DNA of 64,000 bases, from contig NZ_VFVR01000003.1 of the NCBI RefSeq assembly GCF_006442205.1, positions 186,001 through 250,000 of the forward strand, given 5' to 3'. This document shows, piece by piece, positions 1 through 64,000 of this stretch. Source of the stretch: Mesorhizobium sp. B2-3-12. Lineage in GTDB: Bacteria > Pseudomonadota > Alphaproteobacteria > Rhizobiales > Rhizobiaceae. The notes below the pieces were generated by a model. It was not told where the DNA came from. It did no database searches and saw only the letters and a list, made by a program, of their open reading frames with translations. Numbering within the stretch: position 1 is the first letter of the stretch; every line of letters begins with the position of its first letter. The position numbers were made by a program, and so were the translations under genes.

Positions 1-78
1 GTCGCGCCATTTGCGGCTATGGGCCAAAGGCTTTGCGACCAACCGGCCGGCGCCCACGTCGGTCACGGCGAATTGTAG
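1..78 (+). other. Possible 3' end of an upstream reading frame
   Basis: Frame 1 is open from the window edge to a TAG at 76-78, twelve bases before soxD. In rhizobia soxB (sarcosine oxidase beta) usually lies just before soxD, but the 25 residues visible here do not look like a SoxB C-terminus to me. It may be the tail of another gene or non-coding sequence. Confidence 0.2.
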
Positions 79-89
79 GAACAAACACG

Positions 90-401
90 ATGCTTCTCAT
101 CCGCTGCCCCTATTGCGAGGAAGAGCGCCCGGAACTCGAGTTCCGCAACGCCGGCGAGGCGCATATCGCGCGCTCGGCCAACATATCAGGCGAGAGCGAC
201 GACGACTTCGAGAAGTTCTTCTTCATCCGCTCGAACCCCAAGGGCATCATTTATGAGCGCTGGCGACACATGCATGGCTGCGCGCGCTTCTTCAACGCGG
301 TGCGCGACACCGTGACCGACAAATTCGTCATGACCTACAAGGCCGGCGAGCCCAAACCCTCCAAGCTGCCCAAAAACTCCAACGAAGGAGTTGCGAAATG
401 A
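90..401 (+). CDS. soxD: Sarcosine oxidase delta subunit
   Basis: This 103-residue protein is the small zinc-binding subunit of heterotetrameric sarcosine oxidase, which oxidises sarcosine to glycine and passes the methyl group to tetrahydrofolate. The CPYC motif (Cys6, Cys9) together with His60/His62 and Cys64 fits the family's zinc site, and RPELEF follows the first cysteine pair as in known SoxD proteins. The ATG at 90 is preceded by AGGAAC at good distance, so I chose it over an in-frame ATG at 33 that has no ribosome site. The stop overlaps the soxA start (ATGA), so the two are translationally coupled. Confidence 0.93.
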   Translation: MLLIRCPYCEEERPELEFRNAGEAHIARSANISGESDDDFEKFFFIRSNPKGIIYERWRHMHGCARFFNAVRDTVTDKFVMTYKAGEPKPSKLPKNSNEGVAK

Positions 402-3383
402 GCGACGCGTTGCGCATTTCGGGCGCCGGGCGCCTCAGCCAGGCCAAGAGCGCGCGGTTCACTTTCGATGGCCAGTCCTATGCCGGCATCGAGGGCGACA
501 CGCTGGCCTCGGCGCTGCTGGCCAACGGCGTGCATCTGGTCGGCCGCTCGTTCAAGTATCACCGCCCGCGCGGCATCCTGTCGGCCGGCGCGGAAGAGCC
601 CAACGCGCTGGTGCAGATCGTGCGCGACGATGCGCGAAAGACGCCGAACGTGCGCGCCACCGTGCAGGAGCTCTATGACGGTCTCGCCGCCAACTCACAG
701 AACCGCTGGCCGTCGCTGTCCTTCGACGTCGGCGCGGTCAACGACCTGGCATCGCCGCTGTTTTCGGCCGGCTTCTACTACAAGACCTTCATGTGGCCGA
801 AGGCCGCCTGGAAGAGCCTTTACGAGCCCAAGATCCGCGAAGCGGCCGGCCTCGGGGTCTCGCCCGACAAGCCCGATCTCGACCATTATTCCTCGCGCTA
901 CGCGCATTGCGACGTTCTGGTGCTGGGCGGCGGTGCGGCCGGTATCGTAGCGGCGCTTGCCGCGGCGGAGACCGGCGTGCGCGTCATCCTCGCCGATGAG
1001 CAGGCCTCGTTCGGCGGCAGTCTGCGCTTCGAGTCTGGTGCGAAGATCGACGGCCAGGACGGCTTTGCGTGGGCGCAAGTGGCGATCGCCAAGCTGAGTG
1101 CGATGGACAATGTCCGCGTGCTGCCGCGCACCACGGCGTTCGGCTATTACGCGCAGAATTTCATCGGCCTGGTCGAGCGCGTCAGCGACCACCTGAAGGC
1201 CCCGGGCCACGACCTGCCGCGCGAGCGGCTCTGGCAGGTTCGCGCCAAGCGCGTGGTGCTGGCCTCCGGCGCCATCGAGCGCCATATGGTGTTCGCCAAC
1301 AACGACCGGCCGGGCGTCATGCTGGCGGGCGCGGCACGCACTTTCCTCAATCATTATGGCGTCGCGGTCGGCAGGAATGTCGGCGTCTACACCGCCAATG
1401 ACTCGGCGTACGCGGCCGCGATCGACCTGAAGAAGGCCGGCGTCAGCGTGGCGGCGATCGTCGATCTGCGCGACAACCCGACCGGCCCGGTGATCGACGA
1501 GGCGAGGGCGCTCGGCATCGAGATCAATTTCGGCCGTGCGGTGATCCGCGCCGGCGGCAAGCTGCGGGTGTCGTCGATGACGGTGCAGCCGAAGAATGGC
1601 GGCGGCGAACGCACCATTCCCGTCGACGCGATCCTGATGTCGGCCGGCTGGACACCGTCGGTGCATCTGTTCTCGCAGTCGCGCGGCAAGGTCGCCTTCA
1701 ACGACGAGACCAAGCGTTTCGTGCCCGGCACCTACGCGCAGGACTGCGTCTCGGTCGGCGCCTGCAACGGCACCGACGGCCTGTCGGCCTCGGTCGATGA
1801 GGCCTATGCGGCGGGTGCCAAGGCGGCCAAGGATGCCGGAGCCAAGACAACCAATGGCACCAAGCCGAAGGTGGATGCCTCCGAGAGCTGGTCGCGCGGC
1901 ATGCTGGGCGCGGCGCCGGGCGCCGGGCCGGATACGACGGTGAAAGCCTTCGTCGATTTCCAGAACGACGTGACCGCCAAGGACATCCGCCAGGCGGTGC
2001 ATGAAGGCATGCGCTCCATCGAGCACGTCAAGCGCTTCACCACCAACGGCATGGCGACCGACCAGGGGAAGACTTCCAACATGCACGGCCTGGCGATCGC
2101 CGCCGAGACGCTGGGCAAGCCGATCCCCGAGGTCGGGCTGACCACCTTCCGGGCGCCCTATACGCCTGTCACGTTCGGCGCGATCGTCAGTCATGCGCGT
2201 GGCCCGCTGTTCGACCCGACCCGCAAAACCGCGATCCATCCCTGGGCCGAGGCGCAAGGCGCGGTGTTCGAGGATGTCGGCCAGTGGAAGCGCGCCTGGT
2301 ATTTCCCCAAACCCGGCGAGAACATGCATGCGGCGGTCGACCGCGAATGCGTTGCCGTGCGCAACCAGGCTGGCCTGTTCGATGCCTCGACGCTCGGCAA
2401 GATCGAAGTCGTCGGGCCGGATGCGGCCAAGTTCATGGAACTGCTCTACACCAATCCGTGGGAGAAGCTGGAACCCGGCCGCTGCCGCTATGGCATCATG
2501 CTGCGCGAGGACGGCTTCATCTATGATGACGGCGTCGTTGGCAGGCTGGCGCCGGACCGTTTCCATGTGACGACGACGACGGGCGGCGCGCCGCGTGTCA
2601 TGAACCACATGGAGGATTATCTCCAGACCGAGTTCCCGCATCTCAATGTCTGGCTGACCTCGATCACCGAACAGTGGGCGGTCATCGCCGTGCAGGGACC
2701 CAAGTCGCGTGACATCATCGCGCCGCTGGTCGAAGGCATCGACATGTCCGACGAGGCGCTGCCGCATATGTCGGTGCGCGAGGGCAAGATTTGCGGCGTT
2801 CCGACGAGGCTGTTCCGCATGTCGTTCACCGGCGAGCGCGGTTTCGAGGTCAACGTGCCTGCCGACCATGGCCAGGCCGTCTGGGAAGCGTTGTGGGCGG
2901 AAGGCCAGAAGCATGGTGCCACCGCCTACGGCACCGAGGCGATGCACGTGCTGCGCGCCGAAAAGGGCTACATCATCGTCGGCCAGGACACGGACGGCAC
3001 GGTGACGCCAAACGATGCCGGTCTCGACTGGGCGGTCGGCAAGAAGAAGACCGACTTTGTCGGCATTCGTGGCTTGAAGCGGCCGGATCTGGTGGCCAAG
3101 GGCCGCAAGCAATTGGTCGGCCTCAAGACCAAGGACCCCAAGGTGGTGCTGGAAGAAGGCGCGCAGATCGTCGAGGACCCAAAACAGGCCATCCCGATGA
3201 AGATGATTGGTCATGTCACATCGAGCTACTGGTCGCAAAATTGCGGCCGCTCCATCGCGCTGGCGCTGGTTGCCGGCGGGCGCGACCGGATGGGCGACAC
3301 GCTCTACGTGCCGATGCCTGATGGGGTGATCGAAGTGGAGGTTACCGGCATGGTGTTCTTCGACGAGACGGGAGGGCGCCTCA

Positions 3384-3391
<8 letters not shown>
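398..3391 (+). CDS. soxA: Sarcosine oxidase alpha subunit
   Basis: This 997-residue protein is the large subunit of heterotetrameric sarcosine oxidase. Residues 1-100 form the ferredoxin-like Fer2_4 region. A Rossmann FAD/NAD motif (GGGAAG, 177-182) opens the dinucleotide-binding domain, and roughly 600-997 is a GcvT-like aminomethyltransferase domain that would bind tetrahydrofolate and receive the methylene group. Length and domain order are those of the family. It overlaps soxD by four bases and soxG by eight, forming one soxDAG unit. The pathway breaks down sarcosine, for example from glycine betaine or creatinine. Confidence 0.97.
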
Positions 3392-4258
<867 letters not shown>

Positions 4259-4333
4259 TTTAGAAATTTTGGTTGAAGGCATCTTCCCAAGACCTCCATC
4301 GATGCGATATTCAAAGCGCTTTGGAGAGGAAAA

Positions 4334-5119
4334 ATGCCTGTCAAAGCCGTAGTCTGGGGCGAAAACGTCCATGAACAGACCAATGCCGCCGTGCGCGACC
4401 TCTATCCCCTGACCATGCATGGCACGATTGCCGCCGCGCTCAACCAGGACAAGGGCATCGAGGCGACCACCGCCACCTTGCAGGAACCCGAGCACGGCCT
4501 GAGCGAGGCGCGCCTTGCCGCCACCGATGTCTTGCTGTGGTGGGGCCACGCCGCGCATGGCGAGGTCAAGGACGAGATCGTCGAGCGCGTGCAGAAGCGG
4601 GTCTGGGAAGGGATGGGTCTGATCGTGCTCCATTCCGGCCATTACTCGAAGATTTTCAAGCGGTTGATGGGCACGCCCTGTTCGCTGAAATGGCGCGAGG
4701 CGGGCGAGCGCGAGCGTGTGTGGGCGATCAACCGCGGCCACCCGATCGCGCAAGGCATCGGCGAGTGCCTGGAGATCGGCGAGACGGAAATGTATGGCGA
4801 GCCGTTCGCGGTGCCGGAGCCGCTGGAGACGGTGTTCATCTCCTGGTACGAGGGCGGCGAGGTGTTCCGCTCCGGCCTGACCTACCAGCGGGGCGCCGGA
4901 AAAATCTTCTACTTCTCACCGGGGCACGAGACCTATCCGATCTACCACAATGAAGGCGTTCAGCAGGTGCTGCGCAACGCCGTGCATTGGGCGCACAACC
5001 CGGCTCCGGCATGGTCCGGCATCACCAATGCGCCGAATGTACCGACGGACAAGGCCAAGGAGAAGATCGTCCAGAAAGGCCTGCGCCTGCATGCCGACGG
5101 TGACAGGGGGTTGAGCTGA
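4334..5119 (+). CDS. thuA: ThuA-like trehalose/sugar utilisation protein
   Basis: This 261-residue protein belongs to the ThuA family, a class I glutamine amidotransferase-like fold linked to conversion of 3-keto disaccharides in rhizobia. Residues such as [10 protein letters not shown] (about 69-78), [14 protein letters not shown] (about 98-111) and FSPGHETYP are hallmarks of this family. It has a single-base overlap with the next gene (TGATG), so the pair is coupled. The thuEFGK trehalose transporter found beside thuAB in Sinorhizobium is not visible here, so the substrate may differ. Confidence 0.88.
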
Positions 5120-6168
5120 TGCATCGCCTGCTCTTGCTCGGCACCGGCTGGATCGCGGCCCATCATATCGAGGAGTTCGGTCAGGTTCCCGGCTGCGCCA
5201 TCGTCGCTTGCGTGGACCAGCTGCCGGGCCGCGCGGCGGCGTTCGCCGCCGCCAACAAAATAGGTACTTTCTTCGAGAGCCTCGAAGCGGCGATCGCTTG
5301 GGGCGAGTTCGATGCAGCCATCAATGCGACGCCGGACCAGGTCCACAAGGCGACGACGCTGGCCCTGCTGGCCGCCGGGAAACATGTCTTCTGCGAGAAG
5401 CCGCTGGCGCCGACCTACGCCGATGCGCTTGCGATGAGCGAAGCCGCCGAGGCGGCCGGGCTCGTCAACATGGTCAACCTGACCTATCGCAACACACCGG
5501 TGATCCATGCGGCGCGGCGCATGGTGGAGGCCGGCGAGATCGGCGAGCTGCGCCATGTCGAGGCCAGCTACAGGCAAAGCTGGCTGGTCAGCAAGTTCTG
5601 GGGCGATTGGCGGGTCGACGACAAATGGCTGTGGCGCCTGTCGGGCCGACACGGTTCGACAGGTGTTTTGGGCGATGTCGGCATCCATATCCTCGACTTC
5701 GCGACCTATGGGGCGGCCGAGGATATTGTCTCCCTGCATGCCGATCTGGTGACGTTTCCGAAGGCCGAGGGCGACCGCATCGGCGATTATGTGCTCGACG
5801 TCAATGACAGTCTGGCGATAACGGCGCGGCTCAGGTCAGGCGCGCTGGCCACGATCATGGCCAGCCGCTACACGACAGGCCATGGCAATGATCTGTCGCT
5901 GGCCCTACACGGCACCAAGGGCGCGATCAAGGTCGAGACCGATGGCAAGGTTTCGCGACTGTCCGCTTGCCTGGGCGACGACGTCCATCAGCACCGTTGG
6001 CGAACGTTGACGCCGCCTGACGTCAAACACAATGCCCGGCGCTTCGCCGATGCGCTGGACGCGGGACAGAACGGCGATCCGTCGTTCCGGCGCGCCGCCG
6101 AGATGCAGAAGCTGATCGACGCGGCCTTCCAAAGTTCGGCGGCCAAGCTGCCGGTCTCGATCGCTTGA
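5119..6168 (+). CDS. thuB: Gfo/Idh/MocA family oxidoreductase, ThuB-like
   Basis: This 349-residue NAD(P)-dependent sugar dehydrogenase has an N-terminal Rossmann motif (GTGWIA, 8-13) and the family signature CEKPLA at 92-97. Pairing with ThuA by a one-base TGATG overlap is the arrangement seen for thuA-thuB, where the two proteins act on trehalose, sucrose or related disaccharides by forming and processing 3-keto sugars. The family role is known; the exact substrate here is inferred from the partner gene. Confidence 0.85.
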   Translation: MHRLLLLGTGWIAAHHIEEFGQVPGCAIVACVDQLPGRAAAFAAANKIGTFFESLEAAIAWGEFDAAINATPDQVHKATTLALLAAGKHVFCEKPLAPTYADALAMSEAAEAAGLVNMVNLTYRNTPVIHAARRMVEAGEIGELRHVEASYRQSWLVSKFWGDWRVDDKWLWRLSGRHGSTGVLGDVGIHILDFATYGAAEDIVSLHADLVTFPKAEGDRIGDYVLDVNDSLAITARLRSGALATIMASRYTTGHGNDLSLALHGTKGAIKVETDGKVSRLSACLGDDVHQHRWRTLTPPDVKHNARRFADALDAGQNGDPSFRRAAEMQKLIDAAFQSSAAKLPVSIA

Positions 6169-6177
6169 AATCATCAT

Positions 6178-6198
6178 GTGGCCGGCTGAGCCGGCCAC
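6178..6198. terminator. Perfect palindrome between convergent genes
   Basis: A 9-bp stem (GTGGCCGGC / GCCGGCCAC) with a three-base TGA loop begins nine bases after the thuB stop and lies just beyond the 3' end of the convergent small exported-protein gene. It lacks a clear T-run. Position and symmetry suggest a two-way transcription end. Confidence 0.6.
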
Positions 6199-6215
6199 AA
6201 CCAACCTTGCAAATC

Positions 6216-6461
6216 TCAGTAGGCGCTCGGCATGATCCACGGGTTCACCGTGATGCCGAGGCGCGGGCCCTTGCCTTCGGTCGTGGCTTCCGTGGAAGCC
6301 TTCTTGTCGACCGAGCCGGTCGAAGCGCAATCGAGCTTCACATTGGTCCTGGTGTCGACGCAGGCGGCGGGCACATGCTTGACCGCATGGGTCGTGTTGG
6401 CGGCAAAGGCCGAGCCAGAAAGTGCCAGCACGCCGGCGAGGGTGAGGAGGGTCTTTTTCAT
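6216..6461 (-). CDS. Small exported protein of unknown function
   Basis: An 81-residue protein with a clear Sec signal peptide (MKK start, hydrophobic 4-16, likely cleavage after AFA at residue 20). The mature part has two cysteines (34 and 45) that could form one disulfide, a Thr/Lys-rich middle, and ends GITVNPWIMPSAY. I do not recognise the family. Its promoter region carries three palindromes that probably bind the nearby TetR protein, so it may be a TetR-controlled periplasmic factor. Confidence 0.75.
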   Translation of the reverse strand: MKKTLLTLAGVLALSGSAFAANTTHAVKHVPAACVDTRTNVKLDCASTGSVDKKASTEATTEGKGPRLGITVNPWIMPSAY

Positions 6462-6494
6462 GGTCAGTCTCCGGTTTCGACGGTGAATTTATTC

Positions 6495-6506
6495 CGTACA
6501 TGTACG
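6495..6506. promoter_or_regulatory. Operator-like palindrome 1 (CGTACATGTACG)
   Basis: A perfect 12-bp palindrome 34 bases upstream of the exported-protein start codon. It is the first of three CGTACnnrTACG copies in this intergenic region and probably a TetR-family operator. Confidence 0.6.
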
Positions 6507-6512
6507 TTACTT

Positions 6513-6524
6513 CGTACAAATACG
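6513..6524. promoter_or_regulatory. Operator-like palindrome 2 (CGTACAAATACG)
   Basis: A near-perfect copy of the CGTACnnrTACG motif. It begins 18 bases after the start of copy 1 and has one mismatch in the right arm. Confidence 0.55.
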
Positions 6525-6553
6525 TTCGTCGATCGCGGAGTTCAAGGGTAAAT

Positions 6554-6565
6554 CGTACACGTACG
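6554..6565. promoter_or_regulatory. Operator-like palindrome 3 (CGTACACGTACG)
   Basis: Both five-base arms of the motif (CGTAC / GTACG) are intact around an AC spacer. It lies 41 bases beyond copy 2 and 84 bases from the 3' end of the tetR gene. Confidence 0.55.
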
Positions 6566-6648
6566 GTAGTTTTCTGTTAACCGAGAAATCCGCCCCCGGT
6601 TTGGCTCGGAAAGGCGGCGCGGAAATCTGGAAACGAAAGGCTTGCAGA

Positions 6649-7293
6649 TCAGCAGTTGACCGGTGTCTCGGTCAATGGCGGCACATCCTGCGTGCTGAGC
6701 GTGGCAAGGGTGAAGTCGCACATCCGTTTCACGAAAGCCTGCGCGTCCCCGAAGGGATAGAAGGGGAAGGTGATCAACAGCGAGATGGTGCCATGGCCGA
6801 CCGCCCACAGCATGGTGGCGATGGCGCGCGGATCGCCATGCAATTTCCCGGCGGCGACACAGGCCTCGACCCTGCTGATCAGCACCTTCATCGCCGGATT
6901 GCCTTCTTCCATGTCCTCGTAGCTCCTGCCTTCCGGCAGCCTGGTCTTTTCGGTCATGAAGACGGTGCGGTATTCATTTGGGTTGCCGAGCCCGAAAGCG
7001 GCATATTCGGTCATCACCGCCCGCAAGGCCTCGATCGGATCGTCGGACGGGTGCTCCTCGATGCGCCGGGCAAGCGTTTCGAACGCGTCCTCGGCCAGCG
7101 CGAAGAGGATGTCCTGCTTGTCGGCGAAATAGGAATAGACCGACATCGGCGCGTAGCCGACCCGCCTGGCCAGCTTGCGGATGGTCAGGCCCTCGTAGCC
7201 TTCTTCCTGGACGAGCTTGTGCGCGGCCTCGACAAGCTCCGAGCGGAGTTCGGCCTTTTGTTTCTCGCGGCGTTTCTGGACGCTCAGCGGCAA
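6649..7293 (-). CDS. TetR/AcrR family transcriptional regulator
   Basis: A 214-residue repressor with an N-terminal helix-turn-helix (about residues 20-65, including IRKLARRVGYAPMSVYSYF) and a TetR_C-type ligand domain. The start is a TTG at 7291-7293 with AAGGG eight bases upstream; no better start exists in frame. It lies last in the minus-strand run of acyl-CoA genes. Related half-sites overlap its own -10 region, suggesting autoregulation. Likely targets are the small exported-protein gene and perhaps the neighbouring acyl-CoA genes. Confidence 0.88.
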   Translation of the reverse strand: MPLSVQKRREKQKAELRSELVEAAHKLVQEEGYEGLTIRKLARRVGYAPMSVYSYFADKQDILFALAEDAFETLARRIEEHPSDDPIEALRAVMTEYAAFGLGNPNEYRTVFMTEKTRLPEGRSYEDMEEGNPAMKVLISRVEACVAAGKLHGDPRAIATMLWAVGHGTISLLITFPFYPFGDAQAFVKRMCDFTLATLSTQDVPPLTETPVNC

Positions 7294-7324
7294 GTCCGTT
7301 GCCCTTGTCTGGTTGGTGCCTGGC

Positions 7325-7360
7325 TAAATTATATACGCTGTACGGAAACGAACAAGGCCG
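7325..7360 (-). promoter_or_regulatory. tetR promoter with CGTAC/GTATA half-sites
   Basis: Read on the minus strand there is a TTGTTC -35, a 16-base spacer and a TATAAT -10. The spacer and -10 contain CGTAC AGC GTATA, a degenerate relative of the CGTAC palindromes at 6495-6565, with a three-base rather than two-base centre. This is a plausible autoregulatory operator. Confidence 0.45.
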
Positions 7361-7398
7361 CCGACGGTTCCCAAGCGGCAGGCGCCAGATCGCGGGGA

Positions 7399-8175
7399 TC
7401 AGATCGCGCCGATACCGCCGTCGACGGCCAGCGCATGGCCGGTCATGAAGGAATTGGCCGGGTCGGCGGCAAACAGGATGGCGGTGGTGATTTCGTCGAC
7501 TTCGGCCGCGCGCTTCATCGGCACGCCACGGGTCAGTTCGGCCAGCGCCTCTGCCTCCGGCGCGCGGGAGACGCGCACGAAACTGTCCACCATCGCCGTC
7601 CTGGTGTGGGCGGGGCAGATGGCGTTGATGCGCAGGCCCTTGCTGGCATATTCGACCGCCGCCGAGCGGGTCAGTCCGACGACGCCATGCTTGGCCGCGG
7701 CATAGACCGAAAGTTTCGGCGCGCCCGAAAGGCCGGCGGCCGAGGCGATGTTGACGATGGCGCCGCCCCTAGCCGTCGCCTTGAACTGCTGCTCCATCCG
7801 CGGGATCTGGTGCTTCATGGCATAGAACACGCCGAGCAGGTCGACCTCGAGCACACGGCGTGCTTCGTCCGATGGAACCTGGGGCAGGCGCACGAAACTC
7901 TGGACGATGCCGGCATTGTTGACGGCGACATCCAGGCGGCCAAATCTTTCGACCGCCAGCGCCACGAGCGCTTCCGACAACGCCTCGTCGGCAATGTTGC
8001 CGGCCAGCGTGGCCGTTTCGGCATCGAGCGTCCCGGCGAAACTCATCAGCGCCGTTTCATCCAGGTCCGAGAGAACCAGCCGGGCGCCTTCGGCGGCAAA
8101 GCCCTTGGCGGCGCCACGGCCGAGGCCGCCGGCCGCGCCCGTGATCAGCACCGTAGCTCCATCAAAGCGGCCCAT
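7399..8175 (-). CDS. Short-chain dehydrogenase/reductase (SDR)
   Basis: A 258-residue classical SDR. The cofactor motif TGAAGGLG is at 12-19, NNAG follows near residue 90, and the catalytic Ser with YAAAK lies in the second half. It probably oxidises or reduces a hydroxyacyl-CoA or hydroxy acid with NAD(P). It is the fourth gene of a minus-strand run (SDR, MaoC, APH-like kinase, this SDR) and starts three bases after the kinase gene. Confidence 0.88.
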   Translation of the reverse strand: MGRFDGATVLITGAAGGLGRGAAKGFAAEGARLVLSDLDETALMSFAGTLDAETATLAGNIADEALSEALVALAVERFGRLDVAVNNAGIVQSFVRLPQVPSDEARRVLEVDLLGVFYAMKHQIPRMEQQFKATARGGAIVNIASAAGLSGAPKLSVYAAAKHGVVGLTRSAAVEYASKGLRINAICPAHTRTAMVDSFVRVSRAPEAEALAELTRGVPMKRAAEVDEITTAILFAADPANSFMTGHALAVDGGIGAI

Positions 8176-8178
8176 TGC

Positions 8179-9213
8179 CTAGCTCTCCTTGTCGATCAAC
8201 TCGGCGGCGAGGCGCGACAGCAGCTTCACCGCCTCGCCATAGGTCCTGGCCTTTTCGGGATTAGAGGCATTGCCGTCCAGCGCCCGCTTGTAGACACCCT
8301 GGCAGATTGCAGCCAGCCGGAAGAAGGAGAAGGCGAGGAAGAATGTCCAGTTGCCGATGCCGGTGAGCCCGCGTCGTCGGCAATAGGCAGCGACATAGTC
8401 TTCTTCGGTGGGCAGGCCGAGCGCCAAGCGATCGATGCCGCCCAGGCCGCGAAAGCCTGAGGCGTGCGGCAGGCGCCATTGCATGCACTGATAGGCGATG
8501 TCGGCGAAGGGGTCGCCAAGCGTCGACAATTCCCAGTCGAGCACGGCCAGCACATCCGGCCGGTCCGGCGCGAAAATCAAATTGTCCAGCCGGTAGTCGC
8601 CATGCACCAGCGCAATGCGGCCATCATCGGCCGGCACATGCGTCTCAAGCCAGGCGATCAGGCGGTCCATGTCGGCAATGGCGCCGGTTTCCGAGGCACG
8701 GTACTGGGTGGACCAGCGCGCCAGCTGGCGTTCGAAATAATTGCCGGGCCGGCCGAAATCGCCGAGCCCCACCGCCTCGACATCGACATCGTGCAGGGCG
8801 GCAAGCGTGGCGTTCATGGCGTCGTAGATGGCCGCGCGTTCATCGTCGCCGCGCGCCTCCGGCAATGCCGGATCCCAGAAAATGCGGCCATCGAGGAAGT
8901 CCATGACGTAGAACATGCGGCCGATCGGCGAGTCCTCGGTCGACAGGTGCAGCATTTCGGGCACGGGCACGGCCGTGCCGGCAAGCGCCTTCATCACGCG
9001 GAATTCACGGTCGACCTGGTGCGCCGATTTCAGGAGTTGGCCTGGCGGCTTAGCGCGCAGCACGTAACGGCCGCTTTCAGCCGTCAGGAGATAGGTCGGG
9101 TTGGATTGGCCGGACTTGAATTTTTCGATGGCCGCGAGCCCGGAGAAGCCCGGTATTTGCGCCTCGAGGTAAGGCGCGAGCGCCGTCTGGTCGAGCGCGT
9201 TCGGGTCGCTCAT
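8179..9213 (-). CDS. APH-family kinase (acyl-CoA dehydrogenase-associated)
   Basis: A 344-residue aminoglycoside-phosphotransferase-fold protein with the catalytic loop VHGDYRLDNLIF and the metal-binding DWELSTLGDP. Proteins of this type occur beside or fused to ACAD10/11-type acyl-CoA dehydrogenases, and LvaA of Pseudomonas levulinate catabolism is one. In those systems the kinase phosphorylates the 4-hydroxyl of a 4-hydroxyacyl-CoA. The matching acyl-CoA dehydrogenase lies divergently at 10675. The start overlaps the MaoC stop (ATGA). Antibiotic resistance is an unlikely role. Confidence 0.85.
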   Translation of the reverse strand: MSDPNALDQTALAPYLEAQIPGFSGLAAIEKFKSGQSNPTYLLTAESGRYVLRAKPPGQLLKSAHQVDREFRVMKALAGTAVPVPEMLHLSTEDSPIGRMFYVMDFLDGRIFWDPALPEARGDDERAAIYDAMNATLAALHDVDVEAVGLGDFGRPGNYFERQLARWSTQYRASETGAIADMDRLIAWLETHVPADDGRIALVHGDYRLDNLIFAPDRPDVLAVLDWELSTLGDPFADIAYQCMQWRLPHASGFRGLGGIDRLALGLPTEEDYVAAYCRRRGLTGIGNWTFFLAFSFFRLAAICQGVYKRALDGNASNPEKARTYGEAVKLLSRLAAELIDKES

Positions 9214-9695
9214 GCGGTCTCGGGCTGGCGTTCAAGCAAGGTCAGGGTCAACCAGCGGGCGGTCAGCGCCGGTTTCTTCGAGCCCTCGATCTCTATGGTC
9301 ACGTCGTGCGCCGTCTGCACCCAGCCCGACGGCCTGACCTTGACGTCGGCCAGCACGAAACGGGTGCGGATGCGCGCGCCGGTCTTCACCGGTGCCAGGA
9401 AGCGCAGCGAATCGAAGCCATGGTTGACGCCCATCTTGCCGTTTTCCAGTGGCGGCATGGTCTCGAAGGTCATCGCCGACAGCAGCGACAGCGACAGGAA
9501 ACCATGCGCGATGGTGCCGCCGAAGGGCGTCTCGCGCTTGGCCCGTTCCGGGTCGCAGTGGATGAACTGGTGGTCGTCGGTGGCGTCGGCGAACTGGTCG
9601 ATCATACGCTGCGTGACCACGCGCCAGGGCGAGACGCCGACTTCCTTGCCGACGCTGGCCAGAAGCACATCGAGACTGATCGGTTCCACGCTCAC
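9210..9695 (-). CDS. MaoC-family dehydratase
   Basis: A 161-residue hot-dog-fold protein with the hydratase 2 motif: an Asp/His pair in DDHQFIHCDP followed by GTIAHGF. Members reversibly hydrate trans-2-enoyl-CoA to (R)-3-hydroxyacyl-CoA. It is coupled to the downstream kinase by an ATGA overlap and would supply or use the enoyl-CoA made in this acyl-CoA gene group. Confidence 0.88.
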   Translation of the reverse strand: MSVEPISLDVLLASVGKEVGVSPWRVVTQRMIDQFADATDDHQFIHCDPERAKRETPFGGTIAHGFLSLSLLSAMTFETMPPLENGKMGVNHGFDSLRFLAPVKTGARIRTRFVLADVKVRPSGWVQTAHDVTIEIEGSKKPALTARWLTLTLLERQPETA

Positions 9696-9736
9696 GTCCT
9701 CCTGTTTTCACCTCCGGCTTCTGCGGCCGGAAAATG

Positions 9737-10552
9737 TCATTCCTTGAACAAGGTCAGCCCATGCTGCACCGACTGCCCGCCGTCAATCGGCAGGATGGCG
9801 CCGGTGACATAGCTGCCTGCACGGCTGCACAAATAGAGCGTTGCGCCGGCAATGTCATCCGGTGCGCCGATGCGGCCGATCGGGACATGGTTGCCGACAT
9901 GCCTGGCCTGTTCGTCCGTGCCGGTGGCGAAAGCCGTCATGCGGCTCTGGAAGGGGCCGGGGGCAAAGGCGTTGACGGTGACGCGGCGGCCGGCAAGTTC
10001 GAGCGCCAGCGTGCGCGTCAGGTGATGCACAGCCGCCTTCGAGGCGGTGTAGGAATAGGCATCGTCGGCCAGCGGCTGCGTGCCCATCACCGATCCCAGA
10101 TTGATCACCCGGGCCGGATCGGCGTCGCTGGCGCCGGCATCGAGCAGCGGCAGCAATTCGCGCGTCAGATGGAAGACCGCGGTGACGTTGACGCCGAACA
10201 CCTTGGCCCAGGCGTGGTAGGGAAAGCTTTCCAATGGCGCGCCCCACGACACGCCGGCATTGTTGATCAGAATATGCAGTTTTTCGGTGCGCGCCCTGAC
10301 CTCGCCGACCAGGGCGGCAATGCCAGCCTCGCTGGAGACGTCGCCGGCAAAGCCTTCCGCCTTGCCCGGGGCGCCAAGCCCGTTCAACTCATTGGCCACC
10401 TTGATGCAGTCGTCGCCCTTGCGCGAGGCGATCATCACGCTGGCGCCGGCCCTGACCAGCGCGGTCGCCGCCATGCGGCCGATGCCGGTCGCCGCTCCCG
10501 TCACCAGCGCGGTCTTGCCGGCAACCGAAAACAGCTCGTCGAGATAGCTCAT
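9737..10552 (-). CDS. SDR family oxidoreductase
   Basis: A 271-residue SDR: MSYLDELFSVAGK start, cofactor motif TGAATGIG at about 19-26, NNAG and YTASK later. I chose the ATG at 10552, which has GGAG upstream, over an in-frame start at 10726 that would run into the divergent acyl-CoA dehydrogenase gene. It is the first gene of the minus-strand acyl-CoA run. Its neighbours suggest a hydroxyacyl-CoA or keto-acid substrate. Confidence 0.85.
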   Translation of the reverse strand: MSYLDELFSVAGKTALVTGAATGIGRMAATALVRAGASVMIASRKGDDCIKVANELNGLGAPGKAEGFAGDVSSEAGIAALVGEVRARTEKLHILINNAGVSWGAPLESFPYHAWAKVFGVNVTAVFHLTRELLPLLDAGASDADPARVINLGSVMGTQPLADDAYSYTASKAAVHHLTRTLALELAGRRVTVNAFAPGPFQSRMTAFATGTDEQARHVGNHVPIGRIGAPDDIAGATLYLCSRAGSYVTGAILPIDGGQSVQHGLTLFKE

Positions 10553-10599
10553 CCGAATTTCTCCGCGCCTTGCCCCGCCTGCGGGCAAAACAGTTCGCG

Positions 10600-10628
10600 T
10601 TGACAAGGCTATCCGAAGTACGGTCATC
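10600..10628 (+). promoter_or_regulatory. Candidate promoter for the acyl-CoA dehydrogenase gene
   Basis: TTGACA at 10600-10605 is followed by a 17-base spacer and GTCATC, a weak -10. It lies in the 122-base gap between divergent genes. A lone GTACG half-site at 10618-10622 recalls the TetR palindromes. Confidence 0.35.
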
Positions 10629-10674
10629 CTTGCCACGGGTAAAATGCCTGGCCTGCATGAAGGGTTAGCGACCG

Positions 10675-11916
10675 ATGACGCAGATGAATCTCGGCATGAC
10701 CGAGCGGCTGAAGCCGATCCACGCACGCGTCGCGGCCATGGTGCGCGACGAGATCATGCCGCTCGACAAGGAATTCCTCGGCGAAGTCGGCAAGGAAGGC
10801 GACCGCTGGGTCTACAGCAAGCGCCAGAGCGAGATCCTCGAAGGGCTGAAGAAGACCGCCAGGGACCGCGGCCTGTGGAATTTCTGGCTGACCGGTTCGG
10901 AGCGCGGCTACGGCCTGTCCACCGTCGAATACGCCTATCTGGCGGAGGAGATGGGAAAGGCGCATCTGGGCGCCGAAACCTTCAACTGCTCGGCGCCCGA
11001 CACCGGCAATATGGAGGTTCTGGAACGCTACGGCACGGCCGAGCACAAGCGGGAATGGCTCGAACCGCTGCTGGACGGAAAAATCCGCTCGGCCTATCTG
11101 ATGACCGAGCCGGATGTCGCGTCCTCCGACGCCACCAACATTGCCATGCGCTGCGAGCGGCAGGGCGATGACTATGTGCTCAACGGCGAGAAATGGTGGG
11201 CATCGGGCGCCGGTGACCCGCGCTGCGCCATCTATATCGTCATGGCGCGGACCGGCGGCGATGAGGAGCCACAGCACCGCCGCCATTCCATGATCCTGGT
11301 GCAATCGGACGCCAAGGGCGTGACCAAGGTCCGCGCCATGCAGGTCTATGGCGACGATGACGCGCCGCATGGCCACATGCACCTACGCTTCGACAATGTC
11401 CGGGTGCCGGCCTCGAACCTGATCCTCGGCGAGGGCAAGGGTTTCGAGATCGCCCAGGGGCGGCTCGGTCCCGGCCGCATTCATCACTGCATGCGCGCCA
11501 TCGGCCAGGCCGAGATGGCGCTGGGAATGCTGTGCCAGCGTTCGGTGCGCCGCGAGGCGTTCGGCCAGAAGCTGGCAAAACTTGGCGCCAATTTCGACAT
11601 CATCGCCGAATGCCGCATGGAGATCGAGATGGCCCGGCTGCTCTGCCTCAAGGCGGCGTGGATGATCGACCAGGGCGACGCGCGCGCCGCTGCGCCCTGG
11701 ATCAGCCAGATCAAGGTGATCGCGCCGCGCGTCGCGCTGAAAGTCACCGACGAAGCGGTGCAGATGTTCGGCGCCCAAGGCATCAGCCAGGATACGCCGC
11801 TCGCGCGCTCGTGGACGCATCTGAGGACCCTGCGCCTCGCCGACGGGCCTGATGCCGTGCATCGACGGCAGGTGGCGCGCACCGAGCTCAAGAAATACAC
11901 GCAGGAAAAGATCTGA
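10675..11916 (+). CDS. Acyl-CoA dehydrogenase (ACAD10/11-like)
   Basis: A 413-residue flavoprotein with the FAD-contact segment LMTEPDVASSDATNI and the C-terminal ADGPDAVHRRQVARTEL typical of the ACAD10/11 and LvaC clade. In that clade the enzyme works with an APH-type kinase on 4-hydroxyacyl-CoAs, removing the 4-phosphate and leading to a 3-hydroxyacyl-CoA. The kinase gene at 8179-9213 supports this reading. It heads a two-gene plus-strand unit with the next oxidoreductase. Confidence 0.88.
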   Translation: MTQMNLGMTERLKPIHARVAAMVRDEIMPLDKEFLGEVGKEGDRWVYSKRQSEILEGLKKTARDRGLWNFWLTGSERGYGLSTVEYAYLAEEMGKAHLGAETFNCSAPDTGNMEVLERYGTAEHKREWLEPLLDGKIRSAYLMTEPDVASSDATNIAMRCERQGDDYVLNGEKWWASGAGDPRCAIYIVMARTGGDEEPQHRRHSMILVQSDAKGVTKVRAMQVYGDDDAPHGHMHLRFDNVRVPASNLILGEGKGFEIAQGRLGPGRIHHCMRAIGQAEMALGMLCQRSVRREAFGQKLAKLGANFDIIAECRMEIEMARLLCLKAAWMIDQGDARAAAPWISQIKVIAPRVALKVTDEAVQMFGAQGISQDTPLARSWTHLRTLRLADGPDAVHRRQVARTELKKYTQEKI

Positions 11917-11960
11917 GCGCTGCCGGCCGTGTTGCCGCCGACAAACAAGGAATCCCGCCA

Positions 11961-12998
11961 ATGACGATCCCCTCCGAAATGAAGGCGCTGCTCTTGATCG
12001 GGGACGGCTATACCAGGACGCCGAGCGGCAGCGTGCTCGAGGCGATGGAGCCGTATCTCGAGCGGGGTAGGATCGCGGTGCCGCCGCCCGGACCGAGCCA
12101 GGTGCTGATCAAGGTCAGCCTGGCCTCGATCAACCCCTCGGATGTCGCCTTCATCAAGGGCCAATACGGGCAGCCGCGCGCCAAGGGCCGGCCGGCCGGC
12201 TTCGAGGGTGTCGGCACGGTCGTCGCCGGTGGTGACGAACCTTGTCCCAAGAGCCTCGTCGGCAAGCGCGTCGCCTTCGCCACCGGTCTCAGCAACTGGG
12301 GTTCATGGGCTGACTATGCCGTCGCCGAGGCAGCGGCCTGCATTCCGCTGCTCGATACGGTGCGCGACGAGGATGGCGCGGCGATGATCGTCAATCCGCT
12401 GACCGCGATCGCCATGTTCGACATCGTCAAACAGGAAGGCGAGAAGGCCTTCATCATGACCGCCGGCGCCAGCCAGCTCTGCAAGCTGATCATCGGCCTG
12501 GCCAGGGAGGAAGGGTTTCGGCCTGTCCTCACCGTGCGCCGCGACGAGCAGATCGCATTGCTGAAAGAGCTTGGCGCGGCGCATGTCCTCAACGAGAAGG
12601 CGCCGGATTTCGAGGCCACGCTGCGCGATGTGATGAAGGCCGAGCAGCCGCGCATCTTCCTCGATGCGGTCACCGGGCCGCTGGCCTCGGCCATCTTCAA
12701 TGCAATGCCGAAACGGGCGCGCTGGATCATCTATGGCCGGCTCGACCCCGAGGCCACGATCATCCGCGAGCCCGGCCAGCTGATCTTCCAGCACAAGCAC
12801 ATAGAGGGCTTCTGGCTGAGCGAATGGATGCGGCAATCCAGAGATCGGCGTGGCCCCGCGGTCCTCGAGGCGCAGAAGCGATTTTCCGATGGACGCTGGT
12901 CAACCGACGTAACCGCGATCGTGCCGTTCGCCGAAGCGATGGCGCGGGTGCCTGCGGAGCTGGCCAAGCCCAACGGCAAGGTGTTCATCCGGCCCTAG
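11961..12998 (+). CDS. Zinc-free quinone-oxidoreductase-like MDR protein
   Basis: A 345-residue medium-chain reductase with a GroES-like N-terminal half and a nucleotide-binding half whose usual glycine motif appears as AGASQLCKL. No four-cysteine structural zinc lobe is visible, which places it with NADPH quinone oxidoreductases and enoyl reductases rather than zinc alcohol dehydrogenases. It follows the acyl-CoA dehydrogenase by 44 bases. Substrate unknown. Confidence 0.82.
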   Translation: MTIPSEMKALLLIGDGYTRTPSGSVLEAMEPYLERGRIAVPPPGPSQVLIKVSLASINPSDVAFIKGQYGQPRAKGRPAGFEGVGTVVAGGDEPCPKSLVGKRVAFATGLSNWGSWADYAVAEAAACIPLLDTVRDEDGAAMIVNPLTAIAMFDIVKQEGEKAFIMTAGASQLCKLIIGLAREEGFRPVLTVRRDEQIALLKELGAAHVLNEKAPDFEATLRDVMKAEQPRIFLDAVTGPLASAIFNAMPKRARWIIYGRLDPEATIIREPGQLIFQHKHIEGFWLSEWMRQSRDRRGPAVLEAQKRFSDGRWSTDVTAIVPFAEAMARVPAELAKPNGKVFIRP

Positions 12999-13147
12999 CG
13001 CCTCGAAAGACCGCCATCGAACCTGCCGGATCGTCATCTGCGCCATCAAGCCCCCTATGCCGCGCCGCTTTGTCCGTGATATGCCGCCGCCATCGAATGC
13101 CGGGACGAGGCTGAGGCGTCTTCCCCATTGGCGTGCGGGGTTTATTG

Positions 13148-14314
13148 ATGACGATTTCCAAGCCGGTTTTCGACCGTTTGGGTCTGGGCCTTTGGATCGG
13201 GGCATTCCTGGTCGTTCTCGCCATGGTCCTGTGGTCGCCCCACACCCGCACCGTGATGGCAGCCTACACATATGGCAGCGACGCATTCCTGAATGGGCGG
13301 CCGCTCTACAATCTCCAATCCGAAATGGGATATCTCTACGCGCCCGCCTTCGCCGCGCTTTACGTTCCGGTGGCGAAGCTCGGACCTTATCTCGGCGGGC
13401 TGGTTTGGCATGTGCTGGGCTTTGCCGTGCTCACCTTCGCGGCGATGCGGCAGGTACGCAAGCTTGGCGGCGGCGAATTGACCTGGTTGCTTTCTTACGG
13501 TCTCTTCCTTGCCTTGCCGATGGCGCTGGGCGCGATCCGCAACGGCCAGGCGACGATCCTTCTGACCGGAGCCTGCTGGCTTCTCACTCTGTCGGCGCTC
13601 GAAGGGCGTCGCGCCGAGACCTTCTTCTGGGCTTCGGTCGCCATCATTGCCAAACCGACCGCCATCATCATGCTTTTGCTGGTGGGGGCTCTGCGCCCGC
13701 GGCTGATAGCCGTGCTGGCGCTATCGGTGCTGTTCGTGCTTGCCGTGCCCTACGCTTTCGCACCAGCTTCCTACCTCAACGCGCAATATGGCGATTTCGC
13801 CCGCATGCTGACTTCGATGGGCCTCGACAAATCAAGCCACTTTGTCCCCACCGACTTCACGGCGCCCTTCACCTCGGCGGGACTGCCCATGCCTGAATTC
13901 GCCGCGACGACCGTGCGTGTCGTCGTGGCACTGCTTACGCTATCGACCGTTCTCTGGTTCGACCGCAAGCTCCAGCCTGGAATGGCCGGACTGGCGATCT
14001 TCCTGACGGCAGCCTTCTATATGTGCGTGTTCAATCCGCGCGTCGAGCCCAACACCTATGCCATGATCGCCGTGCCCGCCGGCCTCGCTATTGCCACACT
14101 GTGGCGGGACGAGCGTGGCGGCGTCCTGGCCTCGGTGCTGGCGACGGTATTGTTCCTCACGGGTTTGACCGGCGTCGAGCGTCACATGCATGATTTCTTC
14201 TACCCTTGGTTCCGGCCGCTCGCGGTCACCTTCATCGCCTGTTCGCTGATCTGGTGGTTCTGGGCCAAGGCGCGCGAAAAGGCGGTGAATGTCGGACCCG
14301 TCGCCCATGGCTGA
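13148..14314 (+). CDS. GT87 (DUF2029) polyprenol-dependent glycosyltransferase
   Basis: A 388-residue integral membrane protein with about nine or ten hydrophobic segments, resembling the GT87/DUF2029 family, GT-C enzymes that use polyprenyl-phosphate sugars in the periplasm. An Asp in the first periplasmic loop (AYTYGSDAFLNGRPLY region) suits the catalytic position. I chose the ATG at 13148, seven bases after GGGG, over a GTG at 13133. It overlaps the next gene by 26 bases and opens a four-gene envelope cassette, where it would transfer the finished sugar. Confidence 0.8.
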   Translation: MTISKPVFDRLGLGLWIGAFLVVLAMVLWSPHTRTVMAAYTYGSDAFLNGRPLYNLQSEMGYLYAPAFAALYVPVAKLGPYLGGLVWHVLGFAVLTFAAMRQVRKLGGGELTWLLSYGLFLALPMALGAIRNGQATILLTGACWLLTLSALEGRRAETFFWASVAIIAKPTAIIMLLLVGALRPRLIAVLALSVLFVLAVPYAFAPASYLNAQYGDFARMLTSMGLDKSSHFVPTDFTAPFTSAGLPMPEFAATTVRVVVALLTLSTVLWFDRKLQPGMAGLAIFLTAAFYMCVFNPRVEPNTYAMIAVPAGLAIATLWRDERGGVLASVLATVLFLTGLTGVERHMHDFFYPWFRPLAVTFIACSLIWWFWAKAREKAVNVGPVAHG

Positions 14315-15290
14315 GTTGCGTCAGAAACTCGATATCGTGGCGCCTTTCTTCAACGAGGCGCAATCGGCGTCGGCCTTCGCCGCACTGCTCGACAGGCTCG
14401 AGGAAGCGGTATCGCGCCGTTTCGGCATGGCGGTCCACAAGATCCTGGTCGATGACGGCAGCCGCGACGACGGGGCCGAGCGATTTTCCCGCGCCCTGTC
14501 GGGATCTTGGGAGATCGTTCGCCTCAGCCGCAATTTCGGCAAGGAGGTCGCGGTGCTCGCCGGCCTCGACCAGTCGCGCGGCGACATGGTGCTGATCATG
14601 GATTCCGATCTGCAGCATTCCATGGACATCAGCCTGAAGATGATCGCCGAGCTGGTAGACGACCCCGAGATCGACGTCGTCTACGCGCAGAACGACCGGC
14701 GCGAGGCGAGTTGGCGGCGCAGCCAGCTGGCGAAGCTGTTCTATAGCCTGATCAACAGCAGCCAACGTTTCGACATTCCGGAGAACGCGGGTGATTTTCG
14801 CGTCATGCGCGGTACCGTCGCGCGCGCTCTGACGAGTTTGCGTGACAAGCGGCGCTTCAACAAGGGCCTGTTCGCCTGGGCCGGTTTCCGTCAGAAAGCC
14901 ATATCCTATTCGCCGGAAAACCGCGCCATCGGCACGTCGAAGTGGAGCCGGCTCAACCTGATCGCCTTTTCGCTGGAAGGCTTTACGTCGTTTTCCGTCA
15001 TCCCGCTGCGCATCATCAGCTTGAGCGGGATGCTGGCGGCGCTGGCGGGCATCGTTTACGGCGCCAAAGTGTTCTTCGAGGTGATGTTCTATGGCATTGC
15101 CGTGCCTGGCTATCCCAGCCTGATGGTCGCCGTCGTGCTGCTCGGCGGCCTCAATCTCACCTTGCTCGGCTTGATCGGCGAATATGTCTGGGTCACGCTG
15201 TCGGAGAGCAAGGACCGCCCCGTCTATCTGGTGCGCGATGTGGTGCGCAGCGACGTTTCGGACGGCGCCCCAGGCGCGTCCCGCGGATGA
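14289..15290 (+). CDS. GT2 polyprenyl-phosphate glycosyltransferase (ArnC/GtrB-like)
   Basis: A 333-residue protein with a cytosolic GT-A domain carrying VDDGSRDDG (about 54-62) and the metal-binding MDSDLQHS, then two C-terminal membrane helices. This is the DPM1/ArnC/GtrB architecture that loads a sugar onto undecaprenyl phosphate. It overlaps the GT87 gene before it and the deacetylase after it (ATGA), so all are tightly coupled. Confidence 0.9.
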   Translation: MSDPSPMAELRQKLDIVAPFFNEAQSASAFAALLDRLEEAVSRRFGMAVHKILVDDGSRDDGAERFSRALSGSWEIVRLSRNFGKEVAVLAGLDQSRGDMVLIMDSDLQHSMDISLKMIAELVDDPEIDVVYAQNDRREASWRRSQLAKLFYSLINSSQRFDIPENAGDFRVMRGTVARALTSLRDKRRFNKGLFAWAGFRQKAISYSPENRAIGTSKWSRLNLIAFSLEGFTSFSVIPLRIISLSGMLAALAGIVYGAKVFFEVMFYGIAVPGYPSLMVAVVLLGGLNLTLLGLIGEYVWVTLSESKDRPVYLVRDVVRSDVSDGAPGASRG

Positions 15291-16105
15291 CGCGGCGCAT
15301 TCGCCTGATCGCCGACGATTACGGGCTGGCGCCAGGGGTTTGCGCCGGAATTCTCGATCTGCTCGACCGTGGACGCCTGACCGGTACCAGTTGCATGACC
15401 GGCTTTCCGGAATGGCCTGATGCGGCGGCGCGCATAAAGCGGCTATGCGGCCGCGCCGCGATCGGGCTGCATCTGACGCTGACCGACCAGCCGGCCGTCA
15501 CAGGCAAATCGAGCCTGGCGCCGGAGGGCCGCTTGCCGCCGCTTCGTTCCCTGGCCTTGCCGGTCTTGCGCGGCCGGATCGACGCGCGCGACGTCCATGC
15601 CGAACTCGACGCGCAGTTCAGCCGTTTCGTCGAGGCGCTGGGCCGCAAGCCCGACTTCATCGACGGTCATCAGCACGTGCATTTCCTGCCCGTCGTGCGC
15701 GGATGGCTGCGTTCGCGTTTTCCCGAGGCCGCCGACAGGCCGATGCTGCGCGGCGCCCCGGCGCTGGGCGATGCCGCCGTCGCAGCGAAAATCGCGGCAA
15801 TCGCCGCTGTCGCCGCCGGTTTCAACCAATCGATGCAGCACGCCGGCTTTGCGGTCTGGAAGCCACTCGTCGGCATCTATGACTGGCGGCAACCCGACAA
15901 ATTCCGCCCGGTGCTGGAGGCCGCGGTCGACGCGCTGCCGGAGCATGGACTGTTCATGTGCCACCCCGGCCATGTCGACGAAACGCTGCGCGCGCGCGAT
16001 CCGATGCAGGGCGTGCGCGAAGTGGAATTCGAGGTGCTGGCCTCCGATGCGTTCGGCGCGAGCCTGGCCCGCGCCGGTGTCGAGATCATGGACGGCATGG
16101 GATGA
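15287..16105 (+). CDS. ChbG/YdjC-family carbohydrate deacetylase (NaxD/HpnK-like)
   Basis: A 272-residue YdjC-fold deacetylase. The metal-site motifs are visible: ADDYG near residue 9, GLHLTLTD in the first third, and DGHQHVHFLP in the middle, with CHPGH near the end. Relatives remove acetyl groups from amino sugars; NaxD in Francisella acts on undecaprenyl-phosphate N-acetylgalactosamine. Wedged between a GT2 enzyme and a GtrA flippase (ATGA overlaps on both sides), it most likely deacetylates a lipid-linked amino sugar. Confidence 0.88.
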   Translation: MTRRIRLIADDYGLAPGVCAGILDLLDRGRLTGTSCMTGFPEWPDAAARIKRLCGRAAIGLHLTLTDQPAVTGKSSLAPEGRLPPLRSLALPVLRGRIDARDVHAELDAQFSRFVEALGRKPDFIDGHQHVHFLPVVRGWLRSRFPEAADRPMLRGAPALGDAAVAAKIAAIAAVAAGFNQSMQHAGFAVWKPLVGIYDWRQPDKFRPVLEAAVDALPEHGLFMCHPGHVDETLRARDPMQGVREVEFEVLASDAFGASLARAGVEIMDGMG

Positions 16106-16512
16106 GCAGCAGTGACCAACCCCGGCGTTCGACCGGCAGCAAGATCGTCCGTTTCGCGCTTGTCGGACTGGCGAATGCAGCCATCGACTTTGCCAGCTTT
16201 TTCCTGCTGCTCAAGCTGCACCTCCCGCCGCTGCCCGCCAATGTCATTTCGTGGTCGATCGCCGTCGTCTTCTCTTTCGTGGCCAATGGCTTCTGGTCGT
16301 TCGAGCGCAATCAGGCCATCCGGCTGCATGATGCGTTCCTGCGGTTCGTCTCGCTCGGGGCGCTGATTTCGCTCGGCGTCTCCAGCCTGTCGATCGCGCT
16401 CTTTTCCGGCATCGCCGGCGTGTGGCCGGCAAAGATCGGCGGGGTCGTCGTGGCGGCGGTGCTGAACTTCCTCGCCGCGCGCTGGTCGATCGAGGGCCGG
16501 CTAATGAAGTAG
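16102..16512 (+). CDS. GtrA-family membrane protein (putative flippase)
   Basis: A 136-residue protein with four membrane helices and the GtrA pattern KIVRFALVGLANAAIDF near the N-terminus and NFLAARWSIEGR at the end. GtrA proteins are thought to flip polyprenyl-phosphate-linked sugars to the periplasm. It is the last gene of the GT87/GT2/deacetylase/GtrA unit and overlaps the deacetylase by four bases. Confidence 0.88.
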   Translation: MSSSDQPRRSTGSKIVRFALVGLANAAIDFASFFLLLKLHLPPLPANVISWSIAVVFSFVANGFWSFERNQAIRLHDAFLRFVSLGALISLGVSSLSIALFSGIAGVWPAKIGGVVVAAVLNFLAARWSIEGRLMK

Positions 16513-16526
16513 CTATCACTAGAGAG

Positions 16527-16625
16527 GTTCAGCGTTTGGTGGAATCGCGGAGCCGCTCTAACACTTTGTTTTCATGCAATTCCGGGCGGAAAACCGTCAT
16601 ACACTTTTCCTGGAATTTGCTCTAT
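16527..16625. repeat. Rhizobial intergenic repeat (GAGCCGCTCTAAC... type)
   Basis: This stretch contains GAGCCGCTCTAAC, a CTTTGTTTT block, GCAATTCCGG and CCTGGAATTTGCTCTA in the order of a repeat I recognise as common between genes of Mesorhizobium and related genomes. The two GGAAT/ATTCC segments can pair. Its end touches the stop codon of the convergent RND pump gene at 16622. Only one copy is seen in this window. Confidence 0.6.
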
Positions 16626-19600
16626 TCCGCCGGCTCGATATTGGTGTAGGCGGCTTGCTCGAGTTCGCGCTTCAGCCGCGCCTCCTCATGGGTCTTGGGC
16701 GTGACGAAGCGGCCCAGCAGGAGATAGGCGACCGGCGTCAGGAACAGCGTCGAGATGGTGGCCAGGCCAAGCCCGCCGACGATCACCCAGCCCAGCGCCA
16801 CGCGTGCCTCGGCGCCCGCACCGGCGGCCAGCACAAGCGGCACACCGCCAAGGATGGTGCAGATCATCGTCATCATCACCGGCCGCAGGCGGATCGTGGA
16901 GGCCTGCTCGATCGCTTCGCGCACGCCGAGGCCGCGATCGCGCAGCTGGTTTGCGAATTCGACGATCAGGATGCCGTTCTTGGCCATGACGCCGACCAGG
17001 AGCACCAGGCCAATCTGGCTGTAGGCGTTGAGGCTGGTGCCGGACAAGAGCAGCGCGAAGATGGCGCAGGCAAGCCCGAGCGGCACCGTGGCCATGATGA
17101 TGACGGCGCTGACGAAGCTCTCGAACTGGGCGGCCAGCACCAAAAGGATGATGACCAGCGCGAAGCCGAAGATGGTGACCATGGCGCTGTTTGTTTCGCC
17201 CAAGGTCGCGGCTTCGGCCAGCGGCAGGATACGGCTGCCCGGCGGCAGCAGCGGCGTGGCAATTTGCTCGGCGCGCGCCAGCGCATCGCCGAGCGCGAAA
17301 TTGCCTGACAGATTGGAGGTGATGGCTACCGACGGCTGCTGCTGCTCGCGCGACAGCGACGGCGGCACGGCACGTTCGGTCAGCGTGGCGATCGTCGACA
17401 TCGGCACGAAACGGCCGTCAGCCGTCTTCAGGAAGACATTTTCCAGATCGGTCGGGTCGTTGATCGGATTGGTGGTCGAGACAAGCTTCACCCCGTAGCT
17501 GCGGTCGGCGATGTAGACATCGACGACGTCGTTGCCGTCGAGCATGGCTTGCATGGTGTTGGCGAGACCCGTGATGTCGATGCCGAGATCGGAAGCGCGC
17601 TCACGGTCGATGGCCACGGCCAGCTGCGGCTGCGTCGGGTCGATCGACAGCCGCGGCGTCTGGAAGCGCTGATCCTTCTGCATCTCGGCGATGATCTTGA
17701 CGGCCGCGTCTCCGAGCGCCTTGCGATCGTTGCCGACCAGCGCGAACTGCAGGCCGTTGCCGGCGCCGCGGATGCCGAGACTGTTGGGCTGGACCGGGAA
17801 GATGCGCACGCTGGGCACCTGCCTGGTCAACTGGCTGATCTCGGCCATGATCTCCTGCTGGCTGCGGCTGCGCTCGTCCCACGGCGCCAGCGTCATCACC
17901 ATGAAGCCCGAATTGTAGGAGCCGTTCTGGCCGGCGTTCTCGAAGGTCGAGCGGATCTCGCCGGAATCGCGCATCGGCTGGATCAGCCGCTCGATCTTCT
18001 GCATCTGCTGCGTCGTGTAGTCGAGGCTGACGCCTTGCGGGGCGTTGATGCGCAACAGCACGGCCGCACGATCCTCGGTTGGAGTCAGCTCCTGGCGGAT
18101 CGTGCCGAACAGGCTGACGGCAATGCCGGCAAACAGCGCCGCGACAAGAACCACGATCCAAGGCGCGTCGAGACATGCATGGAGCGCGCGCTTGTAGCCG
18201 GCATTGAGGACGCCGCCGATGCGCGCACCGATGCCATGGCCGCCTTCGTGCTGAAGCGATGCGCCGGTCAGCATGCGCGAGGCAAGCATCGGGCAAAGCG
18301 TCAGCGCCACCACGCAGGACAGAAGCACCGACATGGCGAGCACGAAGCCGAATTCGCGGAACAGGCCGCCGGTCTGGCCAGGCAGGAACGAGATAGGCAC
18401 GAAGACGGCGACCAGCGTCAGCGTCGTGGCGACGACGGCGAAGAACACTTCCTGCGCGCCGAGCACGGCGGCCGCGCGCGGCCCCATGCCCTCGTTGCGC
18501 CGTCGCACAATGTTTTCCAACACCACGATGGCGTCGTCGACGACAAGTCCGGTGGCCAGCACCAAGGCGAGCAGCGTCAGGATGTTGACCGAGAAACCGG
18601 CCAGATAAATGGCCGCTATGGTGCCGATCATGGCGACCGGCATCGACAGGCCCGGGATCAGCGTGGCACGCCAGTCGAGCAGGAAGACATAGATCACGAT
18701 CAGCACCATGGTGACCGACAGGCCGAGCGCGATCTCGACCTCGTGCACCGCGCCCTTGACGAAGACCGCGTCGTCGCTGGTGATCTTGATCGACATGCCC
18801 TCGGGCAGGTTCTGCTGCAGCTTGGCGACGGCGGCCTGCACGCCGGTCGAAATGTCCAGCGTGTTCGATTCCGCCTGGCGGATGATGCCGAGCCCGATGC
18901 CGGTCTTGCCGTCCGAACGCAGCGCGGTCTGGCCGACATCGGGGCCGAGCGTGACGGTGGCGACATCGCGGATGCGCGTCGTGCCGCCGATGATGATGTT
19001 TTCGAATTCGGCGGGCGTGGTCACGTCAGCCGTCGTGCGCACGATCAGATCCTGGTTGGTCGTGGTGATCGACCCGGCCGGGGAATCGAAGGCAACCGAG
19101 GCAAGTGCTGCCCGAAGATCCGCGACCGTGAAGCCGAGGCTGGCGAGCTTGTTCTGGTCGACATCGATGCGGAAGATCTTGTCGCGGTCGCCATAAACCT
19201 GGACGTCGGCGACGCCGGGCACGGCGGCCAGTTCATCCTCGATCTGGTCCTGAACCACCACCGTCATGTCCTGGATCGACATGCTGTCCGATGTCACCGC
19301 CAGGCGCATCACCGCGTCGGAATTGGCGTCGGCCTTGACGATGCGCGGCGGATCCGCGGTATCCGGCATCTGGTTGGCGACACGGCCAACCGCGTCGCGC
19401 ACGTCCGAGGCCGCGACGTTGAGATCGACGCCGTCGTTGAACTCGATGGTGACGCGGCTCGAGCCGAAAGAGGAGGAGGACGAGATCGACTTGACGCCGG
19501 AGACGCGGGCAACGGCGCCCTCGATCGTGTCGGTCAATTCGCGGTCGACGGTTTCGGCGGCCGCGCCATTGAAAGTGGTGGACACGGTGACGACGGCGCG

Positions 19601-19753
19601 ATCGACGTCGGGCAGTTCGCGGATCTCGACACCGTAGAAGGCGGCGAGGCCGGCAACGGCGATAAGGGTGTTCAGCACGAAAGCCATGACCGGCCTGCGG
19701 ATGAACAGGGCGGTGAAGCCGGTATCGCTGGCGGCGTTGACGGTGCCGGTCAT
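16622..19753 (-). CDS. RND efflux pump inner-membrane transporter (HAE1/AcrB-type)
   Basis: A 1043-residue permease of the resistance-nodulation-division superfamily, the normal length for HAE1 pumps. It has one N-terminal membrane helix, two large periplasmic loops, and two bundles of six helices, with the transport motif LATGLVVDDAIVVLEN in the first bundle. It exports drugs or other hydrophobic compounds using the proton gradient. The ATG at 19753 overlaps the stop of the membrane-fusion gene (ATGA). An outer-membrane channel gene is not present nearby. Confidence 0.93.
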   Translation of the reverse strand: MTGTVNAASDTGFTALFIRRPVMAFVLNTLIAVAGLAAFYGVEIRELPDVDRAVVTVSTTFNGAAAETVDRELTDTIEGAVARVSGVKSISSSSSFGSSRVTIEFNDGVDLNVAASDVRDAVGRVANQMPDTADPPRIVKADANSDAVMRLAVTSDSMSIQDMTVVVQDQIEDELAAVPGVADVQVYGDRDKIFRIDVDQNKLASLGFTVADLRAALASVAFDSPAGSITTTNQDLIVRTTADVTTPAEFENIIIGGTTRIRDVATVTLGPDVGQTALRSDGKTGIGLGIIRQAESNTLDISTGVQAAVAKLQQNLPEGMSIKITSDDAVFVKGAVHEVEIALGLSVTMVLIVIYVFLLDWRATLIPGLSMPVAMIGTIAAIYLAGFSVNILTLLALVLATGLVVDDAIVVLENIVRRRNEGMGPRAAAVLGAQEVFFAVVATTLTLVAVFVPISFLPGQTGGLFREFGFVLAMSVLLSCVVALTLCPMLASRMLTGASLQHEGGHGIGARIGGVLNAGYKRALHACLDAPWIVVLVAALFAGIAVSLFGTIRQELTPTEDRAAVLLRINAPQGVSLDYTTQQMQKIERLIQPMRDSGEIRSTFENAGQNGSYNSGFMVMTLAPWDERSRSQQEIMAEISQLTRQVPSVRIFPVQPNSLGIRGAGNGLQFALVGNDRKALGDAAVKIIAEMQKDQRFQTPRLSIDPTQPQLAVAIDRERASDLGIDITGLANTMQAMLDGNDVVDVYIADRSYGVKLVSTTNPINDPTDLENVFLKTADGRFVPMSTIATLTERAVPPSLSREQQQPSVAITSNLSGNFALGDALARAEQIATPLLPPGSRILPLAEAATLGETNSAMVTIFGFALVIILLVLAAQFESFVSAVIIMATVPLGLACAIFALLLSGTSLNAYSQIGLVLLVGVMAKNGILIVEFANQLRDRGLGVREAIEQASTIRLRPVMMTMICTILGGVPLVLAAGAGAEARVALGWVIVGGLGLATISTLFLTPVAYLLLGRFVTPKTHEEARLKRELEQAAYTNIEPAE

Positions 19754-20910
19754 GAGCCTTCCACGGCGTTCGCGGCAGGAGGCTTCTGGCCGGCGATGCG
19801 GACCTCGCCGCCCTCGCTGACGCTCTGGGTGCCTTCGGTGACCACCATGTCGCCGCTGTCGATCTCTGCGTCGATCAGCACCGTCTCGGTGTTGCGCTGG
19901 ATGATGCGCACCGGCACGCGCCTGGTCTTGCCGTCCTCGACCTGCCAGACATAGGCGCCGTCCGATCCCCACAGGATCGCCAGCGGGCTGACGGCCGGAT
20001 AGGTCTCACCGGGGAATTTCATGGTGATGCCGAAGGACATGCCGGCGCGCAGGGAATCGGCGGGGTTGGCGATCTTGGCCTTGACCAGAAGCGTGCGGCT
20101 CTTTTCGTCGATGTGGTTGTCGATGGCCCAAACCGTCCCGGTATAGGCATTGCTCGGATTGGCGATCGGCGTCGCCGTCAATTGCGCCCCGACCTTGATG
20201 GCGGCGGCGAAACGTTCGGGCACCTGGAAATCGACCAGGATGGAGGAGCGGTCATCGAGGGTGGCGATCGCCGATTGGTTGGTTACATAGTTGCCGGCCG
20301 AGATCGGCAGGATGCCGACCGTACCGGCGATGGGGGCCAGGATCGAGCGGCGCTGCAGCGCGAGCTCGGCGTCCTGAAGCGCCAGCCTGGCGCCCGCCAA
20401 CACCACTTCGGCGTCAGCGACCGCGACCGGGGTCGCGGCGTTGGAGGCGCGCAGCGACTTGACGCGGTCGAGCTTGGCCTGGGCGTCCTGCAAGGCGAGC
20501 TTGGCGCGGTCCTGGGCGATGATCTCCGTCTCGGAATCGAGCGTGGCGATAATTTGTCCCTTGTCGACATGGCTGCCGGAGTCGACCAGCAGTTCGGCGA
20601 GGCGGCCGGAGCTGTAGGGATTGACGGTCACCGAGGCGTCGGCGCGGCCGGTGCCGATGGCCTGCAGGCGGTCGTTGATAACAGCCGAAACGGCAGGCAA
20701 GGCGACGACGTTGACCGGGCGGGCGCCATTGCGATTGCCAGCCTGTTTCGCGTCGGTCGCACCGCTCCCGGCCGGGGGCGTCGCCGCGTAGGCCCAATCC
20801 ATCCCCCAGCGCGCCAGCACTTCCGGCGCTCCGGGATAAAAGCGCGCCCACGCAGCCGCGGCGGCGACCACGATCACAAGCGCAACGGCAATTTGCTTCC
20901 AGGTCCGCAT
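19750..20910 (-). CDS. RND efflux periplasmic adaptor (membrane fusion protein)
   Basis: A 386-residue HlyD/AcrA-type adaptor. It has an N-terminal membrane anchor (residues 6-23), a biotinyl-lipoyl hairpin split around an alpha-helical coiled coil (about 130-200), then beta-barrel and membrane-proximal domains. It would link the RND pump encoded downstream to an outer-membrane channel. The arrangement adaptor then pump with an ATGA overlap is standard. No local regulator is evident; the RpiR gene upstream belongs to the divergent amine operon. Confidence 0.9.
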   Translation of the reverse strand: MRTWKQIAVALVIVVAAAAAWARFYPGAPEVLARWGMDWAYAATPPAGSGATDAKQAGNRNGARPVNVVALPAVSAVINDRLQAIGTGRADASVTVNPYSSGRLAELLVDSGSHVDKGQIIATLDSETEIIAQDRAKLALQDAQAKLDRVKSLRASNAATPVAVADAEVVLAGARLALQDAELALQRRSILAPIAGTVGILPISAGNYVTNQSAIATLDDRSSILVDFQVPERFAAAIKVGAQLTATPIANPSNAYTGTVWAIDNHIDEKSRTLLVKAKIANPADSLRAGMSFGITMKFPGETYPAVSPLAILWGSDGAYVWQVEDGKTRRVPVRIIQRNTETVLIDAEIDSGDMVVTEGTQSVSEGGEVRIAGQKPPAANAVEGS

Positions 20911-21104
20911 CGATACTCCGGTTCAGGAATCGTCAGCCATTCCCAAAGGAGCGGCACAGCGACGATGCGGGCGGCGGCAAGATCCGGCCACGCCACACCG
21001 AATATCAGCGGTTTATGGCAATTATCACGCAATCGTGCACATTAAATCTCGGTAACGTGAAGCCGCACATGCGGTCGAGGCGGACGCGATTGGCTGGGAT
21101 CGGC

Positions 21105-21932
21105 CTATCGCAGGCCCTCCATCTCGCGGATGCGCCGTGCGCCGTCGGCCTCGAGCTGCAGGGTGACGGCCCCGATCAGCGTTTCGGCGACGACGAACAG
21201 TGCCGCCGAGGAATCCCATGCGGAAGGCACAGCGGTGCGCCCGGCGATGACATGGCGGGCAAAGCGGGCGATGGGCGACAACCACTGATCGGTGAACAGC
21301 ACGATCTGGACGCCACGCTGATGCGCCTTCTCGGCGAAGCGGACGAGGCTGTCCTGGTAGCGCCTGATGTCGAAGATCACCAGCACGTCGCGCTTGCCCA
21401 TGTCGATCAGCCTGTCGCGCCACATGCTTTCCTGCCCGGCGAGATGAAACACATCGGGCTGGATGACGGCGAGGTGGGCGGCCATGTAGCGCGCCAGCGG
21501 GTCGGTAAAACGACCGCCGATCAGGAAGGTCTTGCCGCGCCGCTCGGCAAGCCGCGCGGCGATGTCGGCGAGCTGCTTGTCGGAGAGATGGCGGAAGGTC
21601 TCGCGCATATTGTCGAGCGTGGCTTCCAGCATCGGCGAGGCGCTGCCGCCGGCGGGCGCGGGCGGATTGAGTGTACGGATCGCCGGTGACTGCAATTGCG
21701 CCGCCAATTCGTCCTGCAGGCTCGACTGGAACTCGGAATAATTCTGGAATCCGAGCCGGGCAACGAAGCGCAGGATCGTCGGCGAGGAGACGCCGGCCGC
21801 GGCCGAGAATTCGGCGACCGTCTTCAAGCCGATCAACGGATAGCTGGCGATCAGCGTTTGGGCCGCCCGCCGCTCACCAGCGGGCATCGCGCCGATGCGG
21901 TCGGCGATCAATTCGGCAATGCTGGATATCAT
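21105..21932 (-). CDS. RpiR-family transcriptional regulator
   Basis: A 275-residue regulator with an N-terminal RpiR helix-turn-helix (about 15-75, including SSPTILRFVARLGF) and a C-terminal SIS sugar/amine phosphate-binding domain. I chose the ATG at 21932, preceded by GGTGGGG, over an in-frame start 26 codons upstream. It reads away from the amidohydrolase-permease-ligase operon, so it most likely controls that operon and itself from the shared 143-base region. Confidence 0.88.
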   Translation of the reverse strand: MISSIAELIADRIGAMPAGERRAAQTLIASYPLIGLKTVAEFSAAAGVSSPTILRFVARLGFQNYSEFQSSLQDELAAQLQSPAIRTLNPPAPAGGSASPMLEATLDNMRETFRHLSDKQLADIAARLAERRGKTFLIGGRFTDPLARYMAAHLAVIQPDVFHLAGQESMWRDRLIDMGKRDVLVIFDIRRYQDSLVRFAEKAHQRGVQIVLFTDQWLSPIARFARHVIAGRTAVPSAWDSSAALFVVAETLIGAVTLQLEADGARRIREMEGLR

Positions 21933-21978
21933 CGTTCCCCACCTTTGGCTCGCCGACGGTCTTTTCCCCAGATCGCAT

Positions 21979-22007
21979 TTGACAAAGCCGGACAAACTGT
22001 ATGAAAT
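21979..22007 (+). promoter_or_regulatory. Promoter of the amidohydrolase-permease-ligase operon
   Basis: TTGACA (21979-21984), a 17-base spacer and TGAAAT (22002-22007; four of six matches to TATAAT) lie 70 bases before the first gene. The region between here and 22060 is AT-richer than its surroundings and likely holds the RpiR site. Confidence 0.5.
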
Positions 22008-22075
22008 CATCCGTAGGGACGCAATGAGGCAAAATACGTAACATACGATACAGCGCTCCCCGGGGACGGCAGACT

Positions 22076-22894
22076 ATGGAGAAAGCACGGCCCGCCAGCC
22101 TTGCATCGTCTGATACCGTGAGGGTGACCAACCCCGGCGGATCAAGCCCTTTCATCCTGACCTGCGACCACGCTTCCAATTTCCTGCCGCCCGAATTCGG
22201 CACGCTCGGCCTCGCCGCAGAGGACCTGTCGCGTCACATCGCTTGGGATCCCGGCGCGCTGCCGGTTGCGCTGCGCATGGCGCGGGCGCTCGATGCGACG
22301 CTGGTCGAGACCCGCGTTTCGCGGTTGGTCATCGACTGCAACCGGCCGCTCGACGCGCCGGATCTGGTGCCGCCGGTCAGCGAAACCACAGCCATACCGG
22401 GCAATACCGGTTTGTCGGAAAAACAGCGCGCGGCGCGGGTCGCCCTGTCCTGGCAGCCGTTTCATGGCACCATCGAGCGCATTGTCGAAGACCGGCTGGC
22501 GCGCGGTCAGGAGACGCGGCTGGTTTCCGTCCATTCCTTTACGCCGGTCTACAAGGGCCACAACCGGCCCTGGCATATCGGCATCATCCATGACGAAGAC
22601 CGCAGGTTGGCGAAGCCGCTGATTTCGGCGCTGCAACGGCTTGCCGGGGTCACGGTCGGGGTCAACGAACCCTATTCGCCCGCCGACCGCGTCTATTTCA
22701 CGCTGGAGCGGCACGCGCGTTCGCGCGGCTTGCCCTGCGCGATGATCGAAATCCGCAACGATGAAATCTCCGGCGAAACCGGGCAGCGGAAATGGGCGGA
22801 TCTGCTCACCGGCATTTTTTCGGATCTGGAACCAGAGGAGGCCACGCGGCCCAGATCGCATTCAGTCAGAAAGTCAGTCCAATCGGCCAGCTGA
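22076..22894 (+). CDS. N-formylglutamate amidohydrolase-family protein
   Basis: A 272-residue zinc hydrolase with the family start TCDHASNFLPPEFGTLGL near residues 28-45. Members hydrolyse N-formylglutamate or related N-substituted glutamates. Neither a hut operon nor histidine genes are near; instead it heads an operon with a permease, a GS-like ligase and two alcohol/aldehyde dehydrogenases. It could therefore split a gamma-glutamyl product to glutamate plus an amino acid. A second paralogue is at 55157. Confidence 0.85.
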   Translation: MEKARPASLASSDTVRVTNPGGSSPFILTCDHASNFLPPEFGTLGLAAEDLSRHIAWDPGALPVALRMARALDATLVETRVSRLVIDCNRPLDAPDLVPPVSETTAIPGNTGLSEKQRAARVALSWQPFHGTIERIVEDRLARGQETRLVSVHSFTPVYKGHNRPWHIGIIHDEDRRLAKPLISALQRLAGVTVGVNEPYSPADRVYFTLERHARSRGLPCAMIEIRNDEISGETGQRKWADLLTGIFSDLEPEEATRPRSHSVRKSVQSAS

Positions 22895-22916
22895 GAATCA
22901 AAACAGGGGACTTCCA

Positions 22917-24473
22917 ATGGCAGCACCGGGTTATACAGACGTCGACAAGGCGGAGGACGTAAAGGCCCTCCACAGCATGGGCTACGCCCAGGAACTGGAG
23001 CGGCGTCTCAGCCGCTTTTCGAACTTCGCGGTTTCCTTCTCCATCATCTGCATCCTGTCGGGTGGCATCAATTCGCTGGCTCAGGCAACCTCCGGTGCCG
23101 GCGGCATTGGCATCGGCATCGGTTGGCTGGTCGGCTGTTTCATCTCGCTGACCTTCGCGGTCGCCATGTCGCAGATCAGCTCGGCCTATCCGACGGCCGG
23201 CGGCCTCTATCACTGGGGCTCGATCCTCGGCAATCGCGGCACAGGCTGGGTGACCGCCTGGCTCAACCTGCTCGGCCTGATCACCGTGCTCGGCGCCATC
23301 AATGTCGGCACCTGGACGTTCTTCGTCGGCGCCTTCGGACCGGCGCTCGGCATCGAGGGCACGCTGACCAACCAGATGATCTTCCTGGTCGTCATCACCG
23401 GCGCCCAAGCCCTGATCAACCATTTAGGCATCAAGCTGACGGCGAAACTCACCGATTTTTCGGGCTACCTGATCTTCTTCGGTGCGATCCTGATCGCGGT
23501 GGTCTGCCTGATCTCGGCGGAACATTGGGATTTCAGCCGGCTGTTTACGTTCCACAACTACTCCGGCGATGCCGGCGGCGGGGTCTGGCCGCAGGTTTCG
23601 AACGCCTGGGTATTCGCGCTCGGGCTCTTGCTGCCGATCTACACGATCACCGGCTACGACGCTTCGGCGCACACCTCCGAGGAAACCATCAAGGCGGCTT
23701 CCTCGGTGCCGCGCGCCATGGTCATGTCGGTGATCTGGTCGGCACTGTTCGGCTATCTGTTCCTGGCTGCTTTCGTGCTGATGATCCCCAACATGGACGA
23801 CGCCGCCAAGCAGGGCTGGAACGTGTTCTTCTGGGCCTTCGACCAGCGCGTCAGCCCCGGCCTCAAGGAGTTCGTCTATCTCGTCGTGTTCATCGCGCAG
23901 CTGCTGTGCGGTCTCGCCACGGTGACCTCGGCTTCGCGCATGATCTTCGCCTTCTCGCGTGACGGCGGCCTGCCGGGCTCCTCGGCGCTCGCCAAGGTCA
24001 GTCCGACCTACCGCACGCCGGTGGCGGCGATCTGGACGGCCTCGATCCTGTCGGTGCTGTTCGTCTGGGGCTCGACGCTGGTTTCGGTTGCCGGCACCTC
24101 GGCCTATACCATCGTGGTGTCCTGCACCGTCATCTTCCTGTTCCTCTCCTTCATCGTGCCGATCGTGCTGGGCATGCTGGCCTGGGGCACGCCGAAGTGG
24201 GACAAGATGGGGCCATGGAATCTGGGTCGCGGCATCTTCATGCTGTTCGGCTTCCTGTCGATCGTGTCGATGATCCTCATCTTCATCATCGGCATCCAGC
24301 CGCCGAACGACTGGGCGCTCTACATCACCGTCGGCTTCTTCATCCTGACGGCGATCGTCTGGTTCGCCTTCGAACGCAACCGCTTCCAGGGGCCGCCGCT
24401 GGGCGACATCATCGCCGCCCGTCAGGCCGCCATCAAGGCAGCAGAGCAGGCGGTCGGCGAAACCGGCCACTGA
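22917..24473 (+). CDS. APC-superfamily amino acid/amine permease
   Basis: A 518-residue transporter with about twelve membrane segments. The APC consensus region QISSAYPTAGGLYHWGSIL lies in the first third. It resembles GABA/choline-type eukaryote-like permeases of the ACT subfamily. The neighbours suggest uptake of an amine or amino alcohol. The ATG at 22917 lies 22 bases after the amidohydrolase stop. Confidence 0.87.
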   Translation: MAAPGYTDVDKAEDVKALHSMGYAQELERRLSRFSNFAVSFSIICILSGGINSLAQATSGAGGIGIGIGWLVGCFISLTFAVAMSQISSAYPTAGGLYHWGSILGNRGTGWVTAWLNLLGLITVLGAINVGTWTFFVGAFGPALGIEGTLTNQMIFLVVITGAQALINHLGIKLTAKLTDFSGYLIFFGAILIAVVCLISAEHWDFSRLFTFHNYSGDAGGGVWPQVSNAWVFALGLLLPIYTITGYDASAHTSEETIKAASSVPRAMVMSVIWSALFGYLFLAAFVLMIPNMDDAAKQGWNVFFWAFDQRVSPGLKEFVYLVVFIAQLLCGLATVTSASRMIFAFSRDGGLPGSSALAKVSPTYRTPVAAIWTASILSVLFVWGSTLVSVAGTSAYTIVVSCTVIFLFLSFIVPIVLGMLAWGTPKWDKMGPWNLGRGIFMLFGFLSIVSMILIFIIGIQPPNDWALYITVGFFILTAIVWFAFERNRFQGPPLGDIIAARQAAIKAAEQAVGETGH

Positions 24474-24485
24474 CGTCAAGCATCA

Positions 24486-24524
24486 CCAATTATGGCCGGC
24501 ATCGTGCCGGCCATGGTTGGGGTT
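24486..24524 (+). terminator. Hairpin between permease and ligase genes
   Basis: A 10-bp stem (ATGGCCGGCA / TGCCGGCCAT, 24492-24501 and 24505-24514) with a TCG loop, flanked by CCAA/TTGG that extend pairing, and followed by GGGGTTTT. It may partly terminate or protect the upstream message, giving the permease and the ligase different levels. Confidence 0.55.
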
Positions 24525-24561
24525 TTCCCTTTCAACGACCAAGCACTGGAGTGCCACAGGA

Positions 24562-25932
24562 ATGGCCGGAAATTTCTCGTTCGATCAGTTGAAGAAAGCG
24601 GTCTCCAATGGCGAGATCGACACGGTGCTGGCCTGTATCGTCGACATGCAGGGCCGGCTGGCGGGAAAGCGGTTCCTGGCGCAATATTTCGTCGATTCCG
24701 CGCATGACGAGACGCATGGCTGCAACTACCTGCTGGCGGCCGACATCGATATGGAGCCGGTGCCGGGCTACAAGGCGGCAAGCTGGTCGAAAGGCTATGG
24801 CGACTTCGTCATGAAGCCGGACCTCGCCACCCTGCGGCGCATCCCCTGGCTGGAAAAGACGGCGCTGGTGATCTGCGACGTGCTCGACCACCACACGCAT
24901 GACGACCTGCCGCACTCGCCGCGCGCCATGCTGAAGAAGCAGGTCAAGCGGCTGCAGGAGCGTGGCTATATCGGCTATTTCGCTTCCGAGCTCGAATTCT
25001 ATTTGTTCAACGAGACCTACCATTCCGCCCGAAAGAAGCACTGGCAAGGTCTCGACACCGCGTCGCCCTATATCGGCGATTATCAGATCGGCATCACCAC
25101 CAAGGAAGAAGGCGTCATGCGCCGGCTTCGCAACGAGATGGAAGCGGCCGGTATCCCGATCGAGAATTCCAAGGGCGAGTGGGGCCCGGGCCAGGAAGAG
25201 ATCAATGTGCGCTATGCCGAAGCGCTCGACATGGCCGACCGCCACGTCATCCTGAAGAACGGGGCCAAGGAAATCGCCGAGTCCGAGGGCAAGGCGATCT
25301 CCTTCATGTCCAAATACAATTATGGGCTCGCCGGCAATTCCAGCCACATCCACAATTCGCTGTGGAGCGCCGACGGCAAGACGCCGCTGTTCTTCGACAA
25401 AAAGGCTGAATGGACGTTGTCGACGCTCGGCCAGCAATGGGCGGCCGGGCAGTTGAAATACGCCAAGGAGTTCACCTGGTTCCTGGCGCCCTACATCAAT
25501 TCCTACAAGCGCTTCCAGGCCGGCACCTTCGCGCCGACCAAGATCATGTGGAGCGAGGACAACCGCACCGCCGGCTTCCGCCTGTGCGGCGAAGGCACAA
25601 AGGGCATCCGCATGGAATGCCGCATCGGCGGCGCCGACTTGAACCCCTATCTTGCTTTCGCCGCGCTGATCGCGGCGGGCCTCGCCGGCATCGACGAGAA
25701 GCTGGATCTGCAGAAGCCCTTCGTCGGCGATGCCTATCAGGCCTCGCGCCTGCCCGAGATCCCGAAGACCCTGCGCGATGCCACCGAAACGCTGGCCAGG
25801 TCGAAGATGCTGAAGCAGGCGCTCGGCGAGGACGTGCTCGAACATTATGTCCACACGGCGAAATGGGAGCAGTTCGAATACGACCGCCGCATTACGGATT
25901 GGGAACTGCACAGGGGGTTCGAGCGGTATTAA
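24562..25932 (+). CDS. Glutamine synthetase-like gamma-glutamylamide ligase
   Basis: A 456-residue member of the GS-like gamma-glutamyl ligases (PuuA/GlnA3/GlnA4 type) rather than true GlnA. The ATP and metal motifs include SELEFYLF, WGPGQEEINVRYAEALDMAD and the NSSHIHNSLW loop. Such enzymes join glutamate to polyamines, ethanolamine or other amines. The ATG at 24562 has ACAGGA upstream; an in-frame start at 24517 overlaps the hairpin and is unlikely. The downstream dehydrogenases now lie beyond an inserted toxin-antitoxin pair. Confidence 0.88.
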   Translation: MAGNFSFDQLKKAVSNGEIDTVLACIVDMQGRLAGKRFLAQYFVDSAHDETHGCNYLLAADIDMEPVPGYKAASWSKGYGDFVMKPDLATLRRIPWLEKTALVICDVLDHHTHDDLPHSPRAMLKKQVKRLQERGYIGYFASELEFYLFNETYHSARKKHWQGLDTASPYIGDYQIGITTKEEGVMRRLRNEMEAAGIPIENSKGEWGPGQEEINVRYAEALDMADRHVILKNGAKEIAESEGKAISFMSKYNYGLAGNSSHIHNSLWSADGKTPLFFDKKAEWTLSTLGQQWAAGQLKYAKEFTWFLAPYINSYKRFQAGTFAPTKIMWSEDNRTAGFRLCGEGTKGIRMECRIGGADLNPYLAFAALIAAGLAGIDEKLDLQKPFVGDAYQASRLPEIPKTLRDATETLARSKMLKQALGEDVLEHYVHTAKWEQFEYDRRITDWELHRGFERY

Positions 25933-25948
25933 AGCTTAATGCAGCTTT
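25931..25948. repeat. Short hairpin at the end of the ligase gene
   Basis: AAAGCT (25931-25936) and AGCTTT (25943-25948) are reverse complements around a six-base loop, overlapping the ligase stop codon. The stem is AT-rich and weak. It lies just before the toxin-antitoxin promoter and may mark the left edge of inserted DNA. Confidence 0.35.
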
Positions 25949-25952
25949 AATG

Positions 25953-25998
25953 TTGACAATTTGGTTAAAGTGGCTCATGTAAAGGTTGCAAACTGCAA
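25953..25998 (+). promoter_or_regulatory. Toxin-antitoxin promoter and operator-like repeat
   Basis: A TTGACA -35 box (25953-25958) is followed at 17 bases by CATGTA, a poor -10. Just downstream TTGCA AAC TGCAA (25986-25998) is a perfect five-base inverted repeat lying between promoter and ribosome site, the usual place for a toxin-antitoxin autorepressor. Confidence 0.45.
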
Positions 25999-26015
25999 TT
26001 GTTGAGGAGTTCGCA

Positions 26016-26441
26016 ATGTCCAAATATGCGCCGCTGAAGGAATTTCTGGTCGCCCAGAATGCCGACCGTATTCCTATGTCATTCGATGAGATCGAGAGTG
26101 TGCTTAGTCTGCCGTTGCCTGCATCCAAGCAATACCCTGCGTGGTGGAGCAACAATCCGAGCAACAACCCCATGACCAGGGAGTGGCTCGAGGCTGGGTT
26201 CGAAACCGAATCCGTCAACGTAGGCACTGGCAAGCTTGTCTTTCGCCGCGTTCGCAAGATGCCGACTGGTGACGGCGCACCCGCGGTGCGTACACACCGC
26301 CACCCTGGATTTGGTTTCATGAAGGGCTTGATAGCAATCGAGGCGGGGTTTGATGTCACCAAACCGTTCGATGACGAGCCTTGGGATCGGGGCTATCTGG
26401 GCGGTGAAACTCAGCATGACAAACACGTGATGCGCAAATGA
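26016..26441 (+). CDS. Putative antitoxin: DUF7662 domain fused to a VapB-like tail
   Basis: A 141-residue protein in two parts. Residues 1-80 match the DUF7662 pattern: PLKEFL start, MSFDEIESVLSLPLP, then WW and WLEAGF, ending VFRR. After a linker, residues 94-123 (HPGFGFMKGLIAIEAGFDV then a PFDDEPW tail) resemble the C-terminal toxin-wrapping segment of some VapB-type antitoxins. GAGGAG precedes the ATG, and the stop overlaps the vapC start (ATGA). I infer that the DUF7662 part binds the operator and the tail blocks VapC. GC is lower than in the flanking genes, suggesting transfer. Confidence 0.75.
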   Translation: MSKYAPLKEFLVAQNADRIPMSFDEIESVLSLPLPASKQYPAWWSNNPSNNPMTREWLEAGFETESVNVGTGKLVFRRVRKMPTGDGAPAVRTHRHPGFGFMKGLIAIEAGFDVTKPFDDEPWDRGYLGGETQHDKHVMRK

Positions 26442-26857
26442 GTGAAGAGCCGGGCCTGCTTCTGGACACGTGCGCGGTGATATTCATCGCCAACGACAGC
26501 AAAATCGATCCTCAGGCAAGTCAGCAGATTTCGGACGCGGCCTATGATGGCCGCCTCTACCTCTCGCCGATGTCTGCATGGGAGATCGGCATCGGTGTGG
26601 CCAAGGGCCGGCTTAACTTGCCCATAGCGCCGCTCGATTTCGTAGAGCGATTCATAGAGCGCATGTCGGCAAAACTCTGCGCGATTTCGCCGGCCATTCT
26701 GATTGCGTCTTCCAACTTGCCAGGTTCGCCTCATGGCGATCCCATGGATCGAATACTGATTGCCACTGCAAGGGCTTTGGACATGGTTCTTGTGACGCGA
26801 GACGAGCCCATCCTTCGCTACAGCCGCAATGGTCATCTGCGTGCATTAGCCTGCTAA
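26438..26857 (+). CDS. vapC: PIN-domain ribonuclease toxin VapC
   Basis: A 139-residue PIN-domain protein. The acidic site is visible as Asp10 (LLLDTC), Glu49 (SAWEI), Asp101/Asp104 (GDPMDRILIATA) and Asp122 (TRDEP). VapC toxins cut tRNA or rRNA and halt translation until their antitoxin binds them. It overlaps the DUF7662-tail gene by four bases, and its TAA is immediately followed by the ATG of the aldehyde dehydrogenase gene, with no spacer. Base composition is lower in GC than the surrounding operon. Confidence 0.9.
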   Translation: MSEEPGLLLDTCAVIFIANDSKIDPQASQQISDAAYDGRLYLSPMSAWEIGIGVAKGRLNLPIAPLDFVERFIERMSAKLCAISPAILIASSNLPGSPHGDPMDRILIATARALDMVLVTRDEPILRYSRNGHLRALAC

Positions 26858-28255
26858 ATGGAGCATCTTTTGGAAACCGTAAAACTCAAATCCCCCATCG
26901 ACGGCTCGATCTATGCCGAACGTCCGATCGCGACGGACCAGGCGATCAATGCCGCGGTCGAACGGGCCAAGGCGGCGCAAGAGAAATGGGCGCGGACGCC
27001 GATCGTCGAACGCGGCAAATACATGCTGGCGATGCTGGAAGCGCTGGTCGCGATGACAGATGAGATCGTGCCCGAGATCGCCTGGCAGATGGGACGGCCG
27101 GTGCGCTACGGCGGCGAGTTCGGCGGCGTCAAGGAACGCACCAACTATATGGTCGAGATTGCCGAGCAGGCGCTGAAGTCCGTGCCGGCCTCCAACCCCA
27201 AGGACGGCTTCCGCCGCTATGTGAAGAAGGATCCGCTCGGCGTGGTCATGGTGATCGCGCCGTGGAACTATCCTTATCTGACCGCCGTCAACACCATCGT
27301 GCCCGCGCTGATGGCCGGCAACGCCGTCATCCTGAAACATGCCGCGCAGACGCTGCTGGTCGGCGAGCGCTTCGCCCAGGCCTTCGACAAGGCCGGCCTG
27401 CCCAAGGGCGTGTTCCAGAATGTCGTTCTCAACCACGCCCAGACCGAAAAACTGCTGGGTTCCGGCAAGATCGACCATGTCAATTTCACCGGCTCTGTCG
27501 CCGGCGGCCGCGCCATCGAGAAGGCGGCGGCGGGCACCTTCATGACGCTCGGCCTCGAGCTGGGCGGCAAGGATCCGGCCTATGTGCTGCCCGACGCCAA
27601 GATGGATCACGCGGTCGCCAATCTGGTCGACGGAGCGTTCTTCAATTCCGGCCAGTGCTGCTGCGGCATCGAACGCGTCTATGTGCACGAGAAGGTCTAT
27701 GACGAGTTCGTCGAGGGCTTCATCGCCGAGACCAGGAACTATGTCGTCGGCAATCCGCTGGAGCAGGCGACGACGATGGGGCCGATGGCGCAGGCGCGCT
27801 TCGCCGACCTGGTCCGCGAACAGAAGGCCGAAGCGCTGCGCAAGGGTGCCAAGGCGCATATCAACATGAAGGTCGAAAACGACAGAGCGGGTTCGCCCTA
27901 TCTGGCGCCCGAGGTCCTGACCGAAGTCGACCACCAGATGAGCGTCATGCGCGAGGAAAGCTTCGGCCCGATCGTCGGCATCATGAAGGTGCGCAACGAC
28001 GAGGAGGCGATCGCGCTGATGAATGACAGCCCCTACGGCCTGACGGCCTCGCTCTGGACGCGAGACACGGAGCGGGCAATCGCGATCGGCGATCGCGTCG
28101 AGACCGGAACGGTGTTCATGAACCGTTGCGACTATCTCGATCCGGCGCTGGTGTGGACCGGCGTCAAGGACACCGGCAAGGGCGTAGCACTCTCGGCGCT
28201 GGGCTACGACAATCTGACCCGGCCGAAATCCTTTCACCTGCGCGAAACCATCTGA
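26858..28255 (+). CDS. Aldehyde dehydrogenase (NAD(P)-dependent)
   Basis: A 465-residue aldehyde dehydrogenase with PWNYP (135-139), the general base in LELGGK (Glu234) and the catalytic cysteine in the unusual triple FFNSGQCCCG (267-269, probably Cys268). It begins directly after the vapC stop. A TTG at 26870 with GGAG six bases upstream could be the original start, giving METVKLKSP. With the GS-like ligase and Fe-alcohol dehydrogenase it would oxidise a gamma-glutamyl aldehyde to the acid. Confidence 0.9.
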   Translation: MEHLLETVKLKSPIDGSIYAERPIATDQAINAAVERAKAAQEKWARTPIVERGKYMLAMLEALVAMTDEIVPEIAWQMGRPVRYGGEFGGVKERTNYMVEIAEQALKSVPASNPKDGFRRYVKKDPLGVVMVIAPWNYPYLTAVNTIVPALMAGNAVILKHAAQTLLVGERFAQAFDKAGLPKGVFQNVVLNHAQTEKLLGSGKIDHVNFTGSVAGGRAIEKAAAGTFMTLGLELGGKDPAYVLPDAKMDHAVANLVDGAFFNSGQCCCGIERVYVHEKVYDEFVEGFIAETRNYVVGNPLEQATTMGPMAQARFADLVREQKAEALRKGAKAHINMKVENDRAGSPYLAPEVLTEVDHQMSVMREESFGPIVGIMKVRNDEEAIALMNDSPYGLTASLWTRDTERAIAIGDRVETGTVFMNRCDYLDPALVWTGVKDTGKGVALSALGYDNLTRPKSFHLRETI

Positions 28256-28273
28256 TTTTTCGAAAGACAAAAA

Positions 28274-29446
28274 ATGTCCAAGCTGATCTCCAAATGGAAC
28301 TATCCCACCACTGTCCGCTTCGGCGCCGGCCGCATCAAGGAATTGCCCGAGGTGCTGGCTGCCACCGGCATCAAGCGGCCGCTGTTCGTCACCGATCCGG
28401 GCCTGGCGAAACTGCCGGTCGTGGCCTCGACGCTGAAAATCCTCGACGATGCCAAGGTTCCCTATGGGGTGTTTTCCGAGGTGAGGCCGAACCCCGTCGA
28501 GTCGAACCTCACCGCCGGTATCGCCGTGTTCAAGAAGGGCAAGCATGACGGCGTCATCGCTTTCGGCGGCGGTTCCGCGCTCGATCTCGGCAAGCTGATC
28601 GCCTTCCAGGCCGGGCAGGTCAGGCCGGTGTGGGATTTCGAGGATGTCGGCGACTGGTGGACGCGCGCCAATTCCGACGCCATCGCCCCGATCATCGCGG
28701 TGCCGACCACGGCCGGCACCGGGTCGGAAGTCGGCCGCGCCGGGGTCATCACCAACGAGGAAACCCATACCAAGAAGGTCATCTTCCATCCCAAGCTTCT
28801 GCCGGCCATCGTCATCGCCGATCCCGAACTGTCGGTCGGGATGCCGGGCTTCATCACCGCCGGCACCGGCATGGACGCGCTGGCGCACTGCCTGGAAGCC
28901 TATTGCGCGCCTGGCTACCATCCGATGGCTGATGGCATTGCCGTGGAAGGTGTGCGGCTGGTGTTCGAGAATCTGCCGAAGGCCTTTGCCAACGGCAAGG
29001 ACCTTGTCGCTCGCGCCCATATGATGAGCGCGGCGGCCATGGGCGCCACGGCCTTCCAGAAGGGGTTGGGCGCCATTCACTCGCTGTCGCACCCGATCGG
29101 CGCGCTCTACGACACCCATCACGGCATGACCAACGCCGTGTTCATGCCCTACGTGCTCGCCTTCAACCGCGACTCCATCGAGGAGCGCATTGGCCGGCTC
29201 GCCGCCTATTGCGGCATCAAGGGCGGCTTCGACGGCTTCGCCAAGGCTGTTATCAAGCTGCGCAAGGAACTGAAGGTGCCGCACGCGCTGCCGGGCCTGA
29301 TCAAGGGGCTCGACATGGACAAGAAGCGCAAGGCGCTGATCGCCGACATGGCGGTGGTCGATCCGACGGCTGGCGGCAACCCGGTCAAGCTGACCAAGAA
29401 GGCGGCACTGACACTGCTCGAAAACGCTATCGCCGGGACGGTCTGA
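28274..29446 (+). CDS. Iron-containing alcohol dehydrogenase
   Basis: A 390-residue group III alcohol dehydrogenase. The NAD-binding GGGSALDLGK is at 98-107, TTAGTGSE follows, and metal-ligand histidines lie in GMDALAHCLEAY and the later HPIGALYDTHHG region. It starts 18 bases after the aldehyde dehydrogenase. In this operon it would oxidise a terminal alcohol such as gamma-glutamylethanolamide, ahead of the aldehyde dehydrogenase. That substrate is inferred from context. Confidence 0.9.
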   Translation: MSKLISKWNYPTTVRFGAGRIKELPEVLAATGIKRPLFVTDPGLAKLPVVASTLKILDDAKVPYGVFSEVRPNPVESNLTAGIAVFKKGKHDGVIAFGGGSALDLGKLIAFQAGQVRPVWDFEDVGDWWTRANSDAIAPIIAVPTTAGTGSEVGRAGVITNEETHTKKVIFHPKLLPAIVIADPELSVGMPGFITAGTGMDALAHCLEAYCAPGYHPMADGIAVEGVRLVFENLPKAFANGKDLVARAHMMSAAAMGATAFQKGLGAIHSLSHPIGALYDTHHGMTNAVFMPYVLAFNRDSIEERIGRLAAYCGIKGGFDGFAKAVIKLRKELKVPHALPGLIKGLDMDKKRKALIADMAVVDPTAGGNPVKLTKKAALTLLENAIAGTV

Positions 29447-29526
29447 GGCCGCTCCCGGGATGCGAAACTTGATCGGAAAACGAGGGGAAAGGAAAGGGGA
29501 AGGGGCGAAAGACGGGCGGATTAATG

Positions 29527-29555
29527 ATTAGCCGGAAAATTAAGTGATGGCTAAT
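29527..29555. repeat. Inverted repeat ATTAGCC ... GGCTAAT
   Basis: Seven-base arms at 29527-29533 and 29549-29555 with a 15-base AT-rich centre lie upstream of the Pho box. It could be a second regulator site or a weak end signal for the Fe-alcohol dehydrogenase transcript. Confidence 0.3.
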
Positions 29556-29603
29556 TGCTACAGCCGGTTAAAAAGAGTTAACTTTTCGCGCTGCTGGCGG
29601 CTG

Positions 29604-29632
29604 GTTTCACAAAGCTTTCATCTGGCTGTCAC
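29604..29632 (+). promoter_or_regulatory. Triple Pho box (PhoB site)
   Basis: Three seven-base repeats with four-base spacers: GTTTCAC (29604-29610), CTTTCAT (29615-29621) and CTGTCAC (29626-29632). The PhoB consensus is CTGTCAT-N4-CTGTCAT; each of the last two differs from it by one base. A weak -10 (CGATAC, about 29640) follows at the expected distance, and the substrate-binding-protein gene starts 58 bases beyond the box. Confidence 0.7.
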
Positions 29633-29689
29633 ACGAAAACGATACCGCATCGCAGGCGTCCAACGGCGCCAGTTCAACGGAGAGAACAC

Positions 29690-30796
29690 ATGTTCAAATT
29701 CACGGGGAAGGTGCTTTCCCTTTCGGCCGCGACCCTTATGGTGTCGTCGGTGATTTCGTCCGCGGCTTCGCTGGACGATCTCGTCAAGGCCGCGAAGGCT
29801 GAAGGCCAGCTCACGACCATCGCTTTGCCGCATGACTGGTGCGGTTATGGCGACGTCATCGCCGGTTTCAAGGCGAAGTATCCGGAAATCACCATCAACG
29901 AACTCAACCCCGACGCCGGTTCCGGCGACGAAGTCGAGGCGATCAAGGCCAACAAGGACAACAAGGGCCCGCAGGCTCCCGACGTCATCGACGTCGGCCT
30001 CTCCTTCGGCCCGACCGCCAAGGCCGACGGCCTGCTGATGCCTTACAAGGTGTCGACCTGGGACTCGATCCCGGACAGCGCCAAGGATGCCGACGGCGCC
30101 TGGTACGGCGACTATTACGGCGTGCTGTCGTTCATGGTGAACAAGGACCTGATCAAGGAATCGCCGAAGGACTGGGCCGATCTCCTGAAGCCGGAATTCG
30201 CCAACGCGGTCGCCGTTGCCGGCGATCCGCGCGCTTCGAACCAGGCCATCCAGGCAGTGTATGCCGCTGGCCTGTCGTCGGGCGCCGCCGCTGGTGAAGC
30301 CGCCGGCACCGCCGGCCTCGACTTCTTCAAGAAGCTCAACGCCGCCGGCAATTTCGTCCCGGTCGTCGGCAAGCCGGCAACGCTTGCCCAGGGCCAGACC
30401 CCGATCCTGATCAACTGGGATTACAACGCGCTTGCTGGCCGCGATACGCTGAAGGGCAATCCGCCCGTCGACGTCATCGTGCCGAAGACCGGCGTCGTCG
30501 CCGGTGTCTACGTGCAGGCCATCAGCGCCTTCGCGCCGCATCCGAACGCAGCCAAGCTCTGGATGGAATATCTCTATTCCGACGAAGGCCAGATCGGCTG
30601 GCTGAAGGGCTATTGCCACCCCATCCGCTTCAACGACCTCGCCAAGAACGGCAAGATCCCGGCGGACGTGCTGGCCAAGCTGCCGCCGGCGGAATCCTAT
30701 GCCTCGGCCGCCTTCCCGACGCTCGAAGAGCAGGGCAAGGCCAAGGAAGTCATCAGCAAGAACTGGGACGCCGTTGTCGGCGCCAACGTCAAGTAA
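29690..30796 (+). CDS. ABC transporter periplasmic substrate-binding protein
   Basis: A 368-residue type II binding protein with a Sec signal peptide (residues 1-26). It resembles the iron/2-aminoethylphosphonate/polyamine-like group (COG1840 relatives). The Pho box upstream points to a phosphorus source such as a phosphonate or phosphodiester, though Fe(III) binders can also be under PhoB in rhizobia. It heads an operon with two permeases and an ATPase. Confidence 0.88.
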   Translation: MFKFTGKVLSLSAATLMVSSVISSAASLDDLVKAAKAEGQLTTIALPHDWCGYGDVIAGFKAKYPEITINELNPDAGSGDEVEAIKANKDNKGPQAPDVIDVGLSFGPTAKADGLLMPYKVSTWDSIPDSAKDADGAWYGDYYGVLSFMVNKDLIKESPKDWADLLKPEFANAVAVAGDPRASNQAIQAVYAAGLSSGAAAGEAAGTAGLDFFKKLNAAGNFVPVVGKPATLAQGQTPILINWDYNALAGRDTLKGNPPVDVIVPKTGVVAGVYVQAISAFAPHPNAAKLWMEYLYSDEGQIGWLKGYCHPIRFNDLAKNGKIPADVLAKLPPAESYASAAFPTLEEQGKAKEVISKNWDAVVGANVK

Positions 30797-30809
30797 GGTT
30801 TGAAATCCA

Positions 30810-30833
30810 CCGGGCGGCCGCGAGGCCGCCCGG
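30810..30833 (+). terminator. GC-rich hairpin after the binding-protein gene
   Basis: CCGGGCGGCC / GGCCGCCCGG (10-bp stem, GCGA loop) lies between the binding-protein gene and the permease genes. There is no T-run; it probably stabilises the upstream message so that more binding protein than permease is made. Confidence 0.6.
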
Positions 30834-30860
30834 CTTCCCCTCGAAGACGGTAGCCGGCGC

Positions 30861-31778
30861 ATGACCGATCTTACGCTTTCAAATCAGGCACTTGCCACCA
30901 GGCCCGCGCCGCCGAACGAGGCGACCGCTTTCCGTCTGCCGACGCAGTGGATTGGGGTTGCGCCCTTCTTCATCTTCGCCCTGATGTTCCTGATCCTGCC
31001 GACGATTTATCTCGTCGTGGGCGCGTTCCAGCGTAGTGACGGCTCGTTCACCCTGGACAATATCCTGCAACTGCTAAGCGATCCGTCGATCAGCAGCTCC
31101 TATTGGGCCTCGATCAAGATCAGTTTCTGGTCGGCCATCATCGGCGCCTTTGCCGGGCTTGCCATTGCCATCGCCATCGTGCGCGGCGGACTGCCGAACT
31201 GGACACGTTCCGCGACCCTGACTTTTTCGGGCGTCGCCTCGAATTTCGCCGGCTTGCCGCTGGCTTTCGCGTTCCTGGCAACCCTTGGCCGCGTCGGCAT
31301 CGTCACAACGCTTTTGCGCGACGTTCTCAATATCAACATCTATGCGATGGGCTTCAATTTCCTAACCACCTCGGGGCTGATCGCGGTCTATCTGTTCTTC
31401 CAGATTCCGCTGATGGTGGTCATCATCGTGCCGGCCATCGATGGCTTGAAAAAGGAATGGGGCGAGGCGGCCGCCACGCTTGGGGCCACTCAATGGCAGT
31501 ATTGGCGCATGGTGGTCATCCCGGTGATATGGCCGAGCTTTCTCGGCACCGTCATCCTTCTGTTCGCCAATGCCTTCGGCGCCATCGCCACTGCCTATGC
31601 GTTTGCCGGCCCGGCGCTCAACATCGTCCCCATCAAGCTCTACTCGCAGATAAACGGCGACGTGCTGCACAACCCGCAGCTCGGCTATGCCATCGCCTTC
31701 GGCATGATCGTCATCACGGGCTTGGCCAACGTCTTCTACATCTGGTTCCGGACCCGGTCCGAAAGGTGGCTCAAATGA
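30861..31778 (+). CDS. ABC transporter permease 1
   Basis: A 305-residue inner-membrane permease with six membrane segments and the EAA-loop GEAAATLGATQWQYW at about 197-211, where the ATPase docks. It ends in an ATGA overlap with the second permease. Together with the genes on either side it forms a complete importer whose promoter carries a Pho box. Confidence 0.9.
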   Translation: MTDLTLSNQALATRPAPPNEATAFRLPTQWIGVAPFFIFALMFLILPTIYLVVGAFQRSDGSFTLDNILQLLSDPSISSSYWASIKISFWSAIIGAFAGLAIAIAIVRGGLPNWTRSATLTFSGVASNFAGLPLAFAFLATLGRVGIVTTLLRDVLNINIYAMGFNFLTTSGLIAVYLFFQIPLMVVIIVPAIDGLKKEWGEAAATLGATQWQYWRMVVIPVIWPSFLGTVILLFANAFGAIATAYAFAGPALNIVPIKLYSQINGDVLHNPQLGYAIAFGMIVITGLANVFYIWFRTRSERWLK

Positions 31779-32566
31779 AGTCGGGCAAATTCTGGGCCTG
31801 GGTCGTCTTCATTGTCGGCGCGGCCTATTTCTTCATCCCGCTGATGGCGACGGTCGAATTCTCGCTGCGCATGCGGCGCGGCGTGCATTCCTTCGACGCC
31901 TACCAGATCGTGCTGGGCGACGCGCGCTTCCAGTCGACCTTCCTGTATTCCGTGGTCGCGGCCATCTTCACCATCATCCTCGGCGTGCTGATCGTCGTGC
32001 CGGCCGCCTACTGGATCCGGCTGCGTCTGCCGCAGCTCAGGCCGATCGTCGAATTCATCACGCTGTTGCCGCTGGTCATTCCGGCCATCGTCATCGTTTT
32101 CGGCTATATCAGGATGTACGGATCGAACTCACCGCTGCCGTTCCTGGGCAGCAATATGGGTGCCAACGCCCTGCTGGTCATCGGTTATGCGACACTGGCT
32201 CTGCCCTATATGTATCGTGCCGTCGATACCGGCCTGCGCACCATCGATGTGCGCACGCTGACGGAAGCGGCGCAGATCCTGGGCGCCGGCTGGGGCACGA
32301 TCATTGGCCGGGTGATCCTGCCCAATGTGCTGATCGCCGTACTGTCGGGCGCGTTCCTGACCTTTGCCATCGTCATCGGCGAGTTCACCATGGCCAGCCT
32401 GCTCAACCGGCCGGCCTTCGGCCCGTATTTGCAGAATATCGGCGCCAACCGCGCCTATGAGCCGGCAGCCCTTGCCATCATCGCCTTCGCCATTACCTGG
32501 GGCTGCATGTCGCTGATCCAGATCCTGTCCCGCTTCGCGCCGAAATCGGCGAACCGCCCGAATTGA
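31775..32566 (+). CDS. ABC transporter permease 2
   Basis: A 263-residue permease with six membrane helices and the EAA-loop EAAQILGAGWGTIIGRVILPN in its second half. The ATG at 31775 overlaps the previous stop by four bases. It forms the heterodimeric channel with permease 1. Confidence 0.9.
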   Translation: MKSGKFWAWVVFIVGAAYFFIPLMATVEFSLRMRRGVHSFDAYQIVLGDARFQSTFLYSVVAAIFTIILGVLIVVPAAYWIRLRLPQLRPIVEFITLLPLVIPAIVIVFGYIRMYGSNSPLPFLGSNMGANALLVIGYATLALPYMYRAVDTGLRTIDVRTLTEAAQILGAGWGTIIGRVILPNVLIAVLSGAFLTFAIVIGEFTMASLLNRPAFGPYLQNIGANRAYEPAALAIIAFAITWGCMSLIQILSRFAPKSANRPN

Positions 32567-32595
32567 TCGAAAAGCATTGACCTGAGAGAAAAGCC

Positions 32596-33660
32596 ATGGC
32601 CGAGCCATTCCTGTCGATCCAGCATGTGCGAAAGTCCTACGGTTCCAACACCGTGGTGCAGGATTTCAGCCTCGACGTCGAGCCGGGCGAGTTCGTCTCG
32701 TTCCTCGGACCGTCCGGTTGCGGCAAGACGACTGTGTTGCGCATGGTCGCCGGCTTCGAGGAGCCCTCGGCCGGCAAGATCGTCGTCGCCGGCAAGGACA
32801 TCACGCGGTTGAAGCCCAACCAGCGCAATGTCGGCATGGTTTTCCAGGCCTATGCGCTGTTCCCGAACCTCACCGTGGCGCAGAACATCGCTTTCGGACT
32901 GAAGGTTGCCGGCATGCCGAAGGCCGACGCCGACAAGCGCGTCGCCGAGATGCTCGACATGATCAAGCTGCCGCAGATGGCGGATCGCTATCCCTACCAG
33001 CTCTCCGGCGGCCAGCAGCAGCGTATTGCCTTGGCGCGAGCGATCGCACCGAAGCCAAAACTCCTGCTGCTCGACGAGCCGCTGTCGGCTCTCGACGCCA
33101 AGGTTCGCGTGTCGCTGCGCGAGGAAATCCGCTCGATCCAGAAGAAGCTCGGCATCACCACCATCTTCGTCACCCATGACCAGGAAGAGGCGCTGTCGAT
33201 CTCCGACCGCATCGCCGTCATGTATGGCGGCAAGGCCGAGCAGGTCGCCACGCCGTTCGAGATCTACAACCGGCCGGCGACCAAGTTCGTCGCCAATTTC
33301 GTCGGCACGCTGAACGTGCTCGAAGGCAAGGTCACCGATGCCGCATCCGGCACGGTGCAGGTCAACACGCAGCAAGTCTCGCTCAAGGGCAAGCTCAACG
33401 GCTCGAAGTCCGGCGATACGCTGTCGCTGGCGCTGCGGCCGGAGGCGATTTCGCTTGGCAGCCAGCCCGGCCATGATTCCCGGCTGACCGGGGAGATTTC
33501 CGAAGTGCATTTCCTCGGTTCGGTGATCCGGGTCCGCGTCGGCATCGGCAACAACACGGTCTCGCTCGACACCTTCAACAACTCCGCCACCCCGCCGCCC
33601 GCCGTCGGCGAGAAGGCCGAGATTTCGTTCTCGTCGAGCGACATGCTGGTGCTGCATTAG
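32596..33660 (+). CDS. ABC transporter ATP-binding protein
   Basis: A 354-residue ATPase: Walker A GPSGCGKTT at 38-46, signature LSGGQQQR, Walker B LLLLDEPLSALD, and a C-terminal TOBE domain. It belongs to the PotA/FbpC-like group. It is the last gene of the binding protein/two-permease/ATPase unit. Confidence 0.93.
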   Translation: MAEPFLSIQHVRKSYGSNTVVQDFSLDVEPGEFVSFLGPSGCGKTTVLRMVAGFEEPSAGKIVVAGKDITRLKPNQRNVGMVFQAYALFPNLTVAQNIAFGLKVAGMPKADADKRVAEMLDMIKLPQMADRYPYQLSGGQQQRIALARAIAPKPKLLLLDEPLSALDAKVRVSLREEIRSIQKKLGITTIFVTHDQEEALSISDRIAVMYGGKAEQVATPFEIYNRPATKFVANFVGTLNVLEGKVTDAASGTVQVNTQQVSLKGKLNGSKSGDTLSLALRPEAISLGSQPGHDSRLTGEISEVHFLGSVIRVRVGIGNNTVSLDTFNNSATPPPAVGEKAEISFSSSDMLVLH

Positions 33661-33820
33661 CTATTCCACGGTCGGTTGGCGCGGCCAAACGGGTCCTTCA
33701 GCCGCCAGGATTTTTCGTGCTGTCCGCGGCGACACGGCCCGTGCCAGACGTGTCGCCTTGCGGTTTCATGGCCATGACTTTGGTACTGCCAATCGCCTCG
33801 TTCGACGGCTACGATAGAGC

Positions 33821-35374
33821 ATGGCTCTTTTCGAACTCACCCTTGTCCTGCTTTTGACCGCCGTCGCGCTGACGGCACTGTCGCGACGGCTGGAGATACC
33901 CTATCCGTCCCTGCTGGCCCTGGCCGGTGTCGCGATTGCCTTCGTGCCTGGTGCGCCGACGATCGAGATCGATCCGGAACTGGCGCTTGCCCTGTTCATC
34001 GCGCCAGTGCTTCTCGACGCCGCCTATGACACCTCGCTGCGCGACCTGAAGCGCTACAGGTTGTCGCTGGTGCTGCTGGCGCTCGGCGCCGTGGTCTTCA
34101 CCACGCTCGTGGTTGCCTTCGTCGGCTGGAAGATGGCCGGACTGCCGATCGCGGCGGCGATCGCGCTTGGCGCCATCGTGGCGCCGCCGGACGCGGTGGC
34201 GGCATCGGCCGTGCTCAGCCAGTTCAAGGTGCCGCACCGCATCACCGCCATCCTGCAGGGCGAGAGCCTGCTCAACGATGCCACGGCGCTGCTGATCTAC
34301 CGGCTGGCGGTTTCGGCGGCGCTCGGCTCGATCATGCTCAGCAACGCCATTCCGACGATCTTGCTGTCAACCGTGGGTAGCCTTGTCGCGGGTTACGTGT
34401 TTGGCCGCGTCTCGCTGCTGACCCTCACCCGGATCGACGATGCCGCCAGCAGCACCGTGGTGCAGTTCGCCGGGACATTCGGCGTGTGGATACTGGCCGA
34501 CAGGCTCGGTCTTTCAGCCATCATCACCATTGTCGTCTATGCCATCACCCTTGCGCGCAGGGCACCGCGCCGCATGTCGGCAAGAAGACGCGTCAGCACC
34601 TATTCGGTGTGGGAGTCGGCCGTCTTCGTGCTCAACGTGCTGGCCTTCGTGCTGATGGGCCTGCAGGCGCGATCGATCGTCGGCAGGCTTTCCGGCGACG
34701 GGCAGGGTGACGCCTTTCTCTTTGCCGCGACGGTGCTGGTCGTCGTCATCGTCGCGCGTCTCGTCTGGGTGGCCAGTTACGTTGCGATCATCCGATGGTT
34801 CGCCCGCTTCGGCGGCGAAGACAGAAAGCGAGAAGCACCGACGTTTCGCGGGGGCGTGCTCGTCGGCTGGTGCGGCATGCGGGGGCTGGTGACGCTGGTG
34901 GTGGCGATTGCCCTGCCGGCCGACTTCCCGGGCCGCGATCCAATCGTGCTTGCCGCCTTCGCTGTGGTGCTCGGCACGCTAGTGCTGCAAGGCATGACCT
35001 TGAAGCCCTTGCTGCGAATACTCGCCTTCGAACGCGACACGACAATAGACCGTGAGGTGGCGCAGGCGCGCGTTGCCATCATGCAGGCCGCCCTTGATGT
35101 GTTGAGCCGCAAGACGTCGTCAGCCGCGGCTGTCGTGCGCGAGCAGTACGAAGCGCAGCGGCTGATCGCTGAGAACCCGGAAGACGCGCAGGCGGCAACC
35201 GAATATGACCGGCTGCGGCTATACGCCATCAACCGCCAGCGTGACACGCTCGAGGAATTGCGCAGCAACGGCACGATCGGCGACGAAGCCTATCACCGGC
35301 TGGAGGAAGAGATCGATTGGGCGGAACTGGCCGCATCGCCGGCCGGGCGCTTCCAGCCGCTGACCACGGATTAG
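33821..35374 (+). CDS. CPA1-family sodium/proton antiporter
   Basis: A 517-residue membrane protein with about twelve helices and the conserved VAPPDAVAASAVL segment (about 126-138) with GESLLNDATALL following, as in NhaP/CPA1 antiporters. The last 120 residues form a charged, helical cytosolic tail. It exports Na+ or K+ in exchange for protons. It is 160 bases after the ABC ATPase and probably has its own promoter. Confidence 0.88.
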   Translation: MALFELTLVLLLTAVALTALSRRLEIPYPSLLALAGVAIAFVPGAPTIEIDPELALALFIAPVLLDAAYDTSLRDLKRYRLSLVLLALGAVVFTTLVVAFVGWKMAGLPIAAAIALGAIVAPPDAVAASAVLSQFKVPHRITAILQGESLLNDATALLIYRLAVSAALGSIMLSNAIPTILLSTVGSLVAGYVFGRVSLLTLTRIDDAASSTVVQFAGTFGVWILADRLGLSAIITIVVYAITLARRAPRRMSARRRVSTYSVWESAVFVLNVLAFVLMGLQARSIVGRLSGDGQGDAFLFAATVLVVVIVARLVWVASYVAIIRWFARFGGEDRKREAPTFRGGVLVGWCGMRGLVTLVVAIALPADFPGRDPIVLAAFAVVLGTLVLQGMTLKPLLRILAFERDTTIDREVAQARVAIMQAALDVLSRKTSSAAAVVREQYEAQRLIAENPEDAQAATEYDRLRLYAINRQRDTLEELRSNGTIGDEAYHRLEEEIDWAELAASPAGRFQPLTTD

Positions 35375-35486
35375 TTGGCAAGTCTTGCGATCGCCTTGCT
35401 GGCCCAAGCCCCGTCCGTCTTCCTGCACATTGCAAGCAATCGACCGAACCGTTACTGCCAACGCCGAGAAGTGAGCCGGATAAGCA

Positions 35487-36395
35487 ATGAAGCTCGTCAG
35501 CTACAACATTCAGTACGGGTTCGGCAGCGACGGACGCTACGATCTTTCGCGCGCCGCGCGCATCATTGCCGGCGCCGACATCATCGCCTTGCAGGAGGTC
35601 GAGCGGCACTGGCAGCGCAGCAATTTCGACGACCAACCCGAAATCCTGTCTGACCTTCTGCCGGGCTATCACTGGGTCTATGGGCCGGCCTTCGACATGG
35701 ACGCCAGCGAATGGCGGGACGGCCGCCTGGTCAATCGGCGCCGGCAATTCGGCACCATGGTGCTGTCGAAGCTGCCGATCGCCTGGTCGCGGCTCCACGC
35801 GCTGCCGATGCGCCGCACGCTGCGGCCGCTCAACACCCGCAACGCCGCGCTCGAATGCATGATCCGCACGCCGGCCGGGCCGATCAGGGTGCTCTCGCTG
35901 CATCTCGCGCATATCGCTGCGGAAGAGCGGCTGGACCAGATTGATTATCTCGTGGCCGAGCACCGCCGGGCGCCATCGGAAGGCGGACCGTGGAGCGGCG
36001 CGGACGACGAGCCTTCGCGGAACTGGACGCATGGAGAACCGGAGCCGGAAAACCCGCTGGCGGCGATCTGGCTGGGCGATTTCAACATGGAGCCGGGCAG
36101 CGCTGAGTATCGCCGCATTGTCGGCAGCACGCCCTATCATCGGGGTGCCGCCTATCTCGACGGCTTCGTCGATGCCGCCGCGGTGACGGTTGAGCCGGCT
36201 GGCGACTTCCACACGCATGAGAAGATCATCGACGGCAGGCTGGCAAAGCGCCGGCTCGACCATTGCTTTGTCGGCGGCATGTTGGCGGGGCGGGTGAAAT
36301 CGATCGGCGCCGACATCGGCGAGATGGCGTCCGATCACTTTCCGGTCCGGGTCGACCTCGACCTCGAAACGCCATTCGGCCCGGGAGTTCGATGA
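35487..36395 (+). CDS. Endonuclease/exonuclease/phosphatase (EEP) family protein
   Basis: A 302-residue EEP-fold hydrolase. The motifs SYNIQYGFG (4-12), ALQEVERHW (about 35-43), GDFNMEPGS, RRLDHCF and SDHFPV form the metal-dependent active site. Relatives cleave phosphodiesters in nucleic acids, sphingomyelin or phosphatidylinositol. No signal peptide is seen. A phosphodiesterase role would fit the Pho-controlled importer upstream, but this is only positional. Confidence 0.83.
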   Translation: MKLVSYNIQYGFGSDGRYDLSRAARIIAGADIIALQEVERHWQRSNFDDQPEILSDLLPGYHWVYGPAFDMDASEWRDGRLVNRRRQFGTMVLSKLPIAWSRLHALPMRRTLRPLNTRNAALECMIRTPAGPIRVLSLHLAHIAAEERLDQIDYLVAEHRRAPSEGGPWSGADDEPSRNWTHGEPEPENPLAAIWLGDFNMEPGSAEYRRIVGSTPYHRGAAYLDGFVDAAAVTVEPAGDFHTHEKIIDGRLAKRRLDHCFVGGMLAGRVKSIGADIGEMASDHFPVRVDLDLETPFGPGVR

Positions 36396-36402
36396 AACCC
36401 GC

Positions 36403-37248
36403 ATGACGCTTTTCGTCTTCTTCGCCGTGCTTGCCGCGGCCGCCATGCATGCGATCTGGAACGCGCTGGTCAAGGTGCATCTCGACCGCTTCCTGTCGAT
36501 CACGCTGATGACGTTGGGTATGGGGGTCGCGGGCCTCGTGGTGCTGCCTTTCGTCGAGGTGCCGAAGGCGGAAGTCTGGCCCTACATCATCGCTTCGGTG
36601 ATCTTTCATATGGGCTACCGTACCTTCCTGATCGGCGCCTATCAGGCCGGCGATTTCGCGCAGACCTATCCGTTGGCGCGCGGCACGGCCCCGCTGCTGG
36701 CGGCGATTGGCGGCATGTTCGTCGTCGCCGAGGTGCCGGCGCCGCTCGCCATCGTCGGCATCCTGCTGTTGTCGGCCGGCACGCTGGTGATGTCGTTTCG
36801 CGGCGGGGCGCATCTGGAGAAACTGAACCTGCGCGCCGTCGGCTTTGCCTTCGGCACCTCGGTGTTCATCGCCAGCTACACGCTGTCCGACGGCAGCGGC
36901 GCGCGGCTGGCGGCAACGGCGCAGAGCTATGCCGCCTGGCTGTTCATCTGCGATGCGCTTGGCGCGTTGGTGCTGTGCCTCATTTTCCGGGGACCCAAGG
37001 CGCTGCCAGTGTTGGCGCGCGACTGGAAGACCGGGCTGTTCACCGGCGTGCTCAGCGGTGCCGCCTACTGGATCGTGATGTGGGCGATGACCAAGGCGCC
37101 GATCGCCTCGGTGGCGTCGCTGCGCGAGACCTCCATCCTGTTCGCCATGATGATCTCGGTCTACGCGCTCGGCGAGAAGATGACGGGCTGGCGCGGTGCG
37201 GCCGCGCTCAGCATTGTCGCCGGCGTTATCGCACTCCGGCTGGGGTGA
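36403..37248 (+). CDS. EamA/DMT-family transporter
   Basis: A 281-residue protein with about ten membrane helices arranged as two EamA repeats, typical of drug/metabolite exporters. It follows the EEP gene by seven bases and converges with the MFS gene at 37256. Substrate unknown. Confidence 0.83.
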   Translation: MTLFVFFAVLAAAAMHAIWNALVKVHLDRFLSITLMTLGMGVAGLVVLPFVEVPKAEVWPYIIASVIFHMGYRTFLIGAYQAGDFAQTYPLARGTAPLLAAIGGMFVVAEVPAPLAIVGILLLSAGTLVMSFRGGAHLEKLNLRAVGFAFGTSVFIASYTLSDGSGARLAATAQSYAAWLFICDALGALVLCLIFRGPKALPVLARDWKTGLFTGVLSGAAYWIVMWAMTKAPIASVASLRETSILFAMMISVYALGEKMTGWRGAAALSIVAGVIALRLG

Positions 37249-37255
37249 TCCGAGC

Positions 37256-38473
37256 TCAACCCAGCACGGTCATAACCTGGCCGCGCCGCTCCGGACTGAA
37301 GCGGATGACGACGATGATACAGACGGCGACCACGCCGGCGAACAGCGCCAGCGCGTAGCCGTAGCTGCCGCCGGCTGCCTCGGCGATCCCCGCCTGATAC
37401 GGACCGCCATAGGAGGCGGCGAGATTGCCGGCCTGGTAGATGAAGCCGGGCAAGGTCGCGCGCACCGCGCCCGGCGAAAGCTCGTTGAGGTGCACCGGGA
37501 TGACGCCCCAGGCGCCCTGGACCGCGACCTGCATGACGAAGGCGCCGACGGCCAGCATGAAGGGCGTGGAACTGTAGGCCCATAGCGGGATCGCCGGCAG
37601 GGCGATGATGCAGGCCAAAGTGATGGCGTTGACGCGGCCGATCTTCTCCGACAGCGCGCCGAAGGCCAGGCCGCCGACAATGGCGCCGATATTGGCGACG
37701 ATGGTGATCCAACTCACCGTATGCGGGTCAAAGCCGTGCTGCTTCTTCAGGAAAGTCGGGTAGAGATCCTGCGTGCCGTGGCTGAAGAAATTGAAGAACA
37801 TCATCAGCACCACGGCATAGAGCGCGACGCCCCAGTGCTTCTGCAGCGTCTCCAGAAGCCCCGGCCGGGCCTGTTTCCGTGCCTCGACGAAGGCCGGCGA
37901 CTCCGGCACGTGCGAGCGGATGAAGAGGACGATCAACGCCGGAATGAAGGAGAGCAGGAACATGGCGCGCCAGCCGACGGTATAGCCGCCGATCGTCTGC
38001 TGGTAGAGCAGGCCGTAAACCACTGCCGCCAGGAGGTAACCTGCCGGATAGCCGCATTGCAGGATGCCCGAGACGAGGCCGCGAGCGCTGGGCGGAATGG
38101 ATTCCATGGCGAGCGAGGAGCCAAGCCCCCATTCGCCGCCCATGGCGATGCCGAACAAAGCGCGCAGCGCCAGGAAGATGCCAAGATTGGGCGAGAAGGC
38201 GGCGAGCGCCCCGATCACCGAATAGCTGACGATGTTGAGCATGAGGATCGGCTTGCGCCCATATTTGTCGGCGAGCATGCCGAAGAAGAACGCGCCGATG
38301 AAGCGTGTCGCCAAGGTCAGGAACAGTGCCTTGGAAACTGCCGGGACATCGGTCTGGAATTCAGCCGCAATATCGGTGAGCAGGAATGTCAGGAGGAAGA
38401 AATCAAACGCATCCAAGGTCCAGCCCAGGAACGAGGCCAGCACGGTTTTCTTCTGCGCTGCAGTGAGATTCAA
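37256..38473 (-). CDS. MFS transporter (sialate/aromatic-acid/carboxylate type)
   Basis: A 405-residue major facilitator with twelve helices. The N-terminal WTLDAFDFFLLTF helix and the loop-2 motif GMLADKYGRKP are typical of the NanT/AAHS/JenP groups that take up organic acids with protons. It lies downstream of the Dabb/GMC/SDR genes on the same strand and may import or export an acid from that pathway. Confidence 0.87.
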   Translation of the reverse strand: MNLTAAQKKTVLASFLGWTLDAFDFFLLTFLLTDIAAEFQTDVPAVSKALFLTLATRFIGAFFFGMLADKYGRKPILMLNIVSYSVIGALAAFSPNLGIFLALRALFGIAMGGEWGLGSSLAMESIPPSARGLVSGILQCGYPAGYLLAAVVYGLLYQQTIGGYTVGWRAMFLLSFIPALIVLFIRSHVPESPAFVEARKQARPGLLETLQKHWGVALYAVVLMMFFNFFSHGTQDLYPTFLKKQHGFDPHTVSWITIVANIGAIVGGLAFGALSEKIGRVNAITLACIIALPAIPLWAYSSTPFMLAVGAFVMQVAVQGAWGVIPVHLNELSPGAVRATLPGFIYQAGNLAASYGGPYQAGIAEAAGGSYGYALALFAGVVAVCIIVVIRFSPERRGQVMTVLG

Positions 38474-38539
38474 GGCGTCCTCCTTTGTGCCCCCAAAGGA
38501 ACGATATGTCGCCCTGTCGGCAAAAGAGAACAGCGATCA

Positions 38540-38560
38540 GCCGGCTTTCGAAAGGCCGGC
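38540..38560 (-). terminator. Hairpin after the Dabb gene
   Basis: GCCGGC / GCCGGC arms (38540-38545, 38555-38560) with the symmetric inner TTTCGAAAG lie just beyond the Dabb stop on the minus strand. No T-run; probably a message end or a partial stop before the MFS gene. Confidence 0.45.
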
Positions 38561-38562
38561 GG

Positions 38563-38886
38563 TCACTTTTTCGTAAGGTCGAGATCGAAGACCATCAATC
38601 CTTCGGTGCCGCCTTCGAGTGCCGCGACCAGCCGTGCCCCGGCGCGCTGATGCGCCTCATGCACGAGATAGGCGTCGCGCGCCGCGGCGTCGCGGAAATC
38701 GATGGTGAAGCCATGGCTGAAACCCCGCGCGAACGGCTCGGGGCTGACATTGGCGCTGAACTGGACGGTGTCCATGCCGTCGATCACCTGCCGCAGCGCT
38801 TCGAGGTCGGCATGGATTGCCTTGCGTTCGCTGTCGGGGACATCGTTGCGAAACCTGACGAAGACACAGTGGCGGATCATCTTCAT
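38563..38886 (-). CDS. Dabb-family (stress-responsive A/B barrel) protein
   Basis: A 107-residue single Dabb ferredoxin-like barrel: MKMIRHCVFVRF start and the GFTIDFRDAAARDAYLVHEAH core. Small Dabb proteins accompany catabolic enzymes and sometimes catalyse cyclisations or isomerisations. It is eight bases after the GMC gene, in the same operon. Confidence 0.85.
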   Translation of the reverse strand: MKMIRHCVFVRFRNDVPDSERKAIHADLEALRQVIDGMDTVQFSANVSPEPFARGFSHGFTIDFRDAAARDAYLVHEAHQRAGARLVAALEGGTEGLMVFDLDLTKK

Positions 38887-38893
38887 ATTCCCT

Positions 38894-40522
38894 TCAAGCA
38901 GCCCGGTTTCCCGAAAACACCGCCGGCGGCAGCGGCTCGCGGCCGAGGATCAGGTCCGAGCCCTTTTCGCCGACCATGATGGTCGGCGCATTGGTGTTGG
39001 AGGAAGGCACGCGCGGCATCACCGAAGCGTCGCAAACGCGCAGCCCCTCGATGCCGCGCAGCCTGAGATCCGGCGTCACCACGGCCATCTCGTCATGGCC
39101 CATGCGGCAGGTGCCGACCGGATGGTGATCGGTCTTGGAGGTGCGGCAGGCATAGTCGATCAACTCGTCGTCGCTGGCGAGCGAGGGGCCAGGCAGCACT
39201 TCCCGCATGATGTAGGGGCTAAGCGCCTTCTGCCGCATGATCTCGCGCGCCAGCCGCAGCCCCTTGAGCGACATGGCGCGGTCGTAGGGATCGGACCAGT
39301 AGTTGGGGTCGATCAGCGGATGGTCGGCAGGGTTGGCGCTTTTCAGTCGCACCGTGCCGCGCGAGCGCGGCCGCAGGAAGGCCGAGTTCAAGGTGACGCC
39401 GGGGTTCTTCAATTTCTCCACGCCGGCCTCGATGCCGGATCCGAGGCCCAGATGGAACTGGATGTCGGGCGAGGCGGCGGTCGGGTCGGCGTACCAGAAG
39501 CCACCAGTCTCGAACAGGCTGGAGGCCACCGGTCCCTTCTTCAACAGCAGATATTGCAGGCCGGCCCAGGCGGTGCGGTGCAGCTTGGCGTAATTGTCAT
39601 AGCTGTGATCGCCGGTGCATTCGGCGATGACGAACAGGTCGAGATGGTCCTGCATGTTGGAGCCGACGCCGGGCAGGTCGTGTACCGGCGTGACGCCGAC
39701 CGATTTCAAATGATCGGCCGGGCCGATGCCCGACTGCATCAACAGCTTCGGCGAGCCGATGGCGCCGGACGAGACGATCACCTCGCGGTCGGCGCGCAGG
39801 ATGTTTGTCTCGCCGCCGGGTCTGTCGACAATCTCCACACCAATGGCGCGGCCTTTCTCGACGACGATGCGGGTGACCAGCACGCCTGTCCTGACGGTGA
39901 GGTTCTTGCGATCGCGGATCGGCTTCAAGTAAGCGACCGAGGCGGAGGAGCGCCGGGCATCCTTTTGGGTCAACTGGTAATAGCCGACGCCTTCCTGGGC
40001 GGCACCGTTGAAATCCGGGTTGAAGGGAATGCCCATCTCCTGGCCGGCGCGGAAATAGGCCTCGCAGATAGGCAGCGGCGCAATCGGGTTCGACACGCCG
40101 AGCGGACCCTGGTCGCCGTGGAAATCGTTGGCGTAGCGCTGGTTGTTCTCGGCGCGCTTGAAATAGGGCAGCACGTCGCGATAGCCCCAGCCGGCCAGCC
40201 CTTCCTCCTTCTCCCAGGCGTCGTAGTCGCGCGCATTGCCGCGCGTGTAGATCTGGGCGTTGATGGAGGAGCCGCCGCCGACCACCTTGGCCTGCGTGTA
40301 CCAGAAGACGCGATCCTTCATGTGCTTCTGCGGCACGGTCGACCAGCCCCAGGAGGCAATGCCCTTGGTCATCTTGGCGAAGCCGGCCGGCATATGGATA
40401 TAGGGGTGCCAGTCCTTGCCGCCGGCTTCGAGCAGCAGCACGGAATTGGAGGGGTCCTCGCTCAGCCGGTTGGCCAGCACGCAACCGGCCGGACCGGCGC
40501 CCACGATGATGTAGTCGGTCAT
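38894..40522 (-). CDS. GMC-family oxidoreductase (choline/alcohol dehydrogenase-like)
   Basis: A 542-residue FAD enzyme. The Rossmann motif GAGPAGCVLANRLSED is near residue 8, the GMC signature GGGSSINAQIYTRG lies around residue 80, and the active-site histidine is in the HHPVGTCRMG segment near the end. I chose the ATG at 40522, which has GGATGAG upstream, over a GTG at 40534. It oxidises an alcohol group. It is preceded by an SDR and followed by a Dabb protein. Confidence 0.88.
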   Translation of the reverse strand: MTDYIIVGAGPAGCVLANRLSEDPSNSVLLLEAGGKDWHPYIHMPAGFAKMTKGIASWGWSTVPQKHMKDRVFWYTQAKVVGGGSSINAQIYTRGNARDYDAWEKEEGLAGWGYRDVLPYFKRAENNQRYANDFHGDQGPLGVSNPIAPLPICEAYFRAGQEMGIPFNPDFNGAAQEGVGYYQLTQKDARRSSASVAYLKPIRDRKNLTVRTGVLVTRIVVEKGRAIGVEIVDRPGGETNILRADREVIVSSGAIGSPKLLMQSGIGPADHLKSVGVTPVHDLPGVGSNMQDHLDLFVIAECTGDHSYDNYAKLHRTAWAGLQYLLLKKGPVASSLFETGGFWYADPTAASPDIQFHLGLGSGIEAGVEKLKNPGVTLNSAFLRPRSRGTVRLKSANPADHPLIDPNYWSDPYDRAMSLKGLRLAREIMRQKALSPYIMREVLPGPSLASDDELIDYACRTSKTDHHPVGTCRMGHDEMAVVTPDLRLRGIEGLRVCDASVMPRVPSSNTNAPTIMVGEKGSDLILGREPLPPAVFSGNRAA

Positions 40523-40534
40523 TATCTCATCCAC

Positions 40535-41296
40535 TCACAGCCGGGGCACGGAAAGCGCGCCGTCGACATTAATGATCGAGCCGGTCGAAAATCCCAGTCT
40601 GCCGGCGGCGAGTGCCGCCACCATGGCGCCGATGTCGGAGGCTTCGCCCCAGCGTTTCGCCGGCACCAGGCCGCTGTCGATCAGCGCATCGTATTTGGCG
40701 GTCACGCCCGCCGTCATGTCGGTGCGGATGATGCCGGGCCGCAGTTCGAACACGCCGATATTTTCCGGGGCGAGCCTGAGCGCCAGGTTCTTCACCCACA
40801 TGGAAAGCCCGGCCTTCGACATGCAATATTCGGCGCGTTCCGGAGAGGCCATCTCGGCGCTGACCGAGGTGATGGTGATGATCGATTTCGCATGATCGCC
40901 GGGCTGGCGCAGCATTGCCTTGGCGACGGCCTGGCTGAGGAAGACGGTGCCACGCAAATTGATGCCCAGCGCGCGGTCGAAATTATCGGGTTTGAGGTCC
41001 AGCAGGTCGCCCCGCACGACGGCGCCAACGCCGGCATTGTTGACGAGGCAATCGATGCGGCCGAAGGCCTGTGTGGCAGTGTCGACCAGGGAGGCGTGGC
41101 TGGAAAGATCGGCGATGTCGCATTGGGCGTAGGCAAACTTCGCGCCACGCGCGGCCAGGTTTTCCGCAAGCCGGTCGGCAGGCTTGTCGGCAAGGTCAGC
41201 GACAAGAATATCGAAGCCGGCGTCGGCGAGCGCCTCAGCGCAGGCCAGCCCGATACCACGCGCACCGCCGGTGACGATAGCCGCGGGGCGGGTCAT
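40535..41296 (-). CDS. SDR family dehydrogenase
   Basis: A 253-residue SDR with TGGARGIG at 9-16, NNAG in the first third and the catalytic YCMSK in the middle, ending with the common NVDGALSVPRL-type tail. It is the first of three co-directional genes (SDR, GMC, Dabb). An upstream palindromic repeat (41321-41500) separates it from the second GMC gene. Confidence 0.88.
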   Translation of the reverse strand: MTRPAAIVTGGARGIGLACAEALADAGFDILVADLADKPADRLAENLAARGAKFAYAQCDIADLSSHASLVDTATQAFGRIDCLVNNAGVGAVVRGDLLDLKPDNFDRALGINLRGTVFLSQAVAKAMLRQPGDHAKSIITITSVSAEMASPERAEYCMSKAGLSMWVKNLALRLAPENIGVFELRPGIIRTDMTAGVTAKYDALIDSGLVPAKRWGEASDIGAMVAALAAGRLGFSTGSIINVDGALSVPRL

Positions 41297-41320
41297 TGGA
41301 AACTAGCCTTACGGACGTAG

Positions 41321-41500
41321 GCGCTGCCCCTCATCGCCCTGCCGGGCACTTCTCCCCGTTTAGTGACGGGGAGAAGGATGCCGTCATCGCCGCTTTCGCC
41401 AATCGCCAGCGCTGCAAAAAGGTCGCCGGCGTTGCGGCCAAGTCCCTTCTCCCCGTCCTTCACGGGGAGAAGGTGCCGGCAGGCGGATGAGGGGCGGCGC
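41321..41500. repeat. Rhizobial palindromic repeat (CCCCTCATC/CTTCTCCCCGT type)
   Basis: Two hairpin units, CTTCTCCCCGT...ACGGGGAGAAG at about 41349-41376 and again at about 41445-41472, are enclosed by outer arms GCGCTGCCCCTCAT (from 41321) and ATGAGGGGCGGCGC (to 41500). The whole is one large imperfect palindrome. I recognise this kind of element between genes of Mesorhizobium and relatives. On the minus strand it lies between the GMC and SDR genes and could act on message stability or termination. Confidence 0.7.
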
Positions 41501-41510
41501 TGACCTTTCA

Positions 41511-43025
41511 TCATGCAAGTTCCACCTTGCGGATATGGTCCGCCACCCGCAGCGCCTGGGCGGCGATAGACAGCGCCGGATTGACCGCCGCCGAGTTCGG
41601 CAGAAAACTGGCGTCGACGACGAACAGGTTCGGGTGGTCGAAGGCACGGCAGAACGGATCGAGCGGCGACGTGGCCGGGTCGTCGCCCATTTTCACTGTC
41701 CCGCACTGGTGCGAGGGCGTGCGCTTGTCGAAGGGCCGTGACAGCACGATGGGATACCCGCAGGCGCGAAAATTCGCGCGCATCACCTTGGTCAGCCCGT
41801 CCAGCGACTGCATGTTGGAGCGCCGCCATTGCATGACGATGTCCTTGCCGTCGACCATGATGCGGCTTTCGGGGTCGGGCAGGTCCTCGCACATCAGATA
41901 CCAGTCGACCGCATGGCCGGCCATGAAATCGAGCACGAATTTCGGCACTCGTTTCACGTTGGCCCTCAGCATGTTGCCGTCGATCTTGCCGAGAAGCTGG
42001 ACATTGCCGAGCGGTTTGCCGCCCTTGCCGTCGCTGAGATAATAGTCGTTCAGCATCAGCGTCTTCTGGTAGACGGCATCGTTCCTGCGGCGCGGATCGA
42101 TCGCCAGCATGGCGCTCGAATTGTGGTTCATGAAATTGCGGCCGACCTGGTCCGAGCGGTTGGCAAGGCCTTTGCCTCCCCCCTTGCCATTACCGGGCGA
42201 GGGCGAGCGCAGCAGGATGACCGCCGAATTGACCGCACCGGCCGACAATATGACCAGTTTCGGCGCGACTTTCCTCGGCTCACCGTTCAGGCGGTAGTGA
42301 ACCGCCGAGATGGTTTTGCCGTCAGCTGATGTCTCCAGATATTCGACATAGGCGCCGGTTTCGAGCTTGATGTCCGGATCGGTCAATGCCGCCGCCAGCG
42401 GTGCCGTCTGGGCATCCATCTTACCCTGCCCGGTGTTGGGAAACGCGTCCCAGCCGGTCCTGCCCTCCTTCAGCCAGGTGTCGATGTCGACGCCGAGCGG
42501 CAGCGAGGCCGGATGCAGGCCGAGCCCCTTGAGCTCGGCGCGGGCGCGCGCGATCGGCGCCTCGTCGGGCACCGGCTTGAAGGCATAGGGAATCGAGTGG
42601 AACGGCTCGGTCGGGTCTTCGCCGAGCGCGCCGCGCACACGAAACAACTGCTCGGCCCTGGAATACCAGGGTTCGAATTCGTCATAGGAGAACGGCCAGG
42701 CCGGCGAGACGCCGCCGAAGTGCTCCATGTCGGAGAAATCCTCTTTGCGGTAGCGGATCAGCACCGCGCCGAAGAATTTCGAATTGCCGCCGACATAGTA
42801 GTAATTGCCGGGGTTGAAGGCGGCGCCGCCGGCCTCGCGCCACATCTCCTTTGGCCGGTAGTGCCCGTCGACGAAGATCGAGCGTGTGTCGCGCGCGTGC
42901 GGCGTTGCCGGCAAGGGTTCGCCACGCTCCAACATCAGGATGGAGGCGCCGCTGCCGGCCAGACCGGAGGCGATCGTGGCGCCGCCGATGCCGGAGCCGA
43001 TGATGACGATATCCGGGTTTGCCAT
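41511..43025 (-). CDS. GMC oxidoreductase, sugar dehydrogenase-like
   Basis: A 504-residue flavoprotein starting MANPDIVIIGSGIGGATIA. The C-terminal signature SHQCGTVKMG...NPALSIAAQA supplies the catalytic His and Asn and places it with GMC sugar dehydrogenases such as gluconate or fructose dehydrogenase large subunits. No Tat signal is present. It lies directly downstream of a sugar ABC importer on the same strand, so it probably oxidises the imported compound in the cytosol. An upstream start at 43076 would lie within a repeat, so I rejected it. Confidence 0.86.
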   Translation of the reverse strand: MANPDIVIIGSGIGGATIASGLAGSGASILMLERGEPLPATPHARDTRSIFVDGHYRPKEMWREAGGAAFNPGNYYYVGGNSKFFGAVLIRYRKEDFSDMEHFGGVSPAWPFSYDEFEPWYSRAEQLFRVRGALGEDPTEPFHSIPYAFKPVPDEAPIARARAELKGLGLHPASLPLGVDIDTWLKEGRTGWDAFPNTGQGKMDAQTAPLAAALTDPDIKLETGAYVEYLETSADGKTISAVHYRLNGEPRKVAPKLVILSAGAVNSAVILLRSPSPGNGKGGGKGLANRSDQVGRNFMNHNSSAMLAIDPRRRNDAVYQKTLMLNDYYLSDGKGGKPLGNVQLLGKIDGNMLRANVKRVPKFVLDFMAGHAVDWYLMCEDLPDPESRIMVDGKDIVMQWRRSNMQSLDGLTKVMRANFRACGYPIVLSRPFDKRTPSHQCGTVKMGDDPATSPLDPFCRAFDHPNLFVVDASFLPNSAAVNPALSIAAQALRVADHIRKVELA

Positions 43026-43045
43026 GTCTAAAGGTCTTTGTTTTG

Positions 43046-43093
43046 ATGCATGTCGTTGTCCCAAAACCGGACCCACTTTTGGGCGACAGGCAT
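43046..43093. repeat. Rhizobial repeat (GTCGTTGTCCCAAAACC ... TTTTGGGCGAC type)
   Basis: The left arm ATGCATGTCGTTGTCCCAAAA and the right arm TTTTGGGCGACAGGCAT are imperfect inverted copies around CCGGACCCAC. I recognise this pattern as an abundant rhizobial intergenic element. It fills the whole gap between the ABC ATPase gene and the GMC gene. Confidence 0.65.
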
Positions 43094-44208
43094 CAGCGAA
43101 TACGGCTCTCGGTCGCCGGGTCGAAGAACACCGCCTTGGTCAGGTTGAAGGCCAGCGGGGTGTTGGTGCCCGGCTGGATGTTGGCATCGGCGCGCAGCCG
43201 CGCCACCACGCCCTTGCCACCGAGATTGGTGACGGCGAAAGTGTCGGAGCCGGCCGGCTCCACCACCTCGATATGGCAATCGGCGGTGGCGATTTGCGAG
43301 GCGTTGCGTTCGGCGCCTTCCGGATCGGTGAGCGCCTCCGGGCGAACGCCGAAGATGACCGGCTTGCCCTTGAACGCCGACAATCCGGCCGGCGCGTTGG
43401 CCATCGGCAAGGTGATCGGCTGGCGGGCCTCGCGGTCGAGCACGACGGCCAGATCGCCGCCATTGCCGCCAATGGTCGCCGGGATCAGGTTCATCGCCGG
43501 CGAGCCCATGAAATCGGCGACGAAGACATTGCTCGGGTTGTTGTAGATTTCGGCCGGCGTGCCGAATTGCTGCACCTCGCCGTCGCGCATGACGGCGATC
43601 TTGGTCGCCAGCGTCATCGCCTCGATCTGGTCGTGGGTGACGTAGACGATCGTCGTCCCCGTGGTTGCGTGCAGGCGCTTGATCTCGATGCGCATGTCGA
43701 CGCGCAGCTTGGCGTCGAGATTGGAAAGCGGCTCGTCGAACAGGAACAGCTTGGGGTCGCGCACCAGCGCCCGGCCCATGGCGACGCGCTGGCGCTGGCC
43801 GCCCGACAGCTGGCTGGGCTTGCGGTTCAGCAGATGGCCGATCTGAAGCACCTTGGCCACCTTGTCGATCGCCTTCTGGCGTTGGTCGGCCGGCACGCCG
43901 CGCATCTCCATGCCGAAGGAGATGTTCCCGGCCACCGTCATGTTGGGGTAGAGCGCGTAGCTTTGGAACACCATGGCGATGTCGCGCTTGGACGGGTGAA
44001 GATCGGTGATGGTGCGGCCGTCGACGCGGATATCGCCCGAGGTGATCGTCTCCAGTCCGGCAATGGTGTTGAGAAGGGTGGACTTGCCGCAGCCGGAAGG
44101 ACCGACCAGCACCAGGAAGCCGCCCTTTTCCAGCTCGAGATTGATCCCTTTCAGGATCTCGACCTGGCCGAAACGCTTCCTCAGACCATCAATTTCCAGA
44201 AAAGCCAT
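43093..44208 (-). CDS. Sugar ABC transporter ATPase (UgpC/MalK type)
   Basis: A 371-residue ATPase with Walker A GPSGCGKST (36-44), LSGGQRQR, LFLFDEPLSNLD and a C-terminal MalK-type TOBE regulatory domain. It energises the importer formed by the two permeases upstream, and its stop is directly beside the repeat that precedes the GMC gene. Confidence 0.93.
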   Translation of the reverse strand: MAFLEIDGLRKRFGQVEILKGINLELEKGGFLVLVGPSGCGKSTLLNTIAGLETITSGDIRVDGRTITDLHPSKRDIAMVFQSYALYPNMTVAGNISFGMEMRGVPADQRQKAIDKVAKVLQIGHLLNRKPSQLSGGQRQRVAMGRALVRDPKLFLFDEPLSNLDAKLRVDMRIEIKRLHATTGTTIVYVTHDQIEAMTLATKIAVMRDGEVQQFGTPAEIYNNPSNVFVADFMGSPAMNLIPATIGGNGGDLAVVLDREARQPITLPMANAPAGLSAFKGKPVIFGVRPEALTDPEGAERNASQIATADCHIEVVEPAGSDTFAVTNLGGKGVVARLRADANIQPGTNTPLAFNLTKAVFFDPATESRIR

Positions 44209-44212
44209 TGGG

Positions 44213-45157
44213 TTATCCTTTGACCGCGCCCGCCATCAGGCCACGCACGAAATAGCGGCCGGCGAGCACGTAGACGAGAAGGGTGGGGAGTGCGGCGATC
44301 ATCGCCGCCGCCATGTTGACGTTGTATTCGACGACGCCGGTCGAGGTGTTGACGACGTTGTTCAGCGCCACCGTCATCGGCATCGCGTCGCCTGTGCCGG
44401 CATAGGCGGAGGCGAACAGGAAGTCGTTCCAGATGTTGGTGAACTGGTAGATCACGGTGACGACGAAGATCGGCATCGAGTTCGGTAGCATGATGCGGCG
44501 GAAGATCTGGAAGAACGATGCGCCGTCGACCTGCGCGGCCTTCACCAGTTCGGTCGGGAACGCCTCGTAATAGTTGCGGAAGAACAGGGTGGTGAAGCCG
44601 ATGCCGTAGACGACGTGGACGAACACCAGGTTGACCGTCGGATTGCCGAGGCCGAAGCTGGTGCCGAAGGTGTTCTGCAATGTCACGCCGAAGCGGCCGA
44701 GGCTGCCCAGGATCGTCGCCATCGGCAAGAGCACCGACTGGAACGGGATGAAGCAGGCAAACAGCATCAGCCCGAACACCAGCGTCGCGCCGCGAAAACG
44801 CCATTTGGTCAGCACGTAGCCGTTCAGCGCACCCAGCATGGTCGAGATCAGCACGGCCGGAACCACCATCTTGATGGAGTTCCAGAAATAGCCCTTGATG
44901 CCGGCGCAGGTGAGGCCAACGCAGGTCTCCCCCCAGGCCTTCAGCCAGGGGGCGAAAGTCGGCGCCTTGGGCAGCGACAGCATGTTGCCGTTCTGGATCT
45001 CGTCCATGGTCTTGAACGAGGTTACCAGCATGACGAACAGCGGCATCAGGTAGAACAGCGCGAACAGCGCCAGCAGCCCGTAGATGACGATGCGGTTGAC
45101 GAGTTTGACGTTCATGCCGCCGGAGGAGGGGCGGGCGGGAGTGGCGACAGCACTCAT
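44213..45157 (-). CDS. Carbohydrate ABC transporter permease (MalG type)
   Basis: A 314-residue permease with six membrane helices. The EAA-loop (KAAQVDGASFFQIFRRIMLPN) lies at about 203-223. It overlaps the other permease gene by four bases (ATGA) and is followed by the ATPase gene after four bases. Confidence 0.92.
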   Translation of the reverse strand: MSAVATPARPSSGGMNVKLVNRIVIYGLLALFALFYLMPLFVMLVTSFKTMDEIQNGNMLSLPKAPTFAPWLKAWGETCVGLTCAGIKGYFWNSIKMVVPAVLISTMLGALNGYVLTKWRFRGATLVFGLMLFACFIPFQSVLLPMATILGSLGRFGVTLQNTFGTSFGLGNPTVNLVFVHVVYGIGFTTLFFRNYYEAFPTELVKAAQVDGASFFQIFRRIMLPNSMPIFVVTVIYQFTNIWNDFLFASAYAGTGDAMPMTVALNNVVNTSTGVVEYNVNMAAAMIAALPTLLVYVLAGRYFVRGLMAGAVKG

Positions 45158-46104
45158 CGCGGCTTCTCCCTGAGTTCGGAATAGAGATAGGGCACGATGA
45201 TGGCGACGATGGTCATCAGCATGATCACGGCACTTGCCGAGCCGACCGCCATTTCGTTGCGCTTGAAGGTGTATTCATACATGAAATTGGACGGCAGCCA
45301 GGCCGAGCCGCCGGGTCCGCCGCTGGTCAGCGCCACCACCAGATCGTACGACTTGATGGCAAGGTGCGCGAGCACGATGAAGGCCGACAGGAAGATCGGC
45401 CGTAAGAGCGGAATGACGATGCGGCGGTAGAGCTGGAAAGTGGTGGCACCGTCGATCTGCGCCGCCTTCATGATCTCGCCGTCGATGCCGCGCAGCCCGG
45501 CCAGGAACATCGCCATGATGAAGCCGGAAGCTTGCCAGACGCCGGCGATGACCACCGTGTAGATGACGAAGTCCTTGTTCTTGATCCAGTCGAAATGGAA
45601 GCTCGTCCAGCCCCATTGATGCAGCGTCTGCTCGAGGCCGAGACCTGGGTCGAGGAACCATTTCCAGGCGACGCCGGTGACGATGAAGGAGAGCGCCATC
45701 GGGTAGAGGTAGATCGGGCGCAGCACGCCTTCGCCGCGGATCTTCTGGTCGAGCAGGATGGCCAGGAACAGGCCGAGCGCCAGGCAGATCAAGATGTAGA
45801 GAAAGCCGAAAATGCCCATGTTGGTGATCGACGTGTACCAGCTCGATGGCGGGTCGGTGTCGAAGGTCCAGCGCCACAATCGCTGATAGGCGCGCCCGCC
45901 CGTAATGGCGTAGGAGGGGAAGGTCTTGGAGTTGGTGAAGGACAGATAGATCGTCCACAGGATGAAGCCGTAGACGAAGACGATGGTGATGGCGAAGCTA
46001 GGCGCCAGCACGATCTTGGGCAAGGCATCCTGCAGGCGCGAGCGCACCGAGGCGCGTGACCGTTCCGGCGTCAGTTTGATCTGGGTTGTCGCTACACTGC
46101 TCAT
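45154..46104 (-). CDS. Carbohydrate ABC transporter permease (MalF type)
   Basis: A 316-residue permease with six membrane helices and the loop KAAQIDGATTFQLYRRIVIP in its second half. It forms the transport channel with the MalG-type partner downstream. Confidence 0.92.
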   Translation of the reverse strand: MSSVATTQIKLTPERSRASVRSRLQDALPKIVLAPSFAITIVFVYGFILWTIYLSFTNSKTFPSYAITGGRAYQRLWRWTFDTDPPSSWYTSITNMGIFGFLYILICLALGLFLAILLDQKIRGEGVLRPIYLYPMALSFIVTGVAWKWFLDPGLGLEQTLHQWGWTSFHFDWIKNKDFVIYTVVIAGVWQASGFIMAMFLAGLRGIDGEIMKAAQIDGATTFQLYRRIVIPLLRPIFLSAFIVLAHLAIKSYDLVVALTSGGPGGSAWLPSNFMYEYTFKRNEMAVGSASAVIMLMTIVAIIVPYLYSELREKPR

Positions 46105-46152
46105 GGGGGTCCTCCCGTCGGCTTCCGGCCGATCGGCCTCAGAGACCGGGAA

Positions 46153-46176
46153 CCTTCCCCGCCGGAGCGGGGAAGG
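46153..46176 (-). terminator. Hairpin after the sugar-binding-protein gene
   Basis: CCTTCCCCG / CGGGGAAGG (nine-base arms, six-base loop) lies between the binding-protein gene and the permeases. It probably protects the upstream message or partly ends it, as is common in sugar ABC operons. Confidence 0.6.
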
Positions 46177-46194
46177 TGTTTTGGTGCGTAACGC

Positions 46195-47448
46195 TTACTT
46201 GGCGTCGTCGATCGCCTTGACCAGTTCGGTCACGGCTTCGTCCGAGGTCTTGATCTGGCCGTGGACGAACTTGGAGACGACGTCCTTGTAGGCATTGGCG
46301 ACAGCCGGAGGCGCGCCGTAGCCCTGGGCCAGCGAGCCGAACAGCGTGCCGCCTTCATTGGCCTTCTTCAGGTCGGCGATGCCCTTCTTGCCGCAAGCGT
46401 CGAAGTCGGTGTCAGGCACGTCGGTGCGGGCCGGAACCGAACCCTTGACGACGTTGAAGGCCGACTGGAAGCTCTTCGACAGAGTGGCGGTGGCCAGAGC
46501 GACCTGGGCGGCCTTGCGGTCGTCCGGGACGTTGAACATGCCGAACATGTCGGAGTTGTAGATCACCGAGCCGTCGGTGCCCGGGAAGCGGTAGCAGAGG
46601 AAGTCGGTGCCCGGAGTCTTGTTGGCGGCATGGAATTCGCCCTTGGCCCAGTCGCCCATGACCTGCACCAGCGCATCCCCCTTGATGACCATGGCGGTGG
46701 CGAGGTTCCAGTCGCGGCCCGAGAAGTTCGGGTCGACATAGGTGACGAGCTTGGCGAGGTTGTCGAACGACTTCTTCATCGTGTCGGACTTGAGCGATTC
46801 ATCGTCCAGGTCGTTCATAGCCTTCTTGTAGAACTCCGGCCCGCCGGTCGACAGCACGACGGAATCGAACATGGTGGCTTCCTGCCAGTTCTGGCCGCCA
46901 AGCGCGAGCGGGGTGACGCCGGCCGCCTTGGCCTTGTCGAGCAGGGCGATGAAGTCGTCGAAGGTCTTCGGCTCGGTGCCGCCGATCTTGTCCATCACCG
47001 CCTTGTTGATCCACAGCCAGTTGACGGAGTGGACATTGACCGGAGCAGCCACCCACTTGCCGTCATAGACGGAGAATTTCTGCAGGGCGGCCGGAACCGA
47101 CTTGTCCCAGCCTTCCTTCTTCGCCGTCTCGGTGAGATCGCCCATGACGCCGGCCGCGGCATAGTCGAGCACGGTATAGCCGAGCATCTGCGAGGCGGTC
47201 GGGTAGTTGCCGGCCGCGACCATCGCCTTCAGGGCGGTCATGGCGGCATCGCCGCCGCCGCCGGCCACCGGCACGTCCTTCCAGGCATAGCCTTCCTTGG
47301 CGAGATCGCCCTTGAGCACGTTGAGGGCGGCGGCTTCGCCGCCCGACGTCCACCAATGCAGCATCTGCACTTCCTTGACGTCTTCCGCATGGGCCGCGAA
47401 AGCCAGGCCCGATGCGAGCGCCGTTCCGATAAGCAGTTTGCGCAACAT
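46195..47448 (-). CDS. Sugar ABC transporter substrate-binding protein
   Basis: A 417-residue CUT1-type binding protein. Residues 1-22 are a Sec signal peptide (cleavage near AHA|EDV), and the mature protein opens [17 protein letters not shown] as in glucose/mannose-type CUT1 binders. The ATG at 47448 follows AGGGAGGAAG. It supplies the MalF/MalG/MalK-type importer downstream. Confidence 0.92.
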
Positions 47449-47506
47449 GTACTTCCTCCCTTGTTGCATTACACGACCGGTGGCAGCCCACCGGGTTCTT
47501 CCCAAC

Positions 47507-49018
47507 TCAGCCGACCCACCATCCGGTGCGCTGGCCGCGATGAAACTGGATTGTCTTTTCCTCGGTATAGTCCTCGACGGCGCGCTTGCCGAGTTCGCGG
47601 CCCAGGCCCGACTGCTTGTAGCCACCGAACGGCAGTTCTGGATAACCTTCCATGAACGTGTTCACCCAGACCGTCCCCGAACGCACGCCCCGCGCCACCG
47701 ACATGCAGGTGTCGATGCTGGCGCTCCACACACCCGCCGAGAGACCATAGGGCGTGTTGTTGGCGATGTGCAACGCCTTTTCAATCGTTTCAAAAGTCAG
47801 CACCGAGAGCACCGGCCCGAACACTTCCTCGCGGGCGACGGCCATGTTTTCGGTGACGTTGCGTAAGATCGTCGGGTCGAGATAGTGGCCGGCATTGGAA
47901 GGCAGTTGCGCCCCGCCGCTGTAGATGCTGACGCCGTCGCTCGCGGCTGCGGTCACGTAGTCGGTCACCTTGGCCAGATGGTCGGACGAAATCATCGCGC
48001 CGACCTTGGTCAGGTCGTCAAGCGGGTCGCCAACCGTTACCTTGGCCGCCAGCGCCTTCACGGCGGCCAGGAAATCGTCGGCGATCGCCTCGTGCACGAT
48101 CAGCCGGCTGCCGGCATTGCAGCATTCGCCGGCATTGAAGAAGCCGCCGAACACCGCTGCATCGGCGGCGGCGGCTAGATCGGCGTCGGGGAAGACGATC
48201 TGGCCGTTCTTGCCGCCGAGCTCCATCGAGACCTTCTTCAGGGAATTCGAGACCGAGGCCATGGTCATCTTGCCGACACGGGTGGAGCCGGTGAACGAAA
48301 CCATCTCGACCAGGGGATGGCTGACCATCGGCGCGCCGACATCGCTACCCAGACCGGCGAGGATGTTGACGACGCCGGCGGGCAGGCCGGCCTCGATCAG
48401 GATGTCGCCGAGAACGAAGGTCGAGGCCGATGTCATCTCGCTCGGCTTGACCACCGCCGTGCAGCCGGCGGCGAGCGCGAAAGGCAGTTTCTGGCTGACG
48501 ATCAGGAACGGAAAATTCCATGGCGTGATGATCGAGACGACACCGATCGGCTCGCGCAGCACGACGCCCAGCATGGTATCGCCGAGATTGGCGTAGCTCT
48601 CGCCGTGCAGCGTGCGGGCAAGCGAGGCGGCATAGCGCCAGATGTCGACGGCGCCGCCGATCTCGCCGCGCGCCTGGGCGATCGGCTTGCCCGATTCCAG
48701 CGCATCGAGCCGGGCGATCCCTTCCAGCCGCGCCTCGATCAGGTCCGCGGCCTTGAGCAGGATCGCGGCACGCTCGGCTGCCTTCATGCGGGGCCAGGGG
48801 CCGGTTTCGAACGCCTTGTGCGCGGCCTGCATCGCCGCTTCCACCTCAGCCTCGCCGGCCTGAGCATAATGTGAGACGGTGAAGCCGTGGCCGGGGCTCC
48901 TGCGTTCCAGCACTCGGCCGTCGCGGGCATCGACATGCTTGCCGTCGATCAGCAGCTTGTATGCTTTCGGCGCGGCGGCAGCCTCGGCCGGCATGGAAAT
49001 CTTCAGAGCTGCATTCAT
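47507..49018 (-). CDS. Aldehyde dehydrogenase
   Basis: A 503-residue aldehyde dehydrogenase with PWNFP, ELGGKN and the catalytic Cys in [11 protein letters not shown]. It oxidises an aldehyde to an acid with NAD(P). It lies between the enoyl-CoA hydratase-like gene and the sugar-binding-protein gene on the same strand, inside the LacI-headed cluster. Confidence 0.92.
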
Positions 49019-49035
49019 GTGATTTCCACTCTGTC

Positions 49036-49812
49036 CTAGGAACGCGAAAAGACGGGCTTCTGCCTTATCTTAAAGGCGTCGACGCCGGCCTTGAGATCCC
49101 CGGTGAGCGCAATGAAGCCGCTGGCAAGGGCTTCGGTGGCGGCAGCGCTTTCCTCGCCTTCGGCAACTGCGATCATCAGCTTGGCGGCTTCGGTCGCCAG
49201 CGGGCCGCGCTGGGCGATCTTTTCGGCCCAGGCCCTGGCTTCATCCGACGCCTTGCCGGTCTCGACGACGCGGTCGACGATGCCTAGCGCAAGTGCTTCG
49301 GCGGCCAGGAAAATCTCGCCGCCGAGAGCCATGCGACGCACCGTCTGCGCGCCGAAGCGGCGCACCGCGCGTTGCGTGCCGGACCAGCCGGGGACGACGC
49401 CGATCGAAGTTTCGGGAAAACCGAGCTTCGCCTGGGTTTCCGCCACACGAAAATCACAGGCGACGGCCAGTTCCAGCCCGCCGCCGAGCGCATGGCCGGA
49501 CAGAACGGCGATGGTCGGTTGCCGCAGCCGTGCCAGCCGGTCGAAGACCCGATGGCCATAGCGCACCCATTGCACCTGGAAATCGGCGGCACTCATGCCG
49601 CCCCAGGCCTCGACATCGCCGCCGGCGCAAAATCCCTTGCCTTCGCCGCACAGGAGAACGACGCGCACGTCTTCGGCGCTTTCCGCTTCATCCAGCGCCG
49701 CCTCCAGCGCGCGCAGCATCGGAATGTCGAGCGCGTTGAATTTTTCCGCCCGGCGCAAGGTAATGACCCCAATGGCGCCATCCTGCTCGAAGGTGACGAG
49801 GCGTTCAGCCAT
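49036..49812 (-). CDS. Enoyl-CoA hydratase/isomerase-family protein
   Basis: A 258-residue crotonase (counted from the ATG at 49812). The oxyanion-hole segments are GFCAGGDVEAW and GHALGGGLELAVACD, and FPETSIGVVPGWSGTQR follows. The start lies inside the end of the CoA-transferase gene, so the two are coupled. With the transferase it points to an acyl-CoA stage in this pathway. Confidence 0.88.
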   Translation of the reverse strand: MAERLVTFEQDGAIGVITLRRAEKFNALDIPMLRALEAALDEAESAEDVRVVLLCGEGKGFCAGGDVEAWGGMSAADFQVQWVRYGHRVFDRLARLRQPTIAVLSGHALGGGLELAVACDFRVAETQAKLGFPETSIGVVPGWSGTQRAVRRFGAQTVRRMALGGEIFLAAEALALGIVDRVVETGKASDEARAWAEKIAQRGPLATEAAKLMIAVAEGEESAAATEALASGFIALTGDLKAGVDAFKIRQKPVFSRS

Positions 49813-51406
49813 GCGCGCCTCCGAGCGCGGCGCCGCCATTGAGCGACAGGCCGATCGGCCGATCCTGATAGAGCGCGGCCGGCGTCACCTTGAGGTCGTT
49901 GGCTACATTGAGCGGGATCTCGGCTTGACCAAGCACATCGCGCTCGAGGTCGACGCCCGGCGCCAGTTCCGTCACCATCAGCCCGTCCGGCGTCAGCTTC
50001 ATCACGCAGCGCTCGGTGACATAGGTGATGTCCTGTCCCTGCGCGACGGCGCGCTTGCCCGAGAAGGAGATGTGCTCGACCGCCTCGACGATCTTCTTAA
50101 CCTTGCCTTCCGCGTCGATGCGGATGCCGCCATTGGCGAGCGACAGCTTGGCGCCGGCATTGAAGAAACCGGAAAACACGATCTTCTTCGCCCGCGCCGT
50201 GATGTCGACGAAGCCGCCGGCCCCGGCGGTGACATGCGGTCGCGCCGAAAGTTTCGAGACGTTGACCGAGCCGTGGCGGTCGATCTGCAGGAAGGACAAC
50301 AGCGAGGCGTCGAAGCCGCCGGCCTGGAAGTAGATGAACTGGTGCGGCGAGGGCATGATCGCCTCGGCGTTGGAGGCGCAGCCGAACTTGAAGTCGAGCA
50401 GCGGCACGCCGCCGACGGCACCCTGTTCGATCACCCAGGTGACCTTGCCGTGCTGGCCTTCTTCCAGGAGGATGCGTGGCACGTTGGCCGAGATGCCGAA
50501 GCCGATGTTGACGGCCATGCCGTCGCGCAACTCCATGGCGACGCGGCGCGCGATCACCTTCTGGACGTTCATCTCCGCGTTGCGGAAGCTCGACAGCGGC
50601 CGGAAGATCTCGCCCGAGATCGCCGGATCGTAAGGCGTCAGCGTCGTCTGCAACTGGTCCGGCGCCACCACGATATGGTCGACCAGCACGCCGGGCACGC
50701 GCACGTCGTGCGGCTTCAGCGTGCCGTTCTCGACGACGCGCTTGACCTGCGCGATGACGATGCCGCCATTGTTGCGGGCGGCGAGCGCCTGTTCCAGCCC
50801 GCCGAGATAAGCGCCCTCATGCTCGTAGGTCAGGTTGCCGCGCTCGTCCGCCGTGGTGGCGCGGATGATCGAAATGTGAGGGACGATGGCGCGGAAATAG
50901 AGCCACTCCTCGCCGTCGAATTGCTGCACCGAGACGATCGGCTCGTTCGCCGCGTCGTTCATGGCGCAGCCCTGGTGGCGTGGGTCGGCGAAAGTGTCGA
51001 GCCCGATCTTGGTCAGCACGCCCGGCCGCTTGGCGGCTGCTTCGCGATGCATGTCGAACAGGATGCCGGACGGCACGTTATAGGCGGCGACCGAATTGTC
51101 GCCGATCATCTTCCAGATCTGCGGCGGTTCGGCGGACGAGGGGCCGGACGGATAGGAGCCGCACAGCGTGCGCTTCAACAGGCCGGGCTTGGCCAGATGA
51201 TCGATGCCCTTGATGCCATACATGTCGCCGGCGGCGATCGGGTGCAGCGTGGTGATGTCCTTCGGATGGCCTTCGCTGTCGAAGCGTTCGCCGATGGCAG
51301 AGAGCACGGCGTCGGGACAGCCAAGGCCGCTCGACGACGAGACCGAGACGACCATGCCGTCCTTGATCAGGCTGGCTGCCTGCGCCGATGAAACGACCTT
51401 GCTCAA
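49805..51406 (-). CDS. Fused acyl-CoA:carboxylate CoA-transferase
   Basis: A 533-residue family I CoA-transferase with both halves fused, as in YdiF-type acetate or 3-keto acid transferases. The catalytic glutamate fits EQGAVGG (Glu327). I place the start at a TTG (51404-51406) that overlaps the stop of the tiny ORF before it (TTGA); no ATG gives this N-terminus. It would activate an acid product by moving CoA from acetyl- or succinyl-CoA. Confidence 0.85.
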   Translation of the reverse strand: MSKVVSSAQAASLIKDGMVVSVSSSSGLGCPDAVLSAIGERFDSEGHPKDITTLHPIAAGDMYGIKGIDHLAKPGLLKRTLCGSYPSGPSSAEPPQIWKMIGDNSVAAYNVPSGILFDMHREAAAKRPGVLTKIGLDTFADPRHQGCAMNDAANEPIVSVQQFDGEEWLYFRAIVPHISIIRATTADERGNLTYEHEGAYLGGLEQALAARNNGGIVIAQVKRVVENGTLKPHDVRVPGVLVDHIVVAPDQLQTTLTPYDPAISGEIFRPLSSFRNAEMNVQKVIARRVAMELRDGMAVNIGFGISANVPRILLEEGQHGKVTWVIEQGAVGGVPLLDFKFGCASNAEAIMPSPHQFIYFQAGGFDASLLSFLQIDRHGSVNVSKLSARPHVTAGAGGFVDITARAKKIVFSGFFNAGAKLSLANGGIRIDAEGKVKKIVEAVEHISFSGKRAVAQGQDITYVTERCVMKLTPDGLMVTELAPGVDLERDVLGQAEIPLNVANDLKVTPAALYQDRPIGLSLNGGAALGGAHG

Positions 51407-51531
51407 TTCATGCTCCCGAGTTTCGGGTCGATCTTGAAGGCTCTGGCGAAATTGCCCGATTGCAATGCCGCCTCGGCCGTGGCGAGCGGCCGGATCATGC
51501 CGGCGCCACTCAGACGCCACTTGATGCTCAT
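51403..51531 (-). CDS. 42-residue ORF coupled between lacI and the CoA-transferase
   Basis: A 42-residue ORF beginning MSIKWRLSGAGMIRPLATAE and ending KIDPKLGSMN. Its ATG overlaps the stop of the LacI gene (ATGA) and its TGA overlaps the TTG start of the CoA-transferase. Tight overlaps at both ends suggest translation. It has no membrane segment and I recognise no family. It may be a small regulatory protein or serve to couple translation. Confidence 0.6.
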   Translation of the reverse strand: MSIKWRLSGAGMIRPLATAEAALQSGNFARAFKIDPKLGSMN

Positions 51532-52580
51532 ACCGCGCCTCCCGCGGGCCGGTTCCGCGTGCGGCGATCCGGACCACAGCTTTCCCTGACCACGAGATTG
51601 ACGGCGCCGATATGGTCCTCGGCGCGCGTGGTGCGCGATTGGATCATCTTGAGCATGACATGGGCGGCGCGTTCGCCGAGGCCGGCGGTGTTGACCGCGA
51701 CGCTGGTCAGCGCCGGCACATAGTGTTCGGCCTCGACCACATCGTCGAAGCCGACGACGGCGAAATCCGCGCCGGGCTCGAGTCCGCGCTTGCGCAGCGC
51801 CAGCATGGCGCCGAAGGCGACGGCATCGTTGAAGCAGAGCGCCGCGGTCGGCGGCTCGGCCAATGCAAACGAGGTTTCCAGGCAAGCCATGCCGCCCTTG
51901 CGGTTGGTCTCGCCCTCGATGACCAGAGCGTCGCGGGCAGCGATGCCGAGCGTCTCGCAGGCCTCATGAAAGCCGCCCAGGCGCTCGTGGTAGACCACCA
52001 GGTCGGACGAGCCGCCGAAGAAGGCCAGGCGGCGATGCCCCTTGCCGATGAGATGAGCGGTGGCGAGATAGGCGCCACGATGATTATCGGGGGTGATCAC
52101 CGGGATGCGGCTTTCCGGCAAGCGGCGCATGGCGAAAACGACAGGCACGCCCGCCAACTCCAGCCGCCGGAAGGCGCCTGGCGTGGTGCCGCGCGCCGGC
52201 GAAACGATGAGGCCGGCGACGCCTTGCTCCATCAGGGATTTCAGGACCTCTTCCTGGCGTACCGGATTCTCCGCCGTATTGGCGATGAACGGCACGATGC
52301 CGGCCGACTGGAAGACGCGCTCCATGCCAACCGCCAGTTCAGCGAAGAACGGATTGGTGAGATCGTTGATGACCATGCCGATGACGTTGGAATGGGCCTT
52401 GCGCAGGTTGGCGGCGCCGCGGTTGTAGACATAGCCCACATCCTCGATCGCCTTGCGAACCTTGACCGCGGTCTCGGGACGGATCAGCCCGCTGCCCTGG
52501 AGCACGAGCGACACCGTCGATTTGGACACGCCTGCCTCGCGGGCAATGTCGAAGATCGTCGCCTTGGCCCGGCTGGCCAT
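51528..52580 (-). CDS. LacI-family transcriptional regulator
   Basis: A 350-residue LacI repressor: helix-turn-helix TIFDIAREAGVSKSTVSLVLQ at 8-28, the hinge region, and a periplasmic-binding-protein-like ligand domain to about 330. It reads minus, at the head of the catabolic cluster, and away from the DUF993 gene. Two matching palindromes in the shared 242-base region are likely its operators, so it would control both directions. The inducer is probably the imported sugar or a product of it. Confidence 0.92.
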   Translation of the reverse strand: MASRAKATIFDIAREAGVSKSTVSLVLQGSGLIRPETAVKVRKAIEDVGYVYNRGAANLRKAHSNVIGMVINDLTNPFFAELAVGMERVFQSAGIVPFIANTAENPVRQEEVLKSLMEQGVAGLIVSPARGTTPGAFRRLELAGVPVVFAMRRLPESRIPVITPDNHRGAYLATAHLIGKGHRRLAFFGGSSDLVVYHERLGGFHEACETLGIAARDALVIEGETNRKGGMACLETSFALAEPPTAALCFNDAVAFGAMLALRKRGLEPGADFAVVGFDDVVEAEHYVPALTSVAVNTAGLGERAAHVMLKMIQSRTTRAEDHIGAVNLVVRESCGPDRRTRNRPAGGAV

Positions 52581-52615
52581 CCCGATGTCTCCTCCCGGTT
52601 TTCTCGATCAAATTT

Positions 52616-52631
52616 ATTGGAACGTTCTAAT
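52616..52631. promoter_or_regulatory. LacI-type operator 1
   Basis: ATTGGAACGTTCTAAT has the central-CG palindrome of LacI-family sites, with one base pair off perfect symmetry. It lies 36 bases before the lacI start codon and suggests autoregulation. Confidence 0.7.
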
Positions 52632-52778
52632 CACTGGGCCATGGGTGAGTCAATTGGGTTTCTTTCTCCATCGGAAGAGGCGATCATACGTGCTCTAACA
52701 ACATGCAGGTCAAGGCGCTTGGTGTTGCGACGCAGCAATGGTGCTGCGGCGCGCTTCGAATCTTAAAGGTCTTGATTT

Positions 52779-52794
52779 ATTGGAACGTTCCATT
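52779..52794. promoter_or_regulatory. LacI-type operator 2
   Basis: ATTGGAACGTTCCATT contains the perfect palindrome TGGAACGTTCCA and matches operator 1 at 14 of 16 positions. It lies 29 bases before the start codon of the DUF993 gene. Confidence 0.75.
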
Positions 52795-52822
52795 TATTAG
52801 GCGCGACCTCAGGGAGAGATCG

Positions 52823-53977
52823 ATGGATATTGCCTTGCCTGGCGAGGGTGGCCGCAGCCGCCGCTACGCACTTGTCGGACAGCCCGTCCAGCCAGACATC
52901 GGCGCGCGGTTCCCGCGCATCGCCTTTGCCGCCGCGCATGTCGTTGCCGATCCTCTGGGAATGACCGATCCGTGGTCGCGGCCCGTTGTCGACTGGGACA
53001 GGACGATGGCGTTTCGTCATCATCTGTGGCGGCTCGGCTTCCGCATCGCCGAGGCCATGGACACGTCGCAGCGCGGCATGGGTTTCGACTGGACGAATGC
53101 AAAAGAACTGATCCGCCGTTCGATCGCGGAGGCGCGCAGCGTCGCCGGCGCCGATCTCGCCTCTGGCGCGGGCACGGACCATCTGGCGCCGGCGTCGGCC
53201 AGGACACTGGACGATGTGATCGCCGCCTATGAGGAGCAGTTCGCTTTCATCGAAGGGCAGGGCGGCAAAACGATCATGATGGCCAGCCGCGCGCTCGCCG
53301 CCGTCGCCAAGGGCCCGGACGACTATGCCTTGGTCTACGACCGCATATTGGGCCAGGCCTCCGGCAAGGTCATCCTGCACTGGCTGGGCGACATGTTCGA
53401 CCCGGCCTTGAAGGGTTATTGGGGCAGCGACGATTTCGAGGCCGCGCTCAATACGGTGGTTGCCATCATCGAGCGGCACGCCGACAAGGTCGAAGGCATC
53501 AAGATATCGCTGCTCGATGCAGGCAAGGAGGTCGCGCTCAGGAACCGGCTGCCGGATGGTGTGGTGATGTTCACCGGCGACGACTTCAATTATCCCGAAC
53601 TGATCGCTGGAGACGGCAAGCGGCATTCGCACGCGTTGCTCGGCATTTTCGACGCGATCGCTCCGGTTGCCAATGCGGCGCTGGCGAAGCTGGCTGACGG
53701 CGATCGTGCCGGCTACGACGCGCTGATGGCGCCGACGGTGCCGCTGTCACGAAAAATCTTCGAGGCGCCGACCGAATATTACAAGGCCGGCATCGTCTTC
53801 ATGGCGTGGCTCAACGGCCACCAGGACCATTTTTCGATGGTCGGCGGCATGCAGTCGGCGCGCGGCATCCGCCATTATGCCGAAGTCTTTCGCCTCGCCG
53901 ACCAGGCAGGCTTGCTGGCCGATCCGGACATGGCGATTGCCAGGATGAAGAGCCTCTGCGCGGTCGCGGGCGTCTGA
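52823..53977 (+). CDS. DUF993 (dihydrodipicolinate synthase-like) protein
   Basis: A 384-residue protein of the DUF993 family, an aldolase-type barrel distantly related to dihydrodipicolinate synthase. Segments such as KVILHWLGDMFDP (about 192-204), the KIS segment after VEGI (a candidate Schiff-base lysine) and MFTGDDFNYPELI fit this fold. A C-C lyase or hydratase role is inferred, not shown. The ATG at 52823 follows AGGGAGAG; an in-frame ATG at 52703 would place the LacI operator inside the gene. It shares LacI control with the minus-strand cluster. Confidence 0.8.
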   Translation: MDIALPGEGGRSRRYALVGQPVQPDIGARFPRIAFAAAHVVADPLGMTDPWSRPVVDWDRTMAFRHHLWRLGFRIAEAMDTSQRGMGFDWTNAKELIRRSIAEARSVAGADLASGAGTDHLAPASARTLDDVIAAYEEQFAFIEGQGGKTIMMASRALAAVAKGPDDYALVYDRILGQASGKVILHWLGDMFDPALKGYWGSDDFEAALNTVVAIIERHADKVEGIKISLLDAGKEVALRNRLPDGVVMFTGDDFNYPELIAGDGKRHSHALLGIFDAIAPVANAALAKLADGDRAGYDALMAPTVPLSRKIFEAPTEYYKAGIVFMAWLNGHQDHFSMVGGMQSARGIRHYAEVFRLADQAGLLADPDMAIARMKSLCAVAGV

Positions 53978-54211
53978 GCGGTACAGCTTTGCCCGTAGCC
54001 AGCCACTCGAGCGTTGTGGCTGACTCTTGCAAAACCCGCTGATCGCATCGGTAGCGCGAGCGCTCCGATGGATGATGATCGAATCCCGCACGCGCCGAGA
54101 CGCTTGGCCGCCGAGTGCTTGATCTGAAAATTCGCAGCCGCGTTGAACCATTTTCTCCCTGGATGCGACCCAGCGGCGTGTACCAACACGATCCATTGAG
54201 GAGAAATTTAT

Positions 54212-54418
54212 ATGACTATCTCGAGAAGCGTCCTTCTGGCCGCCATCGCCGTTTCGGTGCTGGCCGGCTGCAAGACGACCAACACCAGGGACTGCGATAA
54301 TCTGAAGCCGAACCTGACCTACCATGGCAAATGCTGCGGCGTCGGCGACACGCCTTGCCGCGACGGCAATGGCGGGCATGACAGGCCGGGCAACACCCCT
54401 GATCCGACACCGCAATGA
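54212..54418 (+). CDS. Small lipoprotein
   Basis: A 68-residue protein with a lipoprotein signal: hydrophobic 7-18 and lipobox LAGC (Cys20). The mature part has four further cysteines (28, 40, 41, 48), spaced as possible disulfides, and a Gly/Pro/Asp-rich tail. GAGGAGAAA precedes the ATG. Function unknown. Confidence 0.75.
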   Translation: MTISRSVLLAAIAVSVLAGCKTTNTRDCDNLKPNLTYHGKCCGVGDTPCRDGNGGHDRPGNTPDPTPQ

Positions 54419-54515
54419 TTCGATGAGGGAATAAGGCAGTGGGGAAATCAGGGCGCGCAGCAGCGGCCAGGGCCCTACTGCCCTATCTCATCTACTCAGC
54501 CGGCTTGGATCTGGA

Positions 54516-54590
54516 TGGTGGGCGTGACAGGGATTGAACCTGTGACCCCTGCAATGTCAATGCAGTGCTCTCCCGCTGAGCTACACGCCC
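54516..54590 (-). tRNA. tRNA-Val (anticodon GAC)
   Basis: Read on the minus strand the sequence folds as a full cloverleaf: acceptor GGGCGTG/CACGCCC, D-stem GCTC/GAGC, anticodon stem CTGCA/TGCAG with loop TTGACAT (anticodon GAC, valine), T-stem ACAGG/CCTGT with TTCAATC loop, discriminator A and an encoded CCA. Confidence 0.96.
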
Positions 54591-54705
54591 ATCCGAAGCC
54601 GCGCATACACCATTTTTGGTCCGGCGCGTCAATAGCAGGAAAAGAGGAAAACACGTCGTCTCACAGCAGACCGTGGACTGACGCCGGCGGCTTGCGGAAG
54701 GCGGC

Positions 54706-55068
54706 TCAGGCCGCCTGCAGCATCTTCTCGACCTCGTTGACGAGATCGCGCAGGTGGAAGGGCTTGGACAGCACCTTGGCGTCTTTTGGCGCCTTGGAAT
54801 CCGGGTTCAGCGCGACGGCGGCGAAACCGGTGATGAACATGACCTTGAGGTCGGGGTCGATCTCGGTGGCGCGGCGCGCCAGTTCGATGCCGTCCATCTC
54901 GGGCATGACGATGTCGGTCAAAAGCAGCGAGAACGGTTCCTCGCGCAGCCGCTCATAGGCGCTGGCGCCGTTGTCGAAATCGCTGACCTGGTAGCCGGCG
55001 CGTTCCAGCGCCTTGACGAGGAACCGACGCATATCGTCGTCGTCTTCCGCCAGAAGAATGCGTGCCAT
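54706..55068 (-). CDS. cpdR: CpdR-type single-domain response regulator
   Basis: A 120-residue receiver domain without an output domain. The acidic pocket is in AEDDDD, the phosphorylation site is Asp52 (LLLTDIVMPEMDG) and the conserved lysine is Lys102 (SKPF). The sequence closely resembles CpdR1 of Sinorhizobium. CpdR, when unphosphorylated, brings ClpXP to the cell pole for regulated proteolysis in the cell cycle, under the CckA-ChpT relay. Confidence 0.93.
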   Translation of the reverse strand: MARILLAEDDDDMRRFLVKALERAGYQVSDFDNGASAYERLREEPFSLLLTDIVMPEMDGIELARRATEIDPDLKVMFITGFAAVALNPDSKAPKDAKVLSKPFHLRDLVNEVEKMLQAA

Positions 55069-55156
55069 GATATCCCGTCCGAATCACCCGCCCGAGCCTG
55101 CCGCCGGGGCAGCCCGTTAACCATCCTGTATATGAGGAGGTGACGGTAAACATCAA

Positions 55157-56173
55157 GTGAACGCGGCGAAGCATTATCCGCATTTGGCAGGGCCAGGCGC
55201 GCGGCGAAATGCTGGACACGCGGCCAGCAAGGTGGCAGTTTCATGCCATGATGCACTGGTGTTTTCGGGTTCGTTCAAATTGAAGACGGCAGCCGAGGAT
55301 TTTTCGGTCTTTCCACCCTTCGAAATCCGGTCGGGCGCCGAGCAGCGCGTCCCCTTCCTGTTCAACTCGCCGCATAGCGGCCGATACTATCCCGAACGCT
55401 TCCTTGCCATGGCGAGGCTCGATCGCAACGCCATCCGCCGGTCGGAGGACTGCTATGTCGACGAGCTGTTCGGCGGCGCGGTGGCGCTCGGCGCGCCGAT
55501 GCTGGCGGCGAATTTCCCGCGTGCCTATCTCGACGTCAACCGCGAGCCCTGGGAACTCGACCCGCGCATGTTCGCCGAGCCGGTGCCGTCCTTCTGCAAC
55601 ATCCGCTCCGCGCGCGTGGCCGGCGGGCTCGGCACCGTGCCGAAGCTGGTGGGCGAGGGGCTCGACATCTATGCGGGCCGCTTGCCGCTCGCCGAGGCGG
55701 TCGGACGCATCGAGGCCGTCTACAAGCCCTATCACGAAACGCTGAAGCGGCTTTTGACCAGGACCCATGCCCGTTTCGGCTTTGCCGTGCTGATCGACTG
55801 CCATTCGATGCCGGCGAGCATCCGGGTCGGCGACAGCGGGCTGCGGCCGGATTTCATCGTCGGCGACCGTTTCGGCATCTCGGCCACCGCGGCCTTGACC
55901 GAGACCGCGATCGGCCTGCTGACCGCGATGGGTTATACTGTTGCCCACAACAAGCCTTATGCCGGCGGCTTCATCACCGAGCACTATGGCCGTCCGGCGC
56001 GCCATCTGCACGCCCTGCAGATCGAGGTCAATCGTGGGCTCTACATGAATGAACGGACATTCGAGAAGGGGGCGGGCTTCGACGCGCTGGCCGACGACCT
56101 GACGCGATTTTCAGCCGATCTGATGGCAATGCCGGACCATCATTTCATCGACCTGCCGCTGGCGGCCGAATAA
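55157..56173 (+). CDS. N-formylglutamate amidohydrolase-family protein (paralogue 2)
   Basis: A 338-residue frame whose conserved part starts near residue 50: PFLFNSPHSGRYYPERF, then DVNREPWELDPRMF, DCHSMP and the C-terminal LQIEVNRGLYM. This family hydrolyses N-acylated glutamates. The N-terminal 35 residues look unlike the family, so the true start may be GTG 55259 or TTG 55280; a strong AGGAGG (55135-55140) sits 16 bases before the GTG at 55157. It lies divergent to cpdR and shows limited similarity to the copy at 22076. Confidence 0.8.
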   Translation: MNAAKHYPHLAGPGARRNAGHAASKVAVSCHDALVFSGSFKLKTAAEDFSVFPPFEIRSGAEQRVPFLFNSPHSGRYYPERFLAMARLDRNAIRRSEDCYVDELFGGAVALGAPMLAANFPRAYLDVNREPWELDPRMFAEPVPSFCNIRSARVAGGLGTVPKLVGEGLDIYAGRLPLAEAVGRIEAVYKPYHETLKRLLTRTHARFGFAVLIDCHSMPASIRVGDSGLRPDFIVGDRFGISATAALTETAIGLLTAMGYTVAHNKPYAGGFITEHYGRPARHLHALQIEVNRGLYMNERTFEKGAGFDALADDLTRFSADLMAMPDHHFIDLPLAAE

Positions 56174-56197
56174 AACTCGCAGCCGGGCTCTCGGCTT

Positions 56198-56281
56198 AAA
56201 AAAAGACCGCATCGTTTGCACGATACGGTCGAAGTCTAGGGAGGAAACGCCCAAGGAGGGCATGGACAGGAAACCCTGTCC
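56198..56281 (-). ncRNA. mmgR: MmgR / suhB-family small RNA (alpha-r8)
   Basis: On the minus strand three elements follow in order: a 7-bp hairpin (GGACAGG/CCTGTCC), a CCTCC-rich single-stranded part with TTTCCTCCCT, and a terminator stem GACCGTATCGT/ACGATGCGGTC with seven Ts. The TTTCCTCCCT motif, length (about 84 nt) and place beside an inositol-monophosphatase-type gene match the rhizobial suhB RNA family, whose Sinorhizobium member MmgR limits polyhydroxybutyrate build-up. The 5' end is estimated. Confidence 0.8.
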
Positions 56282-56294
56282 GAGGCTGAGGGTA

Positions 56295-56317
56295 TTGTGC
56301 AGCGCACAAATGTCAAG
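56295..56317 (-). promoter_or_regulatory. sRNA promoter with inverted repeat
   Basis: On the minus strand CTTGACA (-35) lies at 56311-56317, about 30 bases before the estimated sRNA start. The spacer holds TTGTGC AGC GCACAA (56295-56309), a perfect six-base inverted repeat, probably a regulator site. A clear -10 box is not visible. Confidence 0.5.
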
Positions 56318-56484
56318 CGATCACAGGTTTTTTAATTCAGAGTGATGTGGAAATTGGATCTCGATGACGTTCGCGTGACATTCTGGCAACAGTTATTGCG
56401 GCGGATAAATCGATAAACCGGCTTGTTTTGGTGGGAAAGTCGCGGCATGGCCGGCTCGGGCACGCCGCAACGCGGGAGAATCAA

Positions 56485-57258
56485 TTGGACATCAGCATCG
56501 ATTTCATGCGCCGTATCGCGCAAGCGGCGGCGGCCGAGACCTTGCCGCGCTTTCGCGCCCAGGGCGCGGTCGCCAACAAGGAAAAGGGCAGTTTCGACCC
56601 GGTCACCGAGGCCGACCGCGAAGCGGAACGCGCCATCAGGGCGCTGATATCGGCCGAGTATCCCGACCACGGCATTCTGGGCGAGGAGCATGGCAGCGAG
56701 AACATTTCCAGCCGGCATGTCTGGGTGATCGATCCGATCGACGGCACGCGCGCCTTCATCTCCGGCTTGCCGGTCTGGGGGACGCTGGTCGGGCTGACGG
56801 TCGATGGCGACGCGGTCGCCGGCATGATGGCTCAGCCCTTCACCGGCGAGCTGTTCTACGCCAACGCCTCGGGTTCGCACTATGAAGGGCCGGGCGGGCG
56901 GCGCAAGCTGACGACCCGCAAGACGACCCGGCTCGACGAGGCGACGCTGTTCACCACCACGCCGGCGCTGTTCAAGGGCGAGGCGCGCACGCGCTACGAT
57001 GCGTTTGAAAAGCAGATCCAACTCGCCCGCTATGGCGCCGATTGCTACGCCTTCGCCATGATCGCCTCGGGCAGCGTCGACATCGTCGCCGATCCCGGAT
57101 TGAAGCCCTATGACATCGTCGCGCTGATCCCGATCATCGAGAAGGCCGGCGGTGTCGTCACCACTTTCGACGGCGGCCCGGCGGAGAATGGTGGCGATGT
57201 GCTGGCGGCCGCGACACCGGAGCTTCATGCCGCCGCCATGGCTGCGCTGCGCGGCTGA
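56485..57258 (+). CDS. hisN: Histidinol-phosphatase, inositol-monophosphatase fold
   Basis: A 257-residue enzyme of the inositol monophosphatase superfamily. The metal-site motifs are DPVTEADREAE (about 37-47), GEEHG, and WVIDPIDGTRAFISGLPVWG, with the second-half YDIVALIPIIEKAGG. The RAFISGLPVWG variant is that of HisN-type histidinol-phosphatases, which carry out the penultimate steps of histidine synthesis. The start is a TTG at 56485, eight bases after GGGAG. Confidence 0.85.
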   Translation: MDISIDFMRRIAQAAAAETLPRFRAQGAVANKEKGSFDPVTEADREAERAIRALISAEYPDHGILGEEHGSENISSRHVWVIDPIDGTRAFISGLPVWGTLVGLTVDGDAVAGMMAQPFTGELFYANASGSHYEGPGGRRKLTTRKTTRLDEATLFTTTPALFKGEARTRYDAFEKQIQLARYGADCYAFAMIASGSVDIVADPGLKPYDIVALIPIIEKAGGVVTTFDGGPAENGGDVLAAATPELHAAAMAALRG

Positions 57259-57270
57259 TATCGCCACTGG

Positions 57271-58101
57271 TCAGCGCGGTCGTATCGAACGCTGGAATTC
57301 CGCCGGCGTGCGCCCGTAGGCCTGCTTGAATGCCGCACTGAAATGGCTGTGGCTGGAGAAGCCGAGATCCATGCCCAGCGTGGTCAGATTGTCGTAGCGG
57401 CCAAGCAGGTCGAGCGCACGCGCCAGCCGCAGGCGCAGATGATAGCGATAGAGCGGCATGGCCTCGACCTGCTGGAACAACTGCGTCAGGTAGACCGGCG
57501 AGACGCCGACCTCGGCGGCAATCCCGGCCAGCGTCCAACGTCGCGACAGGTCCGAAGACAAAACGAGCTTGGCGCGGTCGACCAGCTTCTGCCTGCCCGG
57601 GCTGGCGCCCGCGACATGCGAGGTGCGCTCGCCGAGCGAGCGCCGCACCAGAGTCAGCGCAAGCGTCTCTGCCTCCAGCGTTTCGGCGACGTTGCGGCTC
57701 AGGCCGTGGCGCAGCAGCGCCACCAGCGCCTGTGCGCGCGGATCGATGCGCCGGCGCTGGCGCCGAAACGCCAGCATGCCGCCGAAGCGCAGCTGCTCCT
57801 TCGGCGCCAGCTCGCGCAACTGGCCTTCCTCGATGACGAGATCGAGGCAGGCGTCGCCGCCCTCGACGGGGTGGCTGACCCGATAAGGCTCGGCCTCGTT
57901 GAAGAACAGCAGTTGGTTGGCTTCCGCGACCGCGTCGTTGCGGCCGACATGGCGCACGAAGACACCGCGATAGGGAAACGCCAGATGCGTGGCGCCAGTG
58001 CATTCCTCATCGCTCCTGTGACGGCATGTGCCGCTGCAGACGACGTCCCTCACCCGGACGGTACCGGTGTCCAGAAGCGGCTGCACCGTGAATTGCGACA
58101 T
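57271..58101 (-). CDS. AraC-family transcriptional regulator with N-terminal cysteines
   Basis: A 276-residue regulator. The C-terminal 90 residues hold two helix-turn-helix motifs (WTLAGIAAEVGVSPVYLTQLF and the LGFSSHSHFSAAFKQAYGRTPAEFQ signature). The N-terminal domain carries Cys22, Cys26 and Cys34, a spacing that could bind metal or sense redox state. It converges with hisN. Target genes are not obvious. Confidence 0.88.
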   Translation of the reverse strand: MSQFTVQPLLDTGTVRVRDVVCSGTCRHRSDEECTGATHLAFPYRGVFVRHVGRNDAVAEANQLLFFNEAEPYRVSHPVEGGDACLDLVIEEGQLRELAPKEQLRFGGMLAFRRQRRRIDPRAQALVALLRHGLSRNVAETLEAETLALTLVRRSLGERTSHVAGASPGRQKLVDRAKLVLSSDLSRRWTLAGIAAEVGVSPVYLTQLFQQVEAMPLYRYHLRLRLARALDLLGRYDNLTTLGMDLGFSSHSHFSAAFKQAYGRTPAEFQRSIRPR

Positions 58102-58216
58102 GGCCGTTGCGCTCGTCCCTCATGCCGGAAACGAATCCGGAATTGCGGATGGCAGTTTACGCAAGCGGCCTGCCCAATCCTGTCAGGAGACTTCTTCGAC
58201 AGGCGCTTCTCAATCC

Positions 58217-58259
58217 CAAGAGCAGGTCGCTTTTCATTGAAAACGGCGACCTGCTCTTG
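58217..58259. repeat. Long perfect hairpin after the DUF1127 gene
   Basis: Fourteen-base arms CAAGAGCAGGTCGC (58217-58230) and GCGACCTGCTCTTG (58246-58259) are perfect reverse complements. Inside them TTTTC/GAAAA extend the stem past a two-base bulge, leaving a three-base loop. It starts eight bases after the DUF1127 stop. There is no T-run. It may be a strong terminator or a stabilising 3' structure for the DUF1127 message. Confidence 0.65.
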
Positions 58260-58266
58260 CTTCTTG

Positions 58267-58497
58267 TTAGCGCCGCCTGAATTCCGCATAGGCCTGGCCG
58301 CGCGACAGCCCGATGTCCTTGAGCTGTTCATCGCTCATTTCGAGCAAGGCGAGGCGGCTTCTTCGTTTCTCCATCTGGCAGCCGAACCATCTCGCCGCCG
58401 CGACGCATTGGGCTTGCAAGGACCGCCGCATGGTCGTGGCGCGTGCTGCCGGCGCCGCGCCGGCCAGGCGCTGCGCTGCTGTGTAGTCGGCACACAT
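58267..58497 (-). CDS. DUF1127 small protein
   Basis: A 76-residue protein whose C-terminus carries the DUF1127 pattern ALLEMSDEQLKDIGLSRGQA. DUF1127 proteins are small, Arg-rich and common in Rhizobiales; some bind RNA and affect phosphate, carbon or stress responses. It is three bases after the preceding small gene and followed by the long hairpin. Confidence 0.85.
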   Translation of the reverse strand: MCADYTAAQRLAGAAPAARATTMRRSLQAQCVAAARWFGCQMEKRRSRLALLEMSDEQLKDIGLSRGQAYAEFRRR

Positions 58498-58500
58498 TGC

Positions 58501-58656
58501 TCAATCCTCGCCTGCACCGGCCGCCGAGGCGCCGGCTTCGTTCAGCGCTTGCGCGCATTCCTCGCAGCAGACTTCGACGGTCTTGCCGCCGACCTTGACC
58601 CGGATCGGGTTGGCATCGAGCTGGCAATCGCAGGCGGCGCAGGTTTTCTCGGTCAT
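58501..58656 (-). CDS. Small cysteine-rich (zinc-ribbon/TRASH-like) protein
   Basis: A 51-residue protein with six cysteines: CAACDC (6, 9, 11) and CCEEC (30, 31, 34). It resembles treble-clef metal-binding TRASH/YHS-like small proteins. I chose the ATG at 58656 over an earlier frame start at 58701, since CAAGGAGATGAG lies just before it. It heads a two-gene unit with DUF1127. Possible metal carrier or sensor; not proven. Confidence 0.75.
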   Translation of the reverse strand: MTEKTCAACDCQLDANPIRVKVGGKTVEVCCEECAQALNEAGASAAGAGED

Positions 58657-58821
58657 GATCTCATCTCCTTGGCGTTCAATTCGACGCGGACAGATGAGCA
58701 TTCCGGGGCGGCGGGGGCTGTCAGAATCTTTAGCACTTTGCCTGCCGAGGGGTCGGCTGGTGCGCTCTTCCTGACAACGGGGTGTCAGCTATGCCGGCCT
58801 GTGGAGATGCCGCGGCACCGG

Positions 58822-59799
58822 TCAGGCCGTTGGGTCGTCCGAGCCGGGGATGAAGGCGTCGAAGGCGGCGAGGAATTGTTCGCGGTAGAGGTCGACTTCC
58901 TGCAGGATCTCGTGCTTGGCGCCGTCGATCATCAACAGCGAACCGAGCCTCAGATTTCTGGCGTATGTTTCCACCGCCTTGGTCGAGACGACCTGGTCGG
59001 CACCAGCGGCGATGATCAGCAGCGGCACTTGGATGCGGGCCATGAAGTCGGGGTCGCTGATGGCTTCCGACGCCTTCGCCGCCGCCTGCAGCCAGCGGAT
59101 CGTCGGGCCGCCGAGCGCCAGTTGCGGATATTCTTCATAGATGCGCGTGTTGCGGCGGTAGCGCTGCGGATCCGACGTCACCTTGTTGGCTTCGAAGGGC
59201 AGCGTGTGTCTTGGCCGTGGACCCCAGGCGGCATAGAGCCAGCCAAGCCCCAGGGCGCAGAAAACCGAACAGACCCGGCGCACCGTCCTGATCGAGACGG
59301 GCAGGTCGGGCAATGTCAGGAACGGCGCGATCAGCACCATGCGCCGCACGCGGTTCACCATCGACGGCGCTGCAAGCAGCGTGATCACCGCGCCGGCGGA
59401 ATGGGCGAGGATGTAGTAGGGGCCACGGCAGTCCGGCAGCACGATCTCCTCGAAGAACTGCTCCAGGTCAGCCGTATAGTCGCGGAACGACCTGACATAG
59501 CCGCGCTGGCGATCGCGGATCAGCCGGTCGGAATCGCCCTGGCCGCGCCAGTCGAGGGTGGCGACGCCGAAGCCGCGGGCGGCGAGGTCGCGGATGGTCT
59601 CGAAATATTTCTCGATACACTCGTTGCGGCCGCCGAGCAGCACCACTGTGCCACGCATTGGACGCGCCACCGCCGCGAACAGGCCATAACGTATCTTCTT
59701 GCCGTCGCGCGTGGTGAAGAAGCCGCCCGTGGCGTTTTCCGGTCGCGGATTGCCCTCGACTTCGTGAAAAAAGGGTGTGTCGTGGAAAAGGTCCGTCAT
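58822..59799 (-). CDS. Alpha/beta hydrolase (lysophospholipase-like)
   Basis: A 325-residue alpha/beta hydrolase of the PldB/monoacylglycerol-lipase group. The nucleophile elbow is AHSAG, DWRGQGDS precedes it, and the acid and His lie in AGADQVVSTKA and the DGAKHEIL segment. No signal peptide is evident. Likely a cytosolic lipase or lysophospholipase. Confidence 0.87.
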   Translation of the reverse strand: MTDLFHDTPFFHEVEGNPRPENATGGFFTTRDGKKIRYGLFAAVARPMRGTVVLLGGRNECIEKYFETIRDLAARGFGVATLDWRGQGDSDRLIRDRQRGYVRSFRDYTADLEQFFEEIVLPDCRGPYYILAHSAGAVITLLAAPSMVNRVRRMVLIAPFLTLPDLPVSIRTVRRVCSVFCALGLGWLYAAWGPRPRHTLPFEANKVTSDPQRYRRNTRIYEEYPQLALGGPTIRWLQAAAKASEAISDPDFMARIQVPLLIIAAGADQVVSTKAVETYARNLRLGSLLMIDGAKHEILQEVDLYREQFLAAFDAFIPGSDDPTA

Positions 59800-60163
59800 T
59801 CGGCGCTTCGTGCTTGGCGTCTTCGGGTGCCCGCCTGATAGGGCCGGCCCGTCAAGGTGATAGACGCCAATGCGTCAAAAGCAAAGGAATTCCGGGTGCG
59901 GCAAGACCGGCAACGGGGAAGGCCGGAAGCCGCTCGAAGGCGTGCTTCCGGCCCCTGTCGATCCGGGAGGAAGGGACGTTAACACCCGGTTCGGCCTCGT
60001 TGCGGATGCATGGGAAGTCAGATTTCCAGCGCCGCTAGTCCTTGAAGTTGACTGGACCATACCAGCTTCTGTCTGAACGCGGACCGAAGCGCCGGTTCAT
60101 CTGCCGTTCATCAGGGATCACCGGAGCACGAGCGAACAGACGGATCCGCCGCCAATCAAAAAT
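59800..60163. other. Gene-free region between hydrolase and hsp20
   Basis: No convincing gene lies here; short frames have no codon pattern or ribosome sites worth calling. The one clear structure is a perfect 10-bp inverted repeat, GGCCGGAAGC (59921-59930) and GCTTCCGGCC (59944-59953), upstream of two divergent genes. Its role is unknown. Confidence 0.6.
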
Positions 60164-60193
60164 CTTGAAATGGCTCAGTCCGCTTCCCAAATG
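60164..60193 (+). promoter_or_regulatory. Candidate heat-shock (RpoH) promoter
   Basis: CTTGAA (60164-60169) followed by CCCAAATG (60186-60193) resembles the RpoH consensus CTTGAA ... CCCCAT, with somewhat long spacing. Transcription from here would give a leader of roughly 100 bases, suiting the ROSE-type hairpin at its end. Confidence 0.4.
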
Positions 60194-60275
60194 TCTCCTG
60201 CGGCCGCCAATGTCGGGGCCGCTGGTCCAGCCGAAACGCCGCTCACGGGTTTCGCACCGGCCATACGCAAACCAT

Positions 60276-60293
60276 GTTGCTCAACAGGAGAAC
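60276..60293 (+). promoter_or_regulatory. ROSE-like RNA thermometer hairpin
   Basis: GTTGCTC pairs with GAGAAC across the Shine-Dalgarno AGGAG, leaving one bulged G and a five-base loop. The TTGCT against AGGAG arrangement is the hallmark of ROSE thermometers, which control small heat-shock genes in rhizobia by melting at high temperature. The hsp20 start codon is six bases downstream. Confidence 0.6.
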
Positions 60294-60298
60294 ACCTC

Positions 60299-60766
60299 AT
60301 GCGTCACGTTGATTTTTCCCCGCTTTACCGTTCGACCGTCGGCTTCGACCGTCTCTTCACGATGCTGGATTCGCTCGCGCAGCCCGATGGCGCGCAGACC
60401 TATCCTCCCTATAACATCGAGCGCACCGGCGAGGATTCCTACCGCATCTCGATGGCGGTTGCCGGCTTCTCGGATGAAGAGATCTCGATCGAAGCCCATC
60501 GCAATGTGCTGACCGTGAAGGGTGAGCGCAAGGACGAGGGCACCGGCGAAGGCTCCGAGTTGCTCTATCGCGGTATCGCCTCCAGGTCCTTCGAGCGCCG
60601 CTTCCAGCTTGCCGATCACGTTGAAGTCGTCGGCGCCGCGCTGAAGAACGGCCTGCTCTTCGTCGACCTCAAGCGCAACATTCCCGAGGAATTGAAGCCG
60701 CGCAAGATCGCGATCACCTCGGCTCCGGCCAAGGCCAAGCAGATCGAGGCCAAGACCGCTGCGTAA
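60299..60766 (+). CDS. Small heat shock protein (Hsp20/alpha-crystallin)
   Basis: A 155-residue class A small heat-shock protein. The N-terminus MRHVDFSPLYRSTVGFDRLF is typical of rhizobial Hsp20s, and the alpha-crystallin domain spans about 37-135, with LKNGLLFVDL near its end. It binds unfolding proteins during heat stress. The ATG at 60299 sits after AGGAG; an in-frame ATG at 60170 would place the thermometer hairpin in the coding region, so I rejected it. Confidence 0.92.
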   Translation: MRHVDFSPLYRSTVGFDRLFTMLDSLAQPDGAQTYPPYNIERTGEDSYRISMAVAGFSDEEISIEAHRNVLTVKGERKDEGTGEGSELLYRGIASRSFERRFQLADHVEVVGAALKNGLLFVDLKRNIPEELKPRKIAITSAPAKAKQIEAKTAA

Positions 60767-60792
60767 CTCCTAAAGTCTCCTCCCGAGACGGA

Positions 60793-60820
60793 AGCGGCGC
60801 CGAAAGGCGCCGCTTTTTTT
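60793..60820 (+). terminator. Rho-independent terminator of hsp20
   Basis: AGCGGCGCC / GGCGCCGCT with a GAAA loop followed by seven Ts beginning at 60814. It lies 27 bases after the hsp20 stop. The symmetric stem may also serve the convergent threonine aldolase gene. Confidence 0.9.
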
Positions 60821-60839
60821 GTTGTCCGTGGGATCGCTG

Positions 60840-61892
60840 TTATCCGGCGATCAACTGGCCGAAACGATCGACCTCCTCGGAGGTGGTGGCGAAGCTGGTG
60901 ACGAAGCGATAGAGCAACTCGTCCTCACCGACATGGCCGTCAAAGCCATGCGGCCTGTGCCAGTCGTAGAAGGCGGCGCCCGCCGCCTGCAGTTTCTCGG
61001 CTTCGGTGTTCTTGATCACCGCGAACACCTCGTTGGCCTGCGGCAGCCAGGCGAGCTTGGCCGTGGCCGAATCCTCGATCGCCGCGGCCAGGCGCGCGGC
61101 CATGGCGTTGGCATGCCTGGCGGTGTCGAGCCACAGCCCGTCCTTGAAATAGGCTTCGAACTGGGCCGCGACGAAGCGCGACTTCGAAAACAGCTGAGCG
61201 GCACGCTTGCGCAGGAAGGACAGTTCCTTGGCCCGGTCGAGGTCGAACAGGACGATCGCCTCGGCGCACCAGCAGCCGTTCTTGGTGCCGCCGAAGGATA
61301 GGATGTCGACGCCGCGTTTCCAGGTCATTTCGGCCGGCGTGGTGTCAAGCGCGGCCAGCGCATTGGCAAAGCGGGCGCCGTCCATGTGCAGCGGCACGGA
61401 ATGGTGTCTGGCGATCGCCGCGATCGCTTCGATGTCGGCCAGGCCATAGACCGTGCCGACCTCGGTCGACTGGGTGATCGAGACGGCCATCGGCCGGCCC
61501 CAATGCACTACTTCGCCGGCGAAACGGCTGATCGCCCTGTCCAGATTGTGCGGCTCGATCTTGCCCAGGGACCCATCGACGGCGTGCAGCCGCGAGCCGC
61601 CGGAAAAGAATTCGGGCGCGCCGCACTCGTCCTCGATGACATGCGATTCGCGGTGCGCGAAGGAAATGCCGCCGGGCTTGTTGTAGGCCGTCAGCGACAG
61701 CGAATTGGCGGCGGTGCCGGTCGCCACGAAGAACACGGCGACTTCCCGCTCGAAAATCTCGTTGAAGCGCTGATAGACGGCCTGGTCAAGGGCACCATCG
61801 CCATAGGCGGTCGAAAAGCCGCCGGTATGGGCCGAGAGGCCGGCCGCAATGCTTGGGTGGGCGCCTGCCCAATTGTCGGAAGCGAAGAACAT
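60840..61892 (-). CDS. Low-specificity L-threonine aldolase
   Basis: A 350-residue PLP enzyme of the threonine aldolase family. The N-terminus MFFASDNWAGAHP, the HMDGARFANA segment and LSFGGTKNG with the Schiff-base lysine are diagnostic. It splits threonine or allo-threonine to glycine and acetaldehyde. I chose the ATG at 61892 over an upstream in-frame start at 61952 because the family begins here. Confidence 0.9.
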   Translation of the reverse strand: MFFASDNWAGAHPSIAAGLSAHTGGFSTAYGDGALDQAVYQRFNEIFEREVAVFFVATGTAANSLSLTAYNKPGGISFAHRESHVIEDECGAPEFFSGGSRLHAVDGSLGKIEPHNLDRAISRFAGEVVHWGRPMAVSITQSTEVGTVYGLADIEAIAAIARHHSVPLHMDGARFANALAALDTTPAEMTWKRGVDILSFGGTKNGCWCAEAIVLFDLDRAKELSFLRKRAAQLFSKSRFVAAQFEAYFKDGLWLDTARHANAMAARLAAAIEDSATAKLAWLPQANEVFAVIKNTEAEKLQAAGAAFYDWHRPHGFDGHVGEDELLYRFVTSFATTSEEVDRFGQLIAG

Positions 61893-62382
61893 GCGTTTGC
61901 CTGTGTTGGGAAAATCGCCGGGACCTTGACCGGTTTCATGGCATGCCCGCAAGAGCCAGCCACCAGAAAACGGGTAAAGCCAGCGTCAGGCCCGCAGCGC
62001 CGTCTAAGACCGAAGCTTGCGGTTTGCGCTCGCCTCACGAAATATTGTGTCGCGGGGCGGCCAAGTTTTTTGTGAATCGGTCTTGTGTGGGTCCTGGATT
62101 TCTGTCATAAAAATTTAGGACAGTAGTGCTGTCTTATTTTGTCGCACAAAACAGGCTGGATTGGCGTATCGTTTGGGCCACTCCGGCTTTTGTCGCGAGC
62201 GACAGGTGGACGGACCAGCTCTGGCCTGTACGATACCAGATGTGAACCCAGCGGCGTGCCGCCTGGTTCGGCGATTTCGCAAGACGTGCCGCAAGGATGA
62301 AGGGCGAGCCCAAGTGCTCGCCAAGGCAAACCAGCGCCCCAGGCTGACCAATGCCCTGTGGTGCGGAACGGAGGATAGGACA
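61893..62382. other. gltB upstream region with several inverted repeats
   Basis: No gene is visible in these 490 bases. It is AT-rich around 62095-62150 and holds GACAG/CTGTC (62119-62133), TGTCGC/GCGACA (62191-62204), GTATCGT/ACGATAC (62166-62172 and 62230-62236) and GGCGAGC/GCTCGCC (62303-62322). These may be regulator sites and leader structure for gltB, which is usually nitrogen-controlled. I see no known riboswitch. Confidence 0.5.
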
Positions 62383-64000
62383 ATGACGGAATTGACGCTC
62401 TCTGCGACGAACGGCCAGGCCGCGCAGACGGAAGCGGCCGCCGTCAAAAATACCTCGGCCAAAAATCGCTCGACTACCGGCGGCCTGAGCGCCCAGGGCC
62501 TCTACGACCCGCGCAACGAGCATGACGCCTGCGGCGTCGGCTTCATCGTCAACATGAAGGGCGTGAAGTCGCATCAAATCGTCAAGGACGGGCTTGCCGT
62601 GCTCGAGAACCTGACGCATCGCGGCGCCGTTGGCGCCGATCCGCTGGTCGGCGACGGCGCCGGCGTGCTGGTGCAGCTTCCGGATGTTTTTTTCCGTGAG
62701 GAGATGGCGGCCCAAGGTATCGAACTGCCACCGGTTGGCCAGTACGGCGTCGGACACTGGTTCATGCCGCAGAATGAAGCGCTGCGCGCCCATATCGAGG
62801 ATATCATCGCCGAATCGGCACAGTCCGAGGGGCTGCCGCTCATCGGTTTCCGTGACGTGCCGGTCGACAATTCGTCGCTGTCGAAGGCGCCTGATATCGT
62901 CGCGTCCGAGCCGTTCCACCGCCAGGTCTTCATCGGCCGCACGCCCGACATCACCGACGACGAGGAATACGAGGCCAGGCTCTATCTGCTGCGCAAGGTC
63001 ATCTCGGGCCGCATCTACGCCGAGAACGACAACAAGGACATTGGCGCCTATTGCGTGTCCTTGTCGGCGCGCACCATCGTCTACAAGGGCATGTTCCTGG
63101 CCTACCAGGTCGGCGCCTATTACAAGGACCTCAAGGACCCGCGTTTCGAGACCGCGCTGATCCTCGTCCACCAGCGCTTCTCGACCAACACCTTCCCGTC
63201 ATGGAAGCTGGCGCATCCCTATCGCATGGTTGCGCATAATGGCGAGATCAACACGGTGCGCGGCAACAACAACTGGATGGCGGCGCGCCAGGCATCCGTC
63301 GATTCCGAACTGTTCGGCAACAACATCTCGAAGCTCTGGCCGATCTCCTATGACGGCCAGTCCGACACCGCGTGCTTCGACAACGCGCTCGAGTTCCTGT
63401 TCCAGGGCGGCTACAGCCTCAGCCACGCCATGATGATGCTGATCCCGGAAGCCTGGGCCGGCAACAAGCTCATGGATCAAGACCGCAAGGCCTTCTACGA
63501 GTACCATGCGGCGTTGATGGAGCCGTGGGACGGGCCGGCGGCGGTCGCCTTCACCGACGGCCGCCAGATCGGCGCCACGCTCGACCGCAACGGCCTGCGT
63601 CCGGCACGCTACATCGTCACCGATGACGATCGCGTCATCATGGCTTCGGAAGCCGGCGTGCTGCCGGTGCCGGAGGAGAAGATCGTCCAGAAGTGGCGGC
63701 TGCAGCCCGGCCGCATGCTTCTGATCGACCTCGCCAAGGGCCGCATCGTCCCCGACGAGGAGATCAAGTCGGAGATCGCGACCAGGCACCCCTACAAGAC
63801 CTGGCTCGCCAACACGCAGCTCATCCTCGAAGACCTGAAGCCGGTCGAGCCGCGCGCGCTGCGCAAGGATGTCAGCCTGCTCGATCGCCAGCAGGCGTTC
63901 GGCTATACCCAGGAAGACACCAAGCTGTTGATGTCGCCGATGGCGACCACCGGCCAGGAAGCCGTGGGCTCGATGGGCACCGACACGCCGATCTCGGCGA
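62383..64000 (+). CDS. gltB: Glutamate synthase (NADPH) large subunit, 5' part
   Basis: The first 539 residues of GltB, which makes two glutamates from glutamine and 2-oxoglutarate with GltD. After a 49-residue propeptide, Cys50 (in NEHDACGVGF) is the N-terminal nucleophile of the glutaminase domain after cleavage. HRGAVGADP, HQRFSTNTFPSW and HNGEINTVRGN mark that domain, and DRNGLRPARY lies at its end. The ATG follows GGAGGATAGG. The gene runs off the window. Confidence 0.97.
   Translation, partial: MTELTLSATNGQAAQTEAAAVKNTSAKNRSTTGGLSAQGLYDPRNEHDACGVGFIVNMKGVKSHQIVKDGLAVLENLTHRGAVGADPLVGDGAGVLVQLPDVFFREEMAAQGIELPPVGQYGVGHWFMPQNEALRAHIEDIIAESAQSEGLPLIGFRDVPVDNSSLSKAPDIVASEPFHRQVFIGRTPDITDDEEYEARLYLLRKVISGRIYAENDNKDIGAYCVSLSARTIVYKGMFLAYQVGAYYKDLKDPRFETALILVHQRFSTNTFPSWKLAHPYRMVAHNGEINTVRGNNNWMAARQASVDSELFGNNISKLWPISYDGQSDTACFDNALEFLFQGGYSLSHAMMMLIPEAWAGNKLMDQDRKAFYEYHAALMEPWDGPAAVAFTDGRQIGATLDRNGLRPARYIVTDDDRVIMASEAGVLPVPEEKIVQKWRLQPGRMLLIDLAKGRIVPDEEIKSEIATRHPYKTWLANTQLILEDLKPVEPRALRKDVSLLDRQQAFGYTQEDTKLLMSPMATTGQEAVGSMGTDTPISA

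Follow-up and report, generated by a model that had tools for sequence, protein, structure and literature searches.

One question raised by the small gene pair described here is what kind of antitoxin can precede a VapC-like toxin when none of the customary DNA-binding heads is present. The modular build of antitoxins is in itself well established. The pair lies in a 64,000-nucleotide stretch of the Mesorhizobium sp. B2-3-12 genome (the window), and an initial annotation, made from the sequence alone, had proposed a toxin-antitoxin unit whose antitoxin combines DUF7662, a putative new DNA-binding module, with a VapB-like toxin-binding tail, a core reading that comparison across related loci upholds. 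We put at roughly 0.85 the probability that the pair is a type II VapBC module with DUF7662 as its winged-helix repressor head and a toxin-blocking tail, in which operator and head have been exchanged together for their XRE counterparts, a judgement that draws on sequence comparison and structural models. The gene arrangement, the linkage to PIN genes, the exchange of heads and the covariation of upstream motifs with them are features of the compared loci, from which we infer the toxicity, neutralisation, DNA binding and repression attributed to the pair.

Both reading frames lie where they had been annotated and are coupled by a shared ATGA, an overlapping start and stop (Table 1). Pfam assigns the first protein (P0001) to DUF7662 (PF24698, residues 4-77, E 1.9e-12, 47.3 bits against a gathering score of 26), in keeping with the claim that this domain fills the first 80 residues, and the second (P0002) to PIN (PF01850, E 1.6e-10). 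No other Pfam family matches P0001 at E<=1, and AbrB, RHH, Phd/YefM and HTH_3 are all absent, so that its description as an antitoxin outside the standard AbrB, Phd and RHH types stands; likewise, PHROGs and PADLOC yield no family at E<=1. Sequence searches of solved structures returned none for P0001 (E<=1) and none for P0002 (E<=0.01). The low GC content of the pair, also remarked on earlier, amounts to 0.562 against 0.638 for the window and falls in the lowest 0.5% of sampled 842-bp stretches. The nearest named relative of the antitoxin among the best 80 of 213 is that of Mesorhizobium hawassense (L084, 90% identity), and nearly all named relatives are alphaproteobacterial or bear just the label Proteobacteria.

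Table 1. Positions in the window of the gene pair, its neighbours, and its predicted domains and sites
Feature	Position	Strand	Basis or remark
Glutamine-synthetase-like (GS) gene, upstream neighbour	24562..25932	+	start set at internal ATG
Candidate operator, ATTAAAGCT-TAATGC-AGCTTTAAT	25928..25951		perfect 9-bp arms; class-A motif; overlaps GS gene 3' end
TTGACA, possible -35 element next to the 9-bp repeat	25953..25958	+	read by eye
Repeat TTGCA-AAC-TGCAA of the initial annotation	25986..25998		chance-level on its own
Antitoxin gene (VapB-type), 141 aa: DUF7662, linker and toxin-binding tail (predicted)	ATG 26016 to TGA 26441	+	
DUF7662 domain, residues 4-77, predicted winged-helix DNA-binding domain	26025..26246	+	Pfam, AF2 model, motif covariation
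Residues 37-41 (SKQYP), a contiguous run among the positions best tracking upstream DNA, to which 47 and the isolated 6 also belong	26124..26138	+	
VapB-type tail, residues 96-129, putatively PIN-binding	26301..26402	+	tail profile, single-chain model
PIN-domain toxin gene (VapC-type, predicted), 139 aa	ATG 26438 to TAA 26857	+	Pfam, conserved acids, model
Aldehyde dehydrogenase (ALDH) gene, downstream neighbour	26858..28255	+	

The fold and the conserved acids of the PIN protein suggest that it is a VapC-type nuclease. Its model has a pLDDT of 94.8 and matches VapC structures first (F-plasmid VapBC, E 1.8e-6), and the acidic residues D10, E49, D101, D104 and D122 are invariant in 72 PIN sequences.

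An antitoxin with a toxin-binding tail would be expected beside a PIN gene elsewhere; a lack of such linkage, which the initial annotation had named as refuting its proposal, did not emerge from the surveys. Among 297 genomes of the same family 27 loci matched the antitoxin, and a PIN gene lies directly downstream in 26 of them, 21 with DUF7662 heads and 5 with XRE-like heads, the sole remaining locus (L028) being a chance match within another gene. A contig scan with a pattern placed within DUF7662, outside the tail, gave 213 relatives, of which the best 80 were kept (L084-L163); the antitoxin is directly followed by a PIN gene in all 80, 79 flagged by script and one (L161) recognised by inspection, its PIN frame having been called over-long. 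The contig-scan and survey sets share some genomes (e.g. L087 and L004), and dropping identical pairs reduced 105 pairs to 95; 75 of the 80 antitoxins entered alignment A2 and 71 of the 80 PINs alignment A3. Conversely, when the PIN protein served as query against 199 genomes of the order, all 17 loci scoring >=79 bits had a tail-bearing antitoxin upstream (one of them, L066, with a head of uncertain type and no part in the unused-locus motif count below), while at 13 more distant PIN loci (L071-L083) the upstream antitoxins are, by eye, mostly Phd-like or other. A phylum-wide survey of DUF7662 itself (398 genomes) gave 26 loci, of which 8 carry the tail, each of these with a PIN gene; two others have different C-terminal extensions followed by other PIN genes, one matching PIN above the Pfam cut-off (L030) and one just below it (L033). 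Around the 16 loci with neither the tail nor a PIN-linked extension, 73 neighbouring frames (90-449 aa, no more than 450 bp away) were screened, and none matches PIN at E<=0.001. Among DUF7662 proteins PIN linkage thus tracks the tail, as the antitoxin reading requires. Around those 16 genes (L032, L034, L036, L040, L042-L053) the commonest families among the 73 frames are GGDEF (10) and EAL (5).

The tail (HPGFGFMKG...GFDV...PFDDEPW) is of low confidence or disordered in the single-chain AlphaFold2 model, and in NCBIfam it gives a weak TA_VapB match (E 0.2, residues 92-113), far under the cut-off of that family. Its relations become visible with a profile built on the tails of DUF7662 antitoxins and run over 631 frames from 25 loci: antitoxins with XRE-like heads at 10 loci rank first (E 1e-19 to 1e-11), and the profile also finds two Phd-like-head antitoxins, L228 and L229, whose toxins fall in the PIN clade of the pair (both E about 5e-12), the Pfam Phd matches of these heads being weak and below cut-off. 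More weakly it reaches the antitoxins, Phd-like by eye, of the distant PINs L075 and L082 (E 0.001), others scoring lower. The tail thus looks like the toxin-binding tail of VapB antitoxins, a resemblance asserted from the outset, and its occurrence behind heads of both XRE-like and Phd-like type, upstream of toxins from one PIN clade, supports that claim. Similarity of tails correlates moderately with similarity of PINs when the head is held constant (0.36), and the corresponding value for head and PIN with the tail held constant is 0.13; one locus with a cut PIN (L156) was omitted from these correlations and from the trees. The genome under study carries, at L083:1280-1911, a second, distant PIN gene with a 65-aa frame upstream that contains a tail-like GSLKG..VDLTKP, scores E 0.025 with the tail profile and has no Pfam match.

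How, then, did one tail come to stand behind different heads? The five XRE-like-head antitoxins of the family survey have tails 60-78% and PINs 55-72% identical to those of the window; the heads of the two that were scanned are HTH by Pfam (L018 and L020; HTH_3/HTH_26), and the remainder were assigned by resemblance. On PIN trees, branches with good support require no fewer than 3 switches of head type: the tree of 94 rows with 5 XRE members implies 3 head changes, and that of 48 chosen rows with 10 XRE members implies 5 in the best tree, 3 of them forced. The breakpoints can be located in DNA. An XRE locus (L020) and a DUF7662 locus (L007) with PINs 84% and tails 85% identical align as far as position 1410, where the GS gene ends; the alignment resumes at 1795 with the opening codon of the tail. 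A second pair, L086 (DUF7662) and L018 (XRE), aligns to 4907 and then from 5291 onward, the tail starting 19 bases on, at 5310. In both pairs compared as DNA the stretch between the blocks, promoter region and head, is unaligned, so that the exchanged piece is the promoter region plus the head. From these sequences the head and the operator region appear to swap together for an XRE head with its own motif, the tail and toxin staying in place.

If the head is interchangeable with an HTH domain, its own fold is of interest. In the AlphaFold2 model (76 sequences) residues 1-80 have pLDDT block means >90 and follow the order H-E-H-h-h-H-E-E, which is that of a winged helix (helix-strand-helix-helix-strand-strand). 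Foldseek places CodY and AbfR at the top, both weakly (best E 0.08, CodY), and VIA-align gives similarly weak matches to RepE (Z 6.0) and CtsR (Z 5.1), where Z below 8 may mean merely a common arrangement. The top fold matches are winged helices of DNA-binding proteins, with a methyltransferase ranking seventh, and on these Foldseek and VIA-align results other folds are conceivable. DUF7662 is modelled as a winged helix, with weak fold matches.

Should the head read DNA, its sequence ought to be reflected in the DNA just upstream. At the 86 loci with long enough flanks we compared the 6-mers present in the upstream 110 bp with the identity of head, PIN and tail. Given PIN and tail, head identity predicts the upstream 6-mers with a partial r of 0.26 (3553 pairs; reached in 0/300 permutations), or 0.30 over all 3655 pairs, and the upstream 6-mers show almost no relation to PIN given head (0.01) or to tail given head (-0.07). 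In control stretches the partial r of the head is 0.12 downstream of PIN and 0.09 at -330 to -220 (0.16 and 0.13 over all pairs), about half as strong as upstream, so that relatedness is incompletely controlled. Of the head columns, 41, 47, 6, 38, 40 and 37 track the upstream DNA most closely.

These positions correspond to recognisable motifs, which were picked by eye from the same 92 loci (L139 and L148, with mis-set starts, being omitted from both the k-mer and the motif counts), so that the k-mer test is the firmer one. AGCTKTA occurs upstream in 31/44 loci with P at residue 41 and in 0/35 with R (Fisher 6e-12, uncorrected for kinship). When residues 41 and 51-52 are taken together, the class P/NP has AGCTKTA in 24/25 loci, R/NV has ACACAC in 16/22 and AGCTKTA in 0/22, E/HS has ATACTA in 4/4, and XRE heads have AACGTTG in 4/5. 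The correspondence is incomplete: the class P/NV is split (n=19; AGCTKTA 7, ACACAC 10), ACACAC is found at 10/44 P loci as well as 17/35 R loci, and AACGTTG also at 3/44 P loci. Downstream of PIN there are 3 motif matches over all 92 loci. At 15 DUF7662 loci unused in the choice of motifs, with heads <=71% identical to those used and two (L217, L218) near copies, one of the motifs A-E lies within 110 bp in 11/15 and in the preceding 330 bp in 1/15; this check counts A-E alone, motif X having been loosened and motif Q added after the unused loci were viewed. The class-specific expectation failed at several of these loci: ACACAC is present in 1/3 R/NV, and GTACCTA or AGTTAC in 5/7 R/SV (6/8 including an R/SA locus), where R/SV and the other classes were derived from the 92-locus motif counts and applied by hand.

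In the window itself the initial annotation had pointed to the repeat TTGCA-AAC-TGCAA as a possible operator. The repeat is present, on its own at chance level, since arms of >=5 bp arise in 716/1000 shuffles of the 90-bp stretch, and we rejected it as the operator; the better candidate is the overlooked 9-bp repeat (Table 1), arms of even 8 bp being reached in 22/1000 shuffles of the same stretch. The M. hawassense counterpart of the shorter repeat reads CTGTA-AAC-TACAG, and because its arms differ but keep their symmetry TTGCA-AAC-TGCAA is possibly a second site.

The pair also occupies a characteristic place in the genome. GS lies upstream and ALDH downstream at 23 of the 26 family-survey loci; among the best 80 of 213 contig-scan loci both flanks were recognised at 25 and GS alone at 3 more, with neither recognised at 52 (51 flagged plus L161). 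Viewed from the slot, ALDH is present at all 50 GS loci examined (of 89 matches), and between the two genes there are 10 antitoxin-PIN pairs (4 DUF7662, 6 XRE-like), 1 tail remnant and 39 cases of neither. A genome of the same genus (G073) has an empty site with 65 bp between GS and ALDH and flanks 88-90% identical. With the slot filled in some genomes and empty in others, the whole pair is acquired or lost together at a preferred site. The proposal that it is a mobile unit holds in part: in Mesorhizobium and related genera the pair occupies one recurrent operon slot, which this same-genus genome has empty. Free mobility was rejected because P0001 has no match in plasmid (E<=1e-5) or phage (E<=1e-3) records, from which records near its own genome were possibly excluded, and chromosomal slots recur instead.

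Several observations concern these surroundings. The region 22076-29446 encodes an N-formylglutamate amidohydrolase, an amino acid permease, the GS-like protein, the aldehyde dehydrogenase and an iron alcohol dehydrogenase and ends with ABC transporter solute-binding and permease genes, thereby resembling a gamma-glutamylation catabolic operon. Copies of the pair away from the GS slot repeatedly adjoin other housekeeping genes, which look by eye like gatA/gatB, ispG and xthA (L123, L124, L134, L138, L142, L143 and others). One GS-ALDH slot (L189:1274-1483) holds a 69-aa tail-bearing frame with no head or PIN match, with an unrelated frame after it. The PIN of a record titled Frankia sp. RB7 (L147) nests among Bradyrhizobium ones, and the record is likely mislabelled or contaminated.

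The recurrent slot invites the explanation that, instead of working as a stress or addiction module, the pair is a regulator plus RNase dedicated to the GS-ALDH catabolic operon, which would account for the flanks at 23 of the 26 family-survey loci and for the GS gene upstream of 28 of the 80 contig-scan loci. We regard this as unlikely, given that the pair is missing from 39 of the 50 GS-ALDH loci, including that of the same-genus genome, and that 52 of the 80 contig-scan loci have no recognised GS or ALDH, other recurrent neighbours occurring. Nor do we favour the idea of a decaying relic whose PIN gene is inactive or non-toxic: the tail-bearing frame that stands without a PIN match in the L189 slot is what such decay might leave, but all five acidic positions are conserved without exception across 72 sequences and the overlapping frames are intact in the window and its relatives, which makes this very improbable.

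A different objection touches the head alone. DUF7662 might bind RNA, protein or a ligand, the upstream motifs following it through common ancestry alone, and both the weak fold matches and the partial correlation of control stretches with head identity could be so understood. Yet in two pairs of loci operator and head have been exchanged at sharp breakpoints with tail and toxin kept, elsewhere an HTH DNA-binding head takes that position, and the upstream signal is about twice as strong as in the control stretches, so that we think this quite improbable. Under the VapBC reading, the winged helix of DUF7662 would repress the operon by binding sites that recur in the promoter immediately before it, as the model, the motif covariation and the cassette exchange together suggest, and the C-terminal VapB-type tail would fold onto and block the PIN protein, to which the co-occurrence of the two and the presence of the same tail on different heads point.

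The use of DUF7662 extends beyond this family. DUF7662 heads with other C-terminal extensions precede other PINs at five loci (L030, L033, L220, L223, L231), and in L230 the domain is fused to HEPN_Swt1 (Pfam). A survey of the class (385 genomes) gave 19 matches, of which 6, our own included, combine DUF7662, the tail type of the window and a PIN; the remainder comprise 2 Phd-like heads with tail and PIN, 3 other DUF7662-PIN pairs, the 2 proteins L222 and L230, and 6 matches (L221, L224-L227, L232) at which the PIN profile of the window clade detects no PIN. L222 resembles the HEPN_Swt1 fusion of L230, both having a long N-terminal extension, and in genome G1104 the HEPN_Swt1 fusion is encoded close to a DUF7662-PIN pair whose tail is of another type (SREQIYD..GRLTGGP). 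Since several DUF7662 proteins lack a PIN match, the domain is not confined to antitoxins, which fits its being a portable head. More fully, we consider it probable that DUF7662 is a portable winged-helix head with a readable specificity code, in which residues 37-41 and 47, with 51-52, would set the operator class, and that it is swapped as an operator-plus-head cassette over an unchanging tail-toxin unit and reused in antitoxins bearing three further kinds of extension beside other PIN toxins (L030; L033; L220/L223/L231) and in the HEPN_Swt1 fusion (L230).

In this context the pair resembles known type II VapBC modules (Shigella/F-plasmid VapBC, FitAB) in its VapC-fold PIN, its small overlapping upstream antitoxin and a C-terminal tail without confident structure alone, and differs in having DUF7662 as head. 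Antitoxins of the Phd-type VapB plus PIN kind have a tail akin by profile (L228, L229; weakly L075, L082), whereas their N-terminal domain is unrelated in sequence. XRE-PIN pairs are among those listed in Makarova 2009 (PMC2701414); those found here share the slot, the tail and the toxin clade and differ in head and upstream motif (AACGTTG-type). Section 9 of that survey gives DUF433, UPF0175 (COG2886) and DUF104 as PIN-associated families of predicted DNA-binding antitoxins, which are separate families, and none in that section is recognisable as DUF7662 (PMC2701414). In the work on the Panacea network modular antitoxins join a DNA-binding domain to a separate neutralising part, the emphasis being on one antitoxin domain with many toxins (PMC10440598), whereas in the present case one tail-toxin unit receives different heads. 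The literature searched, which covers few subscription journals, contains no mention of DUF7662 or PF24698, and searches on antitoxin domain shuffling, PIN with Xre and Mesorhizobium VapC produced no paper pointing to DUF7662 antitoxins in its title or the opening of its abstract.

If this interpretation is correct, a Pfam domain of unknown function would acquire a role open to test, that of a DNA-binding head with sequence specificity, and a few residues would predict the operator read by each DUF7662 member. It also names a VapBC family expected to escape searches built on AbrB, RHH, Phd and XRE heads. Ultimately, because toxin and neutralising tail remain in place when head and operator are replaced jointly, these loci would constitute a natural experiment in antitoxin rewiring, in which the specificity of the repressor can change and immunity be kept.
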